Below, piece after piece: positions 1 to 64,000 of a stretch of 64,000 bases of DNA; position 1 is the stretch's first letter, and each line of letters starts with the position of its first letter. This stretch comes from Nocardioides panacis (GTDB taxonomy: Bacteria; Actinomycetota; Actinomycetes; Propionibacteriales; Nocardioidaceae). The position numbers were made by a program, and so were the translations under genes. The stretch lies in contig NZ_CP077062.1 in NCBI RefSeq assembly GCF_019039255.1, positions 2,666,001-2,730,000 on the forward strand. Reading direction: 5' to 3'. Under the pieces are notes generated by a model. It did not search any database. It worked only from the letters and a program-made list of their open reading frames with translations, and had not been told where the DNA came from.

Positions 1-402
1 GTCGCGACCTCCCAGCAGCTCACCCGGACGTTCCGCACCACGCTGTTCGCGGCGATGGGCCTCGGCATGCTGGCCTCGGTCGGCGGTGTCACCGTCTCGG
101 CCTACGTCGACGCCGCTCCCGGCGCGACGATCGTCCTGCTCGCCCTGGCCGGGTTCGTGGCGGCGTACCCCGTCGGGGTCTGGCTGCGCCGACGCCAGCG
201 CCTCGCCCGGCCGTTCGTCGAGCCCGGGGACGAGCCGTCCTTCGGCGGGCTCGGCCCGGAGCACACCGCCGTGCCCGAGGACCACTCGCACGCGCACGGC
301 GAGGCGTGCGGGCACACCGCCGTCCCGCACGGCGACCACGTCGACTACGTCCACGACGGGCACCGGCACGCCGTCCACGGAGGCCACTATGACGAGCACT
401 GA
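1..402 (+). CDS. Zn/Mn-type metal ABC transporter permease, C-terminal fragment
   Basis: Only the last 133 codons are in the window; the gene begins upstream. Two hydrophobic segments remain (about residues 13-31 and 40-58 of the visible part), followed by a basic membrane-edge stretch. The cytoplasmic tail is very rich in His (H-x-H clusters near the end), as expected of a metal-handling ABC-3 (ZnuB-type) permease. The tail overlaps the start of the Fur-family gene by 14 bp. This mirrors the usual actinobacterial arrangement of a zinc uptake ABC operon with zur, and suggests zinc as substrate. The family call rests on the tail and context because the diagnostic core is outside the window. 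Confidence 0.75.
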   Translation, partial: VATSQQLTRTFRTTLFAAMGLGMLASVGGVTVSAYVDAAPGATIVLLALAGFVAAYPVGVWLRRRQRLARPFVEPGDEPSFGGLGPEHTAVPEDHSHAHGEACGHTAVPHGDHVDYVHDGHRHAVHGGHYDEH

Positions 403-793
403 GCCCACGCTGCCGCAGGGCGCGCGTCCCACCCGGCAGCGCCGTGCGGTCGCCTCCGCGCTGCAGAGCTTCGAGGACTTCCGCAGCGCGCAGGACATCC
501 ACGAGCTGCTGCGCCGCAGCGGGGAGAACGTCGGGCTGTCCACCGTCTACCGGACGCTGCAGGCCCTGGCCGACGGCGGCGAGGTGGACATGCTGCGCAC
601 CGAGGACGGCGAGGCGGTCTACCGGCGCTGCTCGGCGACCCACCACCACCACCTGGTCTGCCGGGCCTGCGGCCGGACCGTCGAGGTCGAGGGCCCGACC
701 GTCGAGCGGTGGGCGGACGGGGTCGCCGGCCAGCACGGGTTCGTCGACGTCAGCCACACGCTGGAGATCTTCGGGACCTGCCCCGACTGCTGA
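389..793 (+). CDS. zur: Fur-family zinc uptake regulator Zur
   Basis: 134-aa Fur-family repressor. The N-terminal winged helix (about residues 10-80) contains the typical STVYRTL recognition segment (51-57). The C-terminal dimerisation/metal domain has four His in a row at 85-88, a CRAC pair (91-94), later His residues and a terminal CPDC (131-134). These match the structural zinc site (two CxxC pairs) and the regulatory site. ATG at 389 was chosen because it gives a complete Fur N-terminus and overlaps the metal-permease gene, implying translational coupling. Assignment to Zur rather than Fur rests on the His-rich permease upstream and on the conserved order zur-uppS-recO known from mycobacteria. 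Confidence 0.88.
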   Translation: MTSTEPTLPQGARPTRQRRAVASALQSFEDFRSAQDIHELLRRSGENVGLSTVYRTLQALADGGEVDMLRTEDGEAVYRRCSATHHHHLVCRACGRTVEVEGPTVERWADGVAGQHGFVDVSHTLEIFGTCPDC

Positions 794-810
794 GCCGTCG
801 CGCCGCCGGC

Positions 811-1602
811 TCAGGCGTTCGGCTCGGCCCCGCCGTACCTGCGGTCGCGGGCGGCGTAGATCTCGATCGCGTTCCACAGCGCCAGCCGGTCCACGTCCGG
901 CCACAGGACGTCGGTGAAGACCATCTCGGAGTACGCCGCCTGCCAGAGCATGAAGTTCGAGAGCCGCTGCTCGCCCGAGGTGCGCCAGACCAGGTCGGCG
1001 TCCGCCAGCTCGGGGACGTACAGGTGCTTGGCGAAGGTCTTCTCGTCGACCTTCTCGGGGTTCAGCCGGCCCGCCGCGACCTCCCGGGCGATCGACCGGG
1101 CCGCGTCGGCCAGCTCGGAGCGGCCGCCGTAGTTGACGCACATCGTCAGCGTCAGCACGTCGTTGTCGCGGGTCAGCTCCTCGGCCACCTGGAGCTCCTT
1201 GACGACCGAGCGCCACAACCGGGGAGCCCGGCCGGCCCAGCGGACCCGGACGCCGAGCTCGTGCATCTCGTCGCGCCGGCGGCGGATCACGTCGCGGTTG
1301 AAGCCCATCAGGAACCGCACCTCGTCCGGCGAGCGGCTCCAGTTCTCGGTGGAGAAGGCGTAGGCCGAGACCGCCTTCACGCCGATCTCGATGGCGCCCT
1401 CGACGACGTCGAACAGCGAGGCCTCGCCCCGCTCGTGGCCGGCCGTGCGGGGCAGGCCGCGCTGCTTGGCCCAGCGGCCGTTGCCGTCCATGACGATCGC
1501 GACGTGCCGCGGGACGAGCGCCGCCGGGATCTGGGGCGGTTGCGCACCCGAGGGGTGGGGTGTGGGTCGACGTACCTCGCGTCGCGGCGTTCTGCGCGCC
1601 AT
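811..1602 (-). CDS. uppS: Isoprenyl transferase (polyprenyl diphosphate synthase)
   Basis: 263-aa cis-prenyltransferase that condenses isopentenyl diphosphates to make the polyprenyl-phosphate carrier lipid for cell-wall synthesis. Seen directly: the [13 protein letters not shown] motif with the catalytic Asp (about residues 33-45), GHERG, FSTENW (near 88) and [15 protein letters not shown] (about 205-219). The length is normal for the family. The start at 1602 has a strong GGAGG-type ribosome site just upstream. An N-terminal extension rich in Arg and Pro precedes the catalytic core. It is convergent with zur and divergent from the MarR gene. Confidence 0.95.
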
Positions 1603-1714
1603 CTCGCCTCCTCCGGAACCTGTGCGTCTCGGGGCTCGTTGTAGCAGGCACAGAGCTGAGCGACCCCTAGACTCATCCAACACGACCGGAGACGGCGCCC
1701 GGAGGGCAGGCGAC

Positions 1715-2170
1715 ATGGATACGGCCAACAAGCAGATCGAGCAGCAGATCACGGTGCTCCTGCGCCGCGTGCAACGGATCCACCTGTCCACCACCTCCGG
1801 CGACGTGAACCTCGAGCGGTCCGCCTACGGGATCATGTGCAAGCTGGCCGACGAGGGCCCCCAGCGCCTCGGCGCGCTCGCCGTGGCGTTCGGCCTGGAC
1901 CCCTCCACGATCACCCGGCAGGTGCAGGCGCTCGAGGAGATCGGGCTCGCCGACCGCAAGACCGACCCCTCGGACCGCAGAGCGTCGATCCTCGACCTGA
2001 CGGCCACCGGTCGCCAGGTCCTCGACGAGACCCGGGCCCGGCGCCGCAGCCGCCTCCAGTCGGCGCTGTCGGACTGGCCCGAGGCGGACCTCACCGACTT
2101 CGGCCGGCTGCTCAAGGAGTTCAACGCCTCCCTGGACCGCCTCCTCGAGGAGTCCACCCCTCCCCGCTGA
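1715..2170 (+). CDS. MarR-family transcriptional regulator
   Basis: 151-aa MarR-type winged-helix protein. Helical dimerisation segments lie at both ends. The DNA-binding region includes [28 protein letters not shown] (about 46-73) and the wing [17 protein letters not shown] (about 78-94), with the family's D-x-R-D-R-R-like wing signature. The ATG at 1715 follows a GGAGGGCAGG ribosome site. It is transcribed divergently from uppS across a 112-bp gap that must hold both promoters. No effector can be read from the sequence. Confidence 0.85.
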
Positions 2171-2270
2171 CCGGAGCCAGCCCGACCCGGGCCCTGGCCC
2201 ACCTCCACCCGGGCCTCGTGCACGGCCCCGCCTGCGCGCCACCGCTTCGGGTCCGGGGGACAATGGCCGC

Positions 2271-2999
2271 GTGGGTCTTTACCGTGACGAGGCGATCGTG
2301 CTGCGCACCCAGAAGCTGGGTGAGGCGGACCGCATCATCACGCTCCTGACCCGCAGCTCGGGCCGCGTCCGTGCGGTCGCCAAGGGCGTACGACGGACCA
2401 CCTCCCGCTTCGGGTCCCGGCTCGAGCCGTTCACCCACGTCGACCTGCAGCTCGCCGAGGGCCGGTCGCTCGACGTCGTCACCCAGGCGGTGACGCTGGA
2501 CCCGTTCGCGGGGCGCCTCGGGTCGAGCTACGAGCAGTACACCGCCGGCACGGTGATGCTGGAGACCGCCGAGCGGCTGGTCATCGAGGACAAGGAGCCG
2601 GCCCTCCAGCAGTTCCTGCTGCTCGTCGGGGCGCTGCGTGCGATGTGCGACACCGGCCGCCCGCCCCACCAGGTGCTCGACTCGTTCCTGCTGCGGTCGC
2701 TGTCGGTCGCGGGGTACGCCCCGACCTTCGAGGCCTGCGCCCGGTGCGGCCTGATGGGGCCGCACCGCTCCTTCAGCCCGGCGGCCGGCGGGATGCTCTG
2801 CTCGACGTGCCGGGTGCCCGGTGCGATGAACCCGGCGCCGGAGACCGTCGTGCTCCTCGGCGCGTTGCTGGCCGGGGACTGGGGGGCCGTCGAGGCGAGC
2901 GAGGCGCGGCACCGCAAGGAGGCGACCGGGATGGTCGCGGCCTACCTGCAGTGGCACCTCGAGCGCGGGCTCAAGTCGCTGGCCCACGTCGACCGCTGA
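2271..2999 (+). CDS. recO: DNA repair protein RecO
   Basis: 242-aa RecO, the mediator that loads RecA with RecR/RecF and anneals ssDNA. The N-terminal OB fold begins YRDEAIVLRTQKLGEADRI. A Zn-binding CARC...CSTC arrangement is present in the C-terminal half (about 161-184). The length is typical. The start is a GTG at 2271; the ATG at 2263 is out of frame. Its place after uppS/zur is the conserved actinobacterial order (Rv2362c region of M. tuberculosis). Confidence 0.95.
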   Translation: MGLYRDEAIVLRTQKLGEADRIITLLTRSSGRVRAVAKGVRRTTSRFGSRLEPFTHVDLQLAEGRSLDVVTQAVTLDPFAGRLGSSYEQYTAGTVMLETAERLVIEDKEPALQQFLLLVGALRAMCDTGRPPHQVLDSFLLRSLSVAGYAPTFEACARCGLMGPHRSFSPAAGGMLCSTCRVPGAMNPAPETVVLLGALLAGDWGAVEASEARHRKEATGMVAAYLQWHLERGLKSLAHVDR

Positions 3000-3053
3000 C
3001 TGGCCGGTGACCGGGCCCGGGTCGAGGTGAACCGACCCCCGGGTCGACCGGGG

Positions 3054-3920
3054 CTAACCCCCGGCTCGGCGGGAGTCCCGGTCCGGCTCGGCGTCCTCGA
3101 CGGCCCAGCACCGGCTGACGAAGGCGACGGCCTCGGCGTCGAGGCGGGCCGGGCTGACCCGCCACTCGGCGTAGGAGCGGGCCTCGACGAACCGGGCGTT
3201 CGGCATCTCGTCGGCCAGCATCGCGGCGTCCGCGGCCGGGTGGATCGGGTCGCGGGGGTGGCCGACGACCAGCGCGGGAGCCTGGATCAGCCGGCGGCGC
3301 CGGCTCGACGGCGCGATCCGGCCGAAGAAGATGCCGTGGATGGTGGCCGCCATCGGGGCGGGCTGCTGGTCCAGGGTGTCCAGCGCGACCCCCGCCCAGA
3401 ACGGGAGGACACCGCGCGGCACCAGCCGGGAGAGCCGACGGGTCAGGGACACCGAGACCGGGACGAACCGGGCCAGGAACATCAGCGGCCCGAAGGCGAT
3501 CAGTCCGGCCTCGAGGGCGTTGTCGAGCACCGGCATCTCCAGCAGCAGCCCGCGGACCCGGTCGGGTGCGACGTCGGCGACCTCGAGCGAGACGTTCGAG
3601 CCCAGCGACGTACCCCCGATCACCGCCTCCTCGGCGCCGAGGTGGTCCAGCAGCGCGAGGACCTGCTCGCCGAACGCCGTCATGGAGTACTCCTTGGGGT
3701 CCAGCGGCCGGTCGGAGCGGCCGTGCCCCAGCAGGTCGAGGGTCACCACGTGGAAGCCGGCACCCGCGATCGTCCGGGCCAGCGGCTGGTGCATCCGGCG
3801 CGGCATCAGCTGGCCGTGGACCAGCACCACCCAGCGGTCGCCGTGGCCGTACTCCGTGTACTCCAGGCGGGCGCCGTCGATGAAGAACTGGTCGATGCGC
3901 TCCGACACGAGAGTGGTCAC
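3054..3920 (-). CDS. Alpha/beta-fold hydrolase
   Basis: 288-aa alpha/beta hydrolase. Visible are the oxyanion-hole region VLVHGQ (about 32-37), a G-x-S-x-G nucleophile elbow GTSLG (about 103-107) and a GHPRDPIHP acid turn near 225. No His follows the acid turn; at the expected catalytic-His position the sequence reads SYAEWRVSP. The protein may therefore use another residue, or may not be a classical serine hydrolase. The substrate is unknown. It is convergent with recO and divergent from gntK. Confidence 0.82.
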   Translation of the reverse strand: MTTLVSERIDQFFIDGARLEYTEYGHGDRWVVLVHGQLMPRRMHQPLARTIAGAGFHVVTLDLLGHGRSDRPLDPKEYSMTAFGEQVLALLDHLGAEEAVIGGTSLGSNVSLEVADVAPDRVRGLLLEMPVLDNALEAGLIAFGPLMFLARFVPVSVSLTRRLSRLVPRGVLPFWAGVALDTLDQQPAPMAATIHGIFFGRIAPSSRRRRLIQAPALVVGHPRDPIHPAADAAMLADEMPNARFVEARSYAEWRVSPARLDAEAVAFVSRCWAVEDAEPDRDSRRAGG

Positions 3921-3979
3921 ACGATTCCTTCCGCCGAGGTGCCGCCGACGATAGCCGCCGGACGTGGTTGGGTGGGCCC

Positions 3980-4507
3980 ATGTCCGGTTCGCGTCGCATC
4001 CTCAAGCACGTCGTGGTCATGGGCGTGTCCGCGACCGGGAAGACCACGGTGGCCGAGGAGCTGGCCGAGGAGCTCGGCTGCGAGTTCATCGAGGGCGACG
4101 CCCTGCACCCGGCCTCGAACATCGCCAAGATGTCCGAGGGCGTCCCGCTCACCGACGAGGACCGCTGGCCCTGGCTGCAGGCGATCGCGGACCTGGTCGC
4201 GGCCAAGGCCGCCCAGGGTACGTCGACCGTCGTCACCTGCTCGGCGCTGAAGCGGAGCTACCGCGACGTGCTGCGCGGCGCGGCGCCGACCTTCTTCGTG
4301 CACCTTGAGGCGCCGTTCTCGGTGCTCGAGCAGCGGATGCAGCTGCGCACCAAGCACTTCATGCCCACCGGCCTGCTGAAGTCGCAGTTCGACACCCTCG
4401 AGCCGCTCGACGACGACGAGTCCGGTGCCGTCATCGACGTGACGCCCCCGATCGACGAGGTCGTCGAGGAGTCCGTCAACGCGGTGCGGGTGCACTACAC
4501 CGAGTGA
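3980..4507 (+). CDS. gntK: Gluconokinase
   Basis: 175-aa P-loop kinase of the GntK/IdnK family, phosphorylating D-gluconate to 6-phosphogluconate and feeding the pentose phosphate pathway. The Walker A GVSATGKTT (about 15-23), the EGDALHP substrate segment, the DEDRWPWL motif and the CSALKRSYRD lid region are all visible. The ATG at 3980 is preferred over an in-frame TTG at 3968 because it matches family N-termini. It stands alone, without a gluconate transporter beside it. Confidence 0.92.
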   Translation: MSGSRRILKHVVVMGVSATGKTTVAEELAEELGCEFIEGDALHPASNIAKMSEGVPLTDEDRWPWLQAIADLVAAKAAQGTSTVVTCSALKRSYRDVLRGAAPTFFVHLEAPFSVLEQRMQLRTKHFMPTGLLKSQFDTLEPLDDDESGAVIDVTPPIDEVVEESVNAVRVHYTE

Positions 4508-4518
4508 CGCCGGCCGGC

Positions 4519-5019
4519 TCACGCGTCCTCGACGGGCCGGCCCCACGTCACGGCGGCGCTGACCGGCTCCGGCAGCCCGTCGACCACGGCCCGGTCCGGT
4601 CGGCACCCCAGGGCGTCGTTGACCGTGGAGAACGCCAGCCGCAGCGCGACGAACGCGGTCACCGCGAGGATCCGCGCGTCGTCGAACCCGGCGTCCCGCA
4701 GCACCTGCACGTCCTCGGCGGTCGTGGCGTTCGGGTCCCGCGCGACCCGCCGCGCCCAGCCGGCCAGCGCACGCTCGGACGCGTCGATGCCGGCGCACGT
4801 GGCTCCCCGGGCGGCGGCCAGCTCGAGGGCGAGTCCGGCCCCGCAGGCGACGTCGAGCACCGAGTCGCCGTCCCCGACGCCGAGACGCTGGTGCAGCGCG
4901 ACGTACTCCCGGACGTTGGCCGGCTCGGAGAGCGTCGCGAAGTCCACGGCGCGGCGGCCCCAGCCCTCGTCGACCCCGCGCCACTGCTGCTGGTCGTCCC
5001 CGGTGCCCGCCATCGCCAC
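4519..5019 (-). CDS. Chimeric protein: N-terminal SAM-methyltransferase half joined to C-terminal carboxymuconolactone-decarboxylase-like half
   Basis: The 166-aa reading frame is uninterrupted but mosaic. Residues about 1-85 look like the start of a class I methyltransferase: a GWG entry segment, motif I VLDVACGAGLALELA (54-68) and motif II acidic GIDAS (77-81). Instead of the remaining Rossmann strands, residues about 90-166 resemble the C-terminus of the AhpD/CMD peroxidase-like family (a DAGFDDARI helix, FVALRLAFSTVNDALG, then AAVTWGRPV). An in-frame deletion that fused two neighbouring genes is the simplest reading. Neither half is complete, so activity is doubtful. Confidence 0.6.
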   Translation of the reverse strand: MAMAGTGDDQQQWRGVDEGWGRRAVDFATLSEPANVREYVALHQRLGVGDGDSVLDVACGAGLALELAAARGATCAGIDASERALAGWARRVARDPNATTAEDVQVLRDAGFDDARILAVTAFVALRLAFSTVNDALGCRPDRAVVDGLPEPVSAAVTWGRPVEDA

Positions 5020-5070
5020 CTCCTGGTCGGAGGGTAGGACCAGGAGGCGTCCGGGTCGATAGCCCGTCGG

Positions 5071-6045
5071 TCAGCGCTTCACGACGACCGTGCCGCGCAT
5101 GCCCATGTTGTCGTGCAGGGCGCACACGTAGTGGAAGGTGCCGACCTTGGTGAACCGGACCGTGAAGGAGCCGTGCGGCCCGATGATCCCGGAGTTCAGC
5201 TGCCCACCGGAGTAGCGCCCCGGGGTCCCGGACGGCGAGAACAGCCCGGGCGGCGGCGGCTCGCGCCCGAAGGTGACCGTGTGCGGGGCGCCCTCGCCCG
5301 GGTTGCGGAACACCACCCGCTCGCCGCGGTGCACCACGGCGGTGCGGCGCACGAACCGCATGACCGCGACGGCGCCGTTGTCGTCGCCCATGAAGACCCG
5401 GTGGGCGGTGCTGCGGCGCACCAGGTCGTGGCGCAGGTGCTTGCCCATCGCGGCCATCCCGGCGCGGGCGATGCGGGCCTGGTCGTTGTAGTCCGCCTGG
5501 GTGTAGGGGTACGCCGTCCCGGCGGGCTGCACGTGCACCACGCCGACCATCATCTTCCCGTGCACGAGGCAGTAGTAGGTGAACGTGCCGGCCGCGGGGA
5601 ACGTCAGGCTGTAGCTCTGGACGTGCGGCACCGGCGGCAGCGGACCCGCGTCGCCCTTGGTGGGCACCGTGGTCATCAGCCCGGAGTTGAACCCGGTCTT
5701 GGGGTCGTAGACCGAGCCGCCCTGGCGGGTCAGCTGGGTCATGTCTGCGGGGTTGAAGTCCGGCAGCGTCGCCTGCGGCCCTCCGCCCGGGAAGAACGTG
5801 ACCGTGTGGATCTCGGTCGAGCGGGCCACCCACCGCACGGTGTCACCGGCGTCGATCGTCACGTCACCGGGCAGGAAACGCATGCCCTGGAAGGCTTCGT
5901 CGGAGGCCTGCGAACCGACCTGCACGGTCCAGCCGACGGGAGCCGCCGCAGCAGCCTGGGCCGGGCCGAGGGCGGTGAGAGGACCGACCACCGCGGCCAC
6001 GAGGGCGAGGACGGCGACGAGCACACGTGCGGACGTGAGGCGCAT
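5071..6045 (-). CDS. Secreted protein with two cupredoxin (plastocyanin/azurin-like) domains
   Basis: 324 aa with an N-terminal signal peptide (about 1-31, hydrophobic core then AQA). The first cupredoxin-like domain (about 35-155) has HTVTFFPGG and FTYYCLVHGKMM. The second (about 215-323) has HTVTFG and FHYVCALHDNMGM. Each therefore shows the His...Cys-x-x-His-x-x-x-Met type-1 copper ligand pattern. Proteins of this kind bind copper outside the cell and transfer electrons. The partner cannot be identified; no oxidase or reductase gene is adjacent. Confidence 0.82.
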   Translation of the reverse strand: MRLTSARVLVAVLALVAAVVGPLTALGPAQAAAAAPVGWTVQVGSQASDEAFQGMRFLPGDVTIDAGDTVRWVARSTEIHTVTFFPGGGPQATLPDFNPADMTQLTRQGGSVYDPKTGFNSGLMTTVPTKGDAGPLPPVPHVQSYSLTFPAAGTFTYYCLVHGKMMVGVVHVQPAGTAYPYTQADYNDQARIARAGMAAMGKHLRHDLVRRSTAHRVFMGDDNGAVAVMRFVRRTAVVHRGERVVFRNPGEGAPHTVTFGREPPPPGLFSPSGTPGRYSGGQLNSGIIGPHGSFTVRFTKVGTFHYVCALHDNMGMRGTVVVKR

Positions 6046-6157
6046 GACGGCTGCTCCAGACCGGTCCCGGGCGGGACCCAGGTCCCCAGACCTACCCCCG
6101 CCGGGCGGCCTGCGGCCATAGCCCTGCGGGGCCGGTCTAGTGACCCGGACGGACGGG

Positions 6158-7342
6158 TCAGCGGAAGGCGCGGATCCCGGTGATGGCGGCGCCCATGCTC
6201 AGCATGTGCATCTCCTCGGTGCCCTCGTAGGTCATCACCGTCTCGAGGTTGTTCATGTGCCGCATGATCGAGTGGTCCAGGGTGATGCCGGCGCCGCCGA
6301 GCATCGTCCGCGCGCTGCGCGACACGTCGAGCGCCGCACGCACGTTGCCGAGCTTGCCGTAGGACACCTGCGCCGGGTCGAGCGTGCCGGCGTCCTTGAG
6401 GCGGCCGATGTGGATCGCGGCGAGCGAGGCGTTGTTGATCGCGATCACCATCTCGGCCAGCTTCTTCTGCGACAGCTGGAAGGACGCCAGAGGCTTGCCG
6501 AACTGCGAGCGCTCCAGCGAGTAGGCAAGCGCCTCCTCGTAGCAGGCGCGGGCGGCGCCGACCGCGCCCCAGAGGATGCCGTACCGCGCCTCGTTGAGGC
6601 AGCTCAGCGGGCCCTTCAGGCCGCGGACGTCGGGGAACACCGCGTCACCGGGGAGCCGCAGGTCGTCGAAGGACAGCTCGGCGGTGACCGACGCGCGCAG
6701 CGAGAGCTTGCGCTGGATCTTCGTGGCGGTGAAGCCCGGCGTGTCCGTGGGGACCACGAACCCGCGGATGGCCGGTCCCGGCCCTGCCGAGGGCTCGTCG
6801 GTCTGTGCCCAGACCACCGCGACGCCGGCGAGCGTGCCGTTGGTGATCCACATCTTGCCGCCGTTCAGCACCCAGTCGTCGCCGTCACGCTTGGCCCGGG
6901 TGCGCATCGACGCCGGGTCGCTGCCGGCGTCCGGCTCGGTCAGCCCGAAGCAGCCGAGCACCTCTCCGGTCGCCATCCGCGGGAGCCACTCCTCGCGGTG
7001 CGCCTCGGTGCCCCAACGGTGGATCGCGTACATCGCCAGCGAGCCCTGCACCGACACGAAGCTGCGCAGCCCCGAGTCGACGGCCTCCAGCTCGCGGCAG
7101 GCGATGCCGTACGCCGTCGCGGACATCCCCGCGCAGCCGTAGCCCTCGAGGTGCATGCCGAGCAGCCCGAGCGCGCCGAGCTTGGGCCCGAGGTCGTCGG
7201 GCAGCGTGCCCGCGTCGTACCAGTCGGCGACGTGCGGGGCGAGCTCGGCGGCCGCGAAGGCGCGCACCGTGTCGCGGACGTCGCGCTCCTCGGTGCTCAG
7301 CAGTCCGTCCACGGCGAGGAAGTCATGGGGGTCGATGGCCAT
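6158..7342 (-). CDS. Acyl-CoA dehydrogenase, glutaryl-CoA dehydrogenase-like
   Basis: 394-aa FAD-dependent acyl-CoA dehydrogenase. Visible are the FAD/substrate signature CFGLTEPDAGSDP (about 139-151), WITNGT, the ARYGILWG helix and the TYEGTEEMH segment near the C-terminus, which carries the catalytic Glu in glutaryl-CoA dehydrogenases. The start was placed at 7342 (MAIDPHDF) because upstream codons look non-coding. The glutaryl-CoA substrate is inferred from overall similarity of motifs; a related short or branched acyl-CoA substrate is possible. Confidence 0.87.
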   Translation of the reverse strand: MAIDPHDFLAVDGLLSTEERDVRDTVRAFAAAELAPHVADWYDAGTLPDDLGPKLGALGLLGMHLEGYGCAGMSATAYGIACRELEAVDSGLRSFVSVQGSLAMYAIHRWGTEAHREEWLPRMATGEVLGCFGLTEPDAGSDPASMRTRAKRDGDDWVLNGGKMWITNGTLAGVAVVWAQTDEPSAGPGPAIRGFVVPTDTPGFTATKIQRKLSLRASVTAELSFDDLRLPGDAVFPDVRGLKGPLSCLNEARYGILWGAVGAARACYEEALAYSLERSQFGKPLASFQLSQKKLAEMVIAINNASLAAIHIGRLKDAGTLDPAQVSYGKLGNVRAALDVSRSARTMLGGAGITLDHSIMRHMNNLETVMTYEGTEEMHMLSMGAAITGIRAFR

Positions 7343-7389
7343 GCGGCCAGCGTACGGCGACCCCGGGAGGCTCCCTCGCCGTGGGCGGC

Positions 7390-9556
<2,167 letters not shown>

Positions 9557-9667
9557 CTGTGCCGGCTTCCTGCTCTGCTGAGGGTGGCTGGATCCCTGTC
9601 GTGGGCGTCGTCCACAGATCTCGTTCGGCCATCGATCCTGTCGGCGGGCCCGTCTAGAATCGAACAC

Positions 9668-11377
9668 ATGATCGAAGACCGTTCGACATTGAAGCCCGAG
9701 CAGGGAAGCCCGGTTCCCGGGCTGCTGGAGGCTGCTGTGCCCGACTCCCGGGTGCTGTCCGGCTGGGTGCAGGCGCTGGGCTCGCTGGGTGCCGACAACC
9801 AGCTGGACGGCACCGACGACGCCGACGACGGCACCCACGATGGCGGCGGTGGCATGGGCGCCGGGGGTGTCGTCTCGGATGCGGAGCGGGTCGAGCAGCT
9901 GGTGGTGCTGGAGCGGTTGAAGGCGGCTGCGGCGGCGGCGCAGGCGCGGGTCACGGTCGGGTTCGAGGCCTCCCAGCGGGCCGCCCAGCGGGCCGCCGGG
10001 GTGCCGGAGCGGCGGGTCGGCGCGGGGGTCGCGGCGCAGGTCGGGCTGGCCCGCCGCGACAGCCCGGTCAAGGGCGCCCGGCACCTGGGGCTGGCCCGGT
10101 CCCTGGTCGGCGAGCTGCCGCACACCCTGGCCGCCCTGGCGGCCGGGCAGACCTCGGAGTGGCGGGCCACCCTGATCGCCCGGGAGACCGCCTGCCTGTC
10201 CGGTGCGGACCGGGTCCGGGTGGACGCCGAGCTGGCCGCCCGACCCGGCGGGATCGGGGCGCTGGGAGACCGCGAGGCGGCCGCGGAGGCCCGCCGGATC
10301 GGCTACCGGCTCGACCCGCACGCGCTCACCGACCGGGCCGCCCGCGCGCACCACGAGCGCCGGGTCACCCTGCGCCCGGCGCCGGACACGATGGCCTGCC
10401 TGTCCGGGCTGCTGCCCGCGGTCCAGGGCGTCGCGCTCTACGCCGCGCTGACCCGGCACGCCGACACCCTGCGCTCGGGCGGGGACGCCCGCAGCCGCGG
10501 GCAGATCATGGCCGACACCCTGGTCGAACGGGTCACCGGCCAGACCACCGCCGCCGCGGTCCCGGTCGAGATCGCCCTGGTGATGACCGACACCACCCTG
10601 CTCGGCACCCACCGGACCCCTGCGGACGACCCGCACGATCCGGTGGAGGCGGTGGAGGCGGTGGACGTGCCGGTGCAGCTCGCGGGCTACGGACCGCTGC
10701 CCGCCCCCTGGGTCCGGGACTGGCTGCGCACCACCGGCACCGGCACCGGCACCGGCACCGGCACCGTTACCGGCACCGAGGCCCAGGTCTGGGTACGCCG
10801 CCTCTACACCAGCCCGGAGACCGGGCAGCTGGTCGCGATGGACTCCCGGCGCCGCCGGTTCACCGGACTCCTGCGCCGGTTCCTGGTGCTGCGCGACCAG
10901 CACTGCCGCACCCCCTGGTGCAACGCCCCGATCCGACACCTGGACCACCCCCACCCGGCCCGCACCGGCGGACCCACCACCGCCGGCAACGCCCAGGGGC
11001 TCTGCGCGGCCTGCAACTACGCCAAGGAAGCCCCCGGCTGGACCACCCACACCACCAACCCCCACACCAACCCCCACACCAGCCCCCACGCCAGCACCAG
11101 GACCGGGACCGGTCCGGCAGTGGAGACCACCACCCCCACCGGACACCAGCACCACACCCGACCACCCCTGCCCCCCCGGACCCACCCGACCACCCCGCAC
11201 CACCCGACACCGACAACCCAGCCACGCCGAGCTCTCCTTCCGCCACGACCTCCACGTCGTCCTCGCCCGCTGACGGCCCGCCCGGCCACCCCACGACGGA
11301 ATACCTGGGCCCGGAGGCGCCTTGGGACCAGGTCGGACCTGACCCGACGCACCGACCCAGACGAGGAGCACACGTGA
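9668..11377 (+). CDS. DUF222 / HNH endonuclease (13E12-repeat family), C-terminus probably frame-shifted
   Basis: 569 codons. The N-terminal and central DUF222 helical domain covers about residues 70-360. An HNH nuclease domain follows: CRTPWCNAPIRHLDHPHP ... NAQGLCAACNYAKE (about 415-458). This REP13E12-like family is multicopy in actinobacteria and of unresolved role. Inside the gene, eight GGCACC-like hexamers at about 10735-10780 encode a Thr-Gly run. After the HNH domain this frame becomes a His/Pro/Arg/Thr-rich run to 11377. If one C is removed from the C7 run at 11171-11177, the frame instead ends at 11273 with a hydrophobic SHAELSFRHDLHVVLAR-type tail, more like relatives. ATG at 9668 is the only good start. 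Confidence 0.8.
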   Translation: MIEDRSTLKPEQGSPVPGLLEAAVPDSRVLSGWVQALGSLGADNQLDGTDDADDGTHDGGGGMGAGGVVSDAERVEQLVVLERLKAAAAAAQARVTVGFEASQRAAQRAAGVPERRVGAGVAAQVGLARRDSPVKGARHLGLARSLVGELPHTLAALAAGQTSEWRATLIARETACLSGADRVRVDAELAARPGGIGALGDREAAAEARRIGYRLDPHALTDRAARAHHERRVTLRPAPDTMACLSGLLPAVQGVALYAALTRHADTLRSGGDARSRGQIMADTLVERVTGQTTAAAVPVEIALVMTDTTLLGTHRTPADDPHDPVEAVEAVDVPVQLAGYGPLPAPWVRDWLRTTGTGTGTGTGTVTGTEAQVWVRRLYTSPETGQLVAMDSRRRRFTGLLRRFLVLRDQHCRTPWCNAPIRHLDHPHPARTGGPTTAGNAQGLCAACNYAKEAPGWTTHTTNPHTNPHTSPHASTRTGTGPAVETTTPTGHQHHTRPPLPPRTHPTTPHHPTPTTQPRRALLPPRPPRRPRPLTARPATPRRNTWARRRLGTRSDLTRRTDPDEEHT

Positions 11378-12213
11378 GCAGCAAGATCTGGTTCATCACC
11401 GGCACGTCCCGCGGCTTCGGCCGTGAGTGGACCGCCGCCGCTCTGGAGCGTGGCGACAAGGTCGCCGCGACCGCCCGCAACACCGACAGCCTCGACGACC
11501 TCGTGCAGAAGTACGGCGACGCCCTGCTGCCGATCACGCTCGACGTGACCGACCGCGACGCCGACTTCGCCGCCGTCAAGCAGGCCCACGACCACTTCGG
11601 CCGTCTCGACGTGGTGGTCAACAACGCCGGCTACGGGCACTTCGGCCTGGTCGAGGAGCTCAGCGAGTCCGACGCCCGCAACCAGCTGGAGACCAACCTG
11701 TTCGGCGCCCTGTGGGTGACGCAGGCGGCCCTGCCGTACCTCCGCGAGCAGGGCAGCGGCCACATCATCCAGGTGTCCTCGATCGGCGGCATCTCGGCGT
11801 TCCCGCTCGTCGGCATCTACCACGCCTCCAAGTGGGCGCTCGAGGGCCTGAGCCAGTCGCTGGCCCAGGAGGTCGCCGACTTCGGCATCAAGGTGACGCT
11901 GGTCGAGCCCGGTGGCTTCTCCACGGACTGGAGCGGGGACTCCGCCAAGCGCTCCGAGCAGCTCGCGGCCTACGACGACGTGCGCGCCCGGATCATGGAG
12001 CAGCGCGCCTCCCGCAACGCCGAGCCCGGCGACCCGGCCGCGAGCGCCGAGGCGATCCTGCAGATCGTGGACGCCGAGGAGCCGCCGCTGCGGGTCTTCT
12101 TCGGGGCCGGCCCGCTCGGCATCGCGACGGCGGACTACGAGTCCCGCCTGAAGACCTGGAACGACTGGCAGCACGTGGCGCTCGTCGCCCAGGGCTCCCC
12201 GCGGCAGGGCTGA
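11374..12213 (+). CDS. Short-chain dehydrogenase/reductase
   Basis: 279-aa classical SDR oxidoreductase. The NAD(P)-binding TGTSRGFGRE (about 8-17), NNAGYG (about 87-92), the catalytic Ser in IQVSSIGG (near 137) and the Y-x-x-x-K pair in YHASKWAL (about 149-156) are all present. The GTG start at 11374 is preceded by a GACGAGGAGC ribosome site and overlaps the apparent DUF222 stop by 4 bp, although that overlap may be an artefact of the frame-shifted tail upstream. The substrate is unknown. Confidence 0.9.
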   Translation: MSSKIWFITGTSRGFGREWTAAALERGDKVAATARNTDSLDDLVQKYGDALLPITLDVTDRDADFAAVKQAHDHFGRLDVVVNNAGYGHFGLVEELSESDARNQLETNLFGALWVTQAALPYLREQGSGHIIQVSSIGGISAFPLVGIYHASKWALEGLSQSLAQEVADFGIKVTLVEPGGFSTDWSGDSAKRSEQLAAYDDVRARIMEQRASRNAEPGDPAASAEAILQIVDAEEPPLRVFFGAGPLGIATADYESRLKTWNDWQHVALVAQGSPRQG

Positions 12214-12215
12214 CC

Positions 12216-12767
12216 TCAGCGCGCTGGGGCCGTCGCGTCGAGCCGGTAGACGACGTGCGGCCTCAGTGGGTGCCCGCGCGGGACCCGGGGATGCTCGAAG
12301 AACCCGTGCTCGCGCATCCCGAGGCGTTGCATCACCGCCTGCGACGGCGTGTTCGTGACGGCGGTCATCGACCACACCCGCGGCAGACGCAGCGGGCCGA
12401 GGCCGGCGTCGACGGCTGCGCGACCGGCCTCGGTGGCGTAGCCCTGGTGCCAGGCGTGCCGCGCCAGCCGCCAGCCGACCTCCTGGTCCCCCTCCCCCGG
12501 CACCCCCTCGGGCATCGGGTTCAGCCCGGTGAACCCCAGGAAGGCGCCGTCGTCGAGCCGCTCGAGCGCCCAGAGGCCGAACCCGTTCTGCTCGAACAGG
12601 TCCTCGAAGCGGTCCACGGCCGTGTCGCTCGCGACCCGGTCCAGCGGCGAGGGGAAGTAGCGCATCACCTCCGGGTCGGCGTTCAGTGCCGCGAACGGCG
12701 CGCGGTCCCAGTGCCGCCAGCGGCGCATCAGCAGCCGGTCGGTGCGGATCTCGTAGACGTTGGGCAC
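12216..12767 (-). CDS. GNAT acetyltransferase, RimJ/RimL type
   Basis: 183-aa single-domain acetyltransferase. The N-terminus TDRLLMRRW is typical of RimJ/RimL proteins, and the acetyl-CoA pyrophosphate-binding turn falls at HAWHQGYATEAGRAA. A strand then VTNTPSQAVMQRLGM complete the GNAT fold. Related enzymes acetylate protein N-termini or small amines; the target here is unknown. It is convergent with the SDR gene (2-bp gap) and divergent from the EamA transporter. Confidence 0.88.
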   Translation of the reverse strand: MPNVYEIRTDRLLMRRWRHWDRAPFAALNADPEVMRYFPSPLDRVASDTAVDRFEDLFEQNGFGLWALERLDDGAFLGFTGLNPMPEGVPGEGDQEVGWRLARHAWHQGYATEAGRAAVDAGLGPLRLPRVWSMTAVTNTPSQAVMQRLGMREHGFFEHPRVPRGHPLRPHVVYRLDATAPAR

Positions 12768-12817
12768 GGGCCGACCCTAGGCCAGTCCCGGTGGCCCTGG
12801 CTGGAAGGATGACGGCC

Positions 12818-13699
12818 ATGACGGCTCGACGCCCCACCCGGCAGGCCCTGGCCGTCGTGCTGCTCGTCCTCGCCTGGGGCTCGACGTTCGCCGCGGTGAA
12901 GGTCGGCCTCGACAGCGCACCACCGATCCTGTTCGGCGGTCTGCGGTCGATCCTCGGCGGCGCGGTGATGGTGGTCCTCGCCCTGGCGCGCTCCGGGCGG
13001 CCCGCGCTGCGCACCACCTGGCCGGCGTACGCCGTGCTCACCCTGCTCAACGTGGTGCTGTTCTTCAGCCTGCAGACGCTGGCGATCCTCGAGCTGCCCT
13101 CGGGCCTGGCGGCGGTGCTGATCTACCTCCAGCCGGTGCTGGTCGGCGTGCTGGCCGCGCCGCTGCTCGGGGAGTCCCTCACCGGCCTGAAGATCGCCGG
13201 CCTGCTGCTCGGCTTCGCCGGCATCGTGGTGGTCAGCGCGGGCGCCTTCCAGGGGCACACGTCCCTGGTCGGCGTGGGGTACGCCGTGGTCGGCGCGCTG
13301 ATCTGGGCACTCGGCACGATCGCGTTCAAGCGGTACGCCGACCGGGTGGACGTCTGGTGGTCGGTGGCGATCCCGTTCCTGGTGGGCGGGGTCGTGCTCA
13401 GCCTCGGCGGCGCGGCCGTCGAGGGCACACACATCACCTGGTCCGGCGAGTTCGTGGTCGCCTTCCTGTACGCCTCCCTCGTCGGCACCGCGCTGTCCTG
13501 GTCCCTGTGGTTCGGCCTCGTCGGCTCGGGCGAGGCGGGCCGTGCGGCGTCGTACATCTTCTTCGTGCCGCTGGTCTCGCTGTCCATCGGCGCGGTGTTC
13601 CTGCACGAGACCCTCGGGCTGTCGCTGCTGGCGGGTGCCGCGCTGGTGGTGCTTGGGGTCTACCTCGTCAACCGTCGCCCGGCCGGTGGCGTTGAATAG
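12818..13699 (+). CDS. EamA-family (DMT) transporter
   Basis: 293-aa inner-membrane protein with about ten hydrophobic segments in two five-helix EamA repeats; LAWGSTFAAVKVGLD in TM1 and GLRSILGG are typical. These transporters usually export amino acids, metabolites or drugs. The ATG at 12818 is preferred to the ATG at 12809 because GGAAGG ends about nine bases upstream of it. The stop codon is followed four bases later by the next gene, suggesting an operon with the acetyltransferase. Confidence 0.88.
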   Translation: MTARRPTRQALAVVLLVLAWGSTFAAVKVGLDSAPPILFGGLRSILGGAVMVVLALARSGRPALRTTWPAYAVLTLLNVVLFFSLQTLAILELPSGLAAVLIYLQPVLVGVLAAPLLGESLTGLKIAGLLLGFAGIVVVSAGAFQGHTSLVGVGYAVVGALIWALGTIAFKRYADRVDVWWSVAIPFLVGGVVLSLGGAAVEGTHITWSGEFVVAFLYASLVGTALSWSLWFGLVGSGEAGRAASYIFFVPLVSLSIGAVFLHETLGLSLLAGAALVVLGVYLVNRRPAGGVE

Positions 13700-13703
13700 C
13701 CCG

Positions 13704-14699
13704 ATGCACATCGAGCGCGTCGACCCGCTGGACCTCGACCTGGACACCGCCGACGCCCTCGCCGAGGTGTTCACCGCGAGCGAGCGGGCGGACGGCCCGG
13801 ACCTCCCCGTGAGGACCGGGCCGGACCTGCTCACCGCGCTGCAGCTGGGCTCCGACTCGCGCCCGGTCACCGCGCTGTGGGTCGCCCGCGACGGCGACCG
13901 GGTGGTCGCCCAGGCCACCGCCGACCTCCCGTGGCGCGACAACACCGACAGGGCCGACGTGCACGTCCGGGTGCACCCCGACGTGCGCGGGCGCGGCGTC
14001 GGCGGCGACCTGTGGCGGACCGCCCTGTCGTTCGTCGACGGCGCCGGCCGCTCCCGGCTCCACTCGGGCGCCTGGGTCGGCAGTCCTGGCGTCGCGGTCC
14101 TCGAGCGCTGGGGCCTGACCCGCACCAGCCGCGGCGTGATCCGCCGCCTCGACGTGCACGCCACCCCCCGCTCCACCTGGGACCGCCTGTACGTCGAGGC
14201 GCTCGGCCACGCCGGCGACTACGAGCTGCTGCGTCAGGTCGGCCGCACCCCGGCGGACCGGGTCGAGGCGATGGTCGAGCTGCACGCGTCGATGAACGAC
14301 GCACCGCGCAGCGACGCGGACGACGAGCCCGACCGGTGGGACGCCCAGCGGCTGGGCGACTACGAGGGCGCGATGGCCGGGCGCCGGCAGACGCTCTACC
14401 GGGTGATGGCCCGGCACCGCGGCACCGGGGAGTGGGCCGGCCAGTCGATGCTCGCGTTCAACGAGTTCTCCCCGTCCTCGGCGTTCCAGGAGGACACCAC
14501 CGTCGTCCGAGCCCACCGGGGCCACCGGCTCGGCCTGCTGATGAAGGCGACGATGCTCGCCTGGATCACCGAGGAGCGCCCCGAGCTGGCGACCGTCGAC
14601 ACCTGGAACGACGCCACCAACCACCACATGATCGCGATCAACGAGCGGCTGGGGTCGACCGTGGTGGCCACCCGTCAGGGGTTCCGGGCGGACCGCTGA
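13704..14699 (+). CDS. GNAT-family protein with two acetyltransferase-like domains
   Basis: 331 aa. The N-terminal GNAT domain (about 1-150) has the acetyl-CoA loop VHPDVRGRGVGGDL (about 92-105). The C-terminal domain (about 200-331) has VVRAHRGHRLGLLMK (about 275-289) and a TWNDATNHHMIAINERLG motif near the end. Double-GNAT proteins of this type are common in actinomycetes, where the substrate is usually unassigned. It probably shares an operon with the EamA transporter. Confidence 0.85.
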   Translation: MHIERVDPLDLDLDTADALAEVFTASERADGPDLPVRTGPDLLTALQLGSDSRPVTALWVARDGDRVVAQATADLPWRDNTDRADVHVRVHPDVRGRGVGGDLWRTALSFVDGAGRSRLHSGAWVGSPGVAVLERWGLTRTSRGVIRRLDVHATPRSTWDRLYVEALGHAGDYELLRQVGRTPADRVEAMVELHASMNDAPRSDADDEPDRWDAQRLGDYEGAMAGRRQTLYRVMARHRGTGEWAGQSMLAFNEFSPSSAFQEDTTVVRAHRGHRLGLLMKATMLAWITEERPELATVDTWNDATNHHMIAINERLGSTVVATRQGFRADR

Positions 14700-14752
14700 C
14701 GGCCGGTACCATCGCTGCACTGCAAAGTCATCGATTCGTGAGGTCGTCGTTC

Positions 14753-15539
14753 GTGCTCCGCACCGTCTGCACCGCCCTGCTCCTGCTTGCCCTGAGCGGG
14801 TGCACCCAGGGGGCGTCCGACGGCGGCGGCAGCAGCAAGGCCGACCGGGCGGCGCCGGCGCTGGGCGCCTGCCGGTCCCTCACCCCCGAGGACATCGCCC
14901 AGGCCAGCAACACCTCCCCCCGTCGTCGACTGCGCCGCCAAGCACACCGCCGAGACGTTCACCGTCGGCACCTTCCCCGCCGACCTGGCGAAGCACGACC
15001 CGGACGACCCGGCGCTCGGCGCCTACGTCTTCGAGCGCTGCCAGCGCCGCTTCGGCTCGTTCCTGGGCGGTGACGTCAGCCTCGTGCTGCGCTCGACGAT
15101 GACCTGGGCGTGGTTCCGCCCCAGCAAGGCCGCCTGGGCCGACGGCGCGCACTGGTTCCGCTGCGACGTGGTCGGCGGCGGCGAGCAGTCCAAGTCCTTC
15201 GTGTCGCTGCCCAAGACCGCCAAGGGGCTGCTCCTCGGCCGGCCCGACGACCGCTGGCAGGTGTGCGTCGACGGCCCCAGCGTCAGTGGCTCGGTGAAGA
15301 TCGCGTGCAGCTCCCCGCACACCTGGCGCGCGGTCACCACGATCGCGGTCGGCAAGCCCGCCGACGCCTATCCCGGGGACCGGGTCGCCGAGACCCGCAC
15401 CCGCGACTTCTGCTCCAAGTCGGTCGGGGCCTGGCTGAACTACCCGGTCGACTACGACTACGGCTACACGTGGTTCCACGAGGCCGAGTGGAAGGCCGGC
15501 AACCGCCGCTCGATCTGCTGGGCCAAGACGAAGGAGTGA
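14753..15539 (+). pseudogene. Septum-formation-type lipoprotein, frame-shifted (first of a tandem pair)
   Basis: The GTG start at 14753 follows a GAGGT ribosome site and gives a short lipoprotein signal ending LLALSGC (lipobox). The frame breaks at a C6 run (14916-14921). Removing one C restores a product reading ...SNTSPVVDCAAKHTAETFTVGTF..., which continues into the intact remainder ending GNRRSICWAKTKE. The restored 261-aa protein has paired Cys and the C-x-x-x-H-T-A segment of septum-formation (PF13845-like) extracellular domains. It closely parallels the gene immediately downstream. A single-base sequencing error is as likely as real decay. Confidence 0.75.
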
Positions 15540-15544
15540 GCGCC

Positions 15545-16405
15545 GTGCTCCGCCGGATCACCGCCGCCCTCGCCTGCGCCGCGCTGCTGGCCGGGTGCAG
15601 CGGCTCGCCCTCGCCCTCCCCCGCTGCGGACACGTCCCCCGCCGGCTCGACCTCCGCGGCGAGCACGCCGAGCGAGGCGGCCACCCCGGCCACCCCGGCT
15701 GCCGTACCCCGGGCCCCGCGGGCGAAGGCGTGCTACCGCCTCACCGCCAGCCAGCTCACCAAGCCCACGAACGCCTCGACGCCGGTGCCCTGCTCCGCGC
15801 GGCACACCGCCCAGACGATCTACGTCGGCACCCTGGACACGGTCGTCGACGGCCACTCGGTCGCCGTCGACTCGGCGACGGTGCAGAAGCAGCTGAGCAC
15901 CACCTGCCCCCGCCGGCTGGCGGCGTACGTCGGGGGGTCGGCGACCGCGCGCAACCTGAGCCGCTTCAACGTGGTCTGGTACAGCCCCACGCTCGAGCAG
16001 TCCGACCAGGGCGCGGACTGGTTCCGCTGCGACGTCATCGCGTTCGCCGGGCAGGACCAGCTGGCCTCGTTGCCCGGGCCGGCCCGGCTTCAAGGCGTGC
16101 TCGGCTCGGCGGCCGCCCTCGACGAGTTCGGGCTGTGCGGGACGTCGGCGCCCGGCGCGCGGGGCTTCCAGCGGGTGATCTGCGGACGCAGCCACTCCTG
16201 GCGGGCCATCGACACGATCGGTCTGCCGGGCGGCGCGAAGTACCCCGGCACGGCGACCGTGCGCAAGGCCGGGGACAGCGACTGCAAGGACCTGGCCCAG
16301 GCACGGTCGGACAACTCGCTGAAGTACCGCTACGGCTGGGAGTGGCCGACCCGCGAGCAGTGGGACCGCGGTCAGCGGTTCGGCTACTGCTGGGTCCCCG
16401 ACTGA
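15545..16405 (+). CDS. Septum-formation-type lipoprotein (second of a tandem pair)
   Basis: 286 aa starting at GTG 15545. The upstream gene's last codons (AAGGAG) supply the ribosome site, so the pair is translationally coupled. It has a lipoprotein signal with lipobox ALLAGC (Cys near 18), then a Ser/Pro/Thr/Ala linker (about 20-57). The extracytoplasmic domain carries CSARHTAQTIYVG, FNVVWYSPTLEQ, WFRCDVI, CGRSHSWRAI and a terminal W-x-R-EQWDRGQRFGYCW. It is like the upstream copy throughout, indicating tandem duplication. The domain family has no established biochemical role. Confidence 0.82.
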   Translation: MLRRITAALACAALLAGCSGSPSPSPAADTSPAGSTSAASTPSEAATPATPAAVPRAPRAKACYRLTASQLTKPTNASTPVPCSARHTAQTIYVGTLDTVVDGHSVAVDSATVQKQLSTTCPRRLAAYVGGSATARNLSRFNVVWYSPTLEQSDQGADWFRCDVIAFAGQDQLASLPGPARLQGVLGSAAALDEFGLCGTSAPGARGFQRVICGRSHSWRAIDTIGLPGGAKYPGTATVRKAGDSDCKDLAQARSDNSLKYRYGWEWPTREQWDRGQRFGYCWVPD

Positions 16406-16412
16406 CGTCCGT

Positions 16413-17330
16413 TCAGAAGCCGAGCTTGCGCAGCTGCTTCGGGTCGCGCTGCCAGTCCTTGGCGATCTTGACGTGCAGGTCGAGGTAGACGGGCGTGCCG
16501 AGCAGCGCCTCGATCTGCCTGCGCGCCTCGGTGCCGACCGCCTTGAGGCGGGAGCCCTGGTGGCCGATGATGATGCCCTTCTGCGAGGACCGCTCCACGT
16601 AGAGGTTCGCGTGGATGTCCAGCAGCGGCCGGTCCTCCGAGCGTCCCTCGCGCAGCCCCATCTCCTCGACGAGCACCGCGATGGAGTGCGGCAGCTCGTC
16701 GCGCACGCCCTCGAGTGCCGCTTCGCGGATCAGCTCGGCGACGATCGCCTCCTCCGGGGAGTCGCTCAGCTCGCCGTCCGGGTAGAGCGCCGGGCCCTCG
16801 GGCAGCTGCGCGACCAGCAGCTCCTCGAGCAGCGCGACCTGGTCGCCGGAGTGCGCCGAGACCGGCACGATCTCCTGCCACACCGTGTTGGTCTCCTCGC
16901 CAAGCGCCGCGACGGAGAGCAGGTGCTGGCCGAGCACCTCGGGGGTCACGAGGTCGGTCTTGGTGACGATCGCGAACTTCGTGGTACGACGGACCTTGCC
17001 GAGCTCGTTGACGATGAACCGGTCACCGGGCCCGACCTTCTCGTTGGCCGGGAAGCACACCGCGACCACGTCGACCTCGGACCAGGTCGACCTGACCAGG
17101 TCGTTGAGCCGCTCGCCGAGCAGCGTGCGCGGCCGGTGCAGGCCGGGGGTGTCGACGAGGATGAGCTGCGCGTCGGGACGGTGCACGATGCCGCGCACGA
17201 CGGTCCGGGTGGTCTGTGGCCGCGACGACGTGATCACGACCTTGCTGCCGACCAGGGCGTTGGTCAGGGTCGACTTGCCGGCGTTGGGCCGACCGACGAA
17301 GGACGCGAAACCGCTGCGGAACTCGGGCAC
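16413..17330 (-). CDS. era: GTPase Era
   Basis: 305-aa Era, the essential GTPase that binds 16S rRNA and assists 30S assembly. G1 GRPNAGKSTL (about 13-22), the G2 region QTTRTVV, G3 DTPGL (about 59-63), G4 TKTD (about 122-125) and G5 SAHSG are all visible. A C-terminal KH domain contains GIIIGHQGSRLKAVG (about 250-264). The length is normal. In M. tuberculosis era directly follows the Rv2365c homologue. Here that neighbour is about 5 kb away, separated by the sigma and tms blocks. Confidence 0.96.
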   Translation of the reverse strand: MPEFRSGFASFVGRPNAGKSTLTNALVGSKVVITSSRPQTTRTVVRGIVHRPDAQLILVDTPGLHRPRTLLGERLNDLVRSTWSEVDVVAVCFPANEKVGPGDRFIVNELGKVRRTTKFAIVTKTDLVTPEVLGQHLLSVAALGEETNTVWQEIVPVSAHSGDQVALLEELLVAQLPEGPALYPDGELSDSPEEAIVAELIREAALEGVRDELPHSIAVLVEEMGLREGRSEDRPLLDIHANLYVERSSQKGIIIGHQGSRLKAVGTEARRQIEALLGTPVYLDLHVKIAKDWQRDPKQLRKLGF

Positions 17331-17377
17331 CCGTGGATTGTGTCACCACCGGGCCCGGGCGGGGACCGCGCGCCCGG

Positions 17378-18643
17378 CTAGGGGGTGGGCGTGGCCGGGA
17401 CCGTGGAGCCGACGGTGGTCGGGGCCGCCGAGCCGGCGGTGCCCGGGTCGGTCACGACGTCGGCCGCGGGGCTGCCGCCCGAGCCGACCGCGGGGGTGCC
17501 GGGCGAGGTGTCCGGCGACGCGCTGACCTGGCCGGCCGGCTGGCTCCCGCCCTGGTCGGTCGGGCCGCCCGGAGCGGTGGTCGTCGTTCGGCCGGTCCCG
17601 GGCGTGGTGTCCGGCCCGAACGTCGGGTTCGTCTTCCCGCCCGCCGGGTCCGACCCGGTCGCCGGGGACGTGCCGGACTCCGGGGTCGTCGACGGCTGCG
17701 ACCCCGAGGACGTGATCGGGCTCGGCGGCTCGGACGCCGGAGCGGACGGCGAGCCGGACGCCGGGTCGGTGGACGCGGCCGGCGTCGGGGCCGGCGTCGG
17801 GGCGGGGTCGGCGGAGGGCGGTCCGGTCGTCGCCCCGCTCGGCGTCACCTGCGAGTCGACCGGCGACCCCGTGGGCGAGCCCGTGGGCGAGCCGGTGGGC
17901 GAGCCGGTGGGACCGGCGACCGGCTCCGAGGCCTGCGCGGGCGGCGCGGCCGGCGTCATCGTCAGCGCCGACGCCCCGGTGTCCGGCTCGACCGTCGACG
18001 GCCCGAAGGGGCCGGTGTCGGGCAGCACCGGGGCGGGGGGTGGCGCGGCGGACGGACGGGCCACCGGGGTCGTGGGCAACGGCTGCCGGAGCAGCCGTCC
18101 GTCGGCCCGGTCGGTGGGGCTGCCGGTGGACGGGCTGACCGGGACGGCACCGGACTGCGCGACCGCCGACGGGTCGTTGCCGGGGGTCGCGGCACCGGAC
18201 GAACGGGCACCCGCACCCCGGGGGGTGGCGTGCTGCGGGGCCGGCGGGTCGCCGAGCGGGCGCGGGAACGTGAACGGCAGGTAGTCCTCGGAGAGGTGGG
18301 CGACCACGCGCTGCATCGACGGCGGCAGCTCGTTGGCGTAGGCGGCCGTCCCGGTCAGCGTGACGCCGGCCACCGCAGCGGCGGCGAGCCCGCCGAGCAC
18401 GGGGGCGAGACGCCGGTGGCTCCGGGCGGGGACCCACCGACCCGACGCGGTACGACGGGCCGGGCGGTGCGCCTTGGCCGGGCGACCGGCCAGCAGCAGC
18501 GCCAGCTCGGGACTGGGGGTCGGCGCCTCGACGTCGCCGAGGGCGGCGATCTCCTCCAGGACGGCGACCAGGTCGTCGAGGGGTCCGTCGAACAGCTCGG
18601 CGGCGTCGTCGACGAGGTCGTCCACGACCCAGGACGTGCTCAT
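17378..18643 (-). CDS. Probable membrane anti-sigma factor with long low-complexity extracellular region
   Basis: 421 aa. An acidic N-terminus (about 1-45) could bind the sigma factor. A basic stretch precedes one transmembrane helix (about 82-100), and the rest is Pro/Ser/Thr/Gly-rich. It includes four GSPT repeats in a row from a 12-bp tandem repeat at about 17875-17915. The ATG overlaps the upstream ECF sigma gene's stop by 4 bp (ATGA), the usual sigma/anti-sigma coupling. No zinc anti-sigma (H-x3-C-x2-C) motif is present. The role is inferred from position and topology. Confidence 0.65.
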   Translation of the reverse strand: MSTSWVVDDLVDDAAELFDGPLDDLVAVLEEIAALGDVEAPTPSPELALLLAGRPAKAHRPARRTASGRWVPARSHRRLAPVLGGLAAAAVAGVTLTGTAAYANELPPSMQRVVAHLSEDYLPFTFPRPLGDPPAPQHATPRGAGARSSGAATPGNDPSAVAQSGAVPVSPSTGSPTDRADGRLLRQPLPTTPVARPSAAPPPAPVLPDTGPFGPSTVEPDTGASALTMTPAAPPAQASEPVAGPTGSPTGSPTGSPTGSPVDSQVTPSGATTGPPSADPAPTPAPTPAASTDPASGSPSAPASEPPSPITSSGSQPSTTPESGTSPATGSDPAGGKTNPTFGPDTTPGTGRTTTTAPGGPTDQGGSQPAGQVSASPDTSPGTPAVGSGGSPAADVVTDPGTAGSAAPTTVGSTVPATPTP

Positions 18644-19188
18644 CGGGCCACCTCCTCACGGTCGACGAGGCTGCGCAGGGCGAGCAGGCCGCGGCGCTGG
18701 AGCTGCTTCACCGCGCCAGAGGTCTTGCCGAGGATGTCGGCGGTCTGCTCGATGGTGAGGTCACCGAGGACCCGCAGGGTGATCACCGAGCGCTGGTCCT
18801 CGTTGAGCCGGCCGAGCAGCTCGCGCAGGTGCTCCCCGTCGACGTCGGCCAGTGCGGCGGACTCGGCCGACGGGACCCGCCGGTCATCGAGCTCCGCGTC
18901 GTAGGCGTGCTCCACGGGGTGCCGGGCCCGGCGACGTACGTCGTCGACCAGTCGGGCGTGCGCCACCGAGAACACGAAGGTCCGCAGACCAGTCGTACCG
19001 CCCACCAGACCTCCCAATCGACGCATCACGTGCAGGAAGACCTCGTTGGTGAGGCCTTCGGGATCCTCGGCGCCGTGCGCGCGGAGGTAGCCGAGAACCT
19101 GGGGCGCCAGGACCGTGTAGACGGTGCCGAGGGCGTCTGAGTCACCGGCGACGGCCGCGGCGACGACCTCGTCGTTCAGCTGGTGCAT
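18640..19188 (-). CDS. ECF-type RNA polymerase sigma factor
   Basis: 182 aa. The region 2 segment includes DALGTVYTVLAPQVLGYLRAHG and EGLTNEVFLHVMRRL (about 18-56). Region 4 is LLGRLNEDQRSVITLRVLGDLTIEQTADILGKTSGAVKQLQRRGL (about 126-170), with the helix-turn-helix at the end. MHQLNDEV at 19188 was chosen as start because GGGGGGTACC lies just upstream on this strand; the frame extends further 5' but looks non-coding. It is coupled to the downstream anti-sigma-like gene. The 262-bp gap to the tmsB gene shows no further gene. Confidence 0.88.
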   Translation of the reverse strand: MHQLNDEVVAAAVAGDSDALGTVYTVLAPQVLGYLRAHGAEDPEGLTNEVFLHVMRRLGGLVGGTTGLRTFVFSVAHARLVDDVRRRARHPVEHAYDAELDDRRVPSAESAALADVDGEHLRELLGRLNEDQRSVITLRVLGDLTIEQTADILGKTSGAVKQLQRRGLLALRSLVDREEVAR

Positions 19189-19450
19189 CGGTACCCCCCG
19201 GGGTCCGCCGCGAGGTCGGGAGCCGGACCGGTGGACGGGGGTTCCACCGGACCGGTCCCCAGGGCCATGCGTCGGTGGAGGGTGAGGGGTTGCCTCCGCC
19301 GTGCCAGACGTTGACCTGACACAGGACTCATGCACCCTCCCATCCGTGGACGAGTCCTCAGGCACGTAATCGCCGAGGGCCCGGAAAAGGTTACGCAGGG
19401 GGTCACGAATCTACGCGCTGGCCGTCCGTCGGGTCCAGAGGTGAGGCGGG

Positions 19451-20749
19451 TCAGCCCAGCCAGGTCGGGCGCAGCGGGAACCGGGCGTTGCCGTCCCGGT
19501 CGGGCTTGACCGCGAGCACCTGGTGCAGCTGGATCTCGTTGCGCTCGAAGGACAGCCGGGAGCCGGCCATGTAGAGGCCCCAGACCTTCGCGGTGCCCTC
19601 GCCGACCTCGCGGACGCACTCGTCCCAGTTGGCCTCGAGGTTCTCGCACCAGCCCTTGAGGGTGAGCGCGTAGTGCTCGCGGAGGTTCTCCTCGTGCCGG
19701 ACCTCGAGACCGAGGTTCTGGATCTCGGTGATGATCCGGCCCGACCCGGTGAGCTCGCCGTCGGGGAACACGTAGCGGTCGATGAACGCGCCGGTGTCGG
19801 TGACGGAGTTGTCTGGACGGGTGATGCAGTGGTTCAGCAGCCGTCCGCCCGGAACGAGCTTGTCCTGCATGAACGCGAAGTACGACGGGTAGTTCCGGAT
19901 CCCGATGTGCTCGGTGAGGCCGATCGAGCTGACCGCGTCGAAGCCGGTGTCGCGGACGTCGCGGTAGTCGCCGAAGCGCACCTCGGCGACCTCGTCGAGC
20001 CCGTCGCGCTTGATCGCGTCCTGCGCCCAGGCGGCCTGCTCGCGCGAGAGGGTCACGCCGACCACCTCGGCGCCGTAGTGCTTCGCGGCGTGCCGGACCA
20101 TGCCGCCCCAGCCCGAGCCGATGTCGAGCAGCCTCATGCCGGGCTGGAGCCCGAGCTTGCGGCACACGAGGTCGTACTTCGCGAACTGGGCGTCCTCGAG
20201 GCTGGCGTCCTCGGTCGGGAAGACCGCGCACGTGTAGGTCATCGAGGGACCGAGGACCACCTCGTAGAACCGGTTCGAGACGTCGTAGTGGTGGTGGATC
20301 GCCTCGGCGTCACGGCCCTTGGAGTGCCGGAACCCCTCGAGGAGCCGGCGCCACTTGGGCAGCGCCTCCTGGGGCGGCGGCGGCGGGGGCTTGAGGTGGC
20401 TCCAGCCCAGGCCGCGGACGATCGCGAACGCCTCGGCGGGGGGCGGGATCTTGAAGCCCGACTCGCGCTGCAGCAGCAGCATCGCCTCGTAGGGGTCGCC
20501 CGGGTGGACGCCGTCGAGGGTCAGGTCGCCGGAGACGTAGGCGCGGGCCATGCCCAGGTCGCCGGGAGCGGTGAGCAGGTAGGACAGCCCGCGCTCGTTG
20601 TTCAGGTGCAGGTGGATCGGGGAGTCCGCGGGACCCGCGGTGCTGCCGTCGTACGCCGTGAAGCGGAACGGCACGCCGGCCGGCATCAGCCGGGTGATCG
20701 CCTCACCGATGGTGATCTGGGCGTCCGTGCGGTTGAGCGTGCTCGTCAT
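19451..20749 (-). CDS. tmsB: SAM-dependent fatty-acid C-methyltransferase (TmsB/UfaA1-like)
   Basis: 432-aa member of the cyclopropane-fatty-acid synthase superfamily. The N-terminal lipid-binding segment includes PFRFTAYDGS and GDLTLDGVHPGDPY. A PPPPPP linker precedes HHHYDVSNRFYEVVLGPSMTYTC (the CFA signature region). The SAM site is LLDIGSGWGG (about 209-218), with SIGLTEHIG catalytic-pocket residues. The fused layout of N-terminal domain plus methyltransferase, and the FAD-oxidoreductase gene coupled upstream, match TmsA-TmsB, which methylenate oleate and then reduce it to 10-methylstearate (tuberculostearate) phospholipids. A plain cyclopropane synthase is the alternative. Confidence 0.85.
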   Translation of the reverse strand: MTSTLNRTDAQITIGEAITRLMPAGVPFRFTAYDGSTAGPADSPIHLHLNNERGLSYLLTAPGDLGMARAYVSGDLTLDGVHPGDPYEAMLLLQRESGFKIPPPAEAFAIVRGLGWSHLKPPPPPPQEALPKWRRLLEGFRHSKGRDAEAIHHHYDVSNRFYEVVLGPSMTYTCAVFPTEDASLEDAQFAKYDLVCRKLGLQPGMRLLDIGSGWGGMVRHAAKHYGAEVVGVTLSREQAAWAQDAIKRDGLDEVAEVRFGDYRDVRDTGFDAVSSIGLTEHIGIRNYPSYFAFMQDKLVPGGRLLNHCITRPDNSVTDTGAFIDRYVFPDGELTGSGRIITEIQNLGLEVRHEENLREHYALTLKGWCENLEANWDECVREVGEGTAKVWGLYMAGSRLSFERNEIQLHQVLAVKPDRDGNARFPLRPTWLG

Positions 20750-22135
20750 CGACGATTCACCGCCTTCTCGTAGAGGCCCGTGAGCCTGTTGTCCGGGTCG
20801 GTCTGCTGCTTGACCCTGTCCTGGTTGGCGACGCCGTAGAGCCGGTCGAACGTCTCCCGGTCGTAGTAAGCGTCGGAGTACAGCGACTTATGCCCGCCGA
20901 GCCGGGTCACCTCGGCCTCCACGGCGCGGTTGACGTCCCCGTCGGCGGCGCCGGGCGCGATCGGGACGGTCCCCCAGAAGCCCACGTTGACGTAGGTCTC
21001 GCCCGGCGCCAGGGGGTACGACGGCCAGTCCCGCGCCGCGCGCAGCGGGCACAGCCAGACCGGCCGCATCCCGACGTGCGCGTCGAACCAGCGCACGAAG
21101 TCCGCCGTGCGGCCCACCGGGACCTCGATGTCCTGGATCACCCGCTCGCGCTCGGGCTTGCCGCGCCAGCGGTCGACCCGCGCGGCGACGCCGAAGCGGT
21201 TCTCCAGGTGGATGATCCGGCTGTAGACGTCGCTGCGCCGCCACCGTCGCGGCCAGAGCCGGCGGATCCGCGGGTTCTGCAGGCCGAACGCGCCCGAGCA
21301 CCAGAACCAGTCGGTGTCCCAGCGCCAGAGGTAGTCGTACATCGTCAGGGTGTCGGTCTCGCGCTGCTGCAGCGACCGGAAGTAGAGGTCCATGCCGGTG
21401 TAGTCCGACGCCGCCGGCCGGTCGGCCGAGCCGGTCGGGGCCTGGTCGGTCCAGGTGGCCAGCGTGAGGTAGGCCTCCCCCGGCTCGAACACCACGCCGT
21501 CGAGGCCGTCGACCCGGACGCCGTCGTGCCCGCCCTGCTCGACGATCGTCTCGATCGTCTTGGCCAGCACGTCGAGGTCCGTGGAAGCGCAGGTGCCGCA
21601 GGTCGACGTACGCGGGGGCCTTCTCGAGCCGGATCCGCAGCCGGGTGGCGTAGCCGAGCGAGCCGTAGGAGTTGGGGAACGCGTCGAACAGGTCCTCGCC
21701 GGGGGTGGTGGTGACCACCTCGCCGGCGCCGGTGAAGACGTCCATCTCCAGCACGGACTCGTGCGGCAGGCCGTTGCGGAAGGACGTCGACTCGATGCCG
21801 AGGCCGGTGACCGCGCCGCCGAGGGTGATGCTGCGCAGCTGCGGGACGACGTACGGGACGAACCCGCGCGCCAGCGTCACGTCGACGAGGTCCTCGTAGG
21901 TGCACATGCCCTGGACGTCCGCGGTGGCGCTGCCGTCGGCGGCGACGTCGACCGACACCACCCCGGACAGCCCGGAGACGTCCAGCCCCGGGACGTCCAC
22001 CTTCGACCGCGCCCGGAACAGGTTCGAGGTCCGCTTGGCCAGCCGCACGGTCGCACCCGGAGGAATCGCGTCGTACGACGCCTTCAACCGGGCCACCGCG
22101 TCGACGTGGGTGGCCCACCCCACCACATCGCTCAC
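20746..22135 (-). pseudogene. tmsA: FAD-linked oxidoreductase TmsA-like, interrupted by a frameshift
   Basis: Two adjacent frames together make one FAD_binding_4 oxidoreductase of about 462 aa. The N-terminal part (to about 21583) carries the FAD region SITLGGAVTGLGIESTSFRNG and SYGSLGYATRLRIRL. The rest continues from DLDVLAKTIETIVEQGG to KAVNRR. The join needs one G removed near 21581-21582 (RFH then DLDV). The last codons overlap the tmsB start by 4 bp. In the known system this flavoprotein reduces the methylene intermediate. If the shift is real, the cell would be expected to make 10-methylene rather than 10-methyl lipids, or none. Confidence 0.78.
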
Positions 22136-22141
22136 AGGGAC

Positions 22142-22170
22142 AACCTATCGCTGCACATTGGTTGTAGGTT
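22142..22170. promoter_or_regulatory. Inverted repeat upstream of tmsA, possible operator
   Basis: AACCTA and TAGGTT are separated by 17 bp in the AT-richer 5' flank of tmsA, a few bases above its ATG region. The arms are short and no regulator is adjacent, so this may be only part of the promoter. Confidence 0.25.
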
Positions 22171-22220
22171 ACACCTGTCTCCCCCCGGTGGAACCCCAGG
22201 GTCCGGAAGGCCGCTCGCGT

Positions 22221-22568
22221 CTAGGACTCGACGGTGGCGACGAGCGTGCCGTCGGGGGCGGCCAGGTGCACCGGGACCGCCGCACCGGACAGGTCGCGTA
22301 CGACCGACAGGTCGGCCTCGTTCACCACGGCGGCGTCCCCGAGCACCACGACGGCCTCCAGGGACCGCGCGCCGCTGGTGACCGCCATCGCGACCGCGAC
22401 CTGGACCGCGGTGAGCCGCAGGGTCGGCAGGTCGACGGTCGCGCCCGCGTAGGTGCGGCCGTCCTGGTCCCGCACGCAGGCGCCCTCGAGGGCCCGGGTC
22501 CGGGCCCGGGTCGACCGGGCCAGCGTGACGAGCTTGAGGTCCTCGGGGTCGGTGAGCTCAGCCGGCAT
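22221..22568 (-). CDS. Conserved protein of the era-CBS operon (Rv2365c-like, cytidine-deaminase-fold remnant)
   Basis: 115-aa small protein, Ala/Val-rich, with ELTDPEDLKLVTLARSTRAR at the N-terminus and RDQDGRTYAGATVDLPTLRLTAVQVAVAMAV in the middle. The latter resembles a cytidine-deaminase fold but lacks the zinc-binding C-x-x-C and H/C-A-E motifs. In mycobacteria an equivalent gene (Rv2365c) lies between the CBS/CorC gene and era, always co-oriented. It overlaps the CBS-domain gene upstream by 11 bp. The function is unknown. Confidence 0.72.
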   Translation of the reverse strand: MPAELTDPEDLKLVTLARSTRARTRALEGACVRDQDGRTYAGATVDLPTLRLTAVQVAVAMAVTSGARSLEAVVVLGDAAVVNEADLSVVRDLSGAAVPVHLAAPDGTLVATVES

Positions 22569-23913
22569 GGTGCTCAGGGTAGGGCTCCTCGGCGGGGCCC
22601 TCGCTCTCCGGCTCGATCTTGCTGACCAGCACGGTGCCGATCCGGTTGCGGCGGCCCGCGGGGGTCTCGGCCTCGAACCGCAGGCCGTGCAGCTCGACGA
22701 CCGAGCCCGCGATCGGCACCCGGCCGAGGTGCTTGGCCATCAGGCCGCCGACGCTGTCCACGTCGTCGTCCTCGATCCGCACCCCGCAGATGTCCTCGAG
22801 GTCGTCGACCGGGTAGCGCGAGCTGACCCGGGTGCGGCCGTCCTCGAGCGTCTCGACCTCGACCCGCGCGACGTCGTACTCGTCGGTGATCTCGCCGACG
22901 ATCTCCTCCAGCACGTCCTCGATGGTGACCAGGCCGGCCGTGCCGCCGTACTCGTCGACGACCACGCCGACGTGCTTGCGCTCGGCCTGCATCTCGCGCA
23001 GCAGCGCGTCGATGGGCTTGGAGTCGGGCACGTAGAGGACCGGCCGCATCACCGACTCGACCCGCTCGGTGGTCTCGGCCTCGTGCCGGTCGAAGACCCG
23101 CTTGGTGAGGTCCTTGAGGTAGGCGAAGCCGACGATGTCGTCGAGGTTCTCCCCCACGACCGGGATCCGGGAGTAGCCGCTGCGCAGCGCGAGCGACATC
23201 GCCTGGCGCAGCGTCTTGCTGCGCTCGATGAACACCACGTCGGTGCGCGGCACCATCACCTCGCGCACGAGGGTGTCGCCGAGCTCGAAGACGGAGTGGA
23301 TCATCTGCCGCTCGCCGGACTCGATGACGCTGCTCGCCTCGGCGAGGTCGACCAGCTCGCGCAGCTCGGCCTCGGAGGCGAACGGGCCCTCGCTGAAGCC
23401 GCGGCCGGGGGTGATCGCGTTGCCGACCATGATCAGCAGCCGCGGGACCGGGCCGAGCACCTTGGTGAAGGCGATCAACGGCCCCGCGGACAGCAGCGCC
23501 ACCCGCTCGGAGTGCTGGCGGCCCAGGGTCCGGGGCGCGACGCCGATCACGACGAACGAGACGACCAGCATGATCGCCAGCGAGGCGAGCATCGCCCACC
23601 AGCGGTTGCCGTCGGTCTCCGGACCGGACTCGGCGCCACCACGCGGCACGATCAGGTCGAGCATCACCACGGTGACCAGGATGATCGCGGCGATCTCGGT
23701 CAGCATCCGCAGGAACAGCGCGGTGTTGAGGTAGCGCGGCGGGTCCTCGACGATGACCAGCAGCCGGGCGGCGCCGGACGCGCCCTCGCCGTTGATCTCC
23801 TCGGCGCGGGCCTTGGAGAACGACGAGAGCGCGGCGTCGGCGCTGCTGAACAGGCCGGCGACCAGCACGAAGACCGCTGCCACGACGAGCAGCCAGATAT
23901 CGACGCCGCTCAC
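22558..23913 (-). CDS. DUF21/CBS-pair/CorC-HlyC domain membrane protein
   Basis: 451 aa. An N-terminal CNNM/DUF21 membrane domain has about four hydrophobic segments (1-165), with LFSSADAALSSFSKARAEE near the start. A CBS pair follows (about 205-330; VPRTDVVFIERSKTLRQA and DEYGGTAGLVTIEDVLEEIVGEI). The C-terminus is a CorC_HlyC domain (VGGLMAKHLGRVP). Relatives handle Mg/Co efflux or ion homeostasis. The GTG at 23913 overlaps the ybeY stop (GTGA), so the gene is coupled in the phoH-ybeY-CBS operon. Confidence 0.92.
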   Translation of the reverse strand: MSGVDIWLLVVAAVFVLVAGLFSSADAALSSFSKARAEEINGEGASGAARLLVIVEDPPRYLNTALFLRMLTEIAAIILVTVVMLDLIVPRGGAESGPETDGNRWWAMLASLAIMLVVSFVVIGVAPRTLGRQHSERVALLSAGPLIAFTKVLGPVPRLLIMVGNAITPGRGFSEGPFASEAELRELVDLAEASSVIESGERQMIHSVFELGDTLVREVMVPRTDVVFIERSKTLRQAMSLALRSGYSRIPVVGENLDDIVGFAYLKDLTKRVFDRHEAETTERVESVMRPVLYVPDSKPIDALLREMQAERKHVGVVVDEYGGTAGLVTIEDVLEEIVGEITDEYDVARVEVETLEDGRTRVSSRYPVDDLEDICGVRIEDDDVDSVGGLMAKHLGRVPIAGSVVELHGLRFEAETPAGRRNRIGTVLVSKIEPESEGPAEEPYPEHHAG

Positions 23914-24365
23914 TCCTGCACGCCCTGCCACTGGGTCAGCAGCTCGGCCTGGAGACCGAACATCTCGGCGTGCTCGTCGGGCTCGGCGTGGTCGTAGCCC
24001 AGCAGGTGCAGGATGCCGTGCACGGTGAGCAGGTCGACCTCGTCGCGCACCGAGTGGCCGGCGTCCTTGGCCTGCCGGGCGGCGACCGCCGGGCAGAGCA
24101 CGAGGTCGCCGAGGACACCCTCCTCAGGCTCCTCGTTGACCAGCCCCGGGCGCAGCTCGTCCATCGGGAAGGCGAGCACGTCGGTCGGCCCCTCCTTCTC
24201 CATCCACTGCTCGTTGAGCTCGGCGATGGTGGCCTCGTCGACGACCTTGATGCACAGCTCCGCCAGCGGGTGCACGTGCATCTTGTCCATCACGAAGCGC
24301 GAGAGCTTCGAGAGCTCGTGGGCGTCGACATCGGTCCCGGACTCGTTGAGGACCTCGATACTCAC
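23910..24365 (-). CDS. ybeY: Endoribonuclease YbeY
   Basis: 151-aa single-strand endoribonuclease used in 16S rRNA 3'-end maturation and ribosome quality control. The zinc-site motif HGILHLLGYDHAEPDEH (about 115-131) has the three expected His residues. TDVLAFPMDE near residue 58 is also family-typical. It overlaps phoH upstream and the CBS gene downstream by 4 bp each, a conserved operon. Confidence 0.96.
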   Translation of the reverse strand: MSIEVLNESGTDVDAHELSKLSRFVMDKMHVHPLAELCIKVVDEATIAELNEQWMEKEGPTDVLAFPMDELRPGLVNEEPEEGVLGDLVLCPAVAARQAKDAGHSVRDEVDLLTVHGILHLLGYDHAEPDEHAEMFGLQAELLTQWQGVQE

Positions 24366-25429
24366 GCCTGCGTTCTCCTGGGTCTGGGGTCCCGGCGCCG
24401 TCCGTCGGCCCCGGGGTCGCCCGCTTCCTCGCGGGCGTCGTACTCGTCGTAGGCCGCCACGATGTGCCCGACCAGCCGGTGCCGCACCACGTCCTGGGCG
24501 GTCAGCCGGTTGAAGGACACGTCCTCGATGCCGAGCAGGATGTCCTCGACGATCCGCAGGCCGCTGCGGGTGCCCGAGGGCAGGTCGACCTGGGTGACGT
24601 CGCCGGTGACGACCATCTTGGAGCCGAAGCCGAGCCGGGTGAGGAACATCTTCATCTGCTCGGGCGAGGTGTTCTGCGCCTCGTCGAGGATGATGAACGC
24701 GTCGTTGAGGGTGCGGCCGCGCATGTAGGCCAGCGGGGCGACCTCGATGACGTTGGAGGCCAGCAGCTTCGGCACCGTCTCCGGGTCGAGCATGTCGTGC
24801 AGCGCGTCGTACAGCGGGCGCAGGTAGGGGTCGATCTTCTCGCTGAGCGTGCCGGGCAGGAACCCGAGCCGCTCCCCCGCCTCGACCGCCGGCCGGGTCA
24901 GGATGATCCGGTTGACGCTCTTGGACTGCAGCGCCTGCACGGCCTTGGCCATCGCGAGGTAGGTCTTGCCGGTGCCGGCCGGGCCGATCCCGAACGTGAT
25001 CGTGTGCTTGTCGATCGACTCGACGTACCGCTTCTGGTTCAGCGTCTTGGGGCGGATCGTCCGGCCGCGGTTGGACAGGATGTTCAGGCTCAGCACGTCC
25101 GCGGGACGCTCGGTGGTCTCGGTGCGCAGGATCCCGATCGCCCGCTCGACCGTCTCGCCGGTGACGCCCTGGCCGGTGCGGATGATCGTGACCAGCTCGT
25201 CGAGGAGCCGTTCGATGAGGGCCACCTCGGCGCTCGCCCCGCGCAGGGTGATCTGGTTGCCGCGGACGTGCACGTCGGCGGTGAAGGCCTTCTCGATCAA
25301 GGTGAGGTGCTCGTCGCCGGCGCCCAGCAGCGCGACCATCGGGATGCTGTTGGGCACCACGATCGCGTGCGCGGGCCGTTCGATCTGCTCGTCGGGTCCG
25401 GTCGTGACCCCGGTGTCAGGCTCTGTCAT
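24362..25429 (-). CDS. phoH: PhoH-family ATPase
   Basis: 355 aa. A KH-like N-terminal region (about 25-100) precedes the PhoH ATPase core with Walker A GPAGTGKTYLAM (about 149-160), ILTRPAVEAGERLGFLPG and Walker B FIILDEAQN (about 249-257), then VVTGDVTQVDLP. PhoH proteins are RNA-associated ATPases with helicase-like folds, genetically linked to YbeY. The C-terminal 35 residues are charged and variable. It overlaps ybeY by 4 bp. Confidence 0.94.
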   Translation of the reverse strand: MTEPDTGVTTGPDEQIERPAHAIVVPNSIPMVALLGAGDEHLTLIEKAFTADVHVRGNQITLRGASAEVALIERLLDELVTIIRTGQGVTGETVERAIGILRTETTERPADVLSLNILSNRGRTIRPKTLNQKRYVESIDKHTITFGIGPAGTGKTYLAMAKAVQALQSKSVNRIILTRPAVEAGERLGFLPGTLSEKIDPYLRPLYDALHDMLDPETVPKLLASNVIEVAPLAYMRGRTLNDAFIILDEAQNTSPEQMKMFLTRLGFGSKMVVTGDVTQVDLPSGTRSGLRIVEDILLGIEDVSFNRLTAQDVVRHRLVGHIVAAYDEYDAREEAGDPGADGRRRDPRPRRTQA

Positions 25430-25569
25430 GGGCGGCGCTGGGGCCGACCTCCCGCTCTGTGCTCGATGCGCCCTCCAGGGGCCGTTTGATCCAGTTTACG
25501 GGAGCGTCCCCGGTCCTGCGCCAGTGCGTTTCCGGCCGGGCCGCACCGGGCCGGGGATACAGTGCCTGC

Positions 25570-25827
25570 ATGCAGGAGCACGACGAGCCTGAGCACCCCG
25601 AGGACAGCGGGGTGGAGCTCGTCGAGCCCGAGGACTTCCTGCCCGCCAACCCGTTCCCGCTGGACGCGCAGCGGATGGGCATCGACCGGTGGAGCGACAA
25701 CGCCGGGATGATCGCCGTCGCCTCCTCCCTGGACTCCCGCAAGCTCTCCCACAAGATCGTCGCCTGGGTGATGCTGCTGTCGATCACCGCCTGGCTGGCC
25801 TTCCAGCTGTGGGTCCAGATGACCTGA
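25570..25827 (+). CDS. Small single-pass membrane protein
   Basis: 85 aa. The N-terminal half is acidic and Pro-rich (about 1-28), a short conserved-looking NPFPLDAQRMGIDRWSDNAG segment follows, and one transmembrane helix lies near the C-terminus (about 65-82). It is not recognised as a named family. It is divergent from phoH and convergent with the copper-monooxygenase-like gene. The ATG at 25570 gives the only sensible product. Confidence 0.65.
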   Translation: MQEHDEPEHPEDSGVELVEPEDFLPANPFPLDAQRMGIDRWSDNAGMIAVASSLDSRKLSHKIVAWVMLLSITAWLAFQLWVQMT

Positions 25828-25849
25828 CCCCGGCCGCCCGTCCGGGGTT
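25826..25849. terminator. Hairpin between convergent genes
   Basis: GACCCCGG ... CCGGGGTT with an 8-nt loop lies at the end of the small membrane-protein gene and 15 bp from the end of the opposing gene. No U-run is present. It could act as a bidirectional terminator. Confidence 0.4.
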
Positions 25850-25864
25850 CCTCCGGTACGGCGG

Positions 25865-27049
25865 TCAGGGGCGCGTGACGAGCAGGATCCCGAGGCACAT
25901 CTCGTCGGTCGTGCCCTCGCCCCACACGACGTAGCGCTCGGGTCGGCCGCGGAACGCCGGCAGCCGGTCGCGCAGCCGCTGGTCGTGCCGGCAGGTGACC
26001 CGGACCGTGTCCCCGCGACGCAGCGGGACCGGCCTGACCGCCTTCGCGCCCTGGTTGTCGAAGTCCCAGACCGGCACGTCGAGCACGGTCCGCGCCCGCG
26101 GCGTGCCCGGGTCGACCTCGATCCGGATCGACCGGCCGAGCAGGTGCATGTGCCCGGCGACCGCGCGGATCGTCGCGGGCTCGGTGACCTTCCGGTCGCA
26201 GGCCTGCACCGGCCCGGCCTGCACCTGCCCGCACAGGAGGTGCAGGTAGTTCGCGGTCTGCCCGACCTCGTCGCCGAACCGCTTCTGCACGTCGGCCACC
26301 GCGGTCGCCCGGTCGCACAGCAGGGACTGGGTGTGCCCGGAGCGGCAGGGCAGCTCGACCGGCGCGGGCAGCAGCATGGTCTCGAGCGGGTGGAGGCCCG
26401 CCGATGCCGGGGCGAGCCGCAGCTGGGTCGCGGACACGTCCGGGCGGGGACCGGCGAGCAGGTTGTAGTGCACCTGCATGATCACCCGCGACCCCTTCCG
26501 GACCGGGACGCCGACGTCGGGGGCCATGACCTGTTCGGAGCCACCCGGCGCCCAGGCACCCAGCCAGGGCGCGTCGTCGAGGCTGCCCCCGGGTGAGTCC
26601 AGGCCGGTGCCGCCGAAGCAGGTCCAGCCCTGGCCCTTCTCGGACGCGTCCTGCGCCTGGACCGCCGGCACCGACTCCGGGGGGACCCTGAACAGGATCA
26701 CGTGATGCACGACGTCGGGGGTGCCCGGCAGGATGTTCAGGCCGGTGATGAACGCGTCCTGCCGCAGGTGCGGGTCGAGCACGAAGCAGCGGTAGTCGTC
26801 GGTGCCGGTGCCGTAGGGCGCGGACGGCGTGTACGCCGCGGGCATCGCCAGCGTGACGCGGCGCTCACCGGCCCGCAGCGGCTTCGGGCGGGCACTTGGC
26901 GAGGCGACGGCCGCGTGCGTGGCGTGCGGCGCGGCGCTCGCGGACGCGGGGGCTGCCGGGGTCGAGGCGTCCCGCGGCGCGGTGCTGCAGCCGGCCACCG
27001 CCAGCGCGAGCACCAGGAGCGCGGCCGCCGTACGCCCCGGGCGGCTCAT
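25865..27049 (-). CDS. Secreted lipoprotein related to copper type II ascorbate-dependent monooxygenases (PHM/DBH-like)
   Basis: 394 aa with a lipoprotein signal (lipobox LAVAGC, Cys near 21) and an Ala/Ser/Pro linker. The body has VVHHVILFRVPP (about 113-124), QVHYNLLAG (about 193-201), GHMHLLGRSI (about 296-305) and a DEMCLG motif near the end. These are the HH, H-x-H and Met-type copper-ligand segments of the PHM/DBH two-domain fold. Bacterial relatives are mostly uncharacterised. The ATG overlaps the HIT gene's stop by 4 bp, an odd pairing of a secreted and a cytosolic protein. Confidence 0.75.
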   Translation of the reverse strand: MSRPGRTAAALLVLALAVAGCSTAPRDASTPAAPASASAAPHATHAAVASPSARPKPLRAGERRVTLAMPAAYTPSAPYGTGTDDYRCFVLDPHLRQDAFITGLNILPGTPDVVHHVILFRVPPESVPAVQAQDASEKGQGWTCFGGTGLDSPGGSLDDAPWLGAWAPGGSEQVMAPDVGVPVRKGSRVIMQVHYNLLAGPRPDVSATQLRLAPASAGLHPLETMLLPAPVELPCRSGHTQSLLCDRATAVADVQKRFGDEVGQTANYLHLLCGQVQAGPVQACDRKVTEPATIRAVAGHMHLLGRSIRIEVDPGTPRARTVLDVPVWDFDNQGAKAVRPVPLRRGDTVRVTCRHDQRLRDRLPAFRGRPERYVVWGEGTTDEMCLGILLVTRP

Positions 27050-27387
27050 CCCGGGGGCCAGCCCAACGGGCGCCCGCCGAGGACGTGCAGGTGCGCGTGG
27101 AACACGGTCTGGTGGGCGGCGGCGCCGGTGTTGAACACCAGGCGGTACCCCTCGCCGAGGCCCTCCTGGTCCGCCACCGAGGCCGCGGCCTCGACCAGGT
27201 CGACCAGGTCGGTGGGCGCGGCGGCGGCGAGCGACGCGGCGTCCGGCTCGTGCCGGCGCGGCACCACCAGGACGTGCGTGGGCGCCTGCGGCTCGATGTC
27301 GCGGAAGGCGAGGGTGGTCCCGGTCTCGTGCACCACGTCGGCCGGGATGTCGCCGGCGACGATCGAGCAGAACAAGCAGTCGGCCAT
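27046..27387 (-). CDS. HIT-family nucleotide hydrolase
   Basis: 113-aa histidine-triad protein. It begins MADCLFCSIVAGDIPADVV with the usual Cys pair, and ends with the catalytic HIT signature QTVFHAHLHVLGG (His-x-His-x-His, about 94-106). Such enzymes hydrolyse AMP-lysine, AMP-NH2 or dinucleoside polyphosphates. It is translationally coupled to the downstream lipoprotein gene. The 94-bp gap to the sigma gene must hold two divergent promoters. Confidence 0.93.
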   Translation of the reverse strand: MADCLFCSIVAGDIPADVVHETGTTLAFRDIEPQAPTHVLVVPRRHEPDAASLAAAAPTDLVDLVEAAASVADQEGLGEGYRLVFNTGAAAHQTVFHAHLHVLGGRPLGWPPG

Positions 27388-27481
27388 GGCGACACTCTAG
27401 GCGTGTCAACCGGACGGCGGACCTGCGCGTGAAACTAGCGTGAGGACCGACGTGCTCAGCCCAGCCGCCCGAGGAGGTGCG

Positions 27482-28009
27482 ATGACCGTCTCCCGGTGGG
27501 ACGCCGACACCGCGGTCGAGCAGCTCTACGCGACGCACTACCGCCGGCTGGTCCGGCTCGCGGTGCTGCTGGTCCGCGACCCCGAGACCGCCGAGGAGGT
27601 CGTGCAGGACGCGTTCGTGGCGATGCACGGCACCTGGCGGACCCTGAGCGAGCCCGAGAAGGGCCTGGCCTACCTCCGGCAGACGGTGGTGAACCGGTCG
27701 CGCTCGGTGCTGCGGCACCGCGGCGTCCGAGCGAGGTACGCCGACCGGGCGGCCGTCTCGACCGGGCGGGAGCGGCGCGACCTGCCCGGGGCCGACGAGC
27801 ACGTGGTGGCCGCGGAGCACCGGACCGCGGTCCTCGACGCGCTGCGCACGCTGCCCGACCGGCAGCGCGAGGTCCTCGCCCTGCGCTACTACCTCGACCT
27901 CTCCGAGGCGGACATCGCCTCCACGCTCGGCATCAGCCGCGGCGCCGTGAAGAGCCATTCCTCGCGAGGCGTCGCCGCCCTGCGCATCCTGATGGAGGAC
28001 CCCGCATGA
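27482..28009 (+). CDS. ECF sigma factor, SigE-family
   Basis: 175 aa. Region 2 runs EQLYATHYRRLVRLAVLLVRDPETAEEVVQDAFVAMH (about 13-50), and region 4 LDALRTLPDRQREVLALRYYLDLSEADIASTLGISRGAVKSHSSRGVAAL (about 119-168). The ATG at 27482 has a near-perfect CGAGGAGGTGCG ribosome site. It ends in an ATGA overlap with the next gene, a membrane protein that is its probable anti-sigma factor. Confidence 0.92.
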   Translation: MTVSRWDADTAVEQLYATHYRRLVRLAVLLVRDPETAEEVVQDAFVAMHGTWRTLSEPEKGLAYLRQTVVNRSRSVLRHRGVRARYADRAAVSTGRERRDLPGADEHVVAAEHRTAVLDALRTLPDRQREVLALRYYLDLSEADIASTLGISRGAVKSHSSRGVAALRILMEDPA

Positions 28010-28983
28010 ACGACGACCAGCTCCGCGCGCTGCTCGAGGACGCCGTGTCCGACGTCGAGCCCCGCGGCTCCCTCGACGACATCCGCTCCCGGACCACGCC
28101 GTCGCGCAGCCGCCGGCCGTGGGTGTGGGGGGCCGGCGGCGCGGTCCTCGCCACCGCCGCGACGATCGCCGCGGTCGCCCTGCTCTCCGGCCCCCCTGGT
28201 ACGACGGACGCGGGACCCGGACCGGCCGGGACGACCCAGGCCACCGGGCCGCAGACGTCGGCCACCGAGCGTCCGGCGCGGGCGGTGACGGCCTACTTCG
28301 TGGTCCAGACCAAGCGCGGACCGCTGCTCTACCCCGAGACCTACGCCGTGGTGGGCGACATCCAGGCGGAGCAGGTCGTCGAGCGCTCGGTGACGGGTCA
28401 GGCCGGCGACCCGGACTACGGCACCGCCTGGCCGGCCGGCACCACGCTGCAGAAGGCGCAGCTGTCGGACGGCGTGCTGTCGGTGGACCTCGCCGGGGCG
28501 CCGGTGGACCGGCCCGCCGGGATGTCGCAGGCGCAGGCGGAGCTCGCGCTCGACCAGGCGGTCCGCTCGGCGCAGAGCGCGTTCGGCTCGAAGCTGCCGG
28601 TGACGTTCCTGCTCGACGGCCGGCCGACGCCGACGCTGCTCGGCCTGGGCACCGGCCAGCCGGTGCCGGCCGCCACCGACGAGCAGCTGTCGCCCGTGCA
28701 GGTGGACGCGCCAGCGGACGGCGCGACGGTCGACAGCCCGTTCACGGTGACCGGACGCGCCGCCGCCTTCGAGGCCAACGTCCAGTGGGAGCTGGTGCAG
28801 GGCAGCACCGTGGTGAAGCAGGGGTTCACCACCGCCGAGGAGTGCTGCACCCTGTCGCCGTACTCCTTCGAGGTCACCGCTCCTCCCGGCAGCTACACGC
28901 TCGTCGTGCACGACGAGGACGCCTCCGGCGGCGCCGAGGGCACCGGGCAGGTCGAGGACACCAAGCGGGTCGTCGTCCGCTGA
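28006..28983 (+). CDS. Membrane protein with GerMN and Gmad2-like domains, probable anti-sigma partner
   Basis: 325 aa. A cytosolic N-terminus of about 36 residues could bind the sigma factor. One transmembrane helix follows (about 41-61), then a Pro/Thr linker. A GerMN-like domain (about 88-205) has LSDGVLSVDLAG and QSAFGSKLPVTFLLDG. The C-terminus is a Gmad2-like Ig fold (about 225-320; VDAPADGATVDSPFTVTGRA). In actinomycetes such proteins commonly follow SigE-type ECF genes. Control of the sigma factor is inferred from coupling. Confidence 0.75.
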   Translation: MNDDQLRALLEDAVSDVEPRGSLDDIRSRTTPSRSRRPWVWGAGGAVLATAATIAAVALLSGPPGTTDAGPGPAGTTQATGPQTSATERPARAVTAYFVVQTKRGPLLYPETYAVVGDIQAEQVVERSVTGQAGDPDYGTAWPAGTTLQKAQLSDGVLSVDLAGAPVDRPAGMSQAQAELALDQAVRSAQSAFGSKLPVTFLLDGRPTPTLLGLGTGQPVPAATDEQLSPVQVDAPADGATVDSPFTVTGRAAAFEANVQWELVQGSTVVKQGFTTAEECCTLSPYSFEVTAPPGSYTLVVHDEDASGGAEGTGQVEDTKRVVVR

Positions 28984-29019
28984 CGGAACAAGTCGCGGGA
29001 GCTCGCGGTTGAGACCGGC

Positions 29020-29667
29020 ATGACAACGATCGGGCTCATCGGAGCGGGCAACATCGGGCAGGCCGTCGCACGGCTCGCCGTGGACCACGGGTACGACGTC
29101 GTGCTCAGCAACTCGCGCGGGCCGGAGACCCTGGCCGACGTGGTCGCCGGGCTCGGCGAGCACGCGGTGGCGGACACGGCCGAAGGGGCGGCCGAGCGCG
29201 GGGACATCGTGGTGGTGACGATCCCGATGCACGCCTACCGGGACGTGCCGGTGGCACCGCTGGCCGGCAAGGTCGTCATCGACACGAACAACTACTACCC
29301 GGAGCGGGACGGCCAGATCGCCGCGCTCGACGCGCACGAGACGACGTCGGCCTCGCTGCTGCAGGAGCACCTGCCGGAGTCGCAGGTCGTCAAGGCGTTC
29401 AACCACATCCAGTCCGGGCACCTCCTCGAGCACGCCCAGGAGGCCGGGACCGCGGACCGTCGCGCGCTCGCGATCGCCGGCGACCACGACGAGGCCAAGG
29501 CCACCGTGGCGAAGCTCATCGACGAGCTCGGCTTCGACGTCGTCGACGTCGGCCCGCTCGCGGAGTCCTGGCGGATCGAGCCCGGCACACCCGGCTACGG
29601 CCCGCGGCTCGACGCCGACGCGATGCGCGAAGCGCTGGCCTCGGCCCGGCACTGGCGGCTCGCCTAG
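29020..29667 (+). CDS. NADPH-dependent F420 reductase-like oxidoreductase
   Basis: 215 aa with an N-terminal Rossmann fold (IGLIGAGNIGQAVARLA, about 4-20; SNSRGPETL for 2'-phosphate recognition, about 30-38), VVVTIPMHAYRD and NNYYPERDG. This matches the F420_oxidored (NADP-reduced coenzyme F420) family. Some relatives act on other ketones or quinones, so the substrate is uncertain. It probably stands alone, ten bases before the next gene. Confidence 0.8.
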   Translation: MTTIGLIGAGNIGQAVARLAVDHGYDVVLSNSRGPETLADVVAGLGEHAVADTAEGAAERGDIVVVTIPMHAYRDVPVAPLAGKVVIDTNNYYPERDGQIAALDAHETTSASLLQEHLPESQVVKAFNHIQSGHLLEHAQEAGTADRRALAIAGDHDEAKATVAKLIDELGFDVVDVGPLAESWRIEPGTPGYGPRLDADAMREALASARHWRLA

Positions 29668-29677
29668 TCTGGGCCGG

Positions 29678-30721
29678 GTGCTGAGCACCCGGGCCCTGAA
29701 CCGCACGCTGCTGCTGCGCCAGCATCTCCTCGGGCGCTCCACGATGCCCGCCCTGTCGATGGTCGAGCACCTCGTCGGCCTGCAGGCGCAGGACAACCCT
29801 CCGCCGTACCTCTCGCTGGCTGCGCGCCTCGAGGACTTCGACCCCGCCGAGCTGTCGGGTGCCCTCGAGCGCGGGGACGCGGTGCGGCTGCTGACGATGC
29901 GCGGCACGATCCACGTGCTGACCCCCGACGACGCGCTGGCGCTACGGCCGTGGGTGCAGCCCGCGCTCGACCAGCAGAGCAGTGGCAACCAGATGAGCCG
30001 GCCGGCCCGCGACGTGCCGGTCGGCGAGCTCGTGGCCGCGTGTCGGCGGCTGCTCGCGGACGGCCCGCTCCCGGTGAAGCAGCTCGGCGAGCGGCTGGCC
30101 GCCGAGTTCCCCGCCGTGCCCGCCGCGGCGCTGGCGCACACGGCCCGCGAGCGCGCGCCGCTGGTGCAGGTGCCGCCCCGCGGCCTGTGGAAGCGGTCCG
30201 GCGGCGTGGTCTACCAGACCGTGGAGAACCACCTCGGCCGCGACCTCACGACCCTCGACGTGCCGGCCCTGGTCCGCCGCTACCTCCGGGCCTTCGGGCC
30301 GGCGACCCCGTCCGACATGACCACCTGGTCGCGGGTGACCCGGCTCGGCCCGGTGTTCGCGGGCATGCGCGACGAGCTCGTGCCGGTCGCGTGCGAGGAC
30401 GGCCGGACCCGGTACGACGTCCCGGGTGCGCCGTACGCGACGGAGGACACCCCGGCCCCGGTGCGGCTCCTCGGTGGCTACGACAACGTCTGGCTCTCGC
30501 ACGCCGACCGCGCGCACATCGTGACCGCCGAGGCGCGCGCCCGGTGGGCCGGCAGCAACGGCGGGATCGGCAACACGGTGTTCGTCGACGGGTTCATGGC
30601 CGGGCTCTGGTGGGACCGCGACGGCCGCGTGGACCTGCGGATGTTCCGCGAGCTCACCCGCGCCGAGCGCGCCGACCTCGACGTCGAGGTCGCCCGCACC
30701 GAGGCGTTCCTGGCGCGGTAG
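29678..30721 (+). CDS. Winged-helix DNA-binding domain protein (DUF1006/HTH_42, AlkX-like)
   Basis: 347 aa starting at GTG 29678. The N-terminus LSTRALNRTLLLRQHLLGRS and HLVGLQAQDNPPPYLSLAARL are signatures of the HTH_42 superfamily (E. coli YcaQ/AlkX and relatives, linked to interstrand-crosslink repair). GTIHVLTPDDALALRPWVQP and RYLRAFGPATPSDMTTW are also typical. Actinobacterial members are generally of unknown function; a DNA-glycosylase role should not be assumed. Confidence 0.8.
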   Translation: MLSTRALNRTLLLRQHLLGRSTMPALSMVEHLVGLQAQDNPPPYLSLAARLEDFDPAELSGALERGDAVRLLTMRGTIHVLTPDDALALRPWVQPALDQQSSGNQMSRPARDVPVGELVAACRRLLADGPLPVKQLGERLAAEFPAVPAAALAHTARERAPLVQVPPRGLWKRSGGVVYQTVENHLGRDLTTLDVPALVRRYLRAFGPATPSDMTTWSRVTRLGPVFAGMRDELVPVACEDGRTRYDVPGAPYATEDTPAPVRLLGGYDNVWLSHADRAHIVTAEARARWAGSNGGIGNTVFVDGFMAGLWWDRDGRVDLRMFRELTRAERADLDVEVARTEAFLAR

Positions 30722-30749
30722 CAGTGGACCGGCTGGTTAGGGTCGCGGT

Positions 30750-31544
30750 ATGAGCGAGCACACCACCCCGCACCTGCCCACCGACTCCGTGACGCTGACC
30801 AGCGGAGCCGCGATGCCCCTGCTCGGGTTCGGCACCTGGCAGATCAAGGGCTCCCAGGCCACCGACGCGGCGGCCGCCGCCCTCGAGGCGGGCTACCGGC
30901 ACCTCGACACGGCCACCGTCTACGGCAACGAGGGCGAGGTCGGCAAGGCCCTGGCCGAGAGCGGCGTGGCCCGCGACGACGTCTTCGTGACCACCAAGTG
31001 CCCGCCGAGCAAGCCCGGCCTGGCCACCCTGCGCGAGAGCCTGGACCTCCTCGGCACCGACCACGTGGACCTGTGGCTGATCCACTGGCCCGGCAGCGAC
31101 GGCGACGTCGCCCTGTGGAAGGACTTCGTCGCGGCCCGGGAGGGCGGGCTGGCCCGCGACATCGGGGTCAGCAACTTCGACGCCGCGATGATCGACCGGC
31201 TCACCTCCGAGACCGGCGTGACCCCGGCGGTCAACCAGATCGAGTGGAGCCCGCTGCTCCACGACCGCGACGTCGTCGAGCAGCACCGCTCCCGCGGCGT
31301 CGTCCTCGAGGGCTACAGCGCGCTGCGCGGCGGCACCCTCGAGCACCCGGTGATCGTCGAGATCGCCGACCGGCTGGGCCGGACGCCGGCCCAGGTCATC
31401 GTCCGCTGGCACCTGCAGCACGGCATCGTGGTGATCCCGAAGTCACGCCAGGCCGACCGGATCCGCTCGAACGCCGACGTGGGCGACTTCGAGCTGACCG
31501 TCGCCGACCTCCGGGCCATCGACGCCCTGGGCCCGAACCCCTGA
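30750..31544 (+). CDS. Aldo/keto reductase
   Basis: 264-aa monomeric NADPH-dependent AKR. The tetrad can be read: Asp and Tyr in GYRHLDTATVYGNE (about 50-63), Lys in FVTTKCPP and His in LWLIHWPG. The C-terminal VIPKSRQADRIRSNADV holds the NADPH 2'-phosphate-binding residues. It resembles 2,5-diketogluconate-reductase-like AKRs. The natural substrate is unknown. The adjacent F420-reductase-like and winged-helix genes do not clarify it. Confidence 0.92.
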   Translation: MSEHTTPHLPTDSVTLTSGAAMPLLGFGTWQIKGSQATDAAAAALEAGYRHLDTATVYGNEGEVGKALAESGVARDDVFVTTKCPPSKPGLATLRESLDLLGTDHVDLWLIHWPGSDGDVALWKDFVAAREGGLARDIGVSNFDAAMIDRLTSETGVTPAVNQIEWSPLLHDRDVVEQHRSRGVVLEGYSALRGGTLEHPVIVEIADRLGRTPAQVIVRWHLQHGIVVIPKSRQADRIRSNADVGDFELTVADLRAIDALGPNP

Positions 31545-31559
31545 GCCCGACCCGGCCGG

Positions 31560-32297
31560 CTACTTCCAGCGGGTGCGGGCCAGCAGCGCTGCGGTGGCCG
31601 CGACGCCCGCGGTCGAGGTGCGCAGCACGGACGTGCCCATCCGGACCGGCTCGGCGCCCACGGTGGCGAACGCCGCGAGCTCCTCGTCGCTGATGCCGCC
31701 TTCCGGCCCGACGACGATCACGATCTCGCCGCGGCCGGGCAGCGGCAGGTCGGCCAGGGGCCCGGAGGCCGCCTCGTGGAGCACGACGGGCACGGACGCG
31801 TTGCGCAGCAGGTCGACCACCTCGGCGGTGCCGACCACGTCGGTGACCTCGGGGAACCACGAGCGGCGCGACTGCTTCGCGGCCTCGCGGGCCGTCGAGC
31901 GCCACTTCGCCAGCGCCTTGGCCTGCTTGTCGCCCCGCCACACCGACACCGAGCGGGACGCGGCCCAGGGCACGATGACGTCGACGCCGACCTCGGTGAG
32001 CATCTCGACGGCGAGCTCGCCCCGGTCTCCCTTGGGGATGGCCTGCACCACGACGATCCGCGGCATCTCGGGCTCGGTGGACGCGACCGCGTCGACGGTG
32101 GCGGACAGCGACGACTTCGCGGTCGCGGTCACGGTGCAGGTGGCCGCCGTACCGGAGCCGTCGGTCAGCGTGACCCGCTCACCGACGCGGATCCGCTTCA
32201 CGACGACCGCGTGCCGGGCCTCGTCGCCGAGGACCTCGACGGCGTCGCCGACCGCGGCCCCGGCCAGCGCCGGGTGCACGAAGACCGGCAGGCTCAT
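31560..32297 (-). CDS. rsmE: 16S rRNA (uracil1498-N3)-methyltransferase
   Basis: 245-aa SPOUT-class methyltransferase. The N-terminal PUA-like domain has FVHPALAG and [21 protein letters not shown]. The C-terminal knot has [14 protein letters not shown] (about 195-208) and [13 protein letters not shown] (about 218-230), the SAM-binding trefoil loops. It overlaps dnaJ by 4 bp. The hrcA-dnaJ-rsmE order is conserved in actinobacteria. Confidence 0.95.
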
Positions 32298-33478
32298 CGC
32301 TGGCCGAAGGTCTTGCGGAGCCGGTCGAAGACCGACTGGTGGTGCGCGTTGAGCTGACCGTCGGGCGACTCCTCGTCGCGCAGCGCGGCCAGCTCGCGGA
32401 GCAGCTCCTGCTGCCGGTCGTCGAGGCGCGAGGGCGTCTCCACGACGATCCGGACGACCAGGTCGCCGCGGCCGGTGCCCCGCAGGGACGGCACGCCCCG
32501 ACCGCCGAGCACCGTCTCGGTGCCGGACTGGGTGCCGGGCGGGATGGTGAACGGGATGGCGGTCTCGACGTCGGACTCCGCCGAGGCGATGTCCGCCTCG
32601 AGGGTCGGCAACGAGATCGTGGTGCCGAGCGCGGCAGCCGTCATCGGGACCGTCACCTGGCAGAGCAGGTCGGCGTTGTGCCGGGTGAAGACCGGGTGGT
32701 CGTTGACGTGCATCTCGACGTACAGGTCGCCGGCCGGGCCGCCGCCGGGGCCGACCTCGCCCTGGCCGGTGAGCTGGACCCGGGTGCCGGTGTCGACGCC
32801 GGCGGGGATCTTCACCGTCAGGGTGCGGCGCGAGCGGACCCGGCCGTCGCCGGAGCACTCGCGGCACGGCTCGGGGATGATCGTGCCGAAGCCGCGGCAG
32901 GCCGCGCAGGGTCGCATCGTGCGGATCTCGCCGAGGAACGAGCGCTGCAGGTGCACGGTCTCCCCGCGACCGCCGCAGGTCTCGCACGGCACCGGGTGCG
33001 ACCCGGGGGCCGCGCCCTCGCCGTTGCAGACGGTGCACAGCACGGCCGTGTCGACCTTGAGCTCGTGGGTGGTGCCGAAGGCCGCCTCGGCGAGGTCGAC
33101 GTCGAGGCGGATCAGCGCGTCCTGCCCGCGACGGGCGCGCGGTCGGGGACCGCGACCGCTTCCCGCGGCGCCGCCGGCACCGCCCTGGCCGCCGAAGAAG
33201 GCGTCCATGATGTCGGTGAAGGAGAACCCCTGCCCGGCGCCCGCGCTGCCGAAGCCGCCGCCGTTGAAGGGGTCGCCGCCGAGGTCGTACATCCGGCGCT
33301 TCTCGGGGTCGGAGAGCACCTCGTAGGCGCGCGTGACCTCCTTGAACTGCTCCTGCGTGGCCGGGTCTGGGTTCACGTCGGGGTGCAGCTGCCGGGCAAG
33401 CCTGCGGTAGGCCTTCTTGATCACGTCACCGTCGGCATCGCGCGAGACCCCGAGGGTCTCGTACAGGTCCTGGCTCAC
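32294..33478 (-). CDS. dnaJ: Chaperone DnaJ
   Basis: 394-aa type I Hsp40. The J domain has the HPD tripeptide (QLHPDVNPD, about 32-40). A Gly/Phe-rich linker (about 68-110) precedes the cysteine-rich zinc region with four C-x-x-C-x-G-x-G repeats (about 148-212). The substrate-binding beta domains complete it. It stimulates DnaK ATPase. It lies directly behind hrcA and likely shares its CIRCE-controlled promoter; it corresponds to the DnaJ2 of mycobacteria. Confidence 0.95.
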
Positions 33479-33491
33479 AGCTGAGGCTCTC

Positions 33492-34514
33492 TCATCCTTC
33501 GTCGAGGATCCGGGAGACGTAGCGCGCGACCGCGCGCACCGCCGCCATGGATCCGGGGTAGTCCATGCGGGTCGGCCCCACGATGCCCAGGGTGGCCAGC
33601 GCCTCGTCGCCCGGGCCGTAGCCCGTGGAGACGACCGAGGTGGAGGCGAGCTCCTGGTAGGGGCCCTCGTGCCCGATGCGCACCGTCACCGTGGAGGGCG
33701 ACGACGCCTCGCCGAGCAGCTTGAGCAGCACGACGTGCTCCTCGAGCGCCTCGAGCATCGGCCGGATGGCGAGGTCGAAACCGTCGCCGAAGCGTGCAAG
33801 GTTGGCGGTGCCGCCGACGACCACGCGCTCGTCGGAGCGGTGGTCGGACATCGCCTCGACCAGGGCCGCGACGAGCACCGCCACCGGACCGCGCTGGTCG
33901 GGCTCGTACTCGTCGGGGAGCACCACCAGGGATGCGGAGGCGTCGGCGAGCCGCTCCCCCACGATGGTCCGGTTCAGCCGGCTGCGCAGGTCCGCGACCC
34001 GCTCCTCGTCGAGCGGGGCGGGCAGCTCGACCACCCGCTGCTCGACGCGGCCGGTGGAGAGGATCAGCACCACCAGCACGCGCGCGGCGGTCAGCGGGAC
34101 CACCTCGACGTGCCGGACCGTGGAGCGCGAGAGCGTGGGGTACTGCACGATCGCGACCTGCCGGGTCAGCTGGGCGAGCAGCCGGACGCTGCGCTGCACC
34201 ACGTCGTCGAGGTCGATGGCGCCCTCGAGCAGGGTCGCGATGGCCCGCTTCTCCGCGGCGTTGAGCGGCTTGACCTGGCTGAGCCGGTCCACGAACAGCC
34301 GGTAGCCCTTGTCGGTGGGGATCCGCCCGGCGCTGGTGTGCGGCTGGGTGATGAACCCCTCCTCCTCCAGCGCGGCCATGTCGTTGCGGACGGTGGCCGG
34401 GGAGACGCCGAGCTTGTGCCGGTCGACCAGCGACTTGGAGCCCACCGGCTCCTGGGTCGAGACGTAGTCCTCCACGATCGCGCGCAGGACGGCCAGCTTG
34501 CGATCCTCGACCAT
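33492..34514 (-). CDS. hrcA: Heat-inducible repressor HrcA
   Basis: 340-aa repressor of class I heat-shock genes, which needs GroEL for activity. The N-terminal winged helix [20 protein letters not shown] ... [20 protein letters not shown] ... [14 protein letters not shown] (about 1-75) is diagnostic. The start at 34514 was chosen from the family N-terminus and a GGAGGCG ribosome site. A CIRCE operator is centred about 56 bp upstream, giving autoregulation. Confidence 0.95.
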
Positions 34515-34556
34515 CTGACTCGCCTCCTCCGGCGTCCTCGGTGCTTCCACGTGCTC

Positions 34557-34583
34557 CTGGCACTCCCCTGTACCGAGTGCCAA
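34557..34583. promoter_or_regulatory. CIRCE operator (HrcA-binding site)
   Basis: On the hrcA strand the site reads TTGGCACTC-N9-GAGTGCCAG, differing from the TTAGCACTC-N9-GAGTGCTAA consensus at a few outer positions but with both inner GCACTC/GAGTGC arms perfect and the spacer exactly 9 bp. It lies in the intergenic region shared by hrcA and the divergent metallo-beta-lactamase-fold gene. Confidence 0.9.
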
Positions 34584-34612
34584 GCCTACCGTCCCGCCGT
34601 AGCCTGGCCCGC

Positions 34613-35506
34613 ATGCCCGACCTTCCGCGTGACATCCCCCACGACCACGGCTTCGTCGAGATCGGCGACCGCTGCTGGGTGGCCCGCTTCGAGTCCTTCG
34701 ACGTCAACGTCGGGGTCGTCGCCGGCGACCGGGGGCTGCTGGTCGTCGACACCCGCGCCTCGGAGGTCGAGGGCCGGGTCGCGCTCGAGCTCGTGCGCCG
34801 GCTCGGCCTCGGCGACGTCGTCGCGGTCGTCAACACCCACCAGCACTTCGACCACACCTTCGGCAACGTGGTCTTCACCGAGGCGTACGACGGGCTGCCG
34901 GTGATCGCCCACGACGCGGCGGCCGCGGCGCTGGCGGCCACCGCCCCGGCGCTCCAGGAGTTCGCCCGCACCGACACCGAGACGCCGCAGGCGGCCGACA
35001 TCGCGGCCGCCCGGGTGGTGCTGCCCACCGAGACGTTCTCCTCGGCCCGGGTCGTCGACCTCGGCGACCGGTTCGTGGAGCTGGTGCACCCCGGACGGGG
35101 GCACACCGCCGGCGACGTGATCGTCCGGGTCGGCGACGCGGACGTCGTGTTCGCCGGTGACCTGGTCGAGGAGTCCGCGCAGCGCTCGGCCGTCCCGGGC
35201 TACGGCGACGACTGCTACCCGATGGAGTGGCCGGCCAGTCTGGACCTGGTGATCGGCCTGCTCACCCCGGGGAGCGTGGTCGTGCCCGGGCACGGCCTGC
35301 CCGTCGACAAGGACTTCGTCGACGAGCAGCGCAGCGCGATCGGCGTGGTCGCCGAGACGATCCGGCACCTCGCCTCGCAGGGCGTCCCGGTCCGCGACGC
35401 GCTGGCCGCGACCGAGTGGCCCTACCCCGCGGAGCAGCTCGCGCTCGCCGTGCAGCGGGGCTACGAGCAGCTGCCGCGCGCGGCCAGGTCGCTGCCGCTC
35501 ATCTGA
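34613..35506 (+). CDS. Metallo-beta-lactamase-fold hydrolase
   Basis: 297 aa with the metal-binding motif [12 protein letters not shown] (H-x-H-x-D-H, about 79-90), GRGHTAGDV (third His), FAGDLVEE (bridging Asp) and VPGHG near 220. The class resembles glyoxalase II-type MBL proteins of unknown substrate. It lies divergently from hrcA with the CIRCE site only 30 bp upstream of its ATG, so HrcA could repress it too. Its last 8 bp overlap the end of the DUF1707 gene. Confidence 0.88.
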
Positions 35507-35924
35507 CCCAGCCGTGCCCGTGCGGCCCGGACCACTGCCGCGGGTGGCGGCTGCGCGCCCAGTGCCGGCCCGACCGGACGAGGAAGAACCAGGCGACCAG
35601 GAGCAGCAGGATCAGCGGCAGGTGCGTGAGCACCACCAGACCCACCACCACGAGCAGCAGCGGTCCCATCCAGGCGCCCGACCACCAGCCGGGGTGGCCG
35701 CGACCGGGCACCGGGCGCGCCGGCTGCGCGGCCCGGGCGGCCTGCGGGCGGGGCAGGTCGGCGAACAGCGGCATCAGCTCCGAGGCCGTCCGCGCCGACC
35801 ACGCCCGCTCGGCGCGCTCGTCGTACTCCTCCTTGGTCAGCCGGCCGGCGGCGTAGTGCTCGCCGAGCGCGGTGACCGCGGCCTCCCGGTCGTCGTCACC
35901 GATCCGCAGCTCGGGGCCGTTCAT
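35499..35924 (-). CDS. DUF1707 (SHOCT-like) small membrane protein
   Basis: 141 aa. The N-terminal DUF1707 motif ELRIGDDDREAAVTALGEHYAAGRLTKEEYDERAERAWSART (about 4-45) is clear. A Pro/Ala linker leads to two hydrophobic segments (about 80-112) and a basic tail. The ATG overlaps the PadR gene's stop by 4 bp, so the regulator and this membrane protein are co-expressed. The function is unknown. Confidence 0.82.
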   Translation of the reverse strand: MNGPELRIGDDDREAAVTALGEHYAAGRLTKEEYDERAERAWSARTASELMPLFADLPRPQAARAAQPARPVPGRGHPGWWSGAWMGPLLLVVVGLVVLTHLPLILLLLVAWFFLVRSGRHWARSRHPRQWSGPHGHGWVR

Positions 35925-36556
35925 GACGGGTCTCCTTCCGTCCCCTCGTCCCCCTCGGCGAGCAGGCCGTAGAGCTTGCGGCGCGTGTCGGCGAGGATCT
36001 CGGCGGCCTCGGCCTGCTGCTGCTTGGTGCCGGAGACGACCACCTGCCACACCGCGCCCATCACCTGCCCGATGACGGGCTTGAGGTCACCGGGACCCTC
36101 GACCTCGTCGGGGGCGTCGAACGCGTGCCAGGTGCGGGCCAGCTCGTCGGGATGCTCCTCGACGTAGCGGCGGCCGTCGTCGGTCAGCTGCAGCAGCCGG
36201 CGCCCCTCGCCCTCGCGGCCCTCGACGAGGCCCTCGTCCTCGAGCTGCTGGACGGTCGGGTAGACCGAGCCGGGGCTCGGCTTCCACGCGCCGCCGCTGC
36301 GCTCGGCGATCTGCTGGATGATCTGGTAGCCGTTCATCGGCTCCACGGCGAGCACGTCGAGGATCGCGGCGCGGACGTCACCGCGGCGCACCTTCGGTCC
36401 CCGCGGGCCGCGCGACCCGAACTCGCCAGGCCCGCCCGACTGCGCCAGGTTGATCAGGCCCTGCACCCACGGCGGCGGACCGCCGCTCCACGAGCCGCCG
36501 CGCGGCCCCCGGCGCGAGCCGCCCCACGGCTGGTCCCACGGACTGTTGTGTTCCAT
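35921..36556 (-). CDS. PadR-family transcriptional regulator
   Basis: 211 aa. A Gly/Arg/Trp/Pro-rich N-terminus (about 1-55) precedes the winged helix VRAAILDVLAVEPMNGYQIIQQIAERSGGAWKPSPGSVYPTVQQLEDEGLV (about 60-110), then a four-helix C-terminal region. This is a PadR-s2-type repressor. It is coupled to the DUF1707 membrane gene. A palindromic AT-rich site just upstream is its probable operator. Confidence 0.9.
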   Translation of the reverse strand: MEHNSPWDQPWGGSRRGPRGGSWSGGPPPWVQGLINLAQSGGPGEFGSRGPRGPKVRRGDVRAAILDVLAVEPMNGYQIIQQIAERSGGAWKPSPGSVYPTVQQLEDEGLVEGREGEGRRLLQLTDDGRRYVEEHPDELARTWHAFDAPDEVEGPGDLKPVIGQVMGAVWQVVVSGTKQQQAEAAEILADTRRKLYGLLAEGDEGTEGDPS

Positions 36557-36596
36557 GTCGGTACTCCCTCCCGGTCAGTGAACATCACGACCGCTC

Positions 36597-36621
36597 TCGA
36601 TAGGTCGACGATATATCGCGA
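36597..36621. promoter_or_regulatory. Candidate PadR operator
   Basis: TCGATAGGTCGACGATATATCGCGA contains the perfect palindrome CGATATATCG and an outer TCGATA / TATCG-GA pair, an AT-rich island in very GC-rich DNA. It lies 41 bp upstream of the padR start. PadR proteins typically bind such ATAT-centred palindromes in their own promoters. Confidence 0.5.
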
Positions 36622-36699
36622 ACGGTCGGCGCTCAAGGGCTTTCCGGTCGTCCGGCGCGTCCGCCCGGCTCCGTCGGGACACCGCACTAGCGTTGCCGG

Positions 36700-37557
36700 A
36701 TGCCTTCCCACGACCGCTACGGCTCCGACGTCCTGAACACCGACTGGCGCGCGCCGCGCCGGGGCCGCGCCGTGGAGATCTCCGCCGACAAGGGCCTGGT
36801 CGTCGAGGAGGTCACCACCGACTGGTGCGGCGAGATCGTCGCCGTCGAGCGGGACCTCGGCACGGTGACCCTCGAGGACCGGCGCGGCAAGCGACGTACC
36901 TTCCCGATCGGCACCGGCTTCCTGCTCGAGGGCGTCCCGGTGATCCTGGTCCCGCCGGCCCGCTCCGGCCCCGCGGTCAAGACGCGGACGGCGTCCGGGT
37001 CGGTCGCCGTGCCCGGCACCACGGCCCGCGTCGCGCGCGCCAGCCGGATCTTCGTCGAGGGCCGGCACGACGCGGAGCTGGTGGAGAAGGTCTGGGGCGA
37101 CGACCTGCGGGTCGAGGGCGTCGTCGTGGAGTACCTCGAGGGTGTCGACGACCTCGCCGAGCACCTGCGCGACTTCCGGCCCGGCCCGGAGCGCAAGGTC
37201 GGCGTGCTGGTCGACCACCTCGTGGCCGGCTCCAAGGAGAGCCGGATCGCCGCGTCGGTGGCCAAGAGCCCGGTCGGCAAGCACGTGCTGATCGTCGGCC
37301 ACCCCTTCATCGACATCTGGGCAGCGGTCAAGCCGGCCCGGCTCGGCATCAAGGCCTGGCCGACCGTGCCGCGCAACATCGAGTGGAAGCACGGCGTGTG
37401 CCAGCAGCTCGGCTGGCCGCACCGCGACCAGGCCGACATCGCCCGGGCCTGGAAGCACATCCTCGGCGGCGTGCGGTCCTTCGCCGACCTCGACCCGAGC
37501 CTGCTCGGCCGGGTCGAGGAGCTGATCGACTTCGTGACCAGCCCCGAAGGTCACTGA
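36700..37557 (+). CDS. DUF3097 family protein
   Basis: 285 aa. An N-terminal beta-rich part (VVEEVTTDWCGEIVAVERDLGTVTLEDRRGKRRTFPIG, about 30-67) precedes a Toprim-like segment (RIFVEGRHDAELVEKVWG, about 112-129; VGVLVDHLVAGSKESRIA). The C-terminus has HPFIDIWAAVKPARLGI and PRNIEWKHGVCQQLGW. Actinobacterial DUF3097 genes are often found next to hemW, as here, but the biochemical role is not established. Confidence 0.85.
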   Translation: MPSHDRYGSDVLNTDWRAPRRGRAVEISADKGLVVEEVTTDWCGEIVAVERDLGTVTLEDRRGKRRTFPIGTGFLLEGVPVILVPPARSGPAVKTRTASGSVAVPGTTARVARASRIFVEGRHDAELVEKVWGDDLRVEGVVVEYLEGVDDLAEHLRDFRPGPERKVGVLVDHLVAGSKESRIAASVAKSPVGKHVLIVGHPFIDIWAAVKPARLGIKAWPTVPRNIEWKHGVCQQLGWPHRDQADIARAWKHILGGVRSFADLDPSLLGRVEELIDFVTSPEGH

Positions 37558-37611
37558 GAACCACCTCATCGGACCCTGTCGCCGACGGGGCCCGAGTGGT
37601 TGCGTCGGCAC

Positions 37612-37992
37612 ATGAGCACCGACCCGGGCCCGCCTCCCCCGCCGCCGTACGTCGCCGGTCCGCCGCCGATGCGCCCCGACGAGGAGAAGCTCTGGGCGAT
37701 CGGCGCGCACCTCGGCCCGCTGGTCATCGGCGTCTTCGCGCCGCTGATCGTGTGGCTGGTGTTCCGGGACCGCAGCGCCTACCTCGACCGGCAGGGCAAG
37801 GAGGCGCTGAACATGCAGATCTCGTTCCTGATCTACTTCATCGTCGCCGGCTTCTCGGTGATCCTGCTGGTCGGCCTGGTGCTGCTGCCGGTGGTCGGCA
37901 TCACCTGGCTGGTGCTGATGATCGTGGCCACGGTCAAGGTCGCGAACCTCGAGGACTACCGCTACCCGCTGATCTTCCGGCTGGTCACGTGA
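37612..37992 (+). CDS. DUF4870 (Tic20-like) membrane protein
   Basis: 126 aa. A Pro-rich cytosolic N-terminus (PPPPPPYVAGPPPM, about 7-20) is followed by about three transmembrane segments with the family motif AYLDRQGKEALNMQISFLIYF (about 61-81). DUF4870 proteins are widespread and poorly understood. ATG 37612 was chosen over an upstream in-frame start. The 3' end overlaps hemW (opposite strand) by 8 bp. Confidence 0.85.
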   Translation: MSTDPGPPPPPPYVAGPPPMRPDEEKLWAIGAHLGPLVIGVFAPLIVWLVFRDRSAYLDRQGKEALNMQISFLIYFIVAGFSVILLVGLVLLPVVGITWLVLMIVATVKVANLEDYRYPLIFRLVT

Positions 37993-39212
37993 GCAGGTCG
38001 CGGACCACGGCGTCGGCGAGCAGCCGGCCCCGGGTGGTCAGCACCACGCGTCCCTGATCGAGCCCGTCCTGCTCGACGAGCCCGCGGGCGACCTGGTCGG
38101 GCAGCGCCGCGCGGCCGGCGTCGTCGAGGACGTCGACCGGCAGCCCCTGGCGCAGCCGGGTCTCGAGGAGCACCCGCTCGACCCGGCGCGTCTCGTCGTC
38201 GAGCTGCTCGCGGCCGTGCGCCGGGCTGACGCCCTCGCCGACCCGCAGGGCGTACGGCGTCGGGTGCTTGACGTTCCACCAGCGGACCCCGCCGACGTGC
38301 GCGTGCGCCCCGGGGCCGACGCCCCACCAGTCGCCGCCGGTCCAGTACAGGACGTTGTGCCGGCAGGCCGCCTGCGGCGTGCGCGCCCAGTTCGAGACCT
38401 CGTACCAGCCCAGGCCGGCGCGCTCGAACGCCGCGTCGGCGAGGAGGTACTTGTCGGCCAGGTCGTCGTCGTCGGTCATCGGCACGACGCCGCGCCGGAC
38501 CTGCCGGGCCAGGGCGGTGCCCTCCTCGACGATCAGCGCGTAGGCCGAGACGTGGTCCGGCTCGCAGTCGAGGGCCGCCGTGATCGACGTACGCCAGTCG
38601 TCGAGGGACTCCCCAGGCGTGCCGTAGATCAGGTCCAGGCTGACCTGGTCGAAGCCCGCCTCACGGGCCCAGCGCACCACCTGGGGCACCCGTAGCGGGT
38701 CGTGGGTGCGGTCCAGGACGCGCAGCACGTCGGTCACCGCGGACTGCATCCCGAACGACACCCGGTTCACGCCGCCCTCGCGCAGCCGCGCCAGGTCGTC
38801 GGCGTCCACGCTGTCCGGGTTGGACTCGGTGGTCACCTCGGCGCCCGGCGCGAGGCCGAACTCCGAGTCGATCGCCGCGACGATGCGGGTCAGGTCCTGC
38901 GGCGGCAGCAGGGTGGGCGTGCCGCCGCCGAAGAACACCGTCTCGACGGGCACGTCGACGTCGCCGAGCACCCGCCGGGCGAACCGGATCTCGGCGATCG
39001 CCGCGTCGGCGTACGACGCACGCGAGGCGCCGGGCACGTCCCCGAGCTCGGTCGCGGTGTAGGTGTTGAAGTCGCAGTAGCCGCACCGCACCCGGCAGAA
39101 CGGGACGTGCACGTAGAACCCGAACGGCCGCGTCCCGAGCGAGTGCAGCGCCGACGGAGGGAGCGAGCCGTCGGGGGGGCGCGGGGTCCCCGGACGGCAG
39201 GGCGGAGGGCAT
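37985..39212 (-). CDS. hemW: HemW, heme chaperone / radical-SAM coproporphyrinogen-dehydrogenase-like, with apparent 5' frameshift
   Basis: Radical-SAM protein with the C-x3-C-x2-C cluster motif in VHVPFCRVRCGYCDFNTY, FFGGGTPTLL and the C-terminal HemN-like domain. HemW inserts heme into respiratory proteins. The natural N-terminus (MPSALPSGDPAP...) starts at ATG 39212 but is out of frame with the rest. Deleting one base from the G7 run at 39173-39179 joins them and yields ...GTRPFGFYVHVPFC. As written, translation could only begin internally (GTG 39112), losing conserved residues. A homopolymer artefact is likely. Confidence 0.88.
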
Positions 39213-39227
39213 GCGGCAACCCTAAGC

Positions 39228-39284
39228 GGGTCGTCCGCTTGCGCGAGCGCCGGACGGCCCCCTCAACCGGACGACCGGGGGCTG
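39228..39284. repeat. Palindromic repeat element, left copy (degenerate)
   Basis: GGGTCGTCCGCTTG...CCTCAACCGGACGACC forms an imperfect inverted repeat. The right arm CCTCAACCGGACGACCGGGGGCT (39261-39283) is repeated with one mismatch at 40271-40293, so the DUF559 gene is bracketed by direct copies of the element. Confidence 0.6.
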
Positions 39285-39322
39285 TGGAGAGGCTCGCGCG
39301 CCCTCCCCTCCTCGCGAGCACG

Positions 39323-40295
39323 ATGTCTCCCGTGGAGGACGAACCTTGGCGGCTGACGGCCGCGCGACAGCTCGGACTGGTCACCCGCGAGCAGCTGCAG
39401 CTCCTCGGGGTCGACCGGCACCGGGTCCGCAACCAGCTGCGGGCCGAGCGGTGGCGCGCGGTGAGCCCGACGGTGCTGTGCACGACGACCGGGACGCTGA
39501 CACCCGGGCAGCGGCTCTGGGCGGGCGTGCTGCACGCCGGTCCCCCCGGCCGCCGTCGGAGGACTGACCTGCGCCGCGACCCACGGGTTGAGGAACTGGG
39601 ACCGCGAGGAGGTCACGGTCGTCGTCCCCAAGTCCGACAGCCTCCCCGTGCTGCCCGGGGTGCACTTCGTCGAGACCCGCCGCGACATCGTCGCGATGAC
39701 GTCCCCGCGCCCCGGTCCCCCGCACCTGCTCCTTGAGCCGGCGCTCCTCCTGTTCGCGGCCTACACGCGTTCCGAGCGGACCGCCGCAGGTGTGCTGGCC
39801 GCAGCCGTCCAGCAACGACTGACGACACCGGCCGCACTGGACGTCTGGCTGCCCCGGATGCGCCCGTTGCGGCGCTCGAAGATGTTCGCCGCGCTGCTGG
39901 TCGACCTCGTCGGTGGAGCGCAGTCCGTGGCCGAGGTCGACGTCGGCCGGCTGTGCCGCCGCGGCGGCCTGGTGCCGCCGACCCGCCAGGTCCTCCGCCC
40001 CGACCGGCAGGGCCGGCGCCGCTACACCGACTGCGAGTGGGCCCTGCCGGACGGCCGGACGGTGGTGCTCGAGGTCGACGGCGGGCTGCACATGGAGGCG
40101 GAGTCGTGGTGGCACGACATGGCGCGCGAGCGGGAGCTCGTGATCGCGGGCAAGGTCCTCGTCCGCTGCTCCACGACGGAGCTCCGGCACGACCCGACCC
40201 GCATCGTGCGCGACCTGCTCGCGCTCGGCGTACCTCGTGCTCGTCCGGTTGAGCGCGGCGCGGAGCGCACCCTCAACCGGACGACCCGGGGCTAG
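39323..40295 (+). pseudogene. DUF559/type-IV-TA AbiEi-like endonuclease-fold protein, frame-shifted
   Basis: The N-terminus WRLTAARQLGLVTREQLQLLGVDRHRVRNQL (about 7-37) is the winged-helix typical of AbiEi-like antitoxin/DUF559 proteins. The C-terminus YTDCEWALPDGRTVVLEVDGGLHME ... ARERELVIAGKVLVRCSTTEL carries a Vsr-like nuclease fold (E...D-x20-E pattern, about 233-275). The two halves lie in different frames. Removing one C from the C6 run at 39542-39547 joins them through AAVGGLTCAATHGLRNWD. The restored protein is about 323 aa. Such genes are multicopy in Nocardioidaceae, and the cellular role is unknown. Confidence 0.72.
40241..40293. repeat. Palindromic repeat element, right copy; possible bidirectional terminator
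   Basis: TCGTCCGGTTGAG (40241-40253) and CTCAACCGGACGA (40272-40284) are a perfect 13-bp inverted repeat with an 18-nt loop. It covers the last codons of the DUF559 gene and ends beside the fadD stop, where two genes converge, so the hairpin could terminate both. Its right arm is the direct repeat also found at 39261-39283. Confidence 0.65.
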
Positions 40296-42124
40296 CGGTA
40301 GAGGCCGTTGATCTCGGACTTGTAGTTGTCCTCGACGACCTTGCGCTTCACCTTGAGCGACGGGGTGAGTTCGCCGGACTCCACGGTCAGGTCGTGGTCG
40401 AGCAGGATCCACTTCTTGATGGTCTCCCAGCGGTTCAGCCGGGCGTTCAGCGTCTCGACGTACCCCGCGACCATGTCCTTGACCTGCTGGGAGGCGACGA
40501 GCTCGGCGTAGGACTTGCCGGCCATCCCGTTCTCGGCGGCCCAGCCCTCCATCGCGTCGGGGTCCAGGGTGATCAGCGCGACCACGAAGTTGCGCTCCGC
40601 GCCGTGCACCAGGAACTGGCTGCCGTAGGGGCAGATCGCCTTGAACTGCGACTCGATCGCCGAGGGGGCGATGTACTTGCCGCCGGAGGTCTTGAACAGG
40701 TCCTTCTTGCGGTCGGTGATCCGCAGGAAGCCCTGCGCGTCGACGTCGCCGATGTCACCGGTGTGCAGCCAGCCGTCCTCGGTCAGCGCCTCGGCGGTCA
40801 GCTCGGGGAGGTTGTGGTAGCCCTCCATGACACCCGGGCCCTTGATCAGGATCTCGCCGTCCTCGGCGATCTTGAGCTCGCTGCCGGGGAAGATCAGGCC
40901 GACGCTGCCGAAGCGGTAGTCGTCGGGGTGGTTGACGACCGAGCCGGCCGAGGACTCGGTCATCCCGTAGCCCTCGAGGATCACGATGCCGGCGGCGTGG
41001 AACCACTCGGCGATCTCCTGGTTCAGCGCGGCGGCGCCGGAGATGAAGAACCGGACGCGTCCGCCGAAGCGGTCCCGGATCTTGCTGAACACCAGCTTGT
41101 CGAACAGCGCCCGCTGCTTGGCCAGCAGGAACGGGACCGGCTTGCCCTCCCGCTCGAGCCGGTCCACCTGGAGGCCGACCTTGAAGGCCTGGTTGAAGAT
41201 CTTCTCCTTCAGGCCGCCCTCGGAGGCCTGCATGGTGACGATCCGACCGTGCGCCTTCTCGAAGATCCGAGGGGCGGCCCCCATGAAGGTGGGGCGTACG
41301 ACGGCCAGGTTGTCGATGATCTTGTCCACGCGGCCGTCGACGGCGGTGGCGAAGCCGCACGCGAGCTGGGTGGAGAGCAGCACCTTGCCGAACGAGTGCG
41401 CCATCGGCAGCCACAGGAACTGCAGGTCGGTCTCGTCGAGGATGCCCTGGGCCTGGATCGCTGCACCCTCGTAGGTCCAGGACTTGTGCTGGAGCCGCAC
41501 GCCCTTGGGCCGGCCGGTGGTGCCGGAGGTGTAGATCAGGGTGGCCAGGGAGTCCGGCCGCGTGGCGTCGATGCGCTCCTCGACGACGTGCGGGTTGCCG
41601 GCCAGCAGCTCGTCGCCGAGCTTCTCGAGGTCGGCCATCCCGATCACCCAGTCGCCGTCGGTGGCGCCGTCGAAGGTGATCACCTTGGCCAGGTGCGGCA
41701 GCTCGGACTTGCGCTCGAGCAGCTTGGCGATCTGGCTGTCGTCCTCGGCGAACACCACCCGGCACTCGGAGTCGGCGAGGATGTAGCCGACGTCGTCGGC
41801 CATCGTGGAGGGGTACACCGTCGTGGTCGCCCCACCCGCGGACATGATCGCGAGGTCCGCCAAGATCCACTCGAACCGTGTCCCGGCCGCGATGCCCACC
41901 CGCTGCTCGGGCTCGATGCCCAGCGCCACCAGACCGGCAGCGAGCTTGGTGACGTGGTCACCGGTCTCCTGCCAGGTCTGCGACTCCCAGCTGTCGCCCT
42001 TCGGGTAGCGGTAGGCCTCGCGGTTCGGCGTGGCGCGGACCCGGTCGAAGAACTGCCGGCCGACGTTGGGCGCGCGGTCGTCGATGGCGGTCATGTCGTA
42101 GGTGACGGCGGTGGTGGCGGACAT
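40292..42124 (-). CDS. Long-chain fatty-acid-CoA ligase (FadD15/ACSL-like)
   Basis: 610-aa AMP-forming ligase that activates fatty acids to acyl-CoA. ATP/AMP motif LIYTSGTTGRPKGV (about 204-217), GAAALNQEIAEWFHAAGIVILEGYGMTES (about 376-404), GWLHTGDIGDVDAQGFLRITDRKKDLFKTSGGKYI (about 471-505) and an LTPSLKVKRK C-terminal Lys region are present. The start at 42124 follows CAGGAGAGCG. A perfect palindrome CTACCGAACGGTAG lies about 45 bp upstream, suggesting control by a TetR-type fatty-acid regulator. Its 3' end overlaps the DUF559 stop by 4 bp. Confidence 0.93.
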   Translation of the reverse strand: MSATTAVTYDMTAIDDRAPNVGRQFFDRVRATPNREAYRYPKGDSWESQTWQETGDHVTKLAAGLVALGIEPEQRVGIAAGTRFEWILADLAIMSAGGATTTVYPSTMADDVGYILADSECRVVFAEDDSQIAKLLERKSELPHLAKVITFDGATDGDWVIGMADLEKLGDELLAGNPHVVEERIDATRPDSLATLIYTSGTTGRPKGVRLQHKSWTYEGAAIQAQGILDETDLQFLWLPMAHSFGKVLLSTQLACGFATAVDGRVDKIIDNLAVVRPTFMGAAPRIFEKAHGRIVTMQASEGGLKEKIFNQAFKVGLQVDRLEREGKPVPFLLAKQRALFDKLVFSKIRDRFGGRVRFFISGAAALNQEIAEWFHAAGIVILEGYGMTESSAGSVVNHPDDYRFGSVGLIFPGSELKIAEDGEILIKGPGVMEGYHNLPELTAEALTEDGWLHTGDIGDVDAQGFLRITDRKKDLFKTSGGKYIAPSAIESQFKAICPYGSQFLVHGAERNFVVALITLDPDAMEGWAAENGMAGKSYAELVASQQVKDMVAGYVETLNARLNRWETIKKWILLDHDLTVESGELTPSLKVKRKVVEDNYKSEINGLYR

Positions 42125-42168
42125 CGCTCTCCTGGGATCGGGTGTGCAGCACAAGGTAGATCACACGG

Positions 42169-42182
42169 CTACCGAACGGTAG
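42169..42182. promoter_or_regulatory. Palindromic operator upstream of the acyl-CoA ligase gene
   Basis: CTACCGAACGGTAG is a perfect 6+6 palindrome around AA, 45 bp above the ligase start. Similar CCG-N2-CGG-type palindromes are used by TetR-family regulators of fatty-acid genes in actinobacteria. No regulator gene is adjacent, so the assignment is by motif and position only. Confidence 0.5.
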
Positions 42183-42208
42183 GTTAGCGGGCCGTTTCGC
42201 GCGACGGA

Positions 42209-42868
42209 TCAGACCGTCTGCGGCGCCGTGCGCCTGCGTGCCACCGCGTAGACCGGCTCGGGCAGTCCGGGTACGTCGAGCAGCCCGGGCAGCAACGACG
42301 GGTCGGTCGTCAGCGCGCGGAACATCATCGACACCGTGAACCCGTGCTCGGGACGGTGCTCGACCACGATCTCGTCACCGGCCTGCAGGACACCCTCCTC
42401 GAGGACGCGCAGGTAGGGCCCCGGGCGACCTTCCGCGGTGAACCGCTTGGCCCACTCGGCGTTGTCGAGGAGGTGCCGGCCGAGCCAGTTCTTGAACACC
42501 GAGCACGGGATCCGCACCTCGACCGGCGAGAGCAGGGCGGTGCCGATCCGCCAGTGCTCGCCGAGGACGGCCTCGTTGACGTCGAGCCCGCCGGTGGTGA
42601 GGTTCTCCCCGAACATCGCCGGCCCCAGAGGCCCACCGATCCGCTGCGCCCAGAGGTCCAGGTCCTCCTGGGCGAAGGCGTAGACCGCCTGGAACACCCC
42701 ACCGTGGTGCTTGGTGTCGGCGACCTGGTCACCTTCGAGCCCCAGCTCGTGGACACGGACCGGTCCGTCCACGCTGTGCTTGCGGAAGGACGTACGGCGC
42801 TTGCTGCCCGCCCAGGTCGCGGTCACGGGCCTGCCGACGTTGACGGAGAGGACACGGGGACTGCTCAT
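42209..42868 (-). CDS. MOSC-domain protein (YiiM-like)
   Basis: 219 aa. GLEGDQVADTKHHGGVFQAVYAF (about 44-66), GPLGPAMFGENLTTGGLDVNEAVLGEHWRIG (about 80-110) and the MOSC Cys in VRIPCSVFKNWL (near 125) are diagnostic. The YiiM C-terminal 3-alpha region is present. MOSC proteins bind the molybdenum cofactor, and YiiM relatives reduce N-hydroxylated base analogues such as 6-N-hydroxylaminopurine with a redox partner. No molybdenum-cofactor gene is adjacent. Confidence 0.9.
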   Translation of the reverse strand: MSSPRVLSVNVGRPVTATWAGSKRRTSFRKHSVDGPVRVHELGLEGDQVADTKHHGGVFQAVYAFAQEDLDLWAQRIGGPLGPAMFGENLTTGGLDVNEAVLGEHWRIGTALLSPVEVRIPCSVFKNWLGRHLLDNAEWAKRFTAEGRPGPYLRVLEEGVLQAGDEIVVEHRPEHGFTVSMMFRALTTDPSLLPGLLDVPGLPEPVYAVARRRTAPQTV

Positions 42869-42935
42869 CGCCCCAGTCTCGCGTGTCCTCGGCCCGCGCG
42901 CAGCGGGTTTCCGCCGGGCGGGTCGAGGACGCAGG

Positions 42936-42964
42936 ACACCCGCCCCGGAAGCCGGGGCGGGTGT
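42936..42964 (-). terminator. Strong hairpin downstream of the repeat-protein gene
   Basis: ACACCCGCCCCGG and CCGGGGCGGGTGT form a perfect 13-bp stem with a 3-nt loop, 30 bp past the stop of the repeat-protein gene. No U-tract follows, which is common for terminators in high-GC actinobacteria. Confidence 0.65.
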
Positions 42965-42993
42965 AGCGCTGCTGGTCTTCGCTCGCCGGACGC

Positions 42994-44748
42994 TCAGCCG
43001 ACCAGGAGAGGCGGCAGGACCGGAGCGGTGTTGTTCCCACCGTTCCCGGCACCACCGTTCCCGGCACCACCGTTCCCGGCACCACCGTTCCCGGCACCAC
43101 CGTTGCCTGCGCCACCGGAGGTCCCAGTGGTGCTAGTGGTCCCGGCGCCGCCGTTGCTTCCACCGTTCCCGGAGCCGCCGTTCCCGCCGTTGCCGGAGCC
43201 GCCACCGTTCCCGGTGGTCCCGGAGGTGCTGGAAGTCCCGCCGGTGCCGTGGGTCCCGGCACCGCCGTTGGTCCCACCGTTCCCGGAGCCACCGCTGTTC
43301 CCGGAGGTCCCGGAGCTGCCGGACGTGCTGGAGGTCCCGCTACTGCTGCCGCCGTTCCCCGAGCCGCCGTTGCTCCCACCGTTCCCGGAGCCGCCGCTGT
43401 TCCCGGAGGTCCCGGAGGTCCCGGACGTGCTGGAGGTCCCGCTACTGCTGCCGCCGTTCCCCGAGCCGCCGTTGCTCCCACCGTTCCCAGAGCCGCCGCT
43501 GTTCCCGGAGGTCCCGGAGCTGCCGGACGTGCTGGAGGTCCCGCTGCTGCTGCCGCCGTTCCCCGAGCCGCCGTTGGTCCCGCCGTTCCCAGAGCCGCCG
43601 CTGTTCCCGGAGGTCCCGGAGCTGCCGGACGTGCTGGAGGTCCCGCTACTGCTGCCGCCGTTCCCGGAGCCGCCGTTGCTCCCACCGTTCCCGGAGCCGC
43701 CGTTGCTCCCACCGTTCCCGGAGCCGCCGCTGTTCCCGGAGGTCCCGGAGGTCCCGGAGGTGCTGGAGGTCCCGCTGCTGCTGCCGCCGTTCCCGGAGCC
43801 ACCGTTGCTCCCGCCGTTCCCGGACGTCCCAGTGCTGCCCGAGGTTCCGGAAGTCCCGGTGGGGCCGCTGTGGGTCCCGGTGTTCCCAGTGCTGCCGTCG
43901 TTGCCGTTGTTGTTGGTGCCGTGGTCCTGGTTGTTGCTGGTGCTGTGGTCCTGGTTGTTGCTGTGGTCCTGGTTGTTGTTGGTGCTGTGGTCCTGGTTGT
44001 TGTTGGTGCTGTGGTCCTGGTTGTTGCTGTGGTCGTGGCTGCCGTGGTCCTGGTTGTCGCTGTGGTCGTGGCTGCCGTGGTTGTTGTTGTTGCCGTGCTC
44101 GTGGTCACCGTGGTCGTTGTTGTTTCCGTGGTCCCCGTGGTGGTCACCGTGGTCGTGGTTGTCCCCGTGGTGGTCACCGTGGTGGTCACCGTGGTCGTGG
44201 TTGTCCCCGTGGTGGTCACCGTGGTCGTGGTTGTCCCCGTGGTGGTCACCGTGGTGGTCACCGTGGTGGTCACCGTGGTCGTGGTTGTCCCCGTGGTCCC
44301 CGTGGTCGCGCTCGTTGATCACCTTGACGTGCAGGCTCGGGTCGTTGTTGTCGTCGAACCGGACCCTCAGCTTGTTGCCGTCGGTGCTGGTGTCCTCGTC
44401 GTCACCCCACACCTTGAAGCGCACGTCGAACCCGTTGTCGTCCGTCTCCTCGAGCCAGAACTTGTTGTTGTCGAACTTGAGGTCGACGTTCTCGCAGTCC
44501 CCGTCCTTGAGGCTGAAGTGCTCCCTGTCCTTGTCGGTCCAGGCCTTGAAGTCGAAGCTGTCGTCCTTGTGACTCTTGCGTTTCTGCCACCGGTCATGGT
44601 TGTCCTTGACCTCCTTGCAGACCGTCACGTCGAGGACGTCGGACCTGTGGTGCCTGGCGCTCGCCACCGCGGCCGAGCTGAGACTCGTCGAGACCAGCGC
44701 GGCACTCATCAACGTGGCCCCCGCGAAGCGAAGCGTTCGGTGCTGCAT
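42994..44748 (-). CDS. Secreted low-complexity protein with His/Asp, Asn/Gln and Ser/Gly/Thr repeat zones
   Basis: 584 aa from ATG 44748 with a GGGGAGGAA ribosome site. A signal peptide (about 1-31) is followed by a charged, Asp-rich domain with two Cys (about 36-147). Residues 148-219 are DHGDHHGDN-type repeats (very high His/Asp, a likely metal-binding surface). Residues 220-282 are NNQDHST repeats. Residues 309-487 are five 34-residue SGNGGSNGG... units. Residues about 546-571 are GAGNG repeats, and the tail is APVLPPLLVG with no sortase motif. It is not recognised as a named family. A cell-surface or matrix role is inferred from export and composition only. Confidence 0.75.
   Translation of the reverse strand: MQHRTLRFAGATLMSAALVSTSLSSAAVASARHHRSDVLDVTVCKEVKDNHDRWQKRKSHKDDSFDFKAWTDKDREHFSLKDGDCENVDLKFDNNKFWLEETDDNGFDVRFKVWGDDEDTSTDGNKLRVRFDDNNDPSLHVKVINERDHGDHGDNHDHGDHHGDHHGDHHGDNHDHGDHHGDNHDHGDHHGDHHGDNHDHGDHHGDHGNNNDHGDHEHGNNNNHGSHDHSDNQDHGSHDHSNNQDHSTNNNQDHSTNNNQDHSNNQDHSTSNNQDHGTNNNGNDGSTGNTGTHSGPTGTSGTSGSTGTSGNGGSNGGSGNGGSSSGTSSTSGTSGTSGNSGGSGNGGSNGGSGNGGSNGGSGNGGSSSGTSSTSGSSGTSGNSGGSGNGGTNGGSGNGGSSSGTSSTSGSSGTSGNSGGSGNGGSNGGSGNGGSSSGTSSTSGTSGTSGNSGGSGNGGSNGGSGNGGSSSGTSSTSGSSGTSGNSGGSGNGGTNGGAGTHGTGGTSSTSGTTGNGGGSGNGGNGGSGNGGSNGGAGTTSTTGTSGGAGNGGAGNGGAGNGGAGNGGAGNGGNNTAPVLPPLLVG
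43288..43824 (-). repeat. In-gene VNTR: five units of 102 bp (one with a 27-bp insertion)
   Basis: Residues 309-342, 343-385, 386-419, 420-453 and 454-487 of the repeat protein are near-identical. The second unit has an extra nine residues (one more SGNGGSNGG). Small S/T and GTS/GSS alternations mark individual copies. All changes keep frame. Such arrays vary in copy number by slippage or unequal crossing-over. Confidence 0.9.
44092..44307 (-). repeat. His/Asp-coding short repeats (GTGGTCACC-type 9-12 bp units)
   Basis: Within the repeat-protein gene, the opposite strand shows GTGGTGGTCACCGTGGTC-like units in long runs, encoding D-H-H-G and D-N-H-D-H-G. Across this zone about one residue in three is His. 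It is imperfect but in frame throughout. Confidence 0.8.
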
Positions 44749-45039
44749 GGGTTCCTCCCCTGTGTGATTGATCAACTGTGATGTCCACCCCCGCTCACTC
44801 AACTCCGGTATGCGTACCTGTGCCATGACGCGATGTGCGGGCACGCCCACCCCTCGGAGAGGCGGCGTGGACGCGGGTGCGCGACCCCCCGTTCGAACCT
44901 GACCCGGACTCAGGAAAACGCCAGGTGGGCCATAGGTTTCAAGGCATTGCACGACATAGTCGATGCATCCGGCGCCGCTCTCCGGGCCCTCATCCGCGCA
45001 GGTTCCCAATAAAGGTTGCCATCCCGGAAAGTGATCTTT

Positions 45040-45504
45040 ATGGTTTCCGTCATGGAAAGTTTCTCTGATCCTCGCCAGGACCTCGCGGACGCGGAGCGGG
45101 CGGCGGCCGCGCCGTACGTCGACTACCCCACGACACCGGCGTGGTACCCGCCGGCCGTCGGCGTCTGGGCGGCCGCACTGGTGGCGGTACTCGGCTTCGA
45201 CGGGCACGCCCTGCGGTCCGCGGGGCTGGCGGTGCTGATCGTGCTCGAGGTGCTGTTCATCGCGTGGTACCGCCGCAAGCGCGGGGTGATGCCGAACCTG
45301 CGAGGAGCGCCGCGCGAGATCGCCCGCGAGATGCGGTGGTACGTCGTGGGGGTCGTCGTGGTGGTGGCCGTCGTCGGCGCCGCCTTCGCGGTCAGCAGCC
45401 TGCTGGCCGCGGTGGTCGCCCTGGTGCTCGTCACCGCGGGGGTCGCGGCCTACGAGCGCCGTTACGAGGTCGCGGCGGCCCGCACCCGCGAACGGCTCTC
45501 ATGA
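45040..45504 (+). CDS. Four-helix membrane protein of unknown function
   Basis: 154 aa. A hydrophilic N-terminus of about 32 residues precedes four hydrophobic segments (about 38-54, 60-77, 100-117, 120-138) joined by a basic loop with WYRRKRGVMP; the C-terminus is charged. ATG 45040 has GGAAAG eight bases upstream; the ATG at 45052 has none. It ends in an ATGA overlap with a winged-helix regulator, a recurrent actinobacterial pair in which the regulator probably controls the membrane protein. The product is not recognised. Confidence 0.7.
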   Translation: MVSVMESFSDPRQDLADAERAAAAPYVDYPTTPAWYPPAVGVWAAALVAVLGFDGHALRSAGLAVLIVLEVLFIAWYRRKRGVMPNLRGAPREIAREMRWYVVGVVVVVAVVGAAFAVSSLLAAVVALVLVTAGVAAYERRYEVAAARTRERLS

Positions 45505-45806
45505 GCCTGGATCGCCTCGACCCGGTCATTCACGCCCCCAAGCGGCTCGCCACGATGGCCGTGCTGGCGCACGCGACGTCGAGCGACTTCTCCTTCCTGC
45601 GCGAGCACCTCGGCGTCAGCGACTCCGACCTGTCCAAGCAGATGGCGGCGCTGGAGAAGGCGGGGTACGTCGCGGTGACCAAGAGCAGCCGCGGTCGGGG
45701 CGGCGTGACGACCTACCGGATCACCCGGGCCGGGGCAGCGGCCTACCGGCGGCACGTGCAGGCGCTGCGCGACATCGTGGGCGCGCCGACCGACGTGCAG
45801 CCCTGA
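45501..45806 (+). CDS. Winged-helix transcriptional regulator
   Basis: 101-aa single-domain regulator: VIHAPKRLATMAVLAHATSSDFSFLREHLGVSDSDLSKQMAALEKAGYVAVTK (about 9-61) then a wing with RGRGGVTTYRITRAGAAAYRRHV. This is the HTH_27/MarR-like group often annotated as transcriptional regulator. It is co-translated with the membrane protein upstream. No ligand site is apparent. Confidence 0.85.
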   Translation: MSLDRLDPVIHAPKRLATMAVLAHATSSDFSFLREHLGVSDSDLSKQMAALEKAGYVAVTKSSRGRGGVTTYRITRAGAAAYRRHVQALRDIVGAPTDVQP

Positions 45807-45809
45807 CCC

Positions 45810-46742
45810 TCAGTCCTGCACGGCCTTGGCGATGGTGACGGCGGCGGTCAGGGCGGCCCGGTCGTCGGCGTCCAGGGCCCGCCGGGCGGTCACCGCGTCC
45901 TCGATCACCCAGAGCGCGTTGTGCATCTCCCGGACCACGACCCACGCACGCGCCCGCTGCTCGTCGAGCCCGGCCGCGTCGACCAGCGTGAAGAACCGCC
46001 GCCGCACGGCGTCGCGCACGTGGCCGGAGGCGACCACGTCGTCCCACCGGTTCCACAGCATCGGCGCCGGCTCGTAGTGCGGGTCGCCGGCCATCGGCTT
46101 CGGGTCGATCGCCAACCAGGGCTCGCGATCGGCAGCCAGCACGTTCTCGTAGTGCAGGTCGCCGTGGATCGTCCGGGCGTCGGTGGCGGGGTCGCCGACG
46201 AGGTCACGGCCGAGCGACACGGCCTGCTCGACGAGCCGGCGCGGGAGCGGGGCGTCGACCGGCAGGTCCGCCAGCCGCGTCGTCCACCGGTCGACGTACG
46301 ACGAGAGCCGGCGCAGCTGCGGCAGGGCCGGGACGTGCAGCCGCTGGTACAGACCGCCGACGATCTCGCAGGCCTCGACGTCCCACAGCGGCGTCAGGTC
46401 CTCCTCGGCGTGCAGCCGCTCGAGCAGCAGCGCCCACCGCCGGGGGTCGGCGCGCAGCAGCTGGACCGCGCCGTCGCCGTGCCAGGCCCGGAGCCCGAGG
46501 TGCTCGTGCTCGGCCTCGTCGTGCGGGTAGGTCACCTTGAGCACGGCGGGCCGGCCGCAGGCGGTGCGCACCGGCACGACGAGCGCGCACTGGCCGTGCC
46601 AGGGCGGCCCGTCGTGCGTCAGCTGCCACTCCGAGACGAGCTCGTCCACCAGCCTCGGCAGTCCCGCGAGGTACGTCGCGAAGCGCTCGCCCCGGCCGGC
46701 GTACGCCGTGAAGGTCGGCGGGATCGCGAACGGCAGGGGCAC
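45810..46742 (-). CDS. Aminoglycoside/hydroxyurea phosphotransferase-like kinase (APH(6)-like)
   Basis: 310 aa from GTG 46742. The kinase fold has VLKVTYPHDEAEHE (ATP-binding Lys), ALLLERL (hinge), the Brenner motif TIHGDLHYENVLAA (HGDLHxxN, about 193-206) and AIDPKPMAGDPHYEPAPMLWNR (metal-binding Asp region). This matches the streptomycin 6-kinase family; APH(6) relatives in non-resistant actinomycetes often have no proven antibiotic substrate. Its promoter must lie in the 80-bp gap before the riboswitch on the other strand. Confidence 0.85.
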   Translation of the reverse strand: MPLPFAIPPTFTAYAGRGERFATYLAGLPRLVDELVSEWQLTHDGPPWHGQCALVVPVRTACGRPAVLKVTYPHDEAEHEHLGLRAWHGDGAVQLLRADPRRWALLLERLHAEEDLTPLWDVEACEIVGGLYQRLHVPALPQLRRLSSYVDRWTTRLADLPVDAPLPRRLVEQAVSLGRDLVGDPATDARTIHGDLHYENVLAADREPWLAIDPKPMAGDPHYEPAPMLWNRWDDVVASGHVRDAVRRRFFTLVDAAGLDEQRARAWVVVREMHNALWVIEDAVTARRALDADDRAALTAAVTIAKAVQD

Positions 46743-46821
46743 CGGGCCATCCTGCCCGGTGGGCGACGACGCTCGTGGACGGGTGCTTCCCGGCGACCAG
46801 CGAGTGTGACAAGGTTCCCCC

Positions 46822-46980
46822 CAAGCTGCAGTTACGGGAAGTCGGTGTGAATCCGACGTGGTCCTCGCCACTGTGACCGGGGAGTCCCCTCCCACTTTTG
46901 CCACTGGTGTCCGTCTCGACGGGTGCTGGGAAGGCGGGAACGGGACGACGATCCGGAAGCCAGGAGACCGGCTGCAGCGT
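46822..46980 (+). promoter_or_regulatory. Cobalamin riboswitch upstream of cbtB-cbtA
   Basis: Conserved blocks in order: GGGAAGTCGGTGTGAATCCGACG, GCCACTGTGACC, GCCACTGG, GGGAAGGCGGG and GGAAGCCAGGAGACCGGC (B12 box). GCTGCAG (46825-46831) can pair with CTGCAGC (46972-46978) to close P1. It lies 36 bp before cbtB. Binding of B12 would be expected to lower expression of the cobalt-import and cob genes behind it. Confidence 0.93.
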
Positions 46981-47015
46981 GATCTGTCCACGAGGTATGG
47001 AAGAAGGGGTCTCCC

Positions 47016-47210
47016 ATGACCAACTCTGTTTCCGTCGCGCCCGCACCCGTCGTCGTCCCTGTCTGGGCCTGGGCCCTGGCCGCACTCGCGTTGCTCGCGA
47101 TGTACGTCCTGCTCCAGGAGAACGGCGCGCTGCTCACCGCCGACCAGGCGATGTACGTCCACGAGATCACCCACGACGCGCGGCACGCCCTCGGCGTGCC
47201 CTGTCACTGA
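47016..47210 (+). CDS. cbtB: CbtB, predicted cobalt transporter small subunit
   Basis: 64 aa. One transmembrane helix (about 15-35) and a C-terminal His-rich metal motif H-E-I-T-H-D-A-R-H ending PCH are exactly the CbtB signature. With CbtA it forms a predicted B12-regulated cobalt uptake system. It starts 36 bp after the cobalamin riboswitch and is followed 6 bp later by cbtA. Confidence 0.93.
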   Translation: MTNSVSVAPAPVVVPVWAWALAALALLAMYVLLQENGALLTADQAMYVHEITHDARHALGVPCH

Positions 47211-47215
47211 GCCCG

Positions 47216-47965
47216 ATGCGGTTCCCACAGCTGCTGCGGGCCGGAGCGATCTCCGGCGCCGCGGCGGGAGTCGCCGCTGCCCTCGTGATGTGGCTGCACA
47301 CCGAGCCCGTGATCCGTCGAGCCCTCGCCGTCGAGGACGCGCGGGCGCACGCCGGCGGCGCCCACCACCACGAGGAGGAGCTGGTCTCGCGCACCGCGCA
47401 GGTCTTCTTCGGCGCCTGCACGGCCGCCGTTGCGGGGTTGCTGTTCGGCCTGGTCTTCGCCGTGGTGTTCGCGAAGGCGCGGCACCGGTTGCCGGGGCTC
47501 ACCGACCAGGGCCGCGCGCTGTGGCTGGGCGCGCTGGGCTTCGGCGTGTTCACGCTGCTGCCCGCGCTGGCGGTCCCGGCCAACCCGCCGGCGGTCGGAG
47601 ACCCGGCCACGGTCACCCAACGGACGTTGACCTACGTGCTGACCGTGCTGGTCGGGCTGCTCGTCATCGGGCTCGTCTCGGGCCTCGACCACCTGCTCGG
47701 CTCGCGCGGGACGACTCCGCCGGTCCGGCTGGTCACGGACCTGGTCGGCGCCGCCGTGCTGGTGGTGGTGGCGCTGTGGCTGCTGCCCGCGAGCCCGGAC
47801 CGCATCCCCGCGGACGTGCCGGCGGACCTGATCTGGGACTTCCGGGTCGCGTCGCTGGCCCAGCTGGGCACGATGTGGCTCGTGCTGGCCGCCCTGTTCG
47901 GCCTGCTGGTCAGCCGCCGCGCGGGCGTCGTCGCCCGCGAGGCGGAGCCCGTCCTCACACCGTGA
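47216..47965 (+). CDS. cbtA: CbtA, predicted cobalt transporter membrane subunit
   Basis: 249 aa with about five to six transmembrane helices. The loop after TM1 carries the HHHEEE cluster (about 44-49), as in CbtA proteins. AQVFFGACTAAVAGLLFGLVFAVVF is TM2. It is coupled to the next gene by a GTGA overlap. Assignment as a cobalt transporter follows the known association of CbtAB with B12 riboswitches. Confidence 0.9.
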   Translation: MRFPQLLRAGAISGAAAGVAAALVMWLHTEPVIRRALAVEDARAHAGGAHHHEEELVSRTAQVFFGACTAAVAGLLFGLVFAVVFAKARHRLPGLTDQGRALWLGALGFGVFTLLPALAVPANPPAVGDPATVTQRTLTYVLTVLVGLLVIGLVSGLDHLLGSRGTTPPVRLVTDLVGAAVLVVVALWLLPASPDRIPADVPADLIWDFRVASLAQLGTMWLVLAALFGLLVSRRAGVVAREAEPVLTP

Positions 47966-48324
47966 CCCGGCCACGCGTGCGGGTGTGCCGGGACTGCTGC
48001 TGCGGTACGTCGCGCAAGCACCCGGGCGTCGACCACGACGCGCTGCTCGACCTGCTCGTGACCTCGACGACGGGGGTGGCCACGGTGGACGTCTCGCCCT
48101 GCCTGCTGGCGTGCGAGAAGTCCAACGTGGTGGTCGTCCAGCCCGGGCCGACCGGGCGGCGGGCGGGCGGTCGGCCGGTGTGGCTGCGTGAGGTCCTCGA
48201 CCGCACCTCGGTCGAGGCGATCGCGACCTGGCTGGAGGCGGGCGGGCCGGGCCTGTGCGACGGACCGGCGTCGTTGCGGCCGCTGGTGACCACGCCGGGC
48301 GTGCTCGGCGAGGCCGTGCTGTGA
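47962..48324 (+). CDS. Thioredoxin-like [2Fe-2S] ferredoxin-domain protein
   Basis: 120 aa starting at GTG 47962. Cys residues occur as CRDCCCGTSRKH (about 6-17) and SPCLLACEKSNVVVVQP (about 47-63), close to the C-x(n)-C...C-x(3)-C pattern of (2Fe-2S) thioredoxin-fold ferredoxins. It is locked between cbtA and cobQ by two 4-bp overlaps, so it is made with the B12 pathway. It might supply electrons for cobalt reduction before adenosylation or for precorrin reductions, but there is no direct evidence. Confidence 0.75.
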   Translation: MTRPRVRVCRDCCCGTSRKHPGVDHDALLDLLVTSTTGVATVDVSPCLLACEKSNVVVVQPGPTGRRAGGRPVWLREVLDRTSVEAIATWLEAGGPGLCDGPASLRPLVTTPGVLGEAVL

Positions 48325-49820
48325 CCGGGTCGCTGCTGGTCTGCGGCACGACCTCGGACGCCGGCAAGAGCGTGGTGACCACCGGGTTGTGCCGGGCGTT
48401 CGCGCGCCGCGGCCTGCGGGTCGCGCCCTACAAGGCGCAGAACATGTCGAACAACTCGATGGTGACTGCCGACGGCGCCGAGATCGGGCGCGCCCAGTGG
48501 GTGCAGTCGGTGGCGGCGCGGGCCGAGCCCGAGGCGGCCATGAACCCGGTGCTGCTGAAGCCGGGCAGCGACCGGCGCAGCCACGTGGTCGTGATGGGCC
48601 GGCCGTTCGGGCACCTCGAGGCGAACGAGTTCGCGGGCGGCCGGACGGCCCTGGCGGAGGCTGCCTTCGCGGCCTACGACGACCTGAGCGGACGCTACGA
48701 CGTGGTCGTGTGCGAGGGCGCCGGCAGCCCCGCGGAGATCAACCTGCGCCGGCACGACTACGTCAACATGGGGCTCGCCCGGCACGCCCGGATCCCCACG
48801 GTCCTGGTCGGGGACATCGACCGCGGCGGCGTCTTCGCCGCGATGCACGGGACGCTCGCGCTGCTCGACGCCGCGGACCAGGCGCTGATGGCGGGCTTCG
48901 TGGTGAACAAGTTCCGGGGCGACGTGTCGCTGCTGCGCCCCGGTCTGGACACCCTCGAGCGGTTGACCGGGCGGCCGGTGCACGGGGTGCTGCCCTGGCT
49001 GCCGGACCTCTGGCTGGACTCGGAGGACGCGCTGGCGCTGCGGGACCGGGCCGCCTCGGCGCCGGACACCGGCGGCGTGACCGACCGGCTGCGGGTGGCG
49101 GTGGTGGTGCTCCCCCGCATCTCCAACTTCACCGACGTCGACGCGCTGTGCCTGGAGCCCGGTCTCGACGTGGTGTTCGCCGACGGCCCGCGGGCCCTCG
49201 CGTCCGCCGACGTGGTGGTGCTCCCCGGCACCCGTTCCACCCTCGAGGACCTCGCCTGGCTGCGGACCCGGGGGCTCGCCGACGCGCTGGTCACGCACGC
49301 CGCGCGCGGCGGCGCCGTGCTCGGCATCTGCGGCGGCTTCCAGATGCTGGGCCGGGAGATCTCCGACCCCCACGGCGTCGAGGGCACGCCGGGTGCGCGG
49401 GCCGACGGGGTCGGGCTGCTCGACGTGCGCACCGTGTTCACGCCCGAGAAGGTGCTGCGGCTGCCGACCGGGTCGGCGCTGGGGGTGCCGGCATCCGGGT
49501 ACGAGATCCATCACGGCCGGGTGGTCGTCGAGGCGGGCGAGGCGTTCCTCGGCGGCGCCCGCTCCGGCCCGGTGTTCGGCACCATGTGGCACGGCAGCCT
49601 GGAGGGCGACGCGCTGCGCCGGGCCTGGCTCGCCGAGGTCGCCGACGGCCTCGCCGTGCCGTTCGCCGCCGGCGAGCAGAGCTTCGCCGCCGTCCGCGAG
49701 GCCCGCATCGACGCGCTCGCCGACGCGATGGAGGAGCACCTCGACCTCGACGCGCTGCTCGACCTCGTCGCCTCGGGGGCGCCCGTCGGCCGGCCGGTCG
49801 TGCGCGGCGGTCTCGCGTGA
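48321..49820 (+). CDS. cobQ: Cobyric acid synthase
   Basis: 499-aa glutamine-dependent amidase adding four amides to adenosyl-cobyrinic a,c-diamide. The N-terminal ATP domain has LLVCGTTSDAGKSVVTTGL (about 4-22), KAQNMSNNS, EGAGSPAEIN and GDIDRGGVFA. The C-terminal class-I-like amidotransferase has the nucleophile Cys in VLGICGGFQMLG (about 332-343) and the His in SGYEIHHGR. It is coupled at both ends by GTGA overlaps. Confidence 0.96.
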   Translation: MTGSLLVCGTTSDAGKSVVTTGLCRAFARRGLRVAPYKAQNMSNNSMVTADGAEIGRAQWVQSVAARAEPEAAMNPVLLKPGSDRRSHVVVMGRPFGHLEANEFAGGRTALAEAAFAAYDDLSGRYDVVVCEGAGSPAEINLRRHDYVNMGLARHARIPTVLVGDIDRGGVFAAMHGTLALLDAADQALMAGFVVNKFRGDVSLLRPGLDTLERLTGRPVHGVLPWLPDLWLDSEDALALRDRAASAPDTGGVTDRLRVAVVVLPRISNFTDVDALCLEPGLDVVFADGPRALASADVVVLPGTRSTLEDLAWLRTRGLADALVTHAARGGAVLGICGGFQMLGREISDPHGVEGTPGARADGVGLLDVRTVFTPEKVLRLPTGSALGVPASGYEIHHGRVVVEAGEAFLGGARSGPVFGTMWHGSLEGDALRRAWLAEVADGLAVPFAAGEQSFAAVREARIDALADAMEEHLDLDALLDLVASGAPVGRPVVRGGLA

Positions 49821-50554
49821 GGCTCCTGCTGCTCGGGGGCACCGGGGAGGCCCGGTCGCTCGCCGAGGCGCTGGTCGCCGACGGCGTCGACGTCGTGTCG
49901 TCGCTGGCGGGGCGGGTGCGGCGGCCCCGGCTGCCGGTGGGGCGGCTGCGCGTCGGCGGCTTCGGCGGCGTCGACGGGCTGCGCGAGGAGGTGCTGCACT
50001 ACGACGCGGTCGTGGACGCGACGCACCCGTTCGCGGCGACGATCTCCGCCAGCGCCGCGACCGCGTGCCGCGCGACCGGTGTCCCCCTGCTGCGGCTGGC
50101 CCGCCCCGGCTGGTCCGGGCACCCGGACGCCGGGGCGTGGCACTGGGTGGGCTCGCACGAGGAGGCGGCCGGCACGGCGGCGTCCCTGGGCTCCGCGGTC
50201 TTCCTCACCACCGGGCGGCAGACCCTCCCGCGGTTCGAGGCCGCGCTGGCCGGGCACCGGGTGCTGGTGCGCGTCGTGGACCCGGTCGACCAGCCCGTGC
50301 CGGCGGCCTGGACGGTGCTGCTGGCCCGTGGCCCCTACACGCGTGCGGACGAGGGCCGGCTGATGCGCGAGCACGGGATCGACGTGCTGGTGAGCAAGGA
50401 CTCCGGCGGCGAGCAGACCCGCGCCAAGCTCGACGTCGCCGCCGGGCTCGGCGTCGCCGTCGTCGTCGTACGTCGACCCACGGCGCCGGAGGGCGTCCCG
50501 GAGGTCAGCGACGTCCCCGGCGCCGTGCGATGGCTCCGAGCACGGCGAGGCTGA
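49817..50554 (+). CDS. cobK: Precorrin-6A reductase
   Basis: 245-aa NADPH-dependent reductase of the macrocycle in the aerobic B12 route. LLLLGGTGEARSLAEAL (about 3-19), DAVVDATHPFAATIS (about 61-75), the LLRLARPGW segment, TTGRQTL and LVSKDSGGEQTRAKLDVA (about 195-212) are family-typical. Its last 50 bp overlap the 3' end of cobD on the opposite strand. Confidence 0.94.
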   Translation: MRLLLLGGTGEARSLAEALVADGVDVVSSLAGRVRRPRLPVGRLRVGGFGGVDGLREEVLHYDAVVDATHPFAATISASAATACRATGVPLLRLARPGWSGHPDAGAWHWVGSHEEAAGTAASLGSAVFLTTGRQTLPRFEAALAGHRVLVRVVDPVDQPVPAAWTVLLARGPYTRADEGRLMREHGIDVLVSKDSGGEQTRAKLDVAAGLGVAVVVVRRPTAPEGVPEVSDVPGAVRWLRARRG

Positions 50555-51401
50555 GCGCCGCCGCGCCGACCCGGTCGGCCAGCACCACCGCCCTGCCGAT
50601 GTCACCGGGCGCCGGTGGCCGACCGTCGCCGAGGAACCCCCGGTCCTGGACCTCCTCGCCGTAGCGGTTCCGCCCGCCGAGCCGCAGGCCGAGCGCTCCC
50701 GCGAACGCCGCCTCCACGGGACCGGCGTTCGGGCTCGGGTGCCGGCCGGCGTCCCGTCTCCAGGCACGCAGCGCCGGGCCCGGGGCCCCGGTCGCCGCGA
50801 GCAGCGCGGTGACTCGCGCGGGCACCAGGTTCGCCGCGTCGTCCAGGCGGGCCGAGGCCCAGCCGAAGCGCAGGTAGCGCGGGCTGCGGTGCCCGACCAT
50901 CGCGTCGAGCGTGTTCACCGCCCGGTAGCCCAGCAGCCCGGCCGGCCCGGCGACCGCGCCCCACAGCAGCGGCGCGACCACGGCGTCGCTGGTGTTCTCG
51001 GCGACCGACTCGACGGTGGCCCGCGCGACCTCGTCCGGACCGAGCCGGGACGGGTCCCGTCCCACCAGGTGCGTCACCCGCTCGCGGGCGGCCGGCAGGT
51101 CCCCGGCCTCCAGGTGGGCGGCGACCGCGGCGGCCTCCCGGGCCAGGGACCGGCCGCCGAGCACCGTCCAGGTGCAGAGGGCGGTCACCAGCGTGCCCTC
51201 GCGCAGGGTGCGTGCGAGCAGGACCGTCCCGCCCACCACCACCAGGCTGTGCAGGCCGCCGGCGGCCCGGTGGTCCGCGTAGGTCCGGGACTCCACCGCC
51301 AGCGCGAAGCGGCCGAAGCCGGCCACCGGGTGGAAACGCCGCGGGTCGCCCAGCAGCCGGTCCGCGGCGCAGCCGAGCACCAGCCCCGCGACCCGTCCCA
51401 C
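50505..51401 (-). CDS. cobD: Adenosylcobinamide-phosphate synthase
   Basis: 298-aa integral membrane protein (CbiB/CobD) attaching the aminopropanol arm to adenosylcobyric acid. LVLGCAADRLLGDPRRFHPVAGFGRFA (about 7-33), ARATVESVAENTSDAVVAPLLWG (about 125-147), YRAVNTLDAMVGHRSPRYLRFGWASARLDD (about 159-188) and DAGRHPSPNAGPVEAAFAGALGLRLGG are hallmarks. The gene starts 1 bp after the cobB-cobC stop, so they share a transcript, and converges with cobK. Confidence 0.94.
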   Translation of the reverse strand: MGRVAGLVLGCAADRLLGDPRRFHPVAGFGRFALAVESRTYADHRAAGGLHSLVVVGGTVLLARTLREGTLVTALCTWTVLGGRSLAREAAAVAAHLEAGDLPAARERVTHLVGRDPSRLGPDEVARATVESVAENTSDAVVAPLLWGAVAGPAGLLGYRAVNTLDAMVGHRSPRYLRFGWASARLDDAANLVPARVTALLAATGAPGPALRAWRRDAGRHPSPNAGPVEAAFAGALGLRLGGRNRYGEEVQDRGFLGDGRPPAPGDIGRAVVLADRVGAAALSLAVLGAIARRRGRR

Positions 51402-51402
51402 C

Positions 51403-53797
51403 TCAGACCGTCACGGCGAGGCGACCGAGCGCGTCGTCCAGGGCGTCCGTGGTCGCGGGCTCCCGCACCGCGAGCCGGACCCACTCCGGGCCGAGCCCCG
51501 GGAAGGTGTCGCCGCGCCGGACCGCGAAGCCCCCGGCCCGCAGCCGGTCGCGCAGCCCGAGCGGCCCGCGCACCAGCACGAACGGGGTGGCCGGCGTGCC
51601 CACCACGTCGAGACCGTGGCCGGCCAGGGTCGCCACCAGGTGGTCGCGCCAGCCGCCGACCAGCACCGCCCGGCGGGCGGCCTCGCGCAGCGCCTCCTCC
51701 CCGCAGCAGGCGACCATCGCGGCCGCCGCCGGGGTGGAGACGGACCACGGCGGCTGCTGCCGGGCCAGCTCGCGCACGAGGGCCGGGTCACCGGCGACGT
51801 ACCCGGCGCGCAGGCCCGGCAGGGACCAGGTCTTGGTCAGGCTGCGCAGCACCACGAGCCCGGCGACCCGGCTGCCGGCCAGCGACTCCGTCTCCCCCGG
51901 TACGGCGTCCATGAAGGCCTCGTCCACGACCACCACGCGACCCGGCCGGACCAGCCGCTCGAGCAGCGCGCGGGGGTGCAGGACACCGGTCGGGTTGGTG
52001 GGGTTGCCGACGACCACGAGGTCCGCGTCCTCGGGGACCTGCGCAGGGTCCAGGGCGAACCCGTCCTCGGCGCAGAGCAGCACCCGCGTCACCTGGTGAC
52101 CGGCCGCCCGCAGCGCCGCCTCCGGCTCGGTGAACTGCGGGTGCACCACGACCGGCCGGCGCCACCGGCGCATCCGGGCCACCAGGGTGAAGGCCTCCGC
52201 GCCGCCCGCCGTCGGCAGCACCTCGTCGGTGCCGCGGCCGTGCCGGCCGGCCAGCGCCGCGCGCGCCGCGGACGGGTCGGGGTAGGACGCGAGGTCGTCG
52301 AGGGACCGGCGCAGCGCCCGGTCGAGCCAGTCGGGCCGGGCGCCCGGGTGCACGTTGACCGCCAGGTCCACCAGCCCCGGGCCCACCTCGCGGTCCCCGT
52401 GGTGGTGCAGGTCGGGCACCGGCGCGGGGTCCGTGGCGGCGAAGCCCCACGCGGCGGCGGCGAACCGGGCCGCGAGCCGGGGGAAGCCGGCCCAGTGCGT
52501 GTGCAGGTACGACGCGTGCAACGTCGCGCCGGCGAAGCCGGCCGGCTGCTCGCCGATGGTCCAGGCCGGGGCGCCGCTCGCCGGGACCACGGTGGTGCGG
52601 TGGAACTCGTGGCCGGTCACCCGCTCCCCCGCCCGGGTGAGCAGGCTGTCGTGCGCCTTGCCGGTGCGGTAGCCCAGCGTGAGCCCCGGTGTCATCGCGC
52701 CCGACGCGGCCAGGGCCGCGCTCATCGGCGACCCGTCGACGCTCTCGCAGAGGTAGAGCAGCCCGGCGCACTCCGCGACGGTCGGGACCCCGTCCCGGAC
52801 CGCCTCGCGCACGGCGGCCAGCAGGGTGGTGTTGGCGCCGAGCTCGGCGGCGTGCACCTCGGGGAAGCCGCCGCCGAGGTAGATCGCCGCCGTGCCCGCC
52901 GGCAGCGCGAGGTCGGTCAGCGGGTCGAAGACCTCGACCCGGCAGCCGGCGGCCCGCAGCAGCTCGTCGGTCTCGGCGTAGCGGAAGGTGAACGCGCGGC
53001 CGCCGGCGACGGCCACCACGGGTGAGCCGGGGCTGACCGGCCGGGCCGCCTGGCCGAGCGCGGCGGCCGGGTCCCAGGGCTCGGCGCTCAGGTCGCGGGC
53101 CGAGCGGGCGATCTCGAGGACCGCGGTGAGGTCGACGTGGTCCGCGACCTGGGAGGCCAGCCGGGCCAGGGCGGTCTCGGCGTCGGGGCGCTCGCCCGCG
53201 GGCACCAGCCCGAGGTGCCGGGACGGCGCGGAGATCCCGTCGTCCCGGTGCAGCACCCCGAGCACCGGGATGCCCAGCCCCTCCACGGCTGCCTGCGCCT
53301 CGGCGGCGTGCCGCGCCGAGCCCGCCTTGTTGAGCACCACGCCGGCGATCCGGACCGCGGGGTCGAAGGTGGCCATCCCGTGCACCATCGCGCCGACCGA
53401 CCGGGCCGCGTGCGAGATGTCCACGACCAGCAGGACCGGCGCGTCGAGCTCGGCGGCGACGTGGGCCGTGGAGGCGAACCCGCGGCGGCCGAGCGCTCCG
53501 TCGTACAGCCCCATCACGCCCTCGACCACGGCGACGTCGGCCGGGACCGGGGTCGCCGCACCGTGCAGGAAGAGCGGCAGCACGAGGTCCTCGCCGACCA
53601 GGTGTGGGTCGAGGTTGCGGCCCGGCCGGCCGGTGGCCAGCGCGTGGTAGCCCGGGTCGATGTAGTCCGGGCCGACCTTGTGCCCGGACACCTCGTGCCC
53701 GGCCGCGCGCAGCGCCGCCATCAGGCCGGTGGCGACCGTGGTCTTGCCGTGCCCCGAGGCGGGGGGCGGCGACCACGAGCCGCGGGATGCTCACCAT
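51403..53797 (-). CDS. cobB: CobB-CobC fusion: cobyrinic acid a,c-diamide synthase plus threonine-phosphate decarboxylase-like aminotransferase, with 5' frameshift
   Basis: One frame joins two B12 enzymes. Residues about 1-455 are CobB/CbiA: KVGPDYIDPGYHA, EGVMGLYDG, and a glutaminase-like half with AECAGLLYL (nucleophile Cys). Residues about 465-797 are a PLP aminotransferase of the CobC/CobD decarboxylase type: SYPDPSAARAALAGRHG, NPTNPTGVLHP, VVVDEAFMD, SLTKTWSLPGLRAGY (Lys). The true start at ATG 53797/GTG 53794 overlaps cobO. Deleting one base of the G6 run at 53761-53766 gives the P-loop PASGHGKTT; as written the P-loop is out of frame. Confidence 0.88.
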
Positions 53798-54387
53798 TCG
53801 ATGCCCCGCTGGCCCTTCTGGCCCGCGTCCATCGGGTGCTTGACCTTGGTCATCTCGGTGACCAGGTCGGCCACCTCGACGAGCTTGGGGTCGGCCCGGC
53901 GCCCGGTGATCACCACGTGCTGGTGGCCGGGCCGGTTCGCCAGCGTCTCCACCACGTCGTCGACGTCGATCCACCCCCAGTTGACCGGGTAGGTGAACTC
54001 GTCGAGCAGCAGCAGGTCGTGCTGCTCGCTCGCGATGCGGCGCTTGATCTCGGCCCAGCCCTCGGCGGCCGCGCGGGCGTGGTCGTCCTCCTCGCCCTGC
54101 TTGCGGGCCCACGACCACCCGGAGCCCATCTTGTGCCACTCGACCGTGCCGAATCCGTCGGGCAGCTGCTCGAAGGCGGTCTGCTCGCCGAGCCGCCACT
54201 TGGCGGACTTCACGAACTGGAACACGGCGATCGACCAGCCCTGGTTCCACCCGCGCAGCGCCAGCCCGAAGGCCGCGGTCGACTTCCCCTTGCCGTCTCC
54301 GGTGTGCACCACCACGAGCGGCCGGTTGCGCCGCTGCCTGGTGCTCAACCCGTCGTCGGGGATCACGAGCGGCTGTCCCTGCGGCAT
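53791..54387 (-). CDS. cobO: Cob(I)yrinic acid a,c-diamide adenosyltransferase
   Basis: 198-aa BtuR/CobA/CobO-family enzyme transferring the 5'-deoxyadenosyl group to cobalt. The P-loop HTGDGKGKSTAAFGLALR (about 28-45), WSIAVFQFVKSAKWRLGE, LLLLDEFTYPVNWG (about 121-134) and HVVITGRRADPKLVEVADLVTEM are typical. It follows the chelatase gene by 1 bp and overlaps cobB-cobC, inside a riboswitch-controlled operon. Confidence 0.95.
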   Translation of the reverse strand: MPQGQPLVIPDDGLSTRQRRNRPLVVVHTGDGKGKSTAAFGLALRGWNQGWSIAVFQFVKSAKWRLGEQTAFEQLPDGFGTVEWHKMGSGWSWARKQGEEDDHARAAAEGWAEIKRRIASEQHDLLLLDEFTYPVNWGWIDVDDVVETLANRPGHQHVVITGRRADPKLVEVADLVTEMTKVKHPMDAGQKGQRGIEW

Positions 54388-54388
54388 C

Positions 54389-56311
54389 TCAGGCCACCTT
54401 TCGCTTGATGTGGCTGGTGATCGCGTCGGCGCTGACCTCGCCGACCGGGACGTGCTCGGTGCCCAGCCGCTCGGCGAGCCGGACCGCGAGCCCCATCCGC
54501 AGCCGGCCGGTCTCGCAGTCGATCACCACGCCGTCGACCCCGTCGGCGGCGAGCCGGTCGGCTGCCTGCCCGGCCCGGGCCACCGCGTCCGGACCGTGCG
54601 TCGCCCGCCCGTCGGTGACCACCACCAGCAGGGCCCGGCGACGCGGGTCCTTGAGCCGTTCGCGGTCGATCGTGCGGGACGCCTCGAGGAGGCCCTCGGC
54701 CAGCGGCGTGCGGCCGCCCGCGGGCAGCGACGCCAACCGTCGCGCGGCCAGGTCCACCGAGCCGGTCGGCGGCAGGACCAGGTGCGCCTGGCCGCCGCGG
54801 AAGGTGATCAGCCCGACCTTGTCGCGCCGCTGGTAGGCGTCGAGCAGCAGCGAGAGCACGGCGGCCTTGACCTGCTCCATGCGGCGCTGCGCCGCCATCG
54901 AGCCGGACGCGTCGACGCAGAGCAGGACGAGGTTGGACTCGCGGCCCTCGCGCAGCGCGTGCCGCAGGTCGTCGGGCCGGATCCGGCCGGGGTGCTGGGC
55001 GGCCGCGCGCAGGGTGGCGGGCAGGTGCACCGGCCCCGCGGGGAGACGGGTGGCGCCGACCGTCCGCCCGCTCGTCGTGCGGGCACGGGAGCGGCGGCCG
55101 GCCTCCCCGGTCCCGGTGCCGCGCGCGGCCAGCAGCCGGGCCCGGTAGGGCTCCCCCGCTTCGGCGACCGACGTCGGCGCCGGACCCGCGTCCGCTGGCC
55201 CGGGGTGCGCGTCCCCCTCTGCGCCGGCGTCGCCCTCGGGCGGCCCCTCCGGTGGACCGTCGGGTCCGCCCTCCGGCGGCTCCGGGTCGTCCGGGCCCTC
55301 CTGCTGGTCGGGCGGCAGGGTGTCCTCGATGGTCCGGTCCTCCAGCCCCGGCTCGTCGAACGGGGACCGGCGACGCCGGTGCGGGATCGCCAGCCGGGCG
55401 GCCACCCGGACGTCCTCGCGGGTGACCGCCGTGCGGCCGCACCAGGCGGCGTGGGCAGAGGCGGTGCGGGCGGTGACGATGTCGGCGCGCATCCCGTCCA
55501 CCTCGAACGCCGCGCACACGCGGGCGATGTCGAGCAGGGCCTCGTCGTCGAGCAGCACGTCGGGCAGCAGGGCCTGTGCCTTGAGGATCCGCTCGGCCAC
55601 CGCCCGCTCGTCGTCCTCGTAGCGCGCCGCCATCGCGGCCGGGTCGGCGTCGTAGGCCAGCCGGCGGCGCACCACCTCGACGCGCGTCTCCGGGTCGCGG
55701 GGTGCGGCGATGTCCACGCTGAGCCCGAACCGGTCGAGCAGCTGCGGGCGCAGCTCGCCCTCCTCCGGGTTCATCGTGCCGACCAGCACGAAGCGCGACG
55801 CGTGGCTCACCGAGACCCCGTCCCGCTCCACGGTCGAGCGGCCCATCGCGGCGGCGTCCAGCAGCAGGTCGACGAGGTGGTCGTGCAGCAGGTTGACCTC
55901 GTCGACGTACAGCAGACCGCGGTGTGCGCGGGCCAGCAGCCCCGGGTCGTACTCCGTCACGCCGTCGCTCAGCGCCCGGCCGAGGTGCAGCGAGCCGATC
56001 ACCCGGTCCTCGGTCGCCCCCACCGGGAGCTCGACCAGCCGGGCGGCCCGGGTGACACCGGTGACGCCACCGCCGTGCACGCCGTCCGGGCAGGTGGGGT
56101 CGGGCGCGGCCGGGTCGCAGGAGAACCGGCAGCCCTCCACGACCGGCACGTCCGGCAGCAGGGAGGCCAGGGCCCGCACCATCGTGGACTTGGCCGTGCC
56201 CTTCTCGCCGCGCACGAGCACGCCGCCCACGCCGGGCGAGACCGCGCTCAGGGTGAGCGCGAGACCGAGGTCGTCGGCACCGACGACCGCGCTGAATGGG
56301 AAATGTCGCAC
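54389..56311 (-). CDS. Magnesium-chelatase-like ChlI-ChlD fusion (cobaltochelatase partner of CobN)
   Basis: 640 aa from GTG 56311, with GGAGG six bases upstream. The N-terminal AAA+ ChlI domain has Walker A GEKGTAKSTMVRAL (about 36-49), GLLYVDEVNLLHDHLVDLLLDAA (Walker B, about 131-153) and VGTMNPEEGELRPQLLDRFGL. An acidic Pro/Gly-rich linker (about 325-400) precedes a ChlD VWA domain with MIDAS DASGSM (about 475-480) and TDGRATHG. Actinobacteria lacking CobST use such proteins with CobN for cobalt insertion. It is the first gene behind a cobalamin riboswitch. Confidence 0.88.
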   Translation of the reverse strand: MRHFPFSAVVGADDLGLALTLSAVSPGVGGVLVRGEKGTAKSTMVRALASLLPDVPVVEGCRFSCDPAAPDPTCPDGVHGGGVTGVTRAARLVELPVGATEDRVIGSLHLGRALSDGVTEYDPGLLARAHRGLLYVDEVNLLHDHLVDLLLDAAAMGRSTVERDGVSVSHASRFVLVGTMNPEEGELRPQLLDRFGLSVDIAAPRDPETRVEVVRRRLAYDADPAAMAARYEDDERAVAERILKAQALLPDVLLDDEALLDIARVCAAFEVDGMRADIVTARTASAHAAWCGRTAVTREDVRVAARLAIPHRRRRSPFDEPGLEDRTIEDTLPPDQQEGPDDPEPPEGGPDGPPEGPPEGDAGAEGDAHPGPADAGPAPTSVAEAGEPYRARLLAARGTGTGEAGRRSRARTTSGRTVGATRLPAGPVHLPATLRAAAQHPGRIRPDDLRHALREGRESNLVLLCVDASGSMAAQRRMEQVKAAVLSLLLDAYQRRDKVGLITFRGGQAHLVLPPTGSVDLAARRLASLPAGGRTPLAEGLLEASRTIDRERLKDPRRRALLVVVTDGRATHGPDAVARAGQAADRLAADGVDGVVIDCETGRLRMGLAVRLAERLGTEHVPVGEVSADAITSHIKRKVA

Positions 56312-56353
56312 TGATCCTCCACAGGCTCCCGCTGGGATGGTTCCGTGGCACAG

Positions 56354-56523
56354 GACCAAGGCCGGTCTTCGGACTTCCTGATCAACACCGGTCCGATCGC
56401 CTTCCCGGACTCACGTCCAGTGGCTGCGCTCTCGCGCCGATCGGCGGCTCCCAGGTCACCGCAGCGGGCCTGTGTCGGACTCTCACCGACTTCCCGATTA
56501 TCCCCGTGAGGGGCACCTCGGTC
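56354..56523 (-). promoter_or_regulatory. Cobalamin riboswitch upstream of the chelatase-cobO-cobBC-cobD operon
   Basis: On the minus strand: GACCGAGG (P1 5' arm), CGGGAAGTCGGTGAGAGTCCGACAC, GCTGCGGTGACC, GCAGCCACTGGACG, CCGGGAAGGCG and AGGAAGTCCGAAGACCGGC, then CCTTGGTC (P1 3' arm, one G-U). These are the standard cobalamin-aptamer blocks. It ends about 40 bp before the GTG start of the chelatase gene. Confidence 0.93.
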
Positions 56524-56620
56524 TTTGACTGCCGGGGTGATCGTAGCGCGCGCCGGCCGGTTGTCGAGGGGCCGTCTCGCCGGCGCGCCCGGCCCGGCGG
56601 ATGCCCTACTGTTGCCGCCC

Positions 56621-57838
56621 ATGACTGCTCTGGCGACCCCGCGCGTGACCGTGGTCGGTCTCGGCGCCGACGGCTGGGAGGGGCTCGCCCCGGGCGCCCG
56701 GGAGCTGGTCCTGGACGCCGAGGTGCTGCTCGGCGGGCCCCGCCAGCTCGCGCTCGTCCCGGCCACCGACGCGGTCCGCGAGCCGTGGCCCTCGCCGCTG
56801 CTGCCGGCCCTGCCGCGGCTCCTCGCGACGTACGACGGGAGGCGGGTCGTCGTGCTCGCCTCGGGCGACCCGCTGCTGTCCGGGATCGCGACGAACCTCG
56901 TTGCCCTGCTGGGATCCGAGCACGTGGAGGTGCACCCGGGCATCTCGTCGGTGTCGCTGGCCCGGGCCCGGATGGGCTGGTCGGCGGAGTCCACCGACGT
57001 GGTCACGCTCGTGGGCCGCGAGCACGACGCGGTGCGGCGGTGCTTCGGACCCGGCCGGCGGCTGGTGGTGCTGTCCTCGGACGGCGCCACCCCCTGGGCG
57101 GTCGCCGCGATGCTGGTCCACGACGGCTACGGCGACAGCACCCTCAGCGTCCTGTCGGACCTCGGGTCCCGCTCCGAGGCGCGGACCGACGCGACGGCGT
57201 CCACGTGGCGGCACGTCGAGTCGCCGGCCCTCAACGTCGTCTGCGTCGAGCTGGTCGCCTCCCCCGACGCGCTCGTCCTGCCGCCGCTGCCCGGGCTGCC
57301 GGACGAGGCCTACGAGCACGACGGTCAGCTGACCAAGCGGGACCTGCGCGCGCTGGCCCTCTCCCGGCTGGCGCCGAACCCCGGCGAGCTGCTGTGGGAC
57401 GTCGGCGCCGGAGCCGGCTCGGTCGGCATCGAGTGGATGCGCACCGACCCACGGTGCCGGGCGGTCGCCGTGGAGTCGTCGCCGGAGCGGGCCGCGCGGA
57501 TCGGCCGCAACGCCACCCGGCTCGGGGTGCCGGGACTGGAGGTGCGCAACGGGTCCGCCCCGGAGGCGCTGGCCGGCCTGCCCGGCCCGGACGCGGTCTT
57601 CGTCGGCGGCGGGGCGACGGTCCCGGGCGTGCTGGACACCTGCTGGGACCGGCTGCGTCCGGGGGGCCGGCTGGTCGCGCACGCGGTCACCCTGGAGACC
57701 GAGGCGGTGCTGGCGTCCTGGTGCAAGCGGGCCGGCGGCGAGCTGACCCGGGTGTCGGTCGAGCAGGCCGAGCCGCTGGGCTCGTTCACCGGCTGGCGCC
57801 CCGCACGCCCGGTCGTGCAGTGGGCGGTGGCCCGGTGA
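56621..57838 (+). CDS. cobL: Precorrin-6Y C5,15-methyltransferase (decarboxylating)
   Basis: 405-aa CbiE-CbiT fusion. The N-terminal tetrapyrrole methylase half (about 8-210) has VTVVGLGADGWEGL, VVVLASGDPLLSGIA and VHPGISSVSLARARMGW. The C-terminal Rossmann methyltransferase/decarboxylase half (about 225-405) has LTKRDLRALALSRLAPNPGELLWDVGAGAGSVGIEWMR. ATG 56621 gives the family N-terminus. It is divergent from the chelatase operon and coupled to cobM by GTGA. Confidence 0.94.
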   Translation: MTALATPRVTVVGLGADGWEGLAPGARELVLDAEVLLGGPRQLALVPATDAVREPWPSPLLPALPRLLATYDGRRVVVLASGDPLLSGIATNLVALLGSEHVEVHPGISSVSLARARMGWSAESTDVVTLVGREHDAVRRCFGPGRRLVVLSSDGATPWAVAAMLVHDGYGDSTLSVLSDLGSRSEARTDATASTWRHVESPALNVVCVELVASPDALVLPPLPGLPDEAYEHDGQLTKRDLRALALSRLAPNPGELLWDVGAGAGSVGIEWMRTDPRCRAVAVESSPERAARIGRNATRLGVPGLEVRNGSAPEALAGLPGPDAVFVGGGATVPGVLDTCWDRLRPGGRLVAHAVTLETEAVLASWCKRAGGELTRVSVEQAEPLGSFTGWRPARPVVQWAVAR

Positions 57839-58635
57839 CGGTGCACTTCGTCGGGGCCGGCCCGGGTGCCGCCGACCTGCTGACCGTCCGCGCCGTCACG
57901 CTGCTGCGCGAGGCGCAGGTGTGCGTGTTCGCGGGCACCTACGTCGACGACGCGGTGCTCGCGATGTGCGGCCCGGGCACGCGTCGGGTCGACACCCAGC
58001 ACCTCGACCTGGACGCGATCACCACCGCCCTCCTCGAGGCGCACGCGGCGGGCCTCGACGTCGTACGCCTGTGCTCGGGGGACCCCTCGCTGTACTCCGC
58101 GCTCACCGAGCAGACCCGGCGCCTCGACACCGCGGGCGTGCCCTGGGACGTGACCCCGGGCGTGCCCGCCTACGCCGCGGCGGCCGCGGCCCTCGGGGTC
58201 GAGCTCACCGTCCCGGAGCTGGTCCAGACCGTGGTGCTCACCCGCACGCAGGCCCGGTCCACGTCCATGCCGGAGGCCGAGTCGCTTGGGTCGACGGCCG
58301 CGATCGGGGGCTCCCTGGTCCTGCACCTCGGCATCACCCGGATCCGCGCCCTGGCCGCGGAGCTCGCCGACGCCTACGGCCCGGACTGCCCGGTGGCCGT
58401 CGTGGCGTTCGCGTCGCAGCCGCGGGAGGTGGTGGTCCGCGGCCGGCTCGACGACATCGCCGACCGGGTGGAGCCGCTGGGCCTGCGGCACACGGCGGTG
58501 ATCATCGTCAGCCGGGCGCTGACCGCCCGCTCGGACGCCGCCTGCGTCGCCGAGTCGCACCTGTACGACGCGGCCCGGGACCGTCCCGGCGTCACCGCAC
58601 CGAGCGACGTGTCCAGACCCGGCCGCCCGGGCTGA
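57835..58635 (+). CDS. cobM: Precorrin-4 C11-methyltransferase
   Basis: 266 aa, GTG start at 57835. FVGAGPGAADLLTVRAVTLL (about 4-23), RLCSGDPSLYSAL (about 79-91), TPGVPAYAAAAAALG (about 107-121), TRTQARSTSMP and LVLHLGITRI mark the CobM branch of tetrapyrrole methylases. The last 44 bp overlap the 3' end of cobIJ on the opposite strand. Confidence 0.95.
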   Translation: MTVHFVGAGPGAADLLTVRAVTLLREAQVCVFAGTYVDDAVLAMCGPGTRRVDTQHLDLDAITTALLEAHAAGLDVVRLCSGDPSLYSALTEQTRRLDTAGVPWDVTPGVPAYAAAAAALGVELTVPELVQTVVLTRTQARSTSMPEAESLGSTAAIGGSLVLHLGITRIRALAAELADAYGPDCPVAVVAFASQPREVVVRGRLDDIADRVEPLGLRHTAVIIVSRALTARSDAACVAESHLYDAARDRPGVTAPSDVSRPGRPG

Positions 58636-60094
58636 CCGTCGTACCGCTGGAGCCGACGATCAGCAGGCAGCGCATGTCGATGGTGGCGGGGTCGAGGTCG
58701 CCCAGCGTGCTCACCTCGAGGGTCTCGCCCGCGCGACCCACGTCGCGTCCCACCACCACGACCGTCCCGGGATCCCTGTGCTGCAACAGGATCCTCTGCA
58801 TCTCGGCGACCTGCGTGGTCCGGGAGCGGGACGCCGGGTTGTAGACGGCGAGGACCAGGTCGGCCTCCGCCACCGCCGCCAGCCGGCGCTCGATCACCGG
58901 CCACGGCTTGAGCCGGTCGGACAGGCTCAGCACCGCGAAGTCCCCGCCGAGCGGCGCGCCGGCCCGCGCGGCGACGGCCTGCACGGCGGTCATCCCGGGC
59001 AGCACCCGGACGGGCACCCCGGCGTACCGCTCGTCCTCGGCCGCCTCGAAGACCGCCGACGCCATCCCGAACACGCCGGCGTCACCGCCGGACACCACCG
59101 CGACCCGCTCCCCGGACCGGGCCAGCCCGAGGGCGAACGCGGCCCGGTCGACCTCGACGCTGTTGCCGCTCGAGTGCCGGTGCAGGCCCGGCCGCTGGGG
59201 CACCCGGTTCACGTAGGGCGCGTAGCCGACCACGTGGTCGACCTCGGCCAGGGCCGCGGCCACCTCGGGGGTGAGCCAGTCGTCGCCGGCCGGGCCGAGG
59301 CCGACCACGAGCAGCTCCCCCGGCACCGCCAGGCCGGTCGCGGCGGGCCGTGGCTCCTCGTAGCGGGCGGCGTCGCCGGCGGTGTCCCCGGCGACGACGA
59401 TGATCGAGAAGTACGGCACCGTCGTGGGATCCACCTCCGCGACCGGCAGCACGACCTGCCGGCCGGTGGACGCCCGCTCGACGTACGACGCGTCGCCGAG
59501 CCGGCCCGCGGCCTCGAGGGCCCGGCGGACCGCGGGGAAGGTGCGGCCGAGCTTCATGATCACCGCGCCCTGGGTGTCGGCGAGCCGGCGGGCGAGCTCC
59601 GGCTCGGGCAGCGTCCCGGGCAGGATCGTCAGGACGTCGGTCTGCCGCACCAGCGGGCTGGACACCGCCGCCGAGGCAGCCGCCACCGAGGTCACGCCGG
59701 GCACCACCTCGGTCTCGAAGCGGCCGGCGAGCCGGTCGTGCATGTACATGTAGGACCCGTAGAACAGCGGGTCGCCCTCCGCGAGCAGCACCACGTCCCG
59801 GCCGGCCTCGAGGTGCGCGGCGAGCCGGGCGGCGGACTCCTCGTAGAAGTCCGCCATCGCGCCGGCGTAGCCGCCCGGGTGCTCCGCGGTCCCGGTGGTC
59901 ACCGGGTAGACGAGCTGCTCCTCGACCACGCCTGCGGGGATCAGGTCGGCGGCGATCCCCCGCGCGATCGAGCTGCCGTGCCGACCGGCGTGGTAGGCGA
60001 CCACGTGGGCGTCACGGATCAGCCGGGCCGCCTTGAGGGTGATCAGCTCGGGGTCGCCGGGGCCGAGCCCGACGCCGTACAGCCGGCCGCTCAC
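58592..60094 (-). CDS. cobIJ: CobI-CobJ fusion: precorrin-2 C20- and precorrin-3B C17-methyltransferase
   Basis: 500 aa, GTG 60094. The N-terminal CobI half (about 1-235): YGVGLGPGDPELITLKAARLI, LLAEGDPLFYGSYMYMH, VVPGVTSVAAASAAV. The C-terminal CobJ half (about 245-490): LLVVGLGPAGDDWLTPEVAAAL, YAPYVNRVP, SGGDAGVFGMASAV, VLPGMTAVQAVAARAGAPLGGDFAVLSLSD, VYNPASRSR. The same fusion occurs in mycobacteria. It is coupled to cobH upstream and converges with cobM. Confidence 0.95.
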   Translation of the reverse strand: MSGRLYGVGLGPGDPELITLKAARLIRDAHVVAYHAGRHGSSIARGIAADLIPAGVVEEQLVYPVTTGTAEHPGGYAGAMADFYEESAARLAAHLEAGRDVVLLAEGDPLFYGSYMYMHDRLAGRFETEVVPGVTSVAAASAAVSSPLVRQTDVLTILPGTLPEPELARRLADTQGAVIMKLGRTFPAVRRALEAAGRLGDASYVERASTGRQVVLPVAEVDPTTVPYFSIIVVAGDTAGDAARYEEPRPAATGLAVPGELLVVGLGPAGDDWLTPEVAAALAEVDHVVGYAPYVNRVPQRPGLHRHSSGNSVEVDRAAFALGLARSGERVAVVSGGDAGVFGMASAVFEAAEDERYAGVPVRVLPGMTAVQAVAARAGAPLGGDFAVLSLSDRLKPWPVIERRLAAVAEADLVLAVYNPASRSRTTQVAEMQRILLQHRDPGTVVVVGRDVGRAGETLEVSTLGDLDPATIDMRCLLIVGSSGTTVSPGGRVWTRRSVR

Positions 60095-60741
60095 TCCGCG
60101 TCCCGGGCGAGCGCGTTCAGCGCCGAGGCGGCCATCGCGGAGCCGCCGCGCCGGCCGTGCACCACGAGGTAGGGCACCTGGCCGGGGTGGGCGGCGAGCG
60201 CCGCCTTGGACTCGGCCGCCCCGATGAAGCCCACCGGCACGCCGATCACCGCCGCGGGCCGTGGGCCGCCGGCGTCGATCATCTCCAGCAGGTGGAACAG
60301 CGCGGTCGGGGCGTTGCCGATCGCCACCACCGCGCCGGCCAGGCGGTCCTCCCACAGCGACACCGCGGCTGCGGACCGGGTGGTGCCCCAGGCGCGGGCG
60401 AGGTCGGGCACCCGCGGGTCCCGCAGCAGGCAGACCACGTCGTTGTCCCGCGGCAGCCGGGCCCGGGTGACGCCCGAGGCGACCATGTGGGCGTCGCAGA
60501 GGATCGGCGCCCCGGCCTGCAGCGCCGCCCGCGCGGCCTGCACCAGCTCCGGGTGGATCCGCAGGTCGCGGGTGAGGTCGGTCTGCCCGCTGGCGTGCAC
60601 CATCCGGACCGCGACCTTCTCGGCGTCCGCGGGGACCCCGGAGAGGTCGGTCTCCTCGCGGATCGTCGCGAACGACGCGCGGTAGATCGCGGCCCCGTCC
60701 CGCTCGTAGCCGTAGGTGCGCGGGGGCGGCTGGACGGTCAT
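60091..60741 (-). CDS. cobH: Precorrin-8X methylmutase
   Basis: 216 aa, moving the C11 methyl to C12 to give hydrogenobyrinic acid. The catalytic His is in VAVRMVHASGQTDLTRDL (His near 49). CDAHMVASGVTRARLP and GNAPTALFHLLEMI ... GVPVGFIGAAESKAAL are invariant features. It overlaps cobG and cobIJ by 4 bp each. Confidence 0.96.
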   Translation of the reverse strand: MTVQPPPRTYGYERDGAAIYRASFATIREETDLSGVPADAEKVAVRMVHASGQTDLTRDLRIHPELVQAARAALQAGAPILCDAHMVASGVTRARLPRDNDVVCLLRDPRVPDLARAWGTTRSAAAVSLWEDRLAGAVVAIGNAPTALFHLLEMIDAGGPRPAAVIGVPVGFIGAAESKAALAAHPGQVPYLVVHGRRGGSAMAASALNALARDAE

Positions 60742-61641
60742 CGGTCCTCCAGGTCCGGCAGCAGCAGGCTGCGCCAGGGGGTCACCACGACCTCGGTGCC
60801 GGCCCGGTCGAGCACCTCGGCGGCGGCCCCGGGCGACAGCACCCCGTCGGGTACGTCGACGTGCTCGACGACCCGGCCGTCGTGCTGCGGGTGCCGACCG
60901 TACGACGGACGCCCGCTCGTCACGTGGCTGCGCGCGTCGCGGGTGCCGTCGAGCAGGGGGGGTGTCCAGCTCGTCGACGTGCCAGGCCGCCGTCGCCCCC
61001 GTCCCGCGGGCCAGCAGGAAGCGTTTCGTCAACGTGTGAAGGGCTCTGGCGGTCTCGTCGATCGTCAGCACGTCGCCCCACTGGTCGGACCCGGCCCGCA
61101 GCTGCACGGTCCGGCCGTCCAGGGCGACGGCCGCCAGGTCCGACGTACGCCCGACCAGGTCGCCGCGGCCGTCGTCGAGGGTGAACAGGAACCGGCCGGC
61201 CAGGTCGGCGCACTCCGGGTCGGCCAGCAGCAGCCGGTCGAGCTCCTGCGCGACGGGCCGCAGGTCGGCCCGCCCCCCGGCTCGTCCGGACAGCGGCGAG
61301 ACCATCACGTTGCGGACCAGCTCGTGCGAGGTCGAGGGCAGCAGACCGGCCGCCCGGACCGCGGCCACGAAGCCGTCCGGCAGCTCTCCCTCGGTGTGCG
61401 GGACCGCCCGGACCTGCACGTTCGCCCGCTTGGTCAGGTGCAGGTCGCCGTCCCCGTAGGTCGCGGACAGCGCCACCAGAGCGGCCAGCGCCTCGGTGCC
61501 CAGGACCCCGCCGACGAGCCGGATCCGCACCAGGGCCCCGTCGTCCGCGAGCCATGGACGGGTGACCCCGGGGCACCGGTCCGGGCGCAGCCGGGGGGTC
61601 GTCTGGTCGAGCACGGGCACAGGATGGCACACGGTCGGCAC
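60738..61641 (-). pseudogene. cobG: Precorrin-3B synthase CobG-like, frame-shifted and without C-terminal cluster domain
   Basis: The N-terminal part is clearly CobG/sulfite-reductase-like: DRCPGVTRPWLADDGALVRIRLVGG, LHLTKRANVQVRAV, STSHELVRNVMVSPLSGRAGG. At the G7 run 60956-60962 the frame changes. Removing one base gives DELDTPLLDGTRDARSHVTSG, which continues to VVVTPWRSLLLPDLEDR and stops at the cobH overlap. The restored protein is about 300 aa and lacks the C-x5-C...C-x3-C [4Fe-4S] ligands usually found in the CobG C-terminus. The start is uncertain: GTGs at 61641, 61620 and 61614 are in frame. Confidence 0.78.
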
Positions 61642-61671
61642 CCGGTTCGCAGGGTCTATGCTGACGGCTTC

Positions 61672-61771
61672 GTCGTCGTGACCTCAGGAACCCGGTGTGA
61701 CTCCGGGGCGGTTCCGCCACTGTGATGCGAGCTCGACCAGAGCCCGCCAGCCAGACACTGACCTCGATGAC
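61672..61771 (+). promoter_or_regulatory. Cobalamin riboswitch upstream of cobN (compact form)
   Basis: Blocks seen: GTCGTCG (P1), CTCAGGAACCCGGTGTGACTCCGGGGCGGTTCC, CGCCACTGTGATGCGAG, then the 3' core GCCAGCCAGACACTGACC and closing CGATGAC. The peripheral region is shorter than in the other two copies. It lies 40 bp before the cobN start, with GAAGGAGC as ribosome site between them. Confidence 0.9.
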
Positions 61772-61811
61772 TCCTCACGAGCTGGAGCGAGAACTCCACG
61801 AAGGAGCATCA

Positions 61812-64000
61812 GTGCCCCGCATCGCCCTGCTGTCCACCTCGGACACCGACCTGCTGTCCGCCCGCGCGTCCGGTGCCGACTTCCTGCTCGCCAACCCGGG
61901 CCGCTCGTCCCACGCCGAGATGGCCGGGCTGGAGCACTGCGACCTCGTCGTCGCCCGCATCCTGGGACGCCCCGAGGACCTGTGCAGCGGGTTCGAGCGG
62001 ATCCGCGACGCCGGCGTGCCGATGGTCGTGGTGGGCGGCGAGCGCGAGCCGAGCGCCGAGCTGATGGAGCGGTCGACGGTGCCGGTCGGCACCGCCGTGC
62101 AGGTGCACCGCTACCTCGCCGAGGGCGGGCCGGCCAACCTGGCGCAGCTGCACGCGTTCGTCTCGGACACCGTGCTGCTCACCGGTGACGCGTTCGAGCC
62201 GCCGGTGGCGCTGCCGTCCTGGGGGGTGCTGCCCCGCGCGTCGACGGCGACCGGTCCGCGGGTCGGGATCCTGTTCTACAAGGCGCACTTCGCCTCCGGC
62301 AACGACGCGTTCGTGCACACCCTCGCCGACGCGGTCGACGCCGCCGGTGGCGTCGGGGTGCCGGTCTACTGCTCCTCGCTGCGCGGGGCGCCGGCGGAGC
62401 TGCTGGCCGAGCTGGGCACGCTCGACGCGCTGGTCGTCACCGTGCTCGCCGCCGGCGGGACCAAGCCGGCGACCTCCAGCGCCGGCGGGGACGACGAGGC
62501 CTGGGACGTCGAGGCCCTCTCCGCCCTCGACATCCCTGTGCTGCAAGGGCTCTGCCTCACCTGGGACCGTGCGACGTGGGCGGCGTCCGACGACGGCGTC
62601 TCCCCGCTGGACGCGGCGACCCAGGTGGCCGTCCCCGAGTTCGACGGCCGGATCATCACGACGGCGTTCTCGTTCAAGGAGACCGACGAGGAGGGCCTGC
62701 CGCGCTACGTCGCCGACCCGGAGCGCTGCCGTCGGGTGGCGGGCATCGCGGTGGCGCACGCCCGGCTGCGGCACACTCCCCCGGCGGAGCGGCGGATCGC
62801 GCTCGTGCTGTCGGCCTACCCCACCAAGCACAGCCGGGTCGGCAACGCCGTCGGCCTGGACACCCCGGTGTCGGCGGTGCGCCTGCTCCGGGCGATGGCG
62901 GCGCGGGGCTACGACCTGGGCGAGGGCCTGCCCGGTCTGGACCGCAAGGACGACGCCGAGGCCGGCAACGCCCTGATCCACGCGCTCATCGACGCGGGCG
63001 GTCAGGACGAGGACTGGCTCACCGCCGAGCAGCTGTCCGGCAGCCCGGTGCGGATCCCGGCAGCGACGTACCGGAGGTGGTTCGCCGAGCTGCCGGCCGG
63101 GCTGCGCGAGGGCATGACCCGGCACTGGGGCGAGGCACCCGGCTCGTTGTACGTCGACGGGGACGACCTCGTGCTGGCCACCCTGCAGGCCGGCAACCTG
63201 GTGGTGCTGATCCAGCCGCCCCGCGGCTTCGGGGAGAACCCGGTCGCGATCTACCACGACCCGGACCTGCCGCCCAGCCACCACTACGTCGCGGCCTACC
63301 GGTGGCTGGAGAACGAGTTCGGCGCCGACGCGGTCGTGCACCTGGGCAAGCACGGCTCGCTGGAGTGGCTGCCCGGCAAGACCCTCGCCCTGTCGGACGG
63401 CTGCGCGAGCGACGCCGCGCTCGGGAACCTGCCGCTGGTCTACCCGTTCCTGGTCAACGACCCGGGTGAGGGCGCCCAGGCCAAGCGCCGCGCGCACGCC
63501 ACGATCGTGGACCACCTGGTCCCACCGATGGCCCGGGCCGAGGCCTACGGCGACATCGCCCGGCTCGAGCAGCTGATGGACGAGCACGCCAACATCGCGG
63601 CGATGGACCCCGCCAAGCTGCCGGCGATCCGCGCGCAGATCTGGACGCTGATCCAGGCGGCCCGGCTCGACCACGACCTCGGGCTTGGTGATGCAGCCGC
63701 ACGACCCAGCGACTCAGCGTTCGACGACTTCCTGCTGCACGTCGACGGCTGGCTGTGCGAGATCAAGGACGCCCAGATCCGGGACGGACTGCACGTCCTC
63801 GGGGACCCGCCGGTGGGCGAGGCACGGGTCAACCTGGTGCTCGCGATCCTGCGGGCCAACCAGGTCTGGGGCGGTCAGGCCAACGCCCTGCCGGGGCTCC
63901 GGTCGGCGCTGGGCCTGAAGGACTCCACCACGGGCTCGGGACAGGCGAGCACCGCGGAGGTGGACGCCGCCGAGGCGCTGGCCCGGGCGCTCGTGCTCGC
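61812..64000 (+). CDS. cobN: Cobaltochelatase subunit CobN, N-terminal 729 codons (runs off the window)
   Basis: GTG start at 61812 with a GAAGGAG ribosome site; the gene is open to the end of the window, so about 60% of a typical 1,200-aa CobN is seen. PRIALLSTSDTDLLSARAS, GGEREPSAELME, ILFYKAHFASGNDAFV, VLQGLCLTWDRATW, YPTKHSRVGNAVGLDTPVSAVRLL and the central HLGKHGSLEWLPGKTLALS (about 512-530) are diagnostic. A G6 run at 62221-62226 is in frame here (W-G-V). CobN inserts cobalt into hydrogenobyrinic a,c-diamide together with the ChlID-like partner encoded upstream. Confidence 0.95.
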   Translation, partial: MPRIALLSTSDTDLLSARASGADFLLANPGRSSHAEMAGLEHCDLVVARILGRPEDLCSGFERIRDAGVPMVVVGGEREPSAELMERSTVPVGTAVQVHRYLAEGGPANLAQLHAFVSDTVLLTGDAFEPPVALPSWGVLPRASTATGPRVGILFYKAHFASGNDAFVHTLADAVDAAGGVGVPVYCSSLRGAPAELLAELGTLDALVVTVLAAGGTKPATSSAGGDDEAWDVEALSALDIPVLQGLCLTWDRATWAASDDGVSPLDAATQVAVPEFDGRIITTAFSFKETDEEGLPRYVADPERCRRVAGIAVAHARLRHTPPAERRIALVLSAYPTKHSRVGNAVGLDTPVSAVRLLRAMAARGYDLGEGLPGLDRKDDAEAGNALIHALIDAGGQDEDWLTAEQLSGSPVRIPAATYRRWFAELPAGLREGMTRHWGEAPGSLYVDGDDLVLATLQAGNLVVLIQPPRGFGENPVAIYHDPDLPPSHHYVAAYRWLENEFGADAVVHLGKHGSLEWLPGKTLALSDGCASDAALGNLPLVYPFLVNDPGEGAQAKRRAHATIVDHLVPPMARAEAYGDIARLEQLMDEHANIAAMDPAKLPAIRAQIWTLIQAARLDHDLGLGDAAARPSDSAFDDFLLHVDGWLCEIKDAQIRDGLHVLGDPPVGEARVNLVLAILRANQVWGGQANALPGLRSALGLKDSTTGSGQASTAEVDAAEALARALVL

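Follow-up and report, generated by a model that had tools for sequence, protein, structure and literature searches.

What a 584-amino-acid protein composed largely of His/Asp-rich and Ser/Gly-rich repeats might do, and whether it is encoded by a genuine gene at all, is the question raised by positions 42994..44748 of the window, the stretch of 64,000 nucleotides of Nocardioides panacis DNA analysed here.

A gene on the minus strand

Our analyses support the 584-amino-acid reading frame as a real gene, because it combines a ribosome-binding site, a characteristic G+C distribution over codon positions and a hairpin after its stop. The frame runs on the minus strand, which the initial annotation did not name, from an ATG at 44748 to a stop at 42994-42996. 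The ribosome-binding site (GGGGAGGA, 44753..44760, minus strand, read by eye and unscored) lies 4 bases 5' of the ATG, and a strong, G+C-rich, terminator-like hairpin without a T run is located 3' of the stop (42936..42964, minus strand), although it is absent from the list of a scan of 42200-45600 that also sought promoters. No sigma-70-like promoter was found on the minus strand in that interval. Over the first 147 codons, G+C content at codon positions 1, 2 and 3 is 0.56, 0.35 and 0.94, and the third position is likewise the richest in four compared neighbouring genes. The initial annotation had envisaged that only the opposite strand might be conserved in homologues; this was checked on one homologue, that of genome G246, where identity was 30/77 in the sense and 26/77 in the antisense direction, a control that hardly discriminates between strands.

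A probably exported protein made of successive zones

The succession of zones described in the initial annotation holds. A signal-peptide-like start (residues 1-31; 44656..44748, minus strand as for all the following zones), with cleavage after ASA as judged by eye, precedes a domain common to the G246 relative (residues 32-147; 44308..44655) that contains C44 and C85, the only cysteines of the protein, and that is indeed acidic (30 Asp/Glu versus 22 Lys/Arg). It is followed by a His/Asp zone (residues 148-230; 44059..44307) and an Asn/Gln-Asp-His-Ser (NQDHS) zone (residues 231-283; 43900..44058), then by a Ser/Gly/Thr/Asn zone (residues 284-535; 43144..43899) and by GAGNG repeats with the C-terminal end TAPVLPPLLVG (residues 536-584; 42997..43143). 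Tandem repeats were also detected independently in the gene, in arrays with periods of 9-129 bp.

The His/Asp density is above chance, since the best 79-residue count of His plus Asp reaches 50 in this protein and 24 in the runner-up among the 330 stop-free stretches of at least 100 amino acids in the window; residues 148-226 alone hold 29 His and 20 Asp. The HxxHxH motif occurs three times in P0002 and three times in P0003, within His-rich sequence in which it is expected to turn up by chance. Within the Ser/Gly/Thr/Asn zone, the five 34-residue units (43252..43788) are not evenly spaced: they begin at residues 321, 364, 398, 432 and 466, with spacings of 43, 34, 34 and 34, so that an extra 9-residue piece follows the first unit. 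Of the 12 columns that vary between units, 8 are third codon positions. A collagen-like periodicity of the Ser/Gly zone was rejected, as Gly counts by phase (29/79, 36/78 and 37/78) reveal no overall phase.

Secretion, as proposed earlier, agrees with the signal-peptide-like starts recognised by eye in both copies, and so does the lack of an anchor with what we found. The protein contains no sortase motif LP.T[GAS] and no second hydrophobic or transmembrane segment (top 17-residue hydropathy after residue 35, 0.36), and thus is missing both the LPxTG-like motif and the C-terminal membrane segment of the sortase-anchored class. The suggestion that the Ser/Gly zone serves as an adhesive stalk, by contrast, is unsupported, because the G246 relative does not have this zone and the protein has no anchor.

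Comparison with known families and structures

The database search of the N-terminal domain proposed in the initial annotation yielded no significant family or structure match and a single relative, G246, in keeping with the view that the protein belongs to no recognised family. Neither Pfam nor NCBIfam gave a domain match over cut-off. The best Pfam match of the domain, DUF7920 (PF25536; E 0.014, 14.9 bits for a cut-off of 27), covers 45 residues of a 315-position model, and membership was rejected as the score is below cut-off and the G246 relative does not match DUF7920. Sequence searches of the PDB returned three matches, none significant (E 0.42-1.1), and a profile search of the PDB returned none. 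Two single-sequence structure models, mostly strands, reached mean pLDDT values of 43.9 and 43.6, too weak to use, and the best Foldseek match obtained with the first of these low-confidence models (pLDDT ~44) had an E value of 0.59.

The 'LkdG..' pattern and a mostly-strand, low-confidence model suggested a resemblance to the DUF5979 (PF19407) and SpaA (PF17802) domains of bacterial surface proteins, a lead that we followed but found unsupported. Neither family is matched in the own genome; among the 58 genomes searched, DUF5979 matches occur in 7 and SpaA matches in 25, 22 of them over cut-off. Profile scores were no better than those of column shuffles (n=60 for each), being 8.7 against DUF5979 (shuffles: median 9.3, maximum 16.6; 14 of 15 loci used, L075 left out) and 10.9 against SpaA (median 9.2, maximum 17.1; 9 of 15 loci used, L092, L093, L094 and L096-L098 left out), in a test that is itself weak, with a query of two rows from which a stretch was removed and a DUF5979-SpaA comparison that scores only 22.5 (probability 17). 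With regard to the beta-sandwich of the DUF5979/SpaA fold, the models show mostly strands at a mean pLDDT of ~44.

One distant relative

When the 118-amino-acid domain was searched in 98 genomes, the own one included, at E<=0.01, our gene was the sole match. No match was found in the six other genomes of the genus that were searched, two of which are less than 90% complete, although the genomic slot described below could be read in all six. When 341 genomes of the family were searched with a limit of E<=1, 19 gave a match, namely the own genome (G000) and 18 others, all inspected, of which one, G246 (E 7.6e-6), harbours a relative; the other 17 matches were judged by eye to be unrelated or antisense frames. 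A search that included the His/Asp stretch, and that scored no more than 12 candidates per genome, so that many were left unscored, probably on account of this stretch, matched at least 12 of the 341 genomes (G000, G246 and at least 10 others, none of those others with a relative), and its repetition without that stretch matched three, the third (G320) at the place of an earlier weak match and no relative. A profile search of 296 genomes of the class matched four (G000 and three others, none with a relative), so that profile searches of the 341 family and 296 class genomes added no further relatives. The exact His/Asp repeat DNA pattern was found in 1 of the 341 genomes, the own one (exact matches only).

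Scans of genome contigs by short peptide patterns or tblastn gave 62 and 72 pattern stretches, of which none was confirmed, and the G246 gene was likewise not returned by the 72-stretch scan; a viral scan gave 71, none confirmed, and phage and plasmid collections gave no relative. These contig, viral, phage and plasmid scans relied on short patterns or tblastn and may miss near records, so they do not prove absence. The six matches in the own genome correspond to the gene, a second stretch inside it and four stretches of a gene for a long collagen-like G-X-Y repeat protein near tuf and fusA (genome positions 3248630-3251716; L060 4631-7717), which is similar in composition only. The literature search contained no report of this protein among the matches listed.

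The G246 relative is a 172-amino-acid protein with its own signal-peptide-like start (by eye), two Cys, 23 His and 25 Asp, and 37-38% identity; BLASTP aligned the second part of the domain (30/81 identical), and the first Cys was aligned by MAFFT only. It presents a His/Asp-rich loop after the first Cys and ends in VEEDHHHHDH directly after the domain, and Ser/Gly zones are missing. As the relative has both the domain and the His/Asp tail, and not the Ser/Gly zones, domain plus tail would appear to be the shared unit and the Ser/Gly part lineage-specific, though this reading is thin because it compares two sequences only.

A variable genomic slot and its surroundings

The gene occupies, together with a divergent gene pair, a slot of 2941 bp (42869..45809) between an APH-like and a MOSC gene. 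The order APH-like, MOSC, acyl-CoA ligase is kept in all six other genomes of the genus, as is hemW as far as sequence reaches. In five of them the tblastn matches of APH and MOSC lie 123-156 bp apart; in the sixth, G003, they are separated by 2.3 kb with a sulfatase-domain gene (L046 7427-9403), which has several hydrophobic segments and appears LTA-synthase-like by eye. The slot is variable, and our gene was either gained here or lost elsewhere. The APH gene itself (45810-46715; APH_6_hur, aminoglycoside/hydroxyurea kinase-like) adjoins MOSC, or nearly so, in these six genomes. One gene of the divergent pair (45031-45803) encodes a membrane-type protein that matches no Pfam family, the other an HTH_34 regulator, and the two overlap by ATGA. 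G003 carries a similar pair at another locus; as we saw no His/Asp gene next to that one, a partner role for the pair was rejected. We recognised in the slot no gene for a secretion partner, for an anchor or for assembly.

Past the HTH_34 and APH genes, about 2 kb from our gene, begins a region with a cobalamin riboswitch (46812-46990), cbtB, cbtA and cobalamin genes; cbtBA, behind this riboswitch, is 2.3 kb from the gene. Three cobalamin riboswitches over the Rfam gathering score were found in 40000-64000 (46812-46990, 56343-56535 and 61635-61780), standing among cbtB, cbtA and cobalamin biosynthesis genes. In G246, the genes for a FUR-family protein, an ABC-3 permease, an ABC ATPase and ZnuA form a znu-type block at 4.5-7.6 kb from the relative, and recO, uppS and other genes intervene. 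In the same genome, the DnaG frame (L100 12404-14821) shows a zinc-ribbon match split around an intein-like insert (by eye).

The nearness of both copies to metal-transport genes was noticed post hoc and may be due to chance, because unrelated genes intervene in both genomes and because the riboswitch and cbtBA also adjoin APH in G004, which lacks our gene. Neither riboswitch nor cbtBA was seen in the flanks covered in G001, G002, G003 and G005, and no zinc transporter is found among the Pfam-scanned neighbours (42.2-46.7 kb and 47.0-61.6 kb of the window). Control of either His/Asp gene by Zur or zinc starvation is not supported by their upstream sequences, because the best Zur-box-like match to the Zur consensus is 8/15 upstream of both genes, equal to background, versus 13/15 and 12/15 in the znuA start region of G246, the positive control. 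The G246 scan took in 30 coding bases, where its top match (9/15) lies, the upstream best being 8.

Possible functions

The reading that we favour, tentatively and at slightly less than even odds, is that of an exported protein that binds divalent metal ions in large number and acts as a metal buffer or scavenger of the extracellular or envelope zone. Side chains of His and Asp are established ligands of divalent transition metals, and a disordered tail of such composition would bind many ions weakly, which is why buffering is preferred. The small two-Cys domain would bear a disordered His/Asp tail able to take up zinc, cobalt, nickel or copper at many weak sites, and the bound ions would thereby be buffered or scavenged outside the cell or in the envelope zone; the Ser/Gly/Thr and GAGNG zones would be a lineage-specific hydrophilic extension, dispensable for the basic function. 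We infer a C44-C85 disulphide, the disorder of the tail, metal binding and the buffering role. That the His/Asp zone binds metal is plausible, and more so in view of the G246 relative, where His/Asp-rich stretches surround the same two-Cys domain. We counted for the metal buffer the 29 His and 20 Asp in 79 residues, the relative's His/Asp tail and the metal-transport genes near both copies, and against it the cbtBA of G004 without the gene, the lack of a Zur-box-like site and the six genomes of the genus without a match. In our judgement, it ranks ahead of a structural or adhesive chain, a weakly constrained orphan and a zincophore, in this order.

The main rival is indeed a structural or adhesive matrix protein, in which flexible Ser/Gly and His/Asp chains would build up a hydrated layer outside the cell, perhaps crosslinked by metal, and metal would be the glue, not the cargo. 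About 300 of the 584 residues (284-584) are Gly/Ser/Thr/Asn-rich repeats without an enzyme domain, and the lack of a transmembrane segment or sortase motif also fits, but a relative devoid of Ser/Gly zones and a slot devoid of recognisable secretion, anchoring or assembly genes make this role rather unlikely. Somewhat more doubtful still is the idea that the gene is an orphan, either young or evolving fast, that DNA slippage lengthened its tail and that it has no strong function outside the N-terminal domain. Its rarity (one relative in 341 genomes, the exact repeat DNA in one of them), the 9-129 bp repeat periods and a slot nearly empty in five of six genomes of the genus all suit such an origin. 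Against it, the distant relative also combines two Cys with a His/Asp tail, and third codon positions account for most of the columns that vary between units (8/12).

Better-known His-rich or zinc-binding exported proteins offer limited parallels. PMC3842936 describes streptococcal histidine triad (Pht) proteins, such as PhtD, as having short three-beta-strand units with HxxHxH. Ours is similarly exported and His-rich, with potential metal sites, and contains HxxHxH three times in tracts where chance could produce it, but it has no histidine-triad family match (none listed up to E<=10 by either Pfam or NCBIfam), its tail is of low complexity and it shares no operon with a zinc-binding component of a zinc ABC transporter, its neighbours being the MOSC gene and the divergent membrane/HTH_34 pair. 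The Candida zincophore Pra1 is presented in PMC3386192 as secreted and reported to bind zinc outside the cell, its gene being syntenic with that of a zinc transporter; Pra1 is eukaryotic, and no homology is claimed. A zincophore-like scavenger that delivers its zinc to a surface transporter of its own, the role put forward for Pht/AdcAII or Pra1/Zrt1, is very improbable here: the export signal, the His richness and the relative's position 4.5-7.6 kb from the FUR-family/znu-type block would fit, but neither gene has a Zur-box-like site upstream, in contrast to the znuA control, and the scanned neighbours include no zinc transporter.

Whatever its function, the protein reveals a rare, unnamed exported domain, and both copies found bear His/Asp-rich chains; the 172-amino-acid G246 form is a ready minimal construct. 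If metal is bound, as in the buffering reading that we prefer, the protein would be an extracellular metal buffer without a named family among the databases searched, and, as a block polymer of His/Asp and Ser/Gly made by nature, it might be useful for metal-responsive materials. A more speculative idea, to which we give little credence, is that a new family of exported two-Cys domains with a disordered His/Asp tail has here enlarged this tail into a several-hundred-residue chain, which metal ions would gel or crosslink into extracellular material. The Nereis jaw protein Nvjp-1 is a His/Gly-rich chain with metal-dependent properties; it is an animal protein, alike in composition only. If the gelling reading were true, Nocardioides panacis would possess a bacterial counterpart of the metal-hardened His/Gly-rich proteins of animals.
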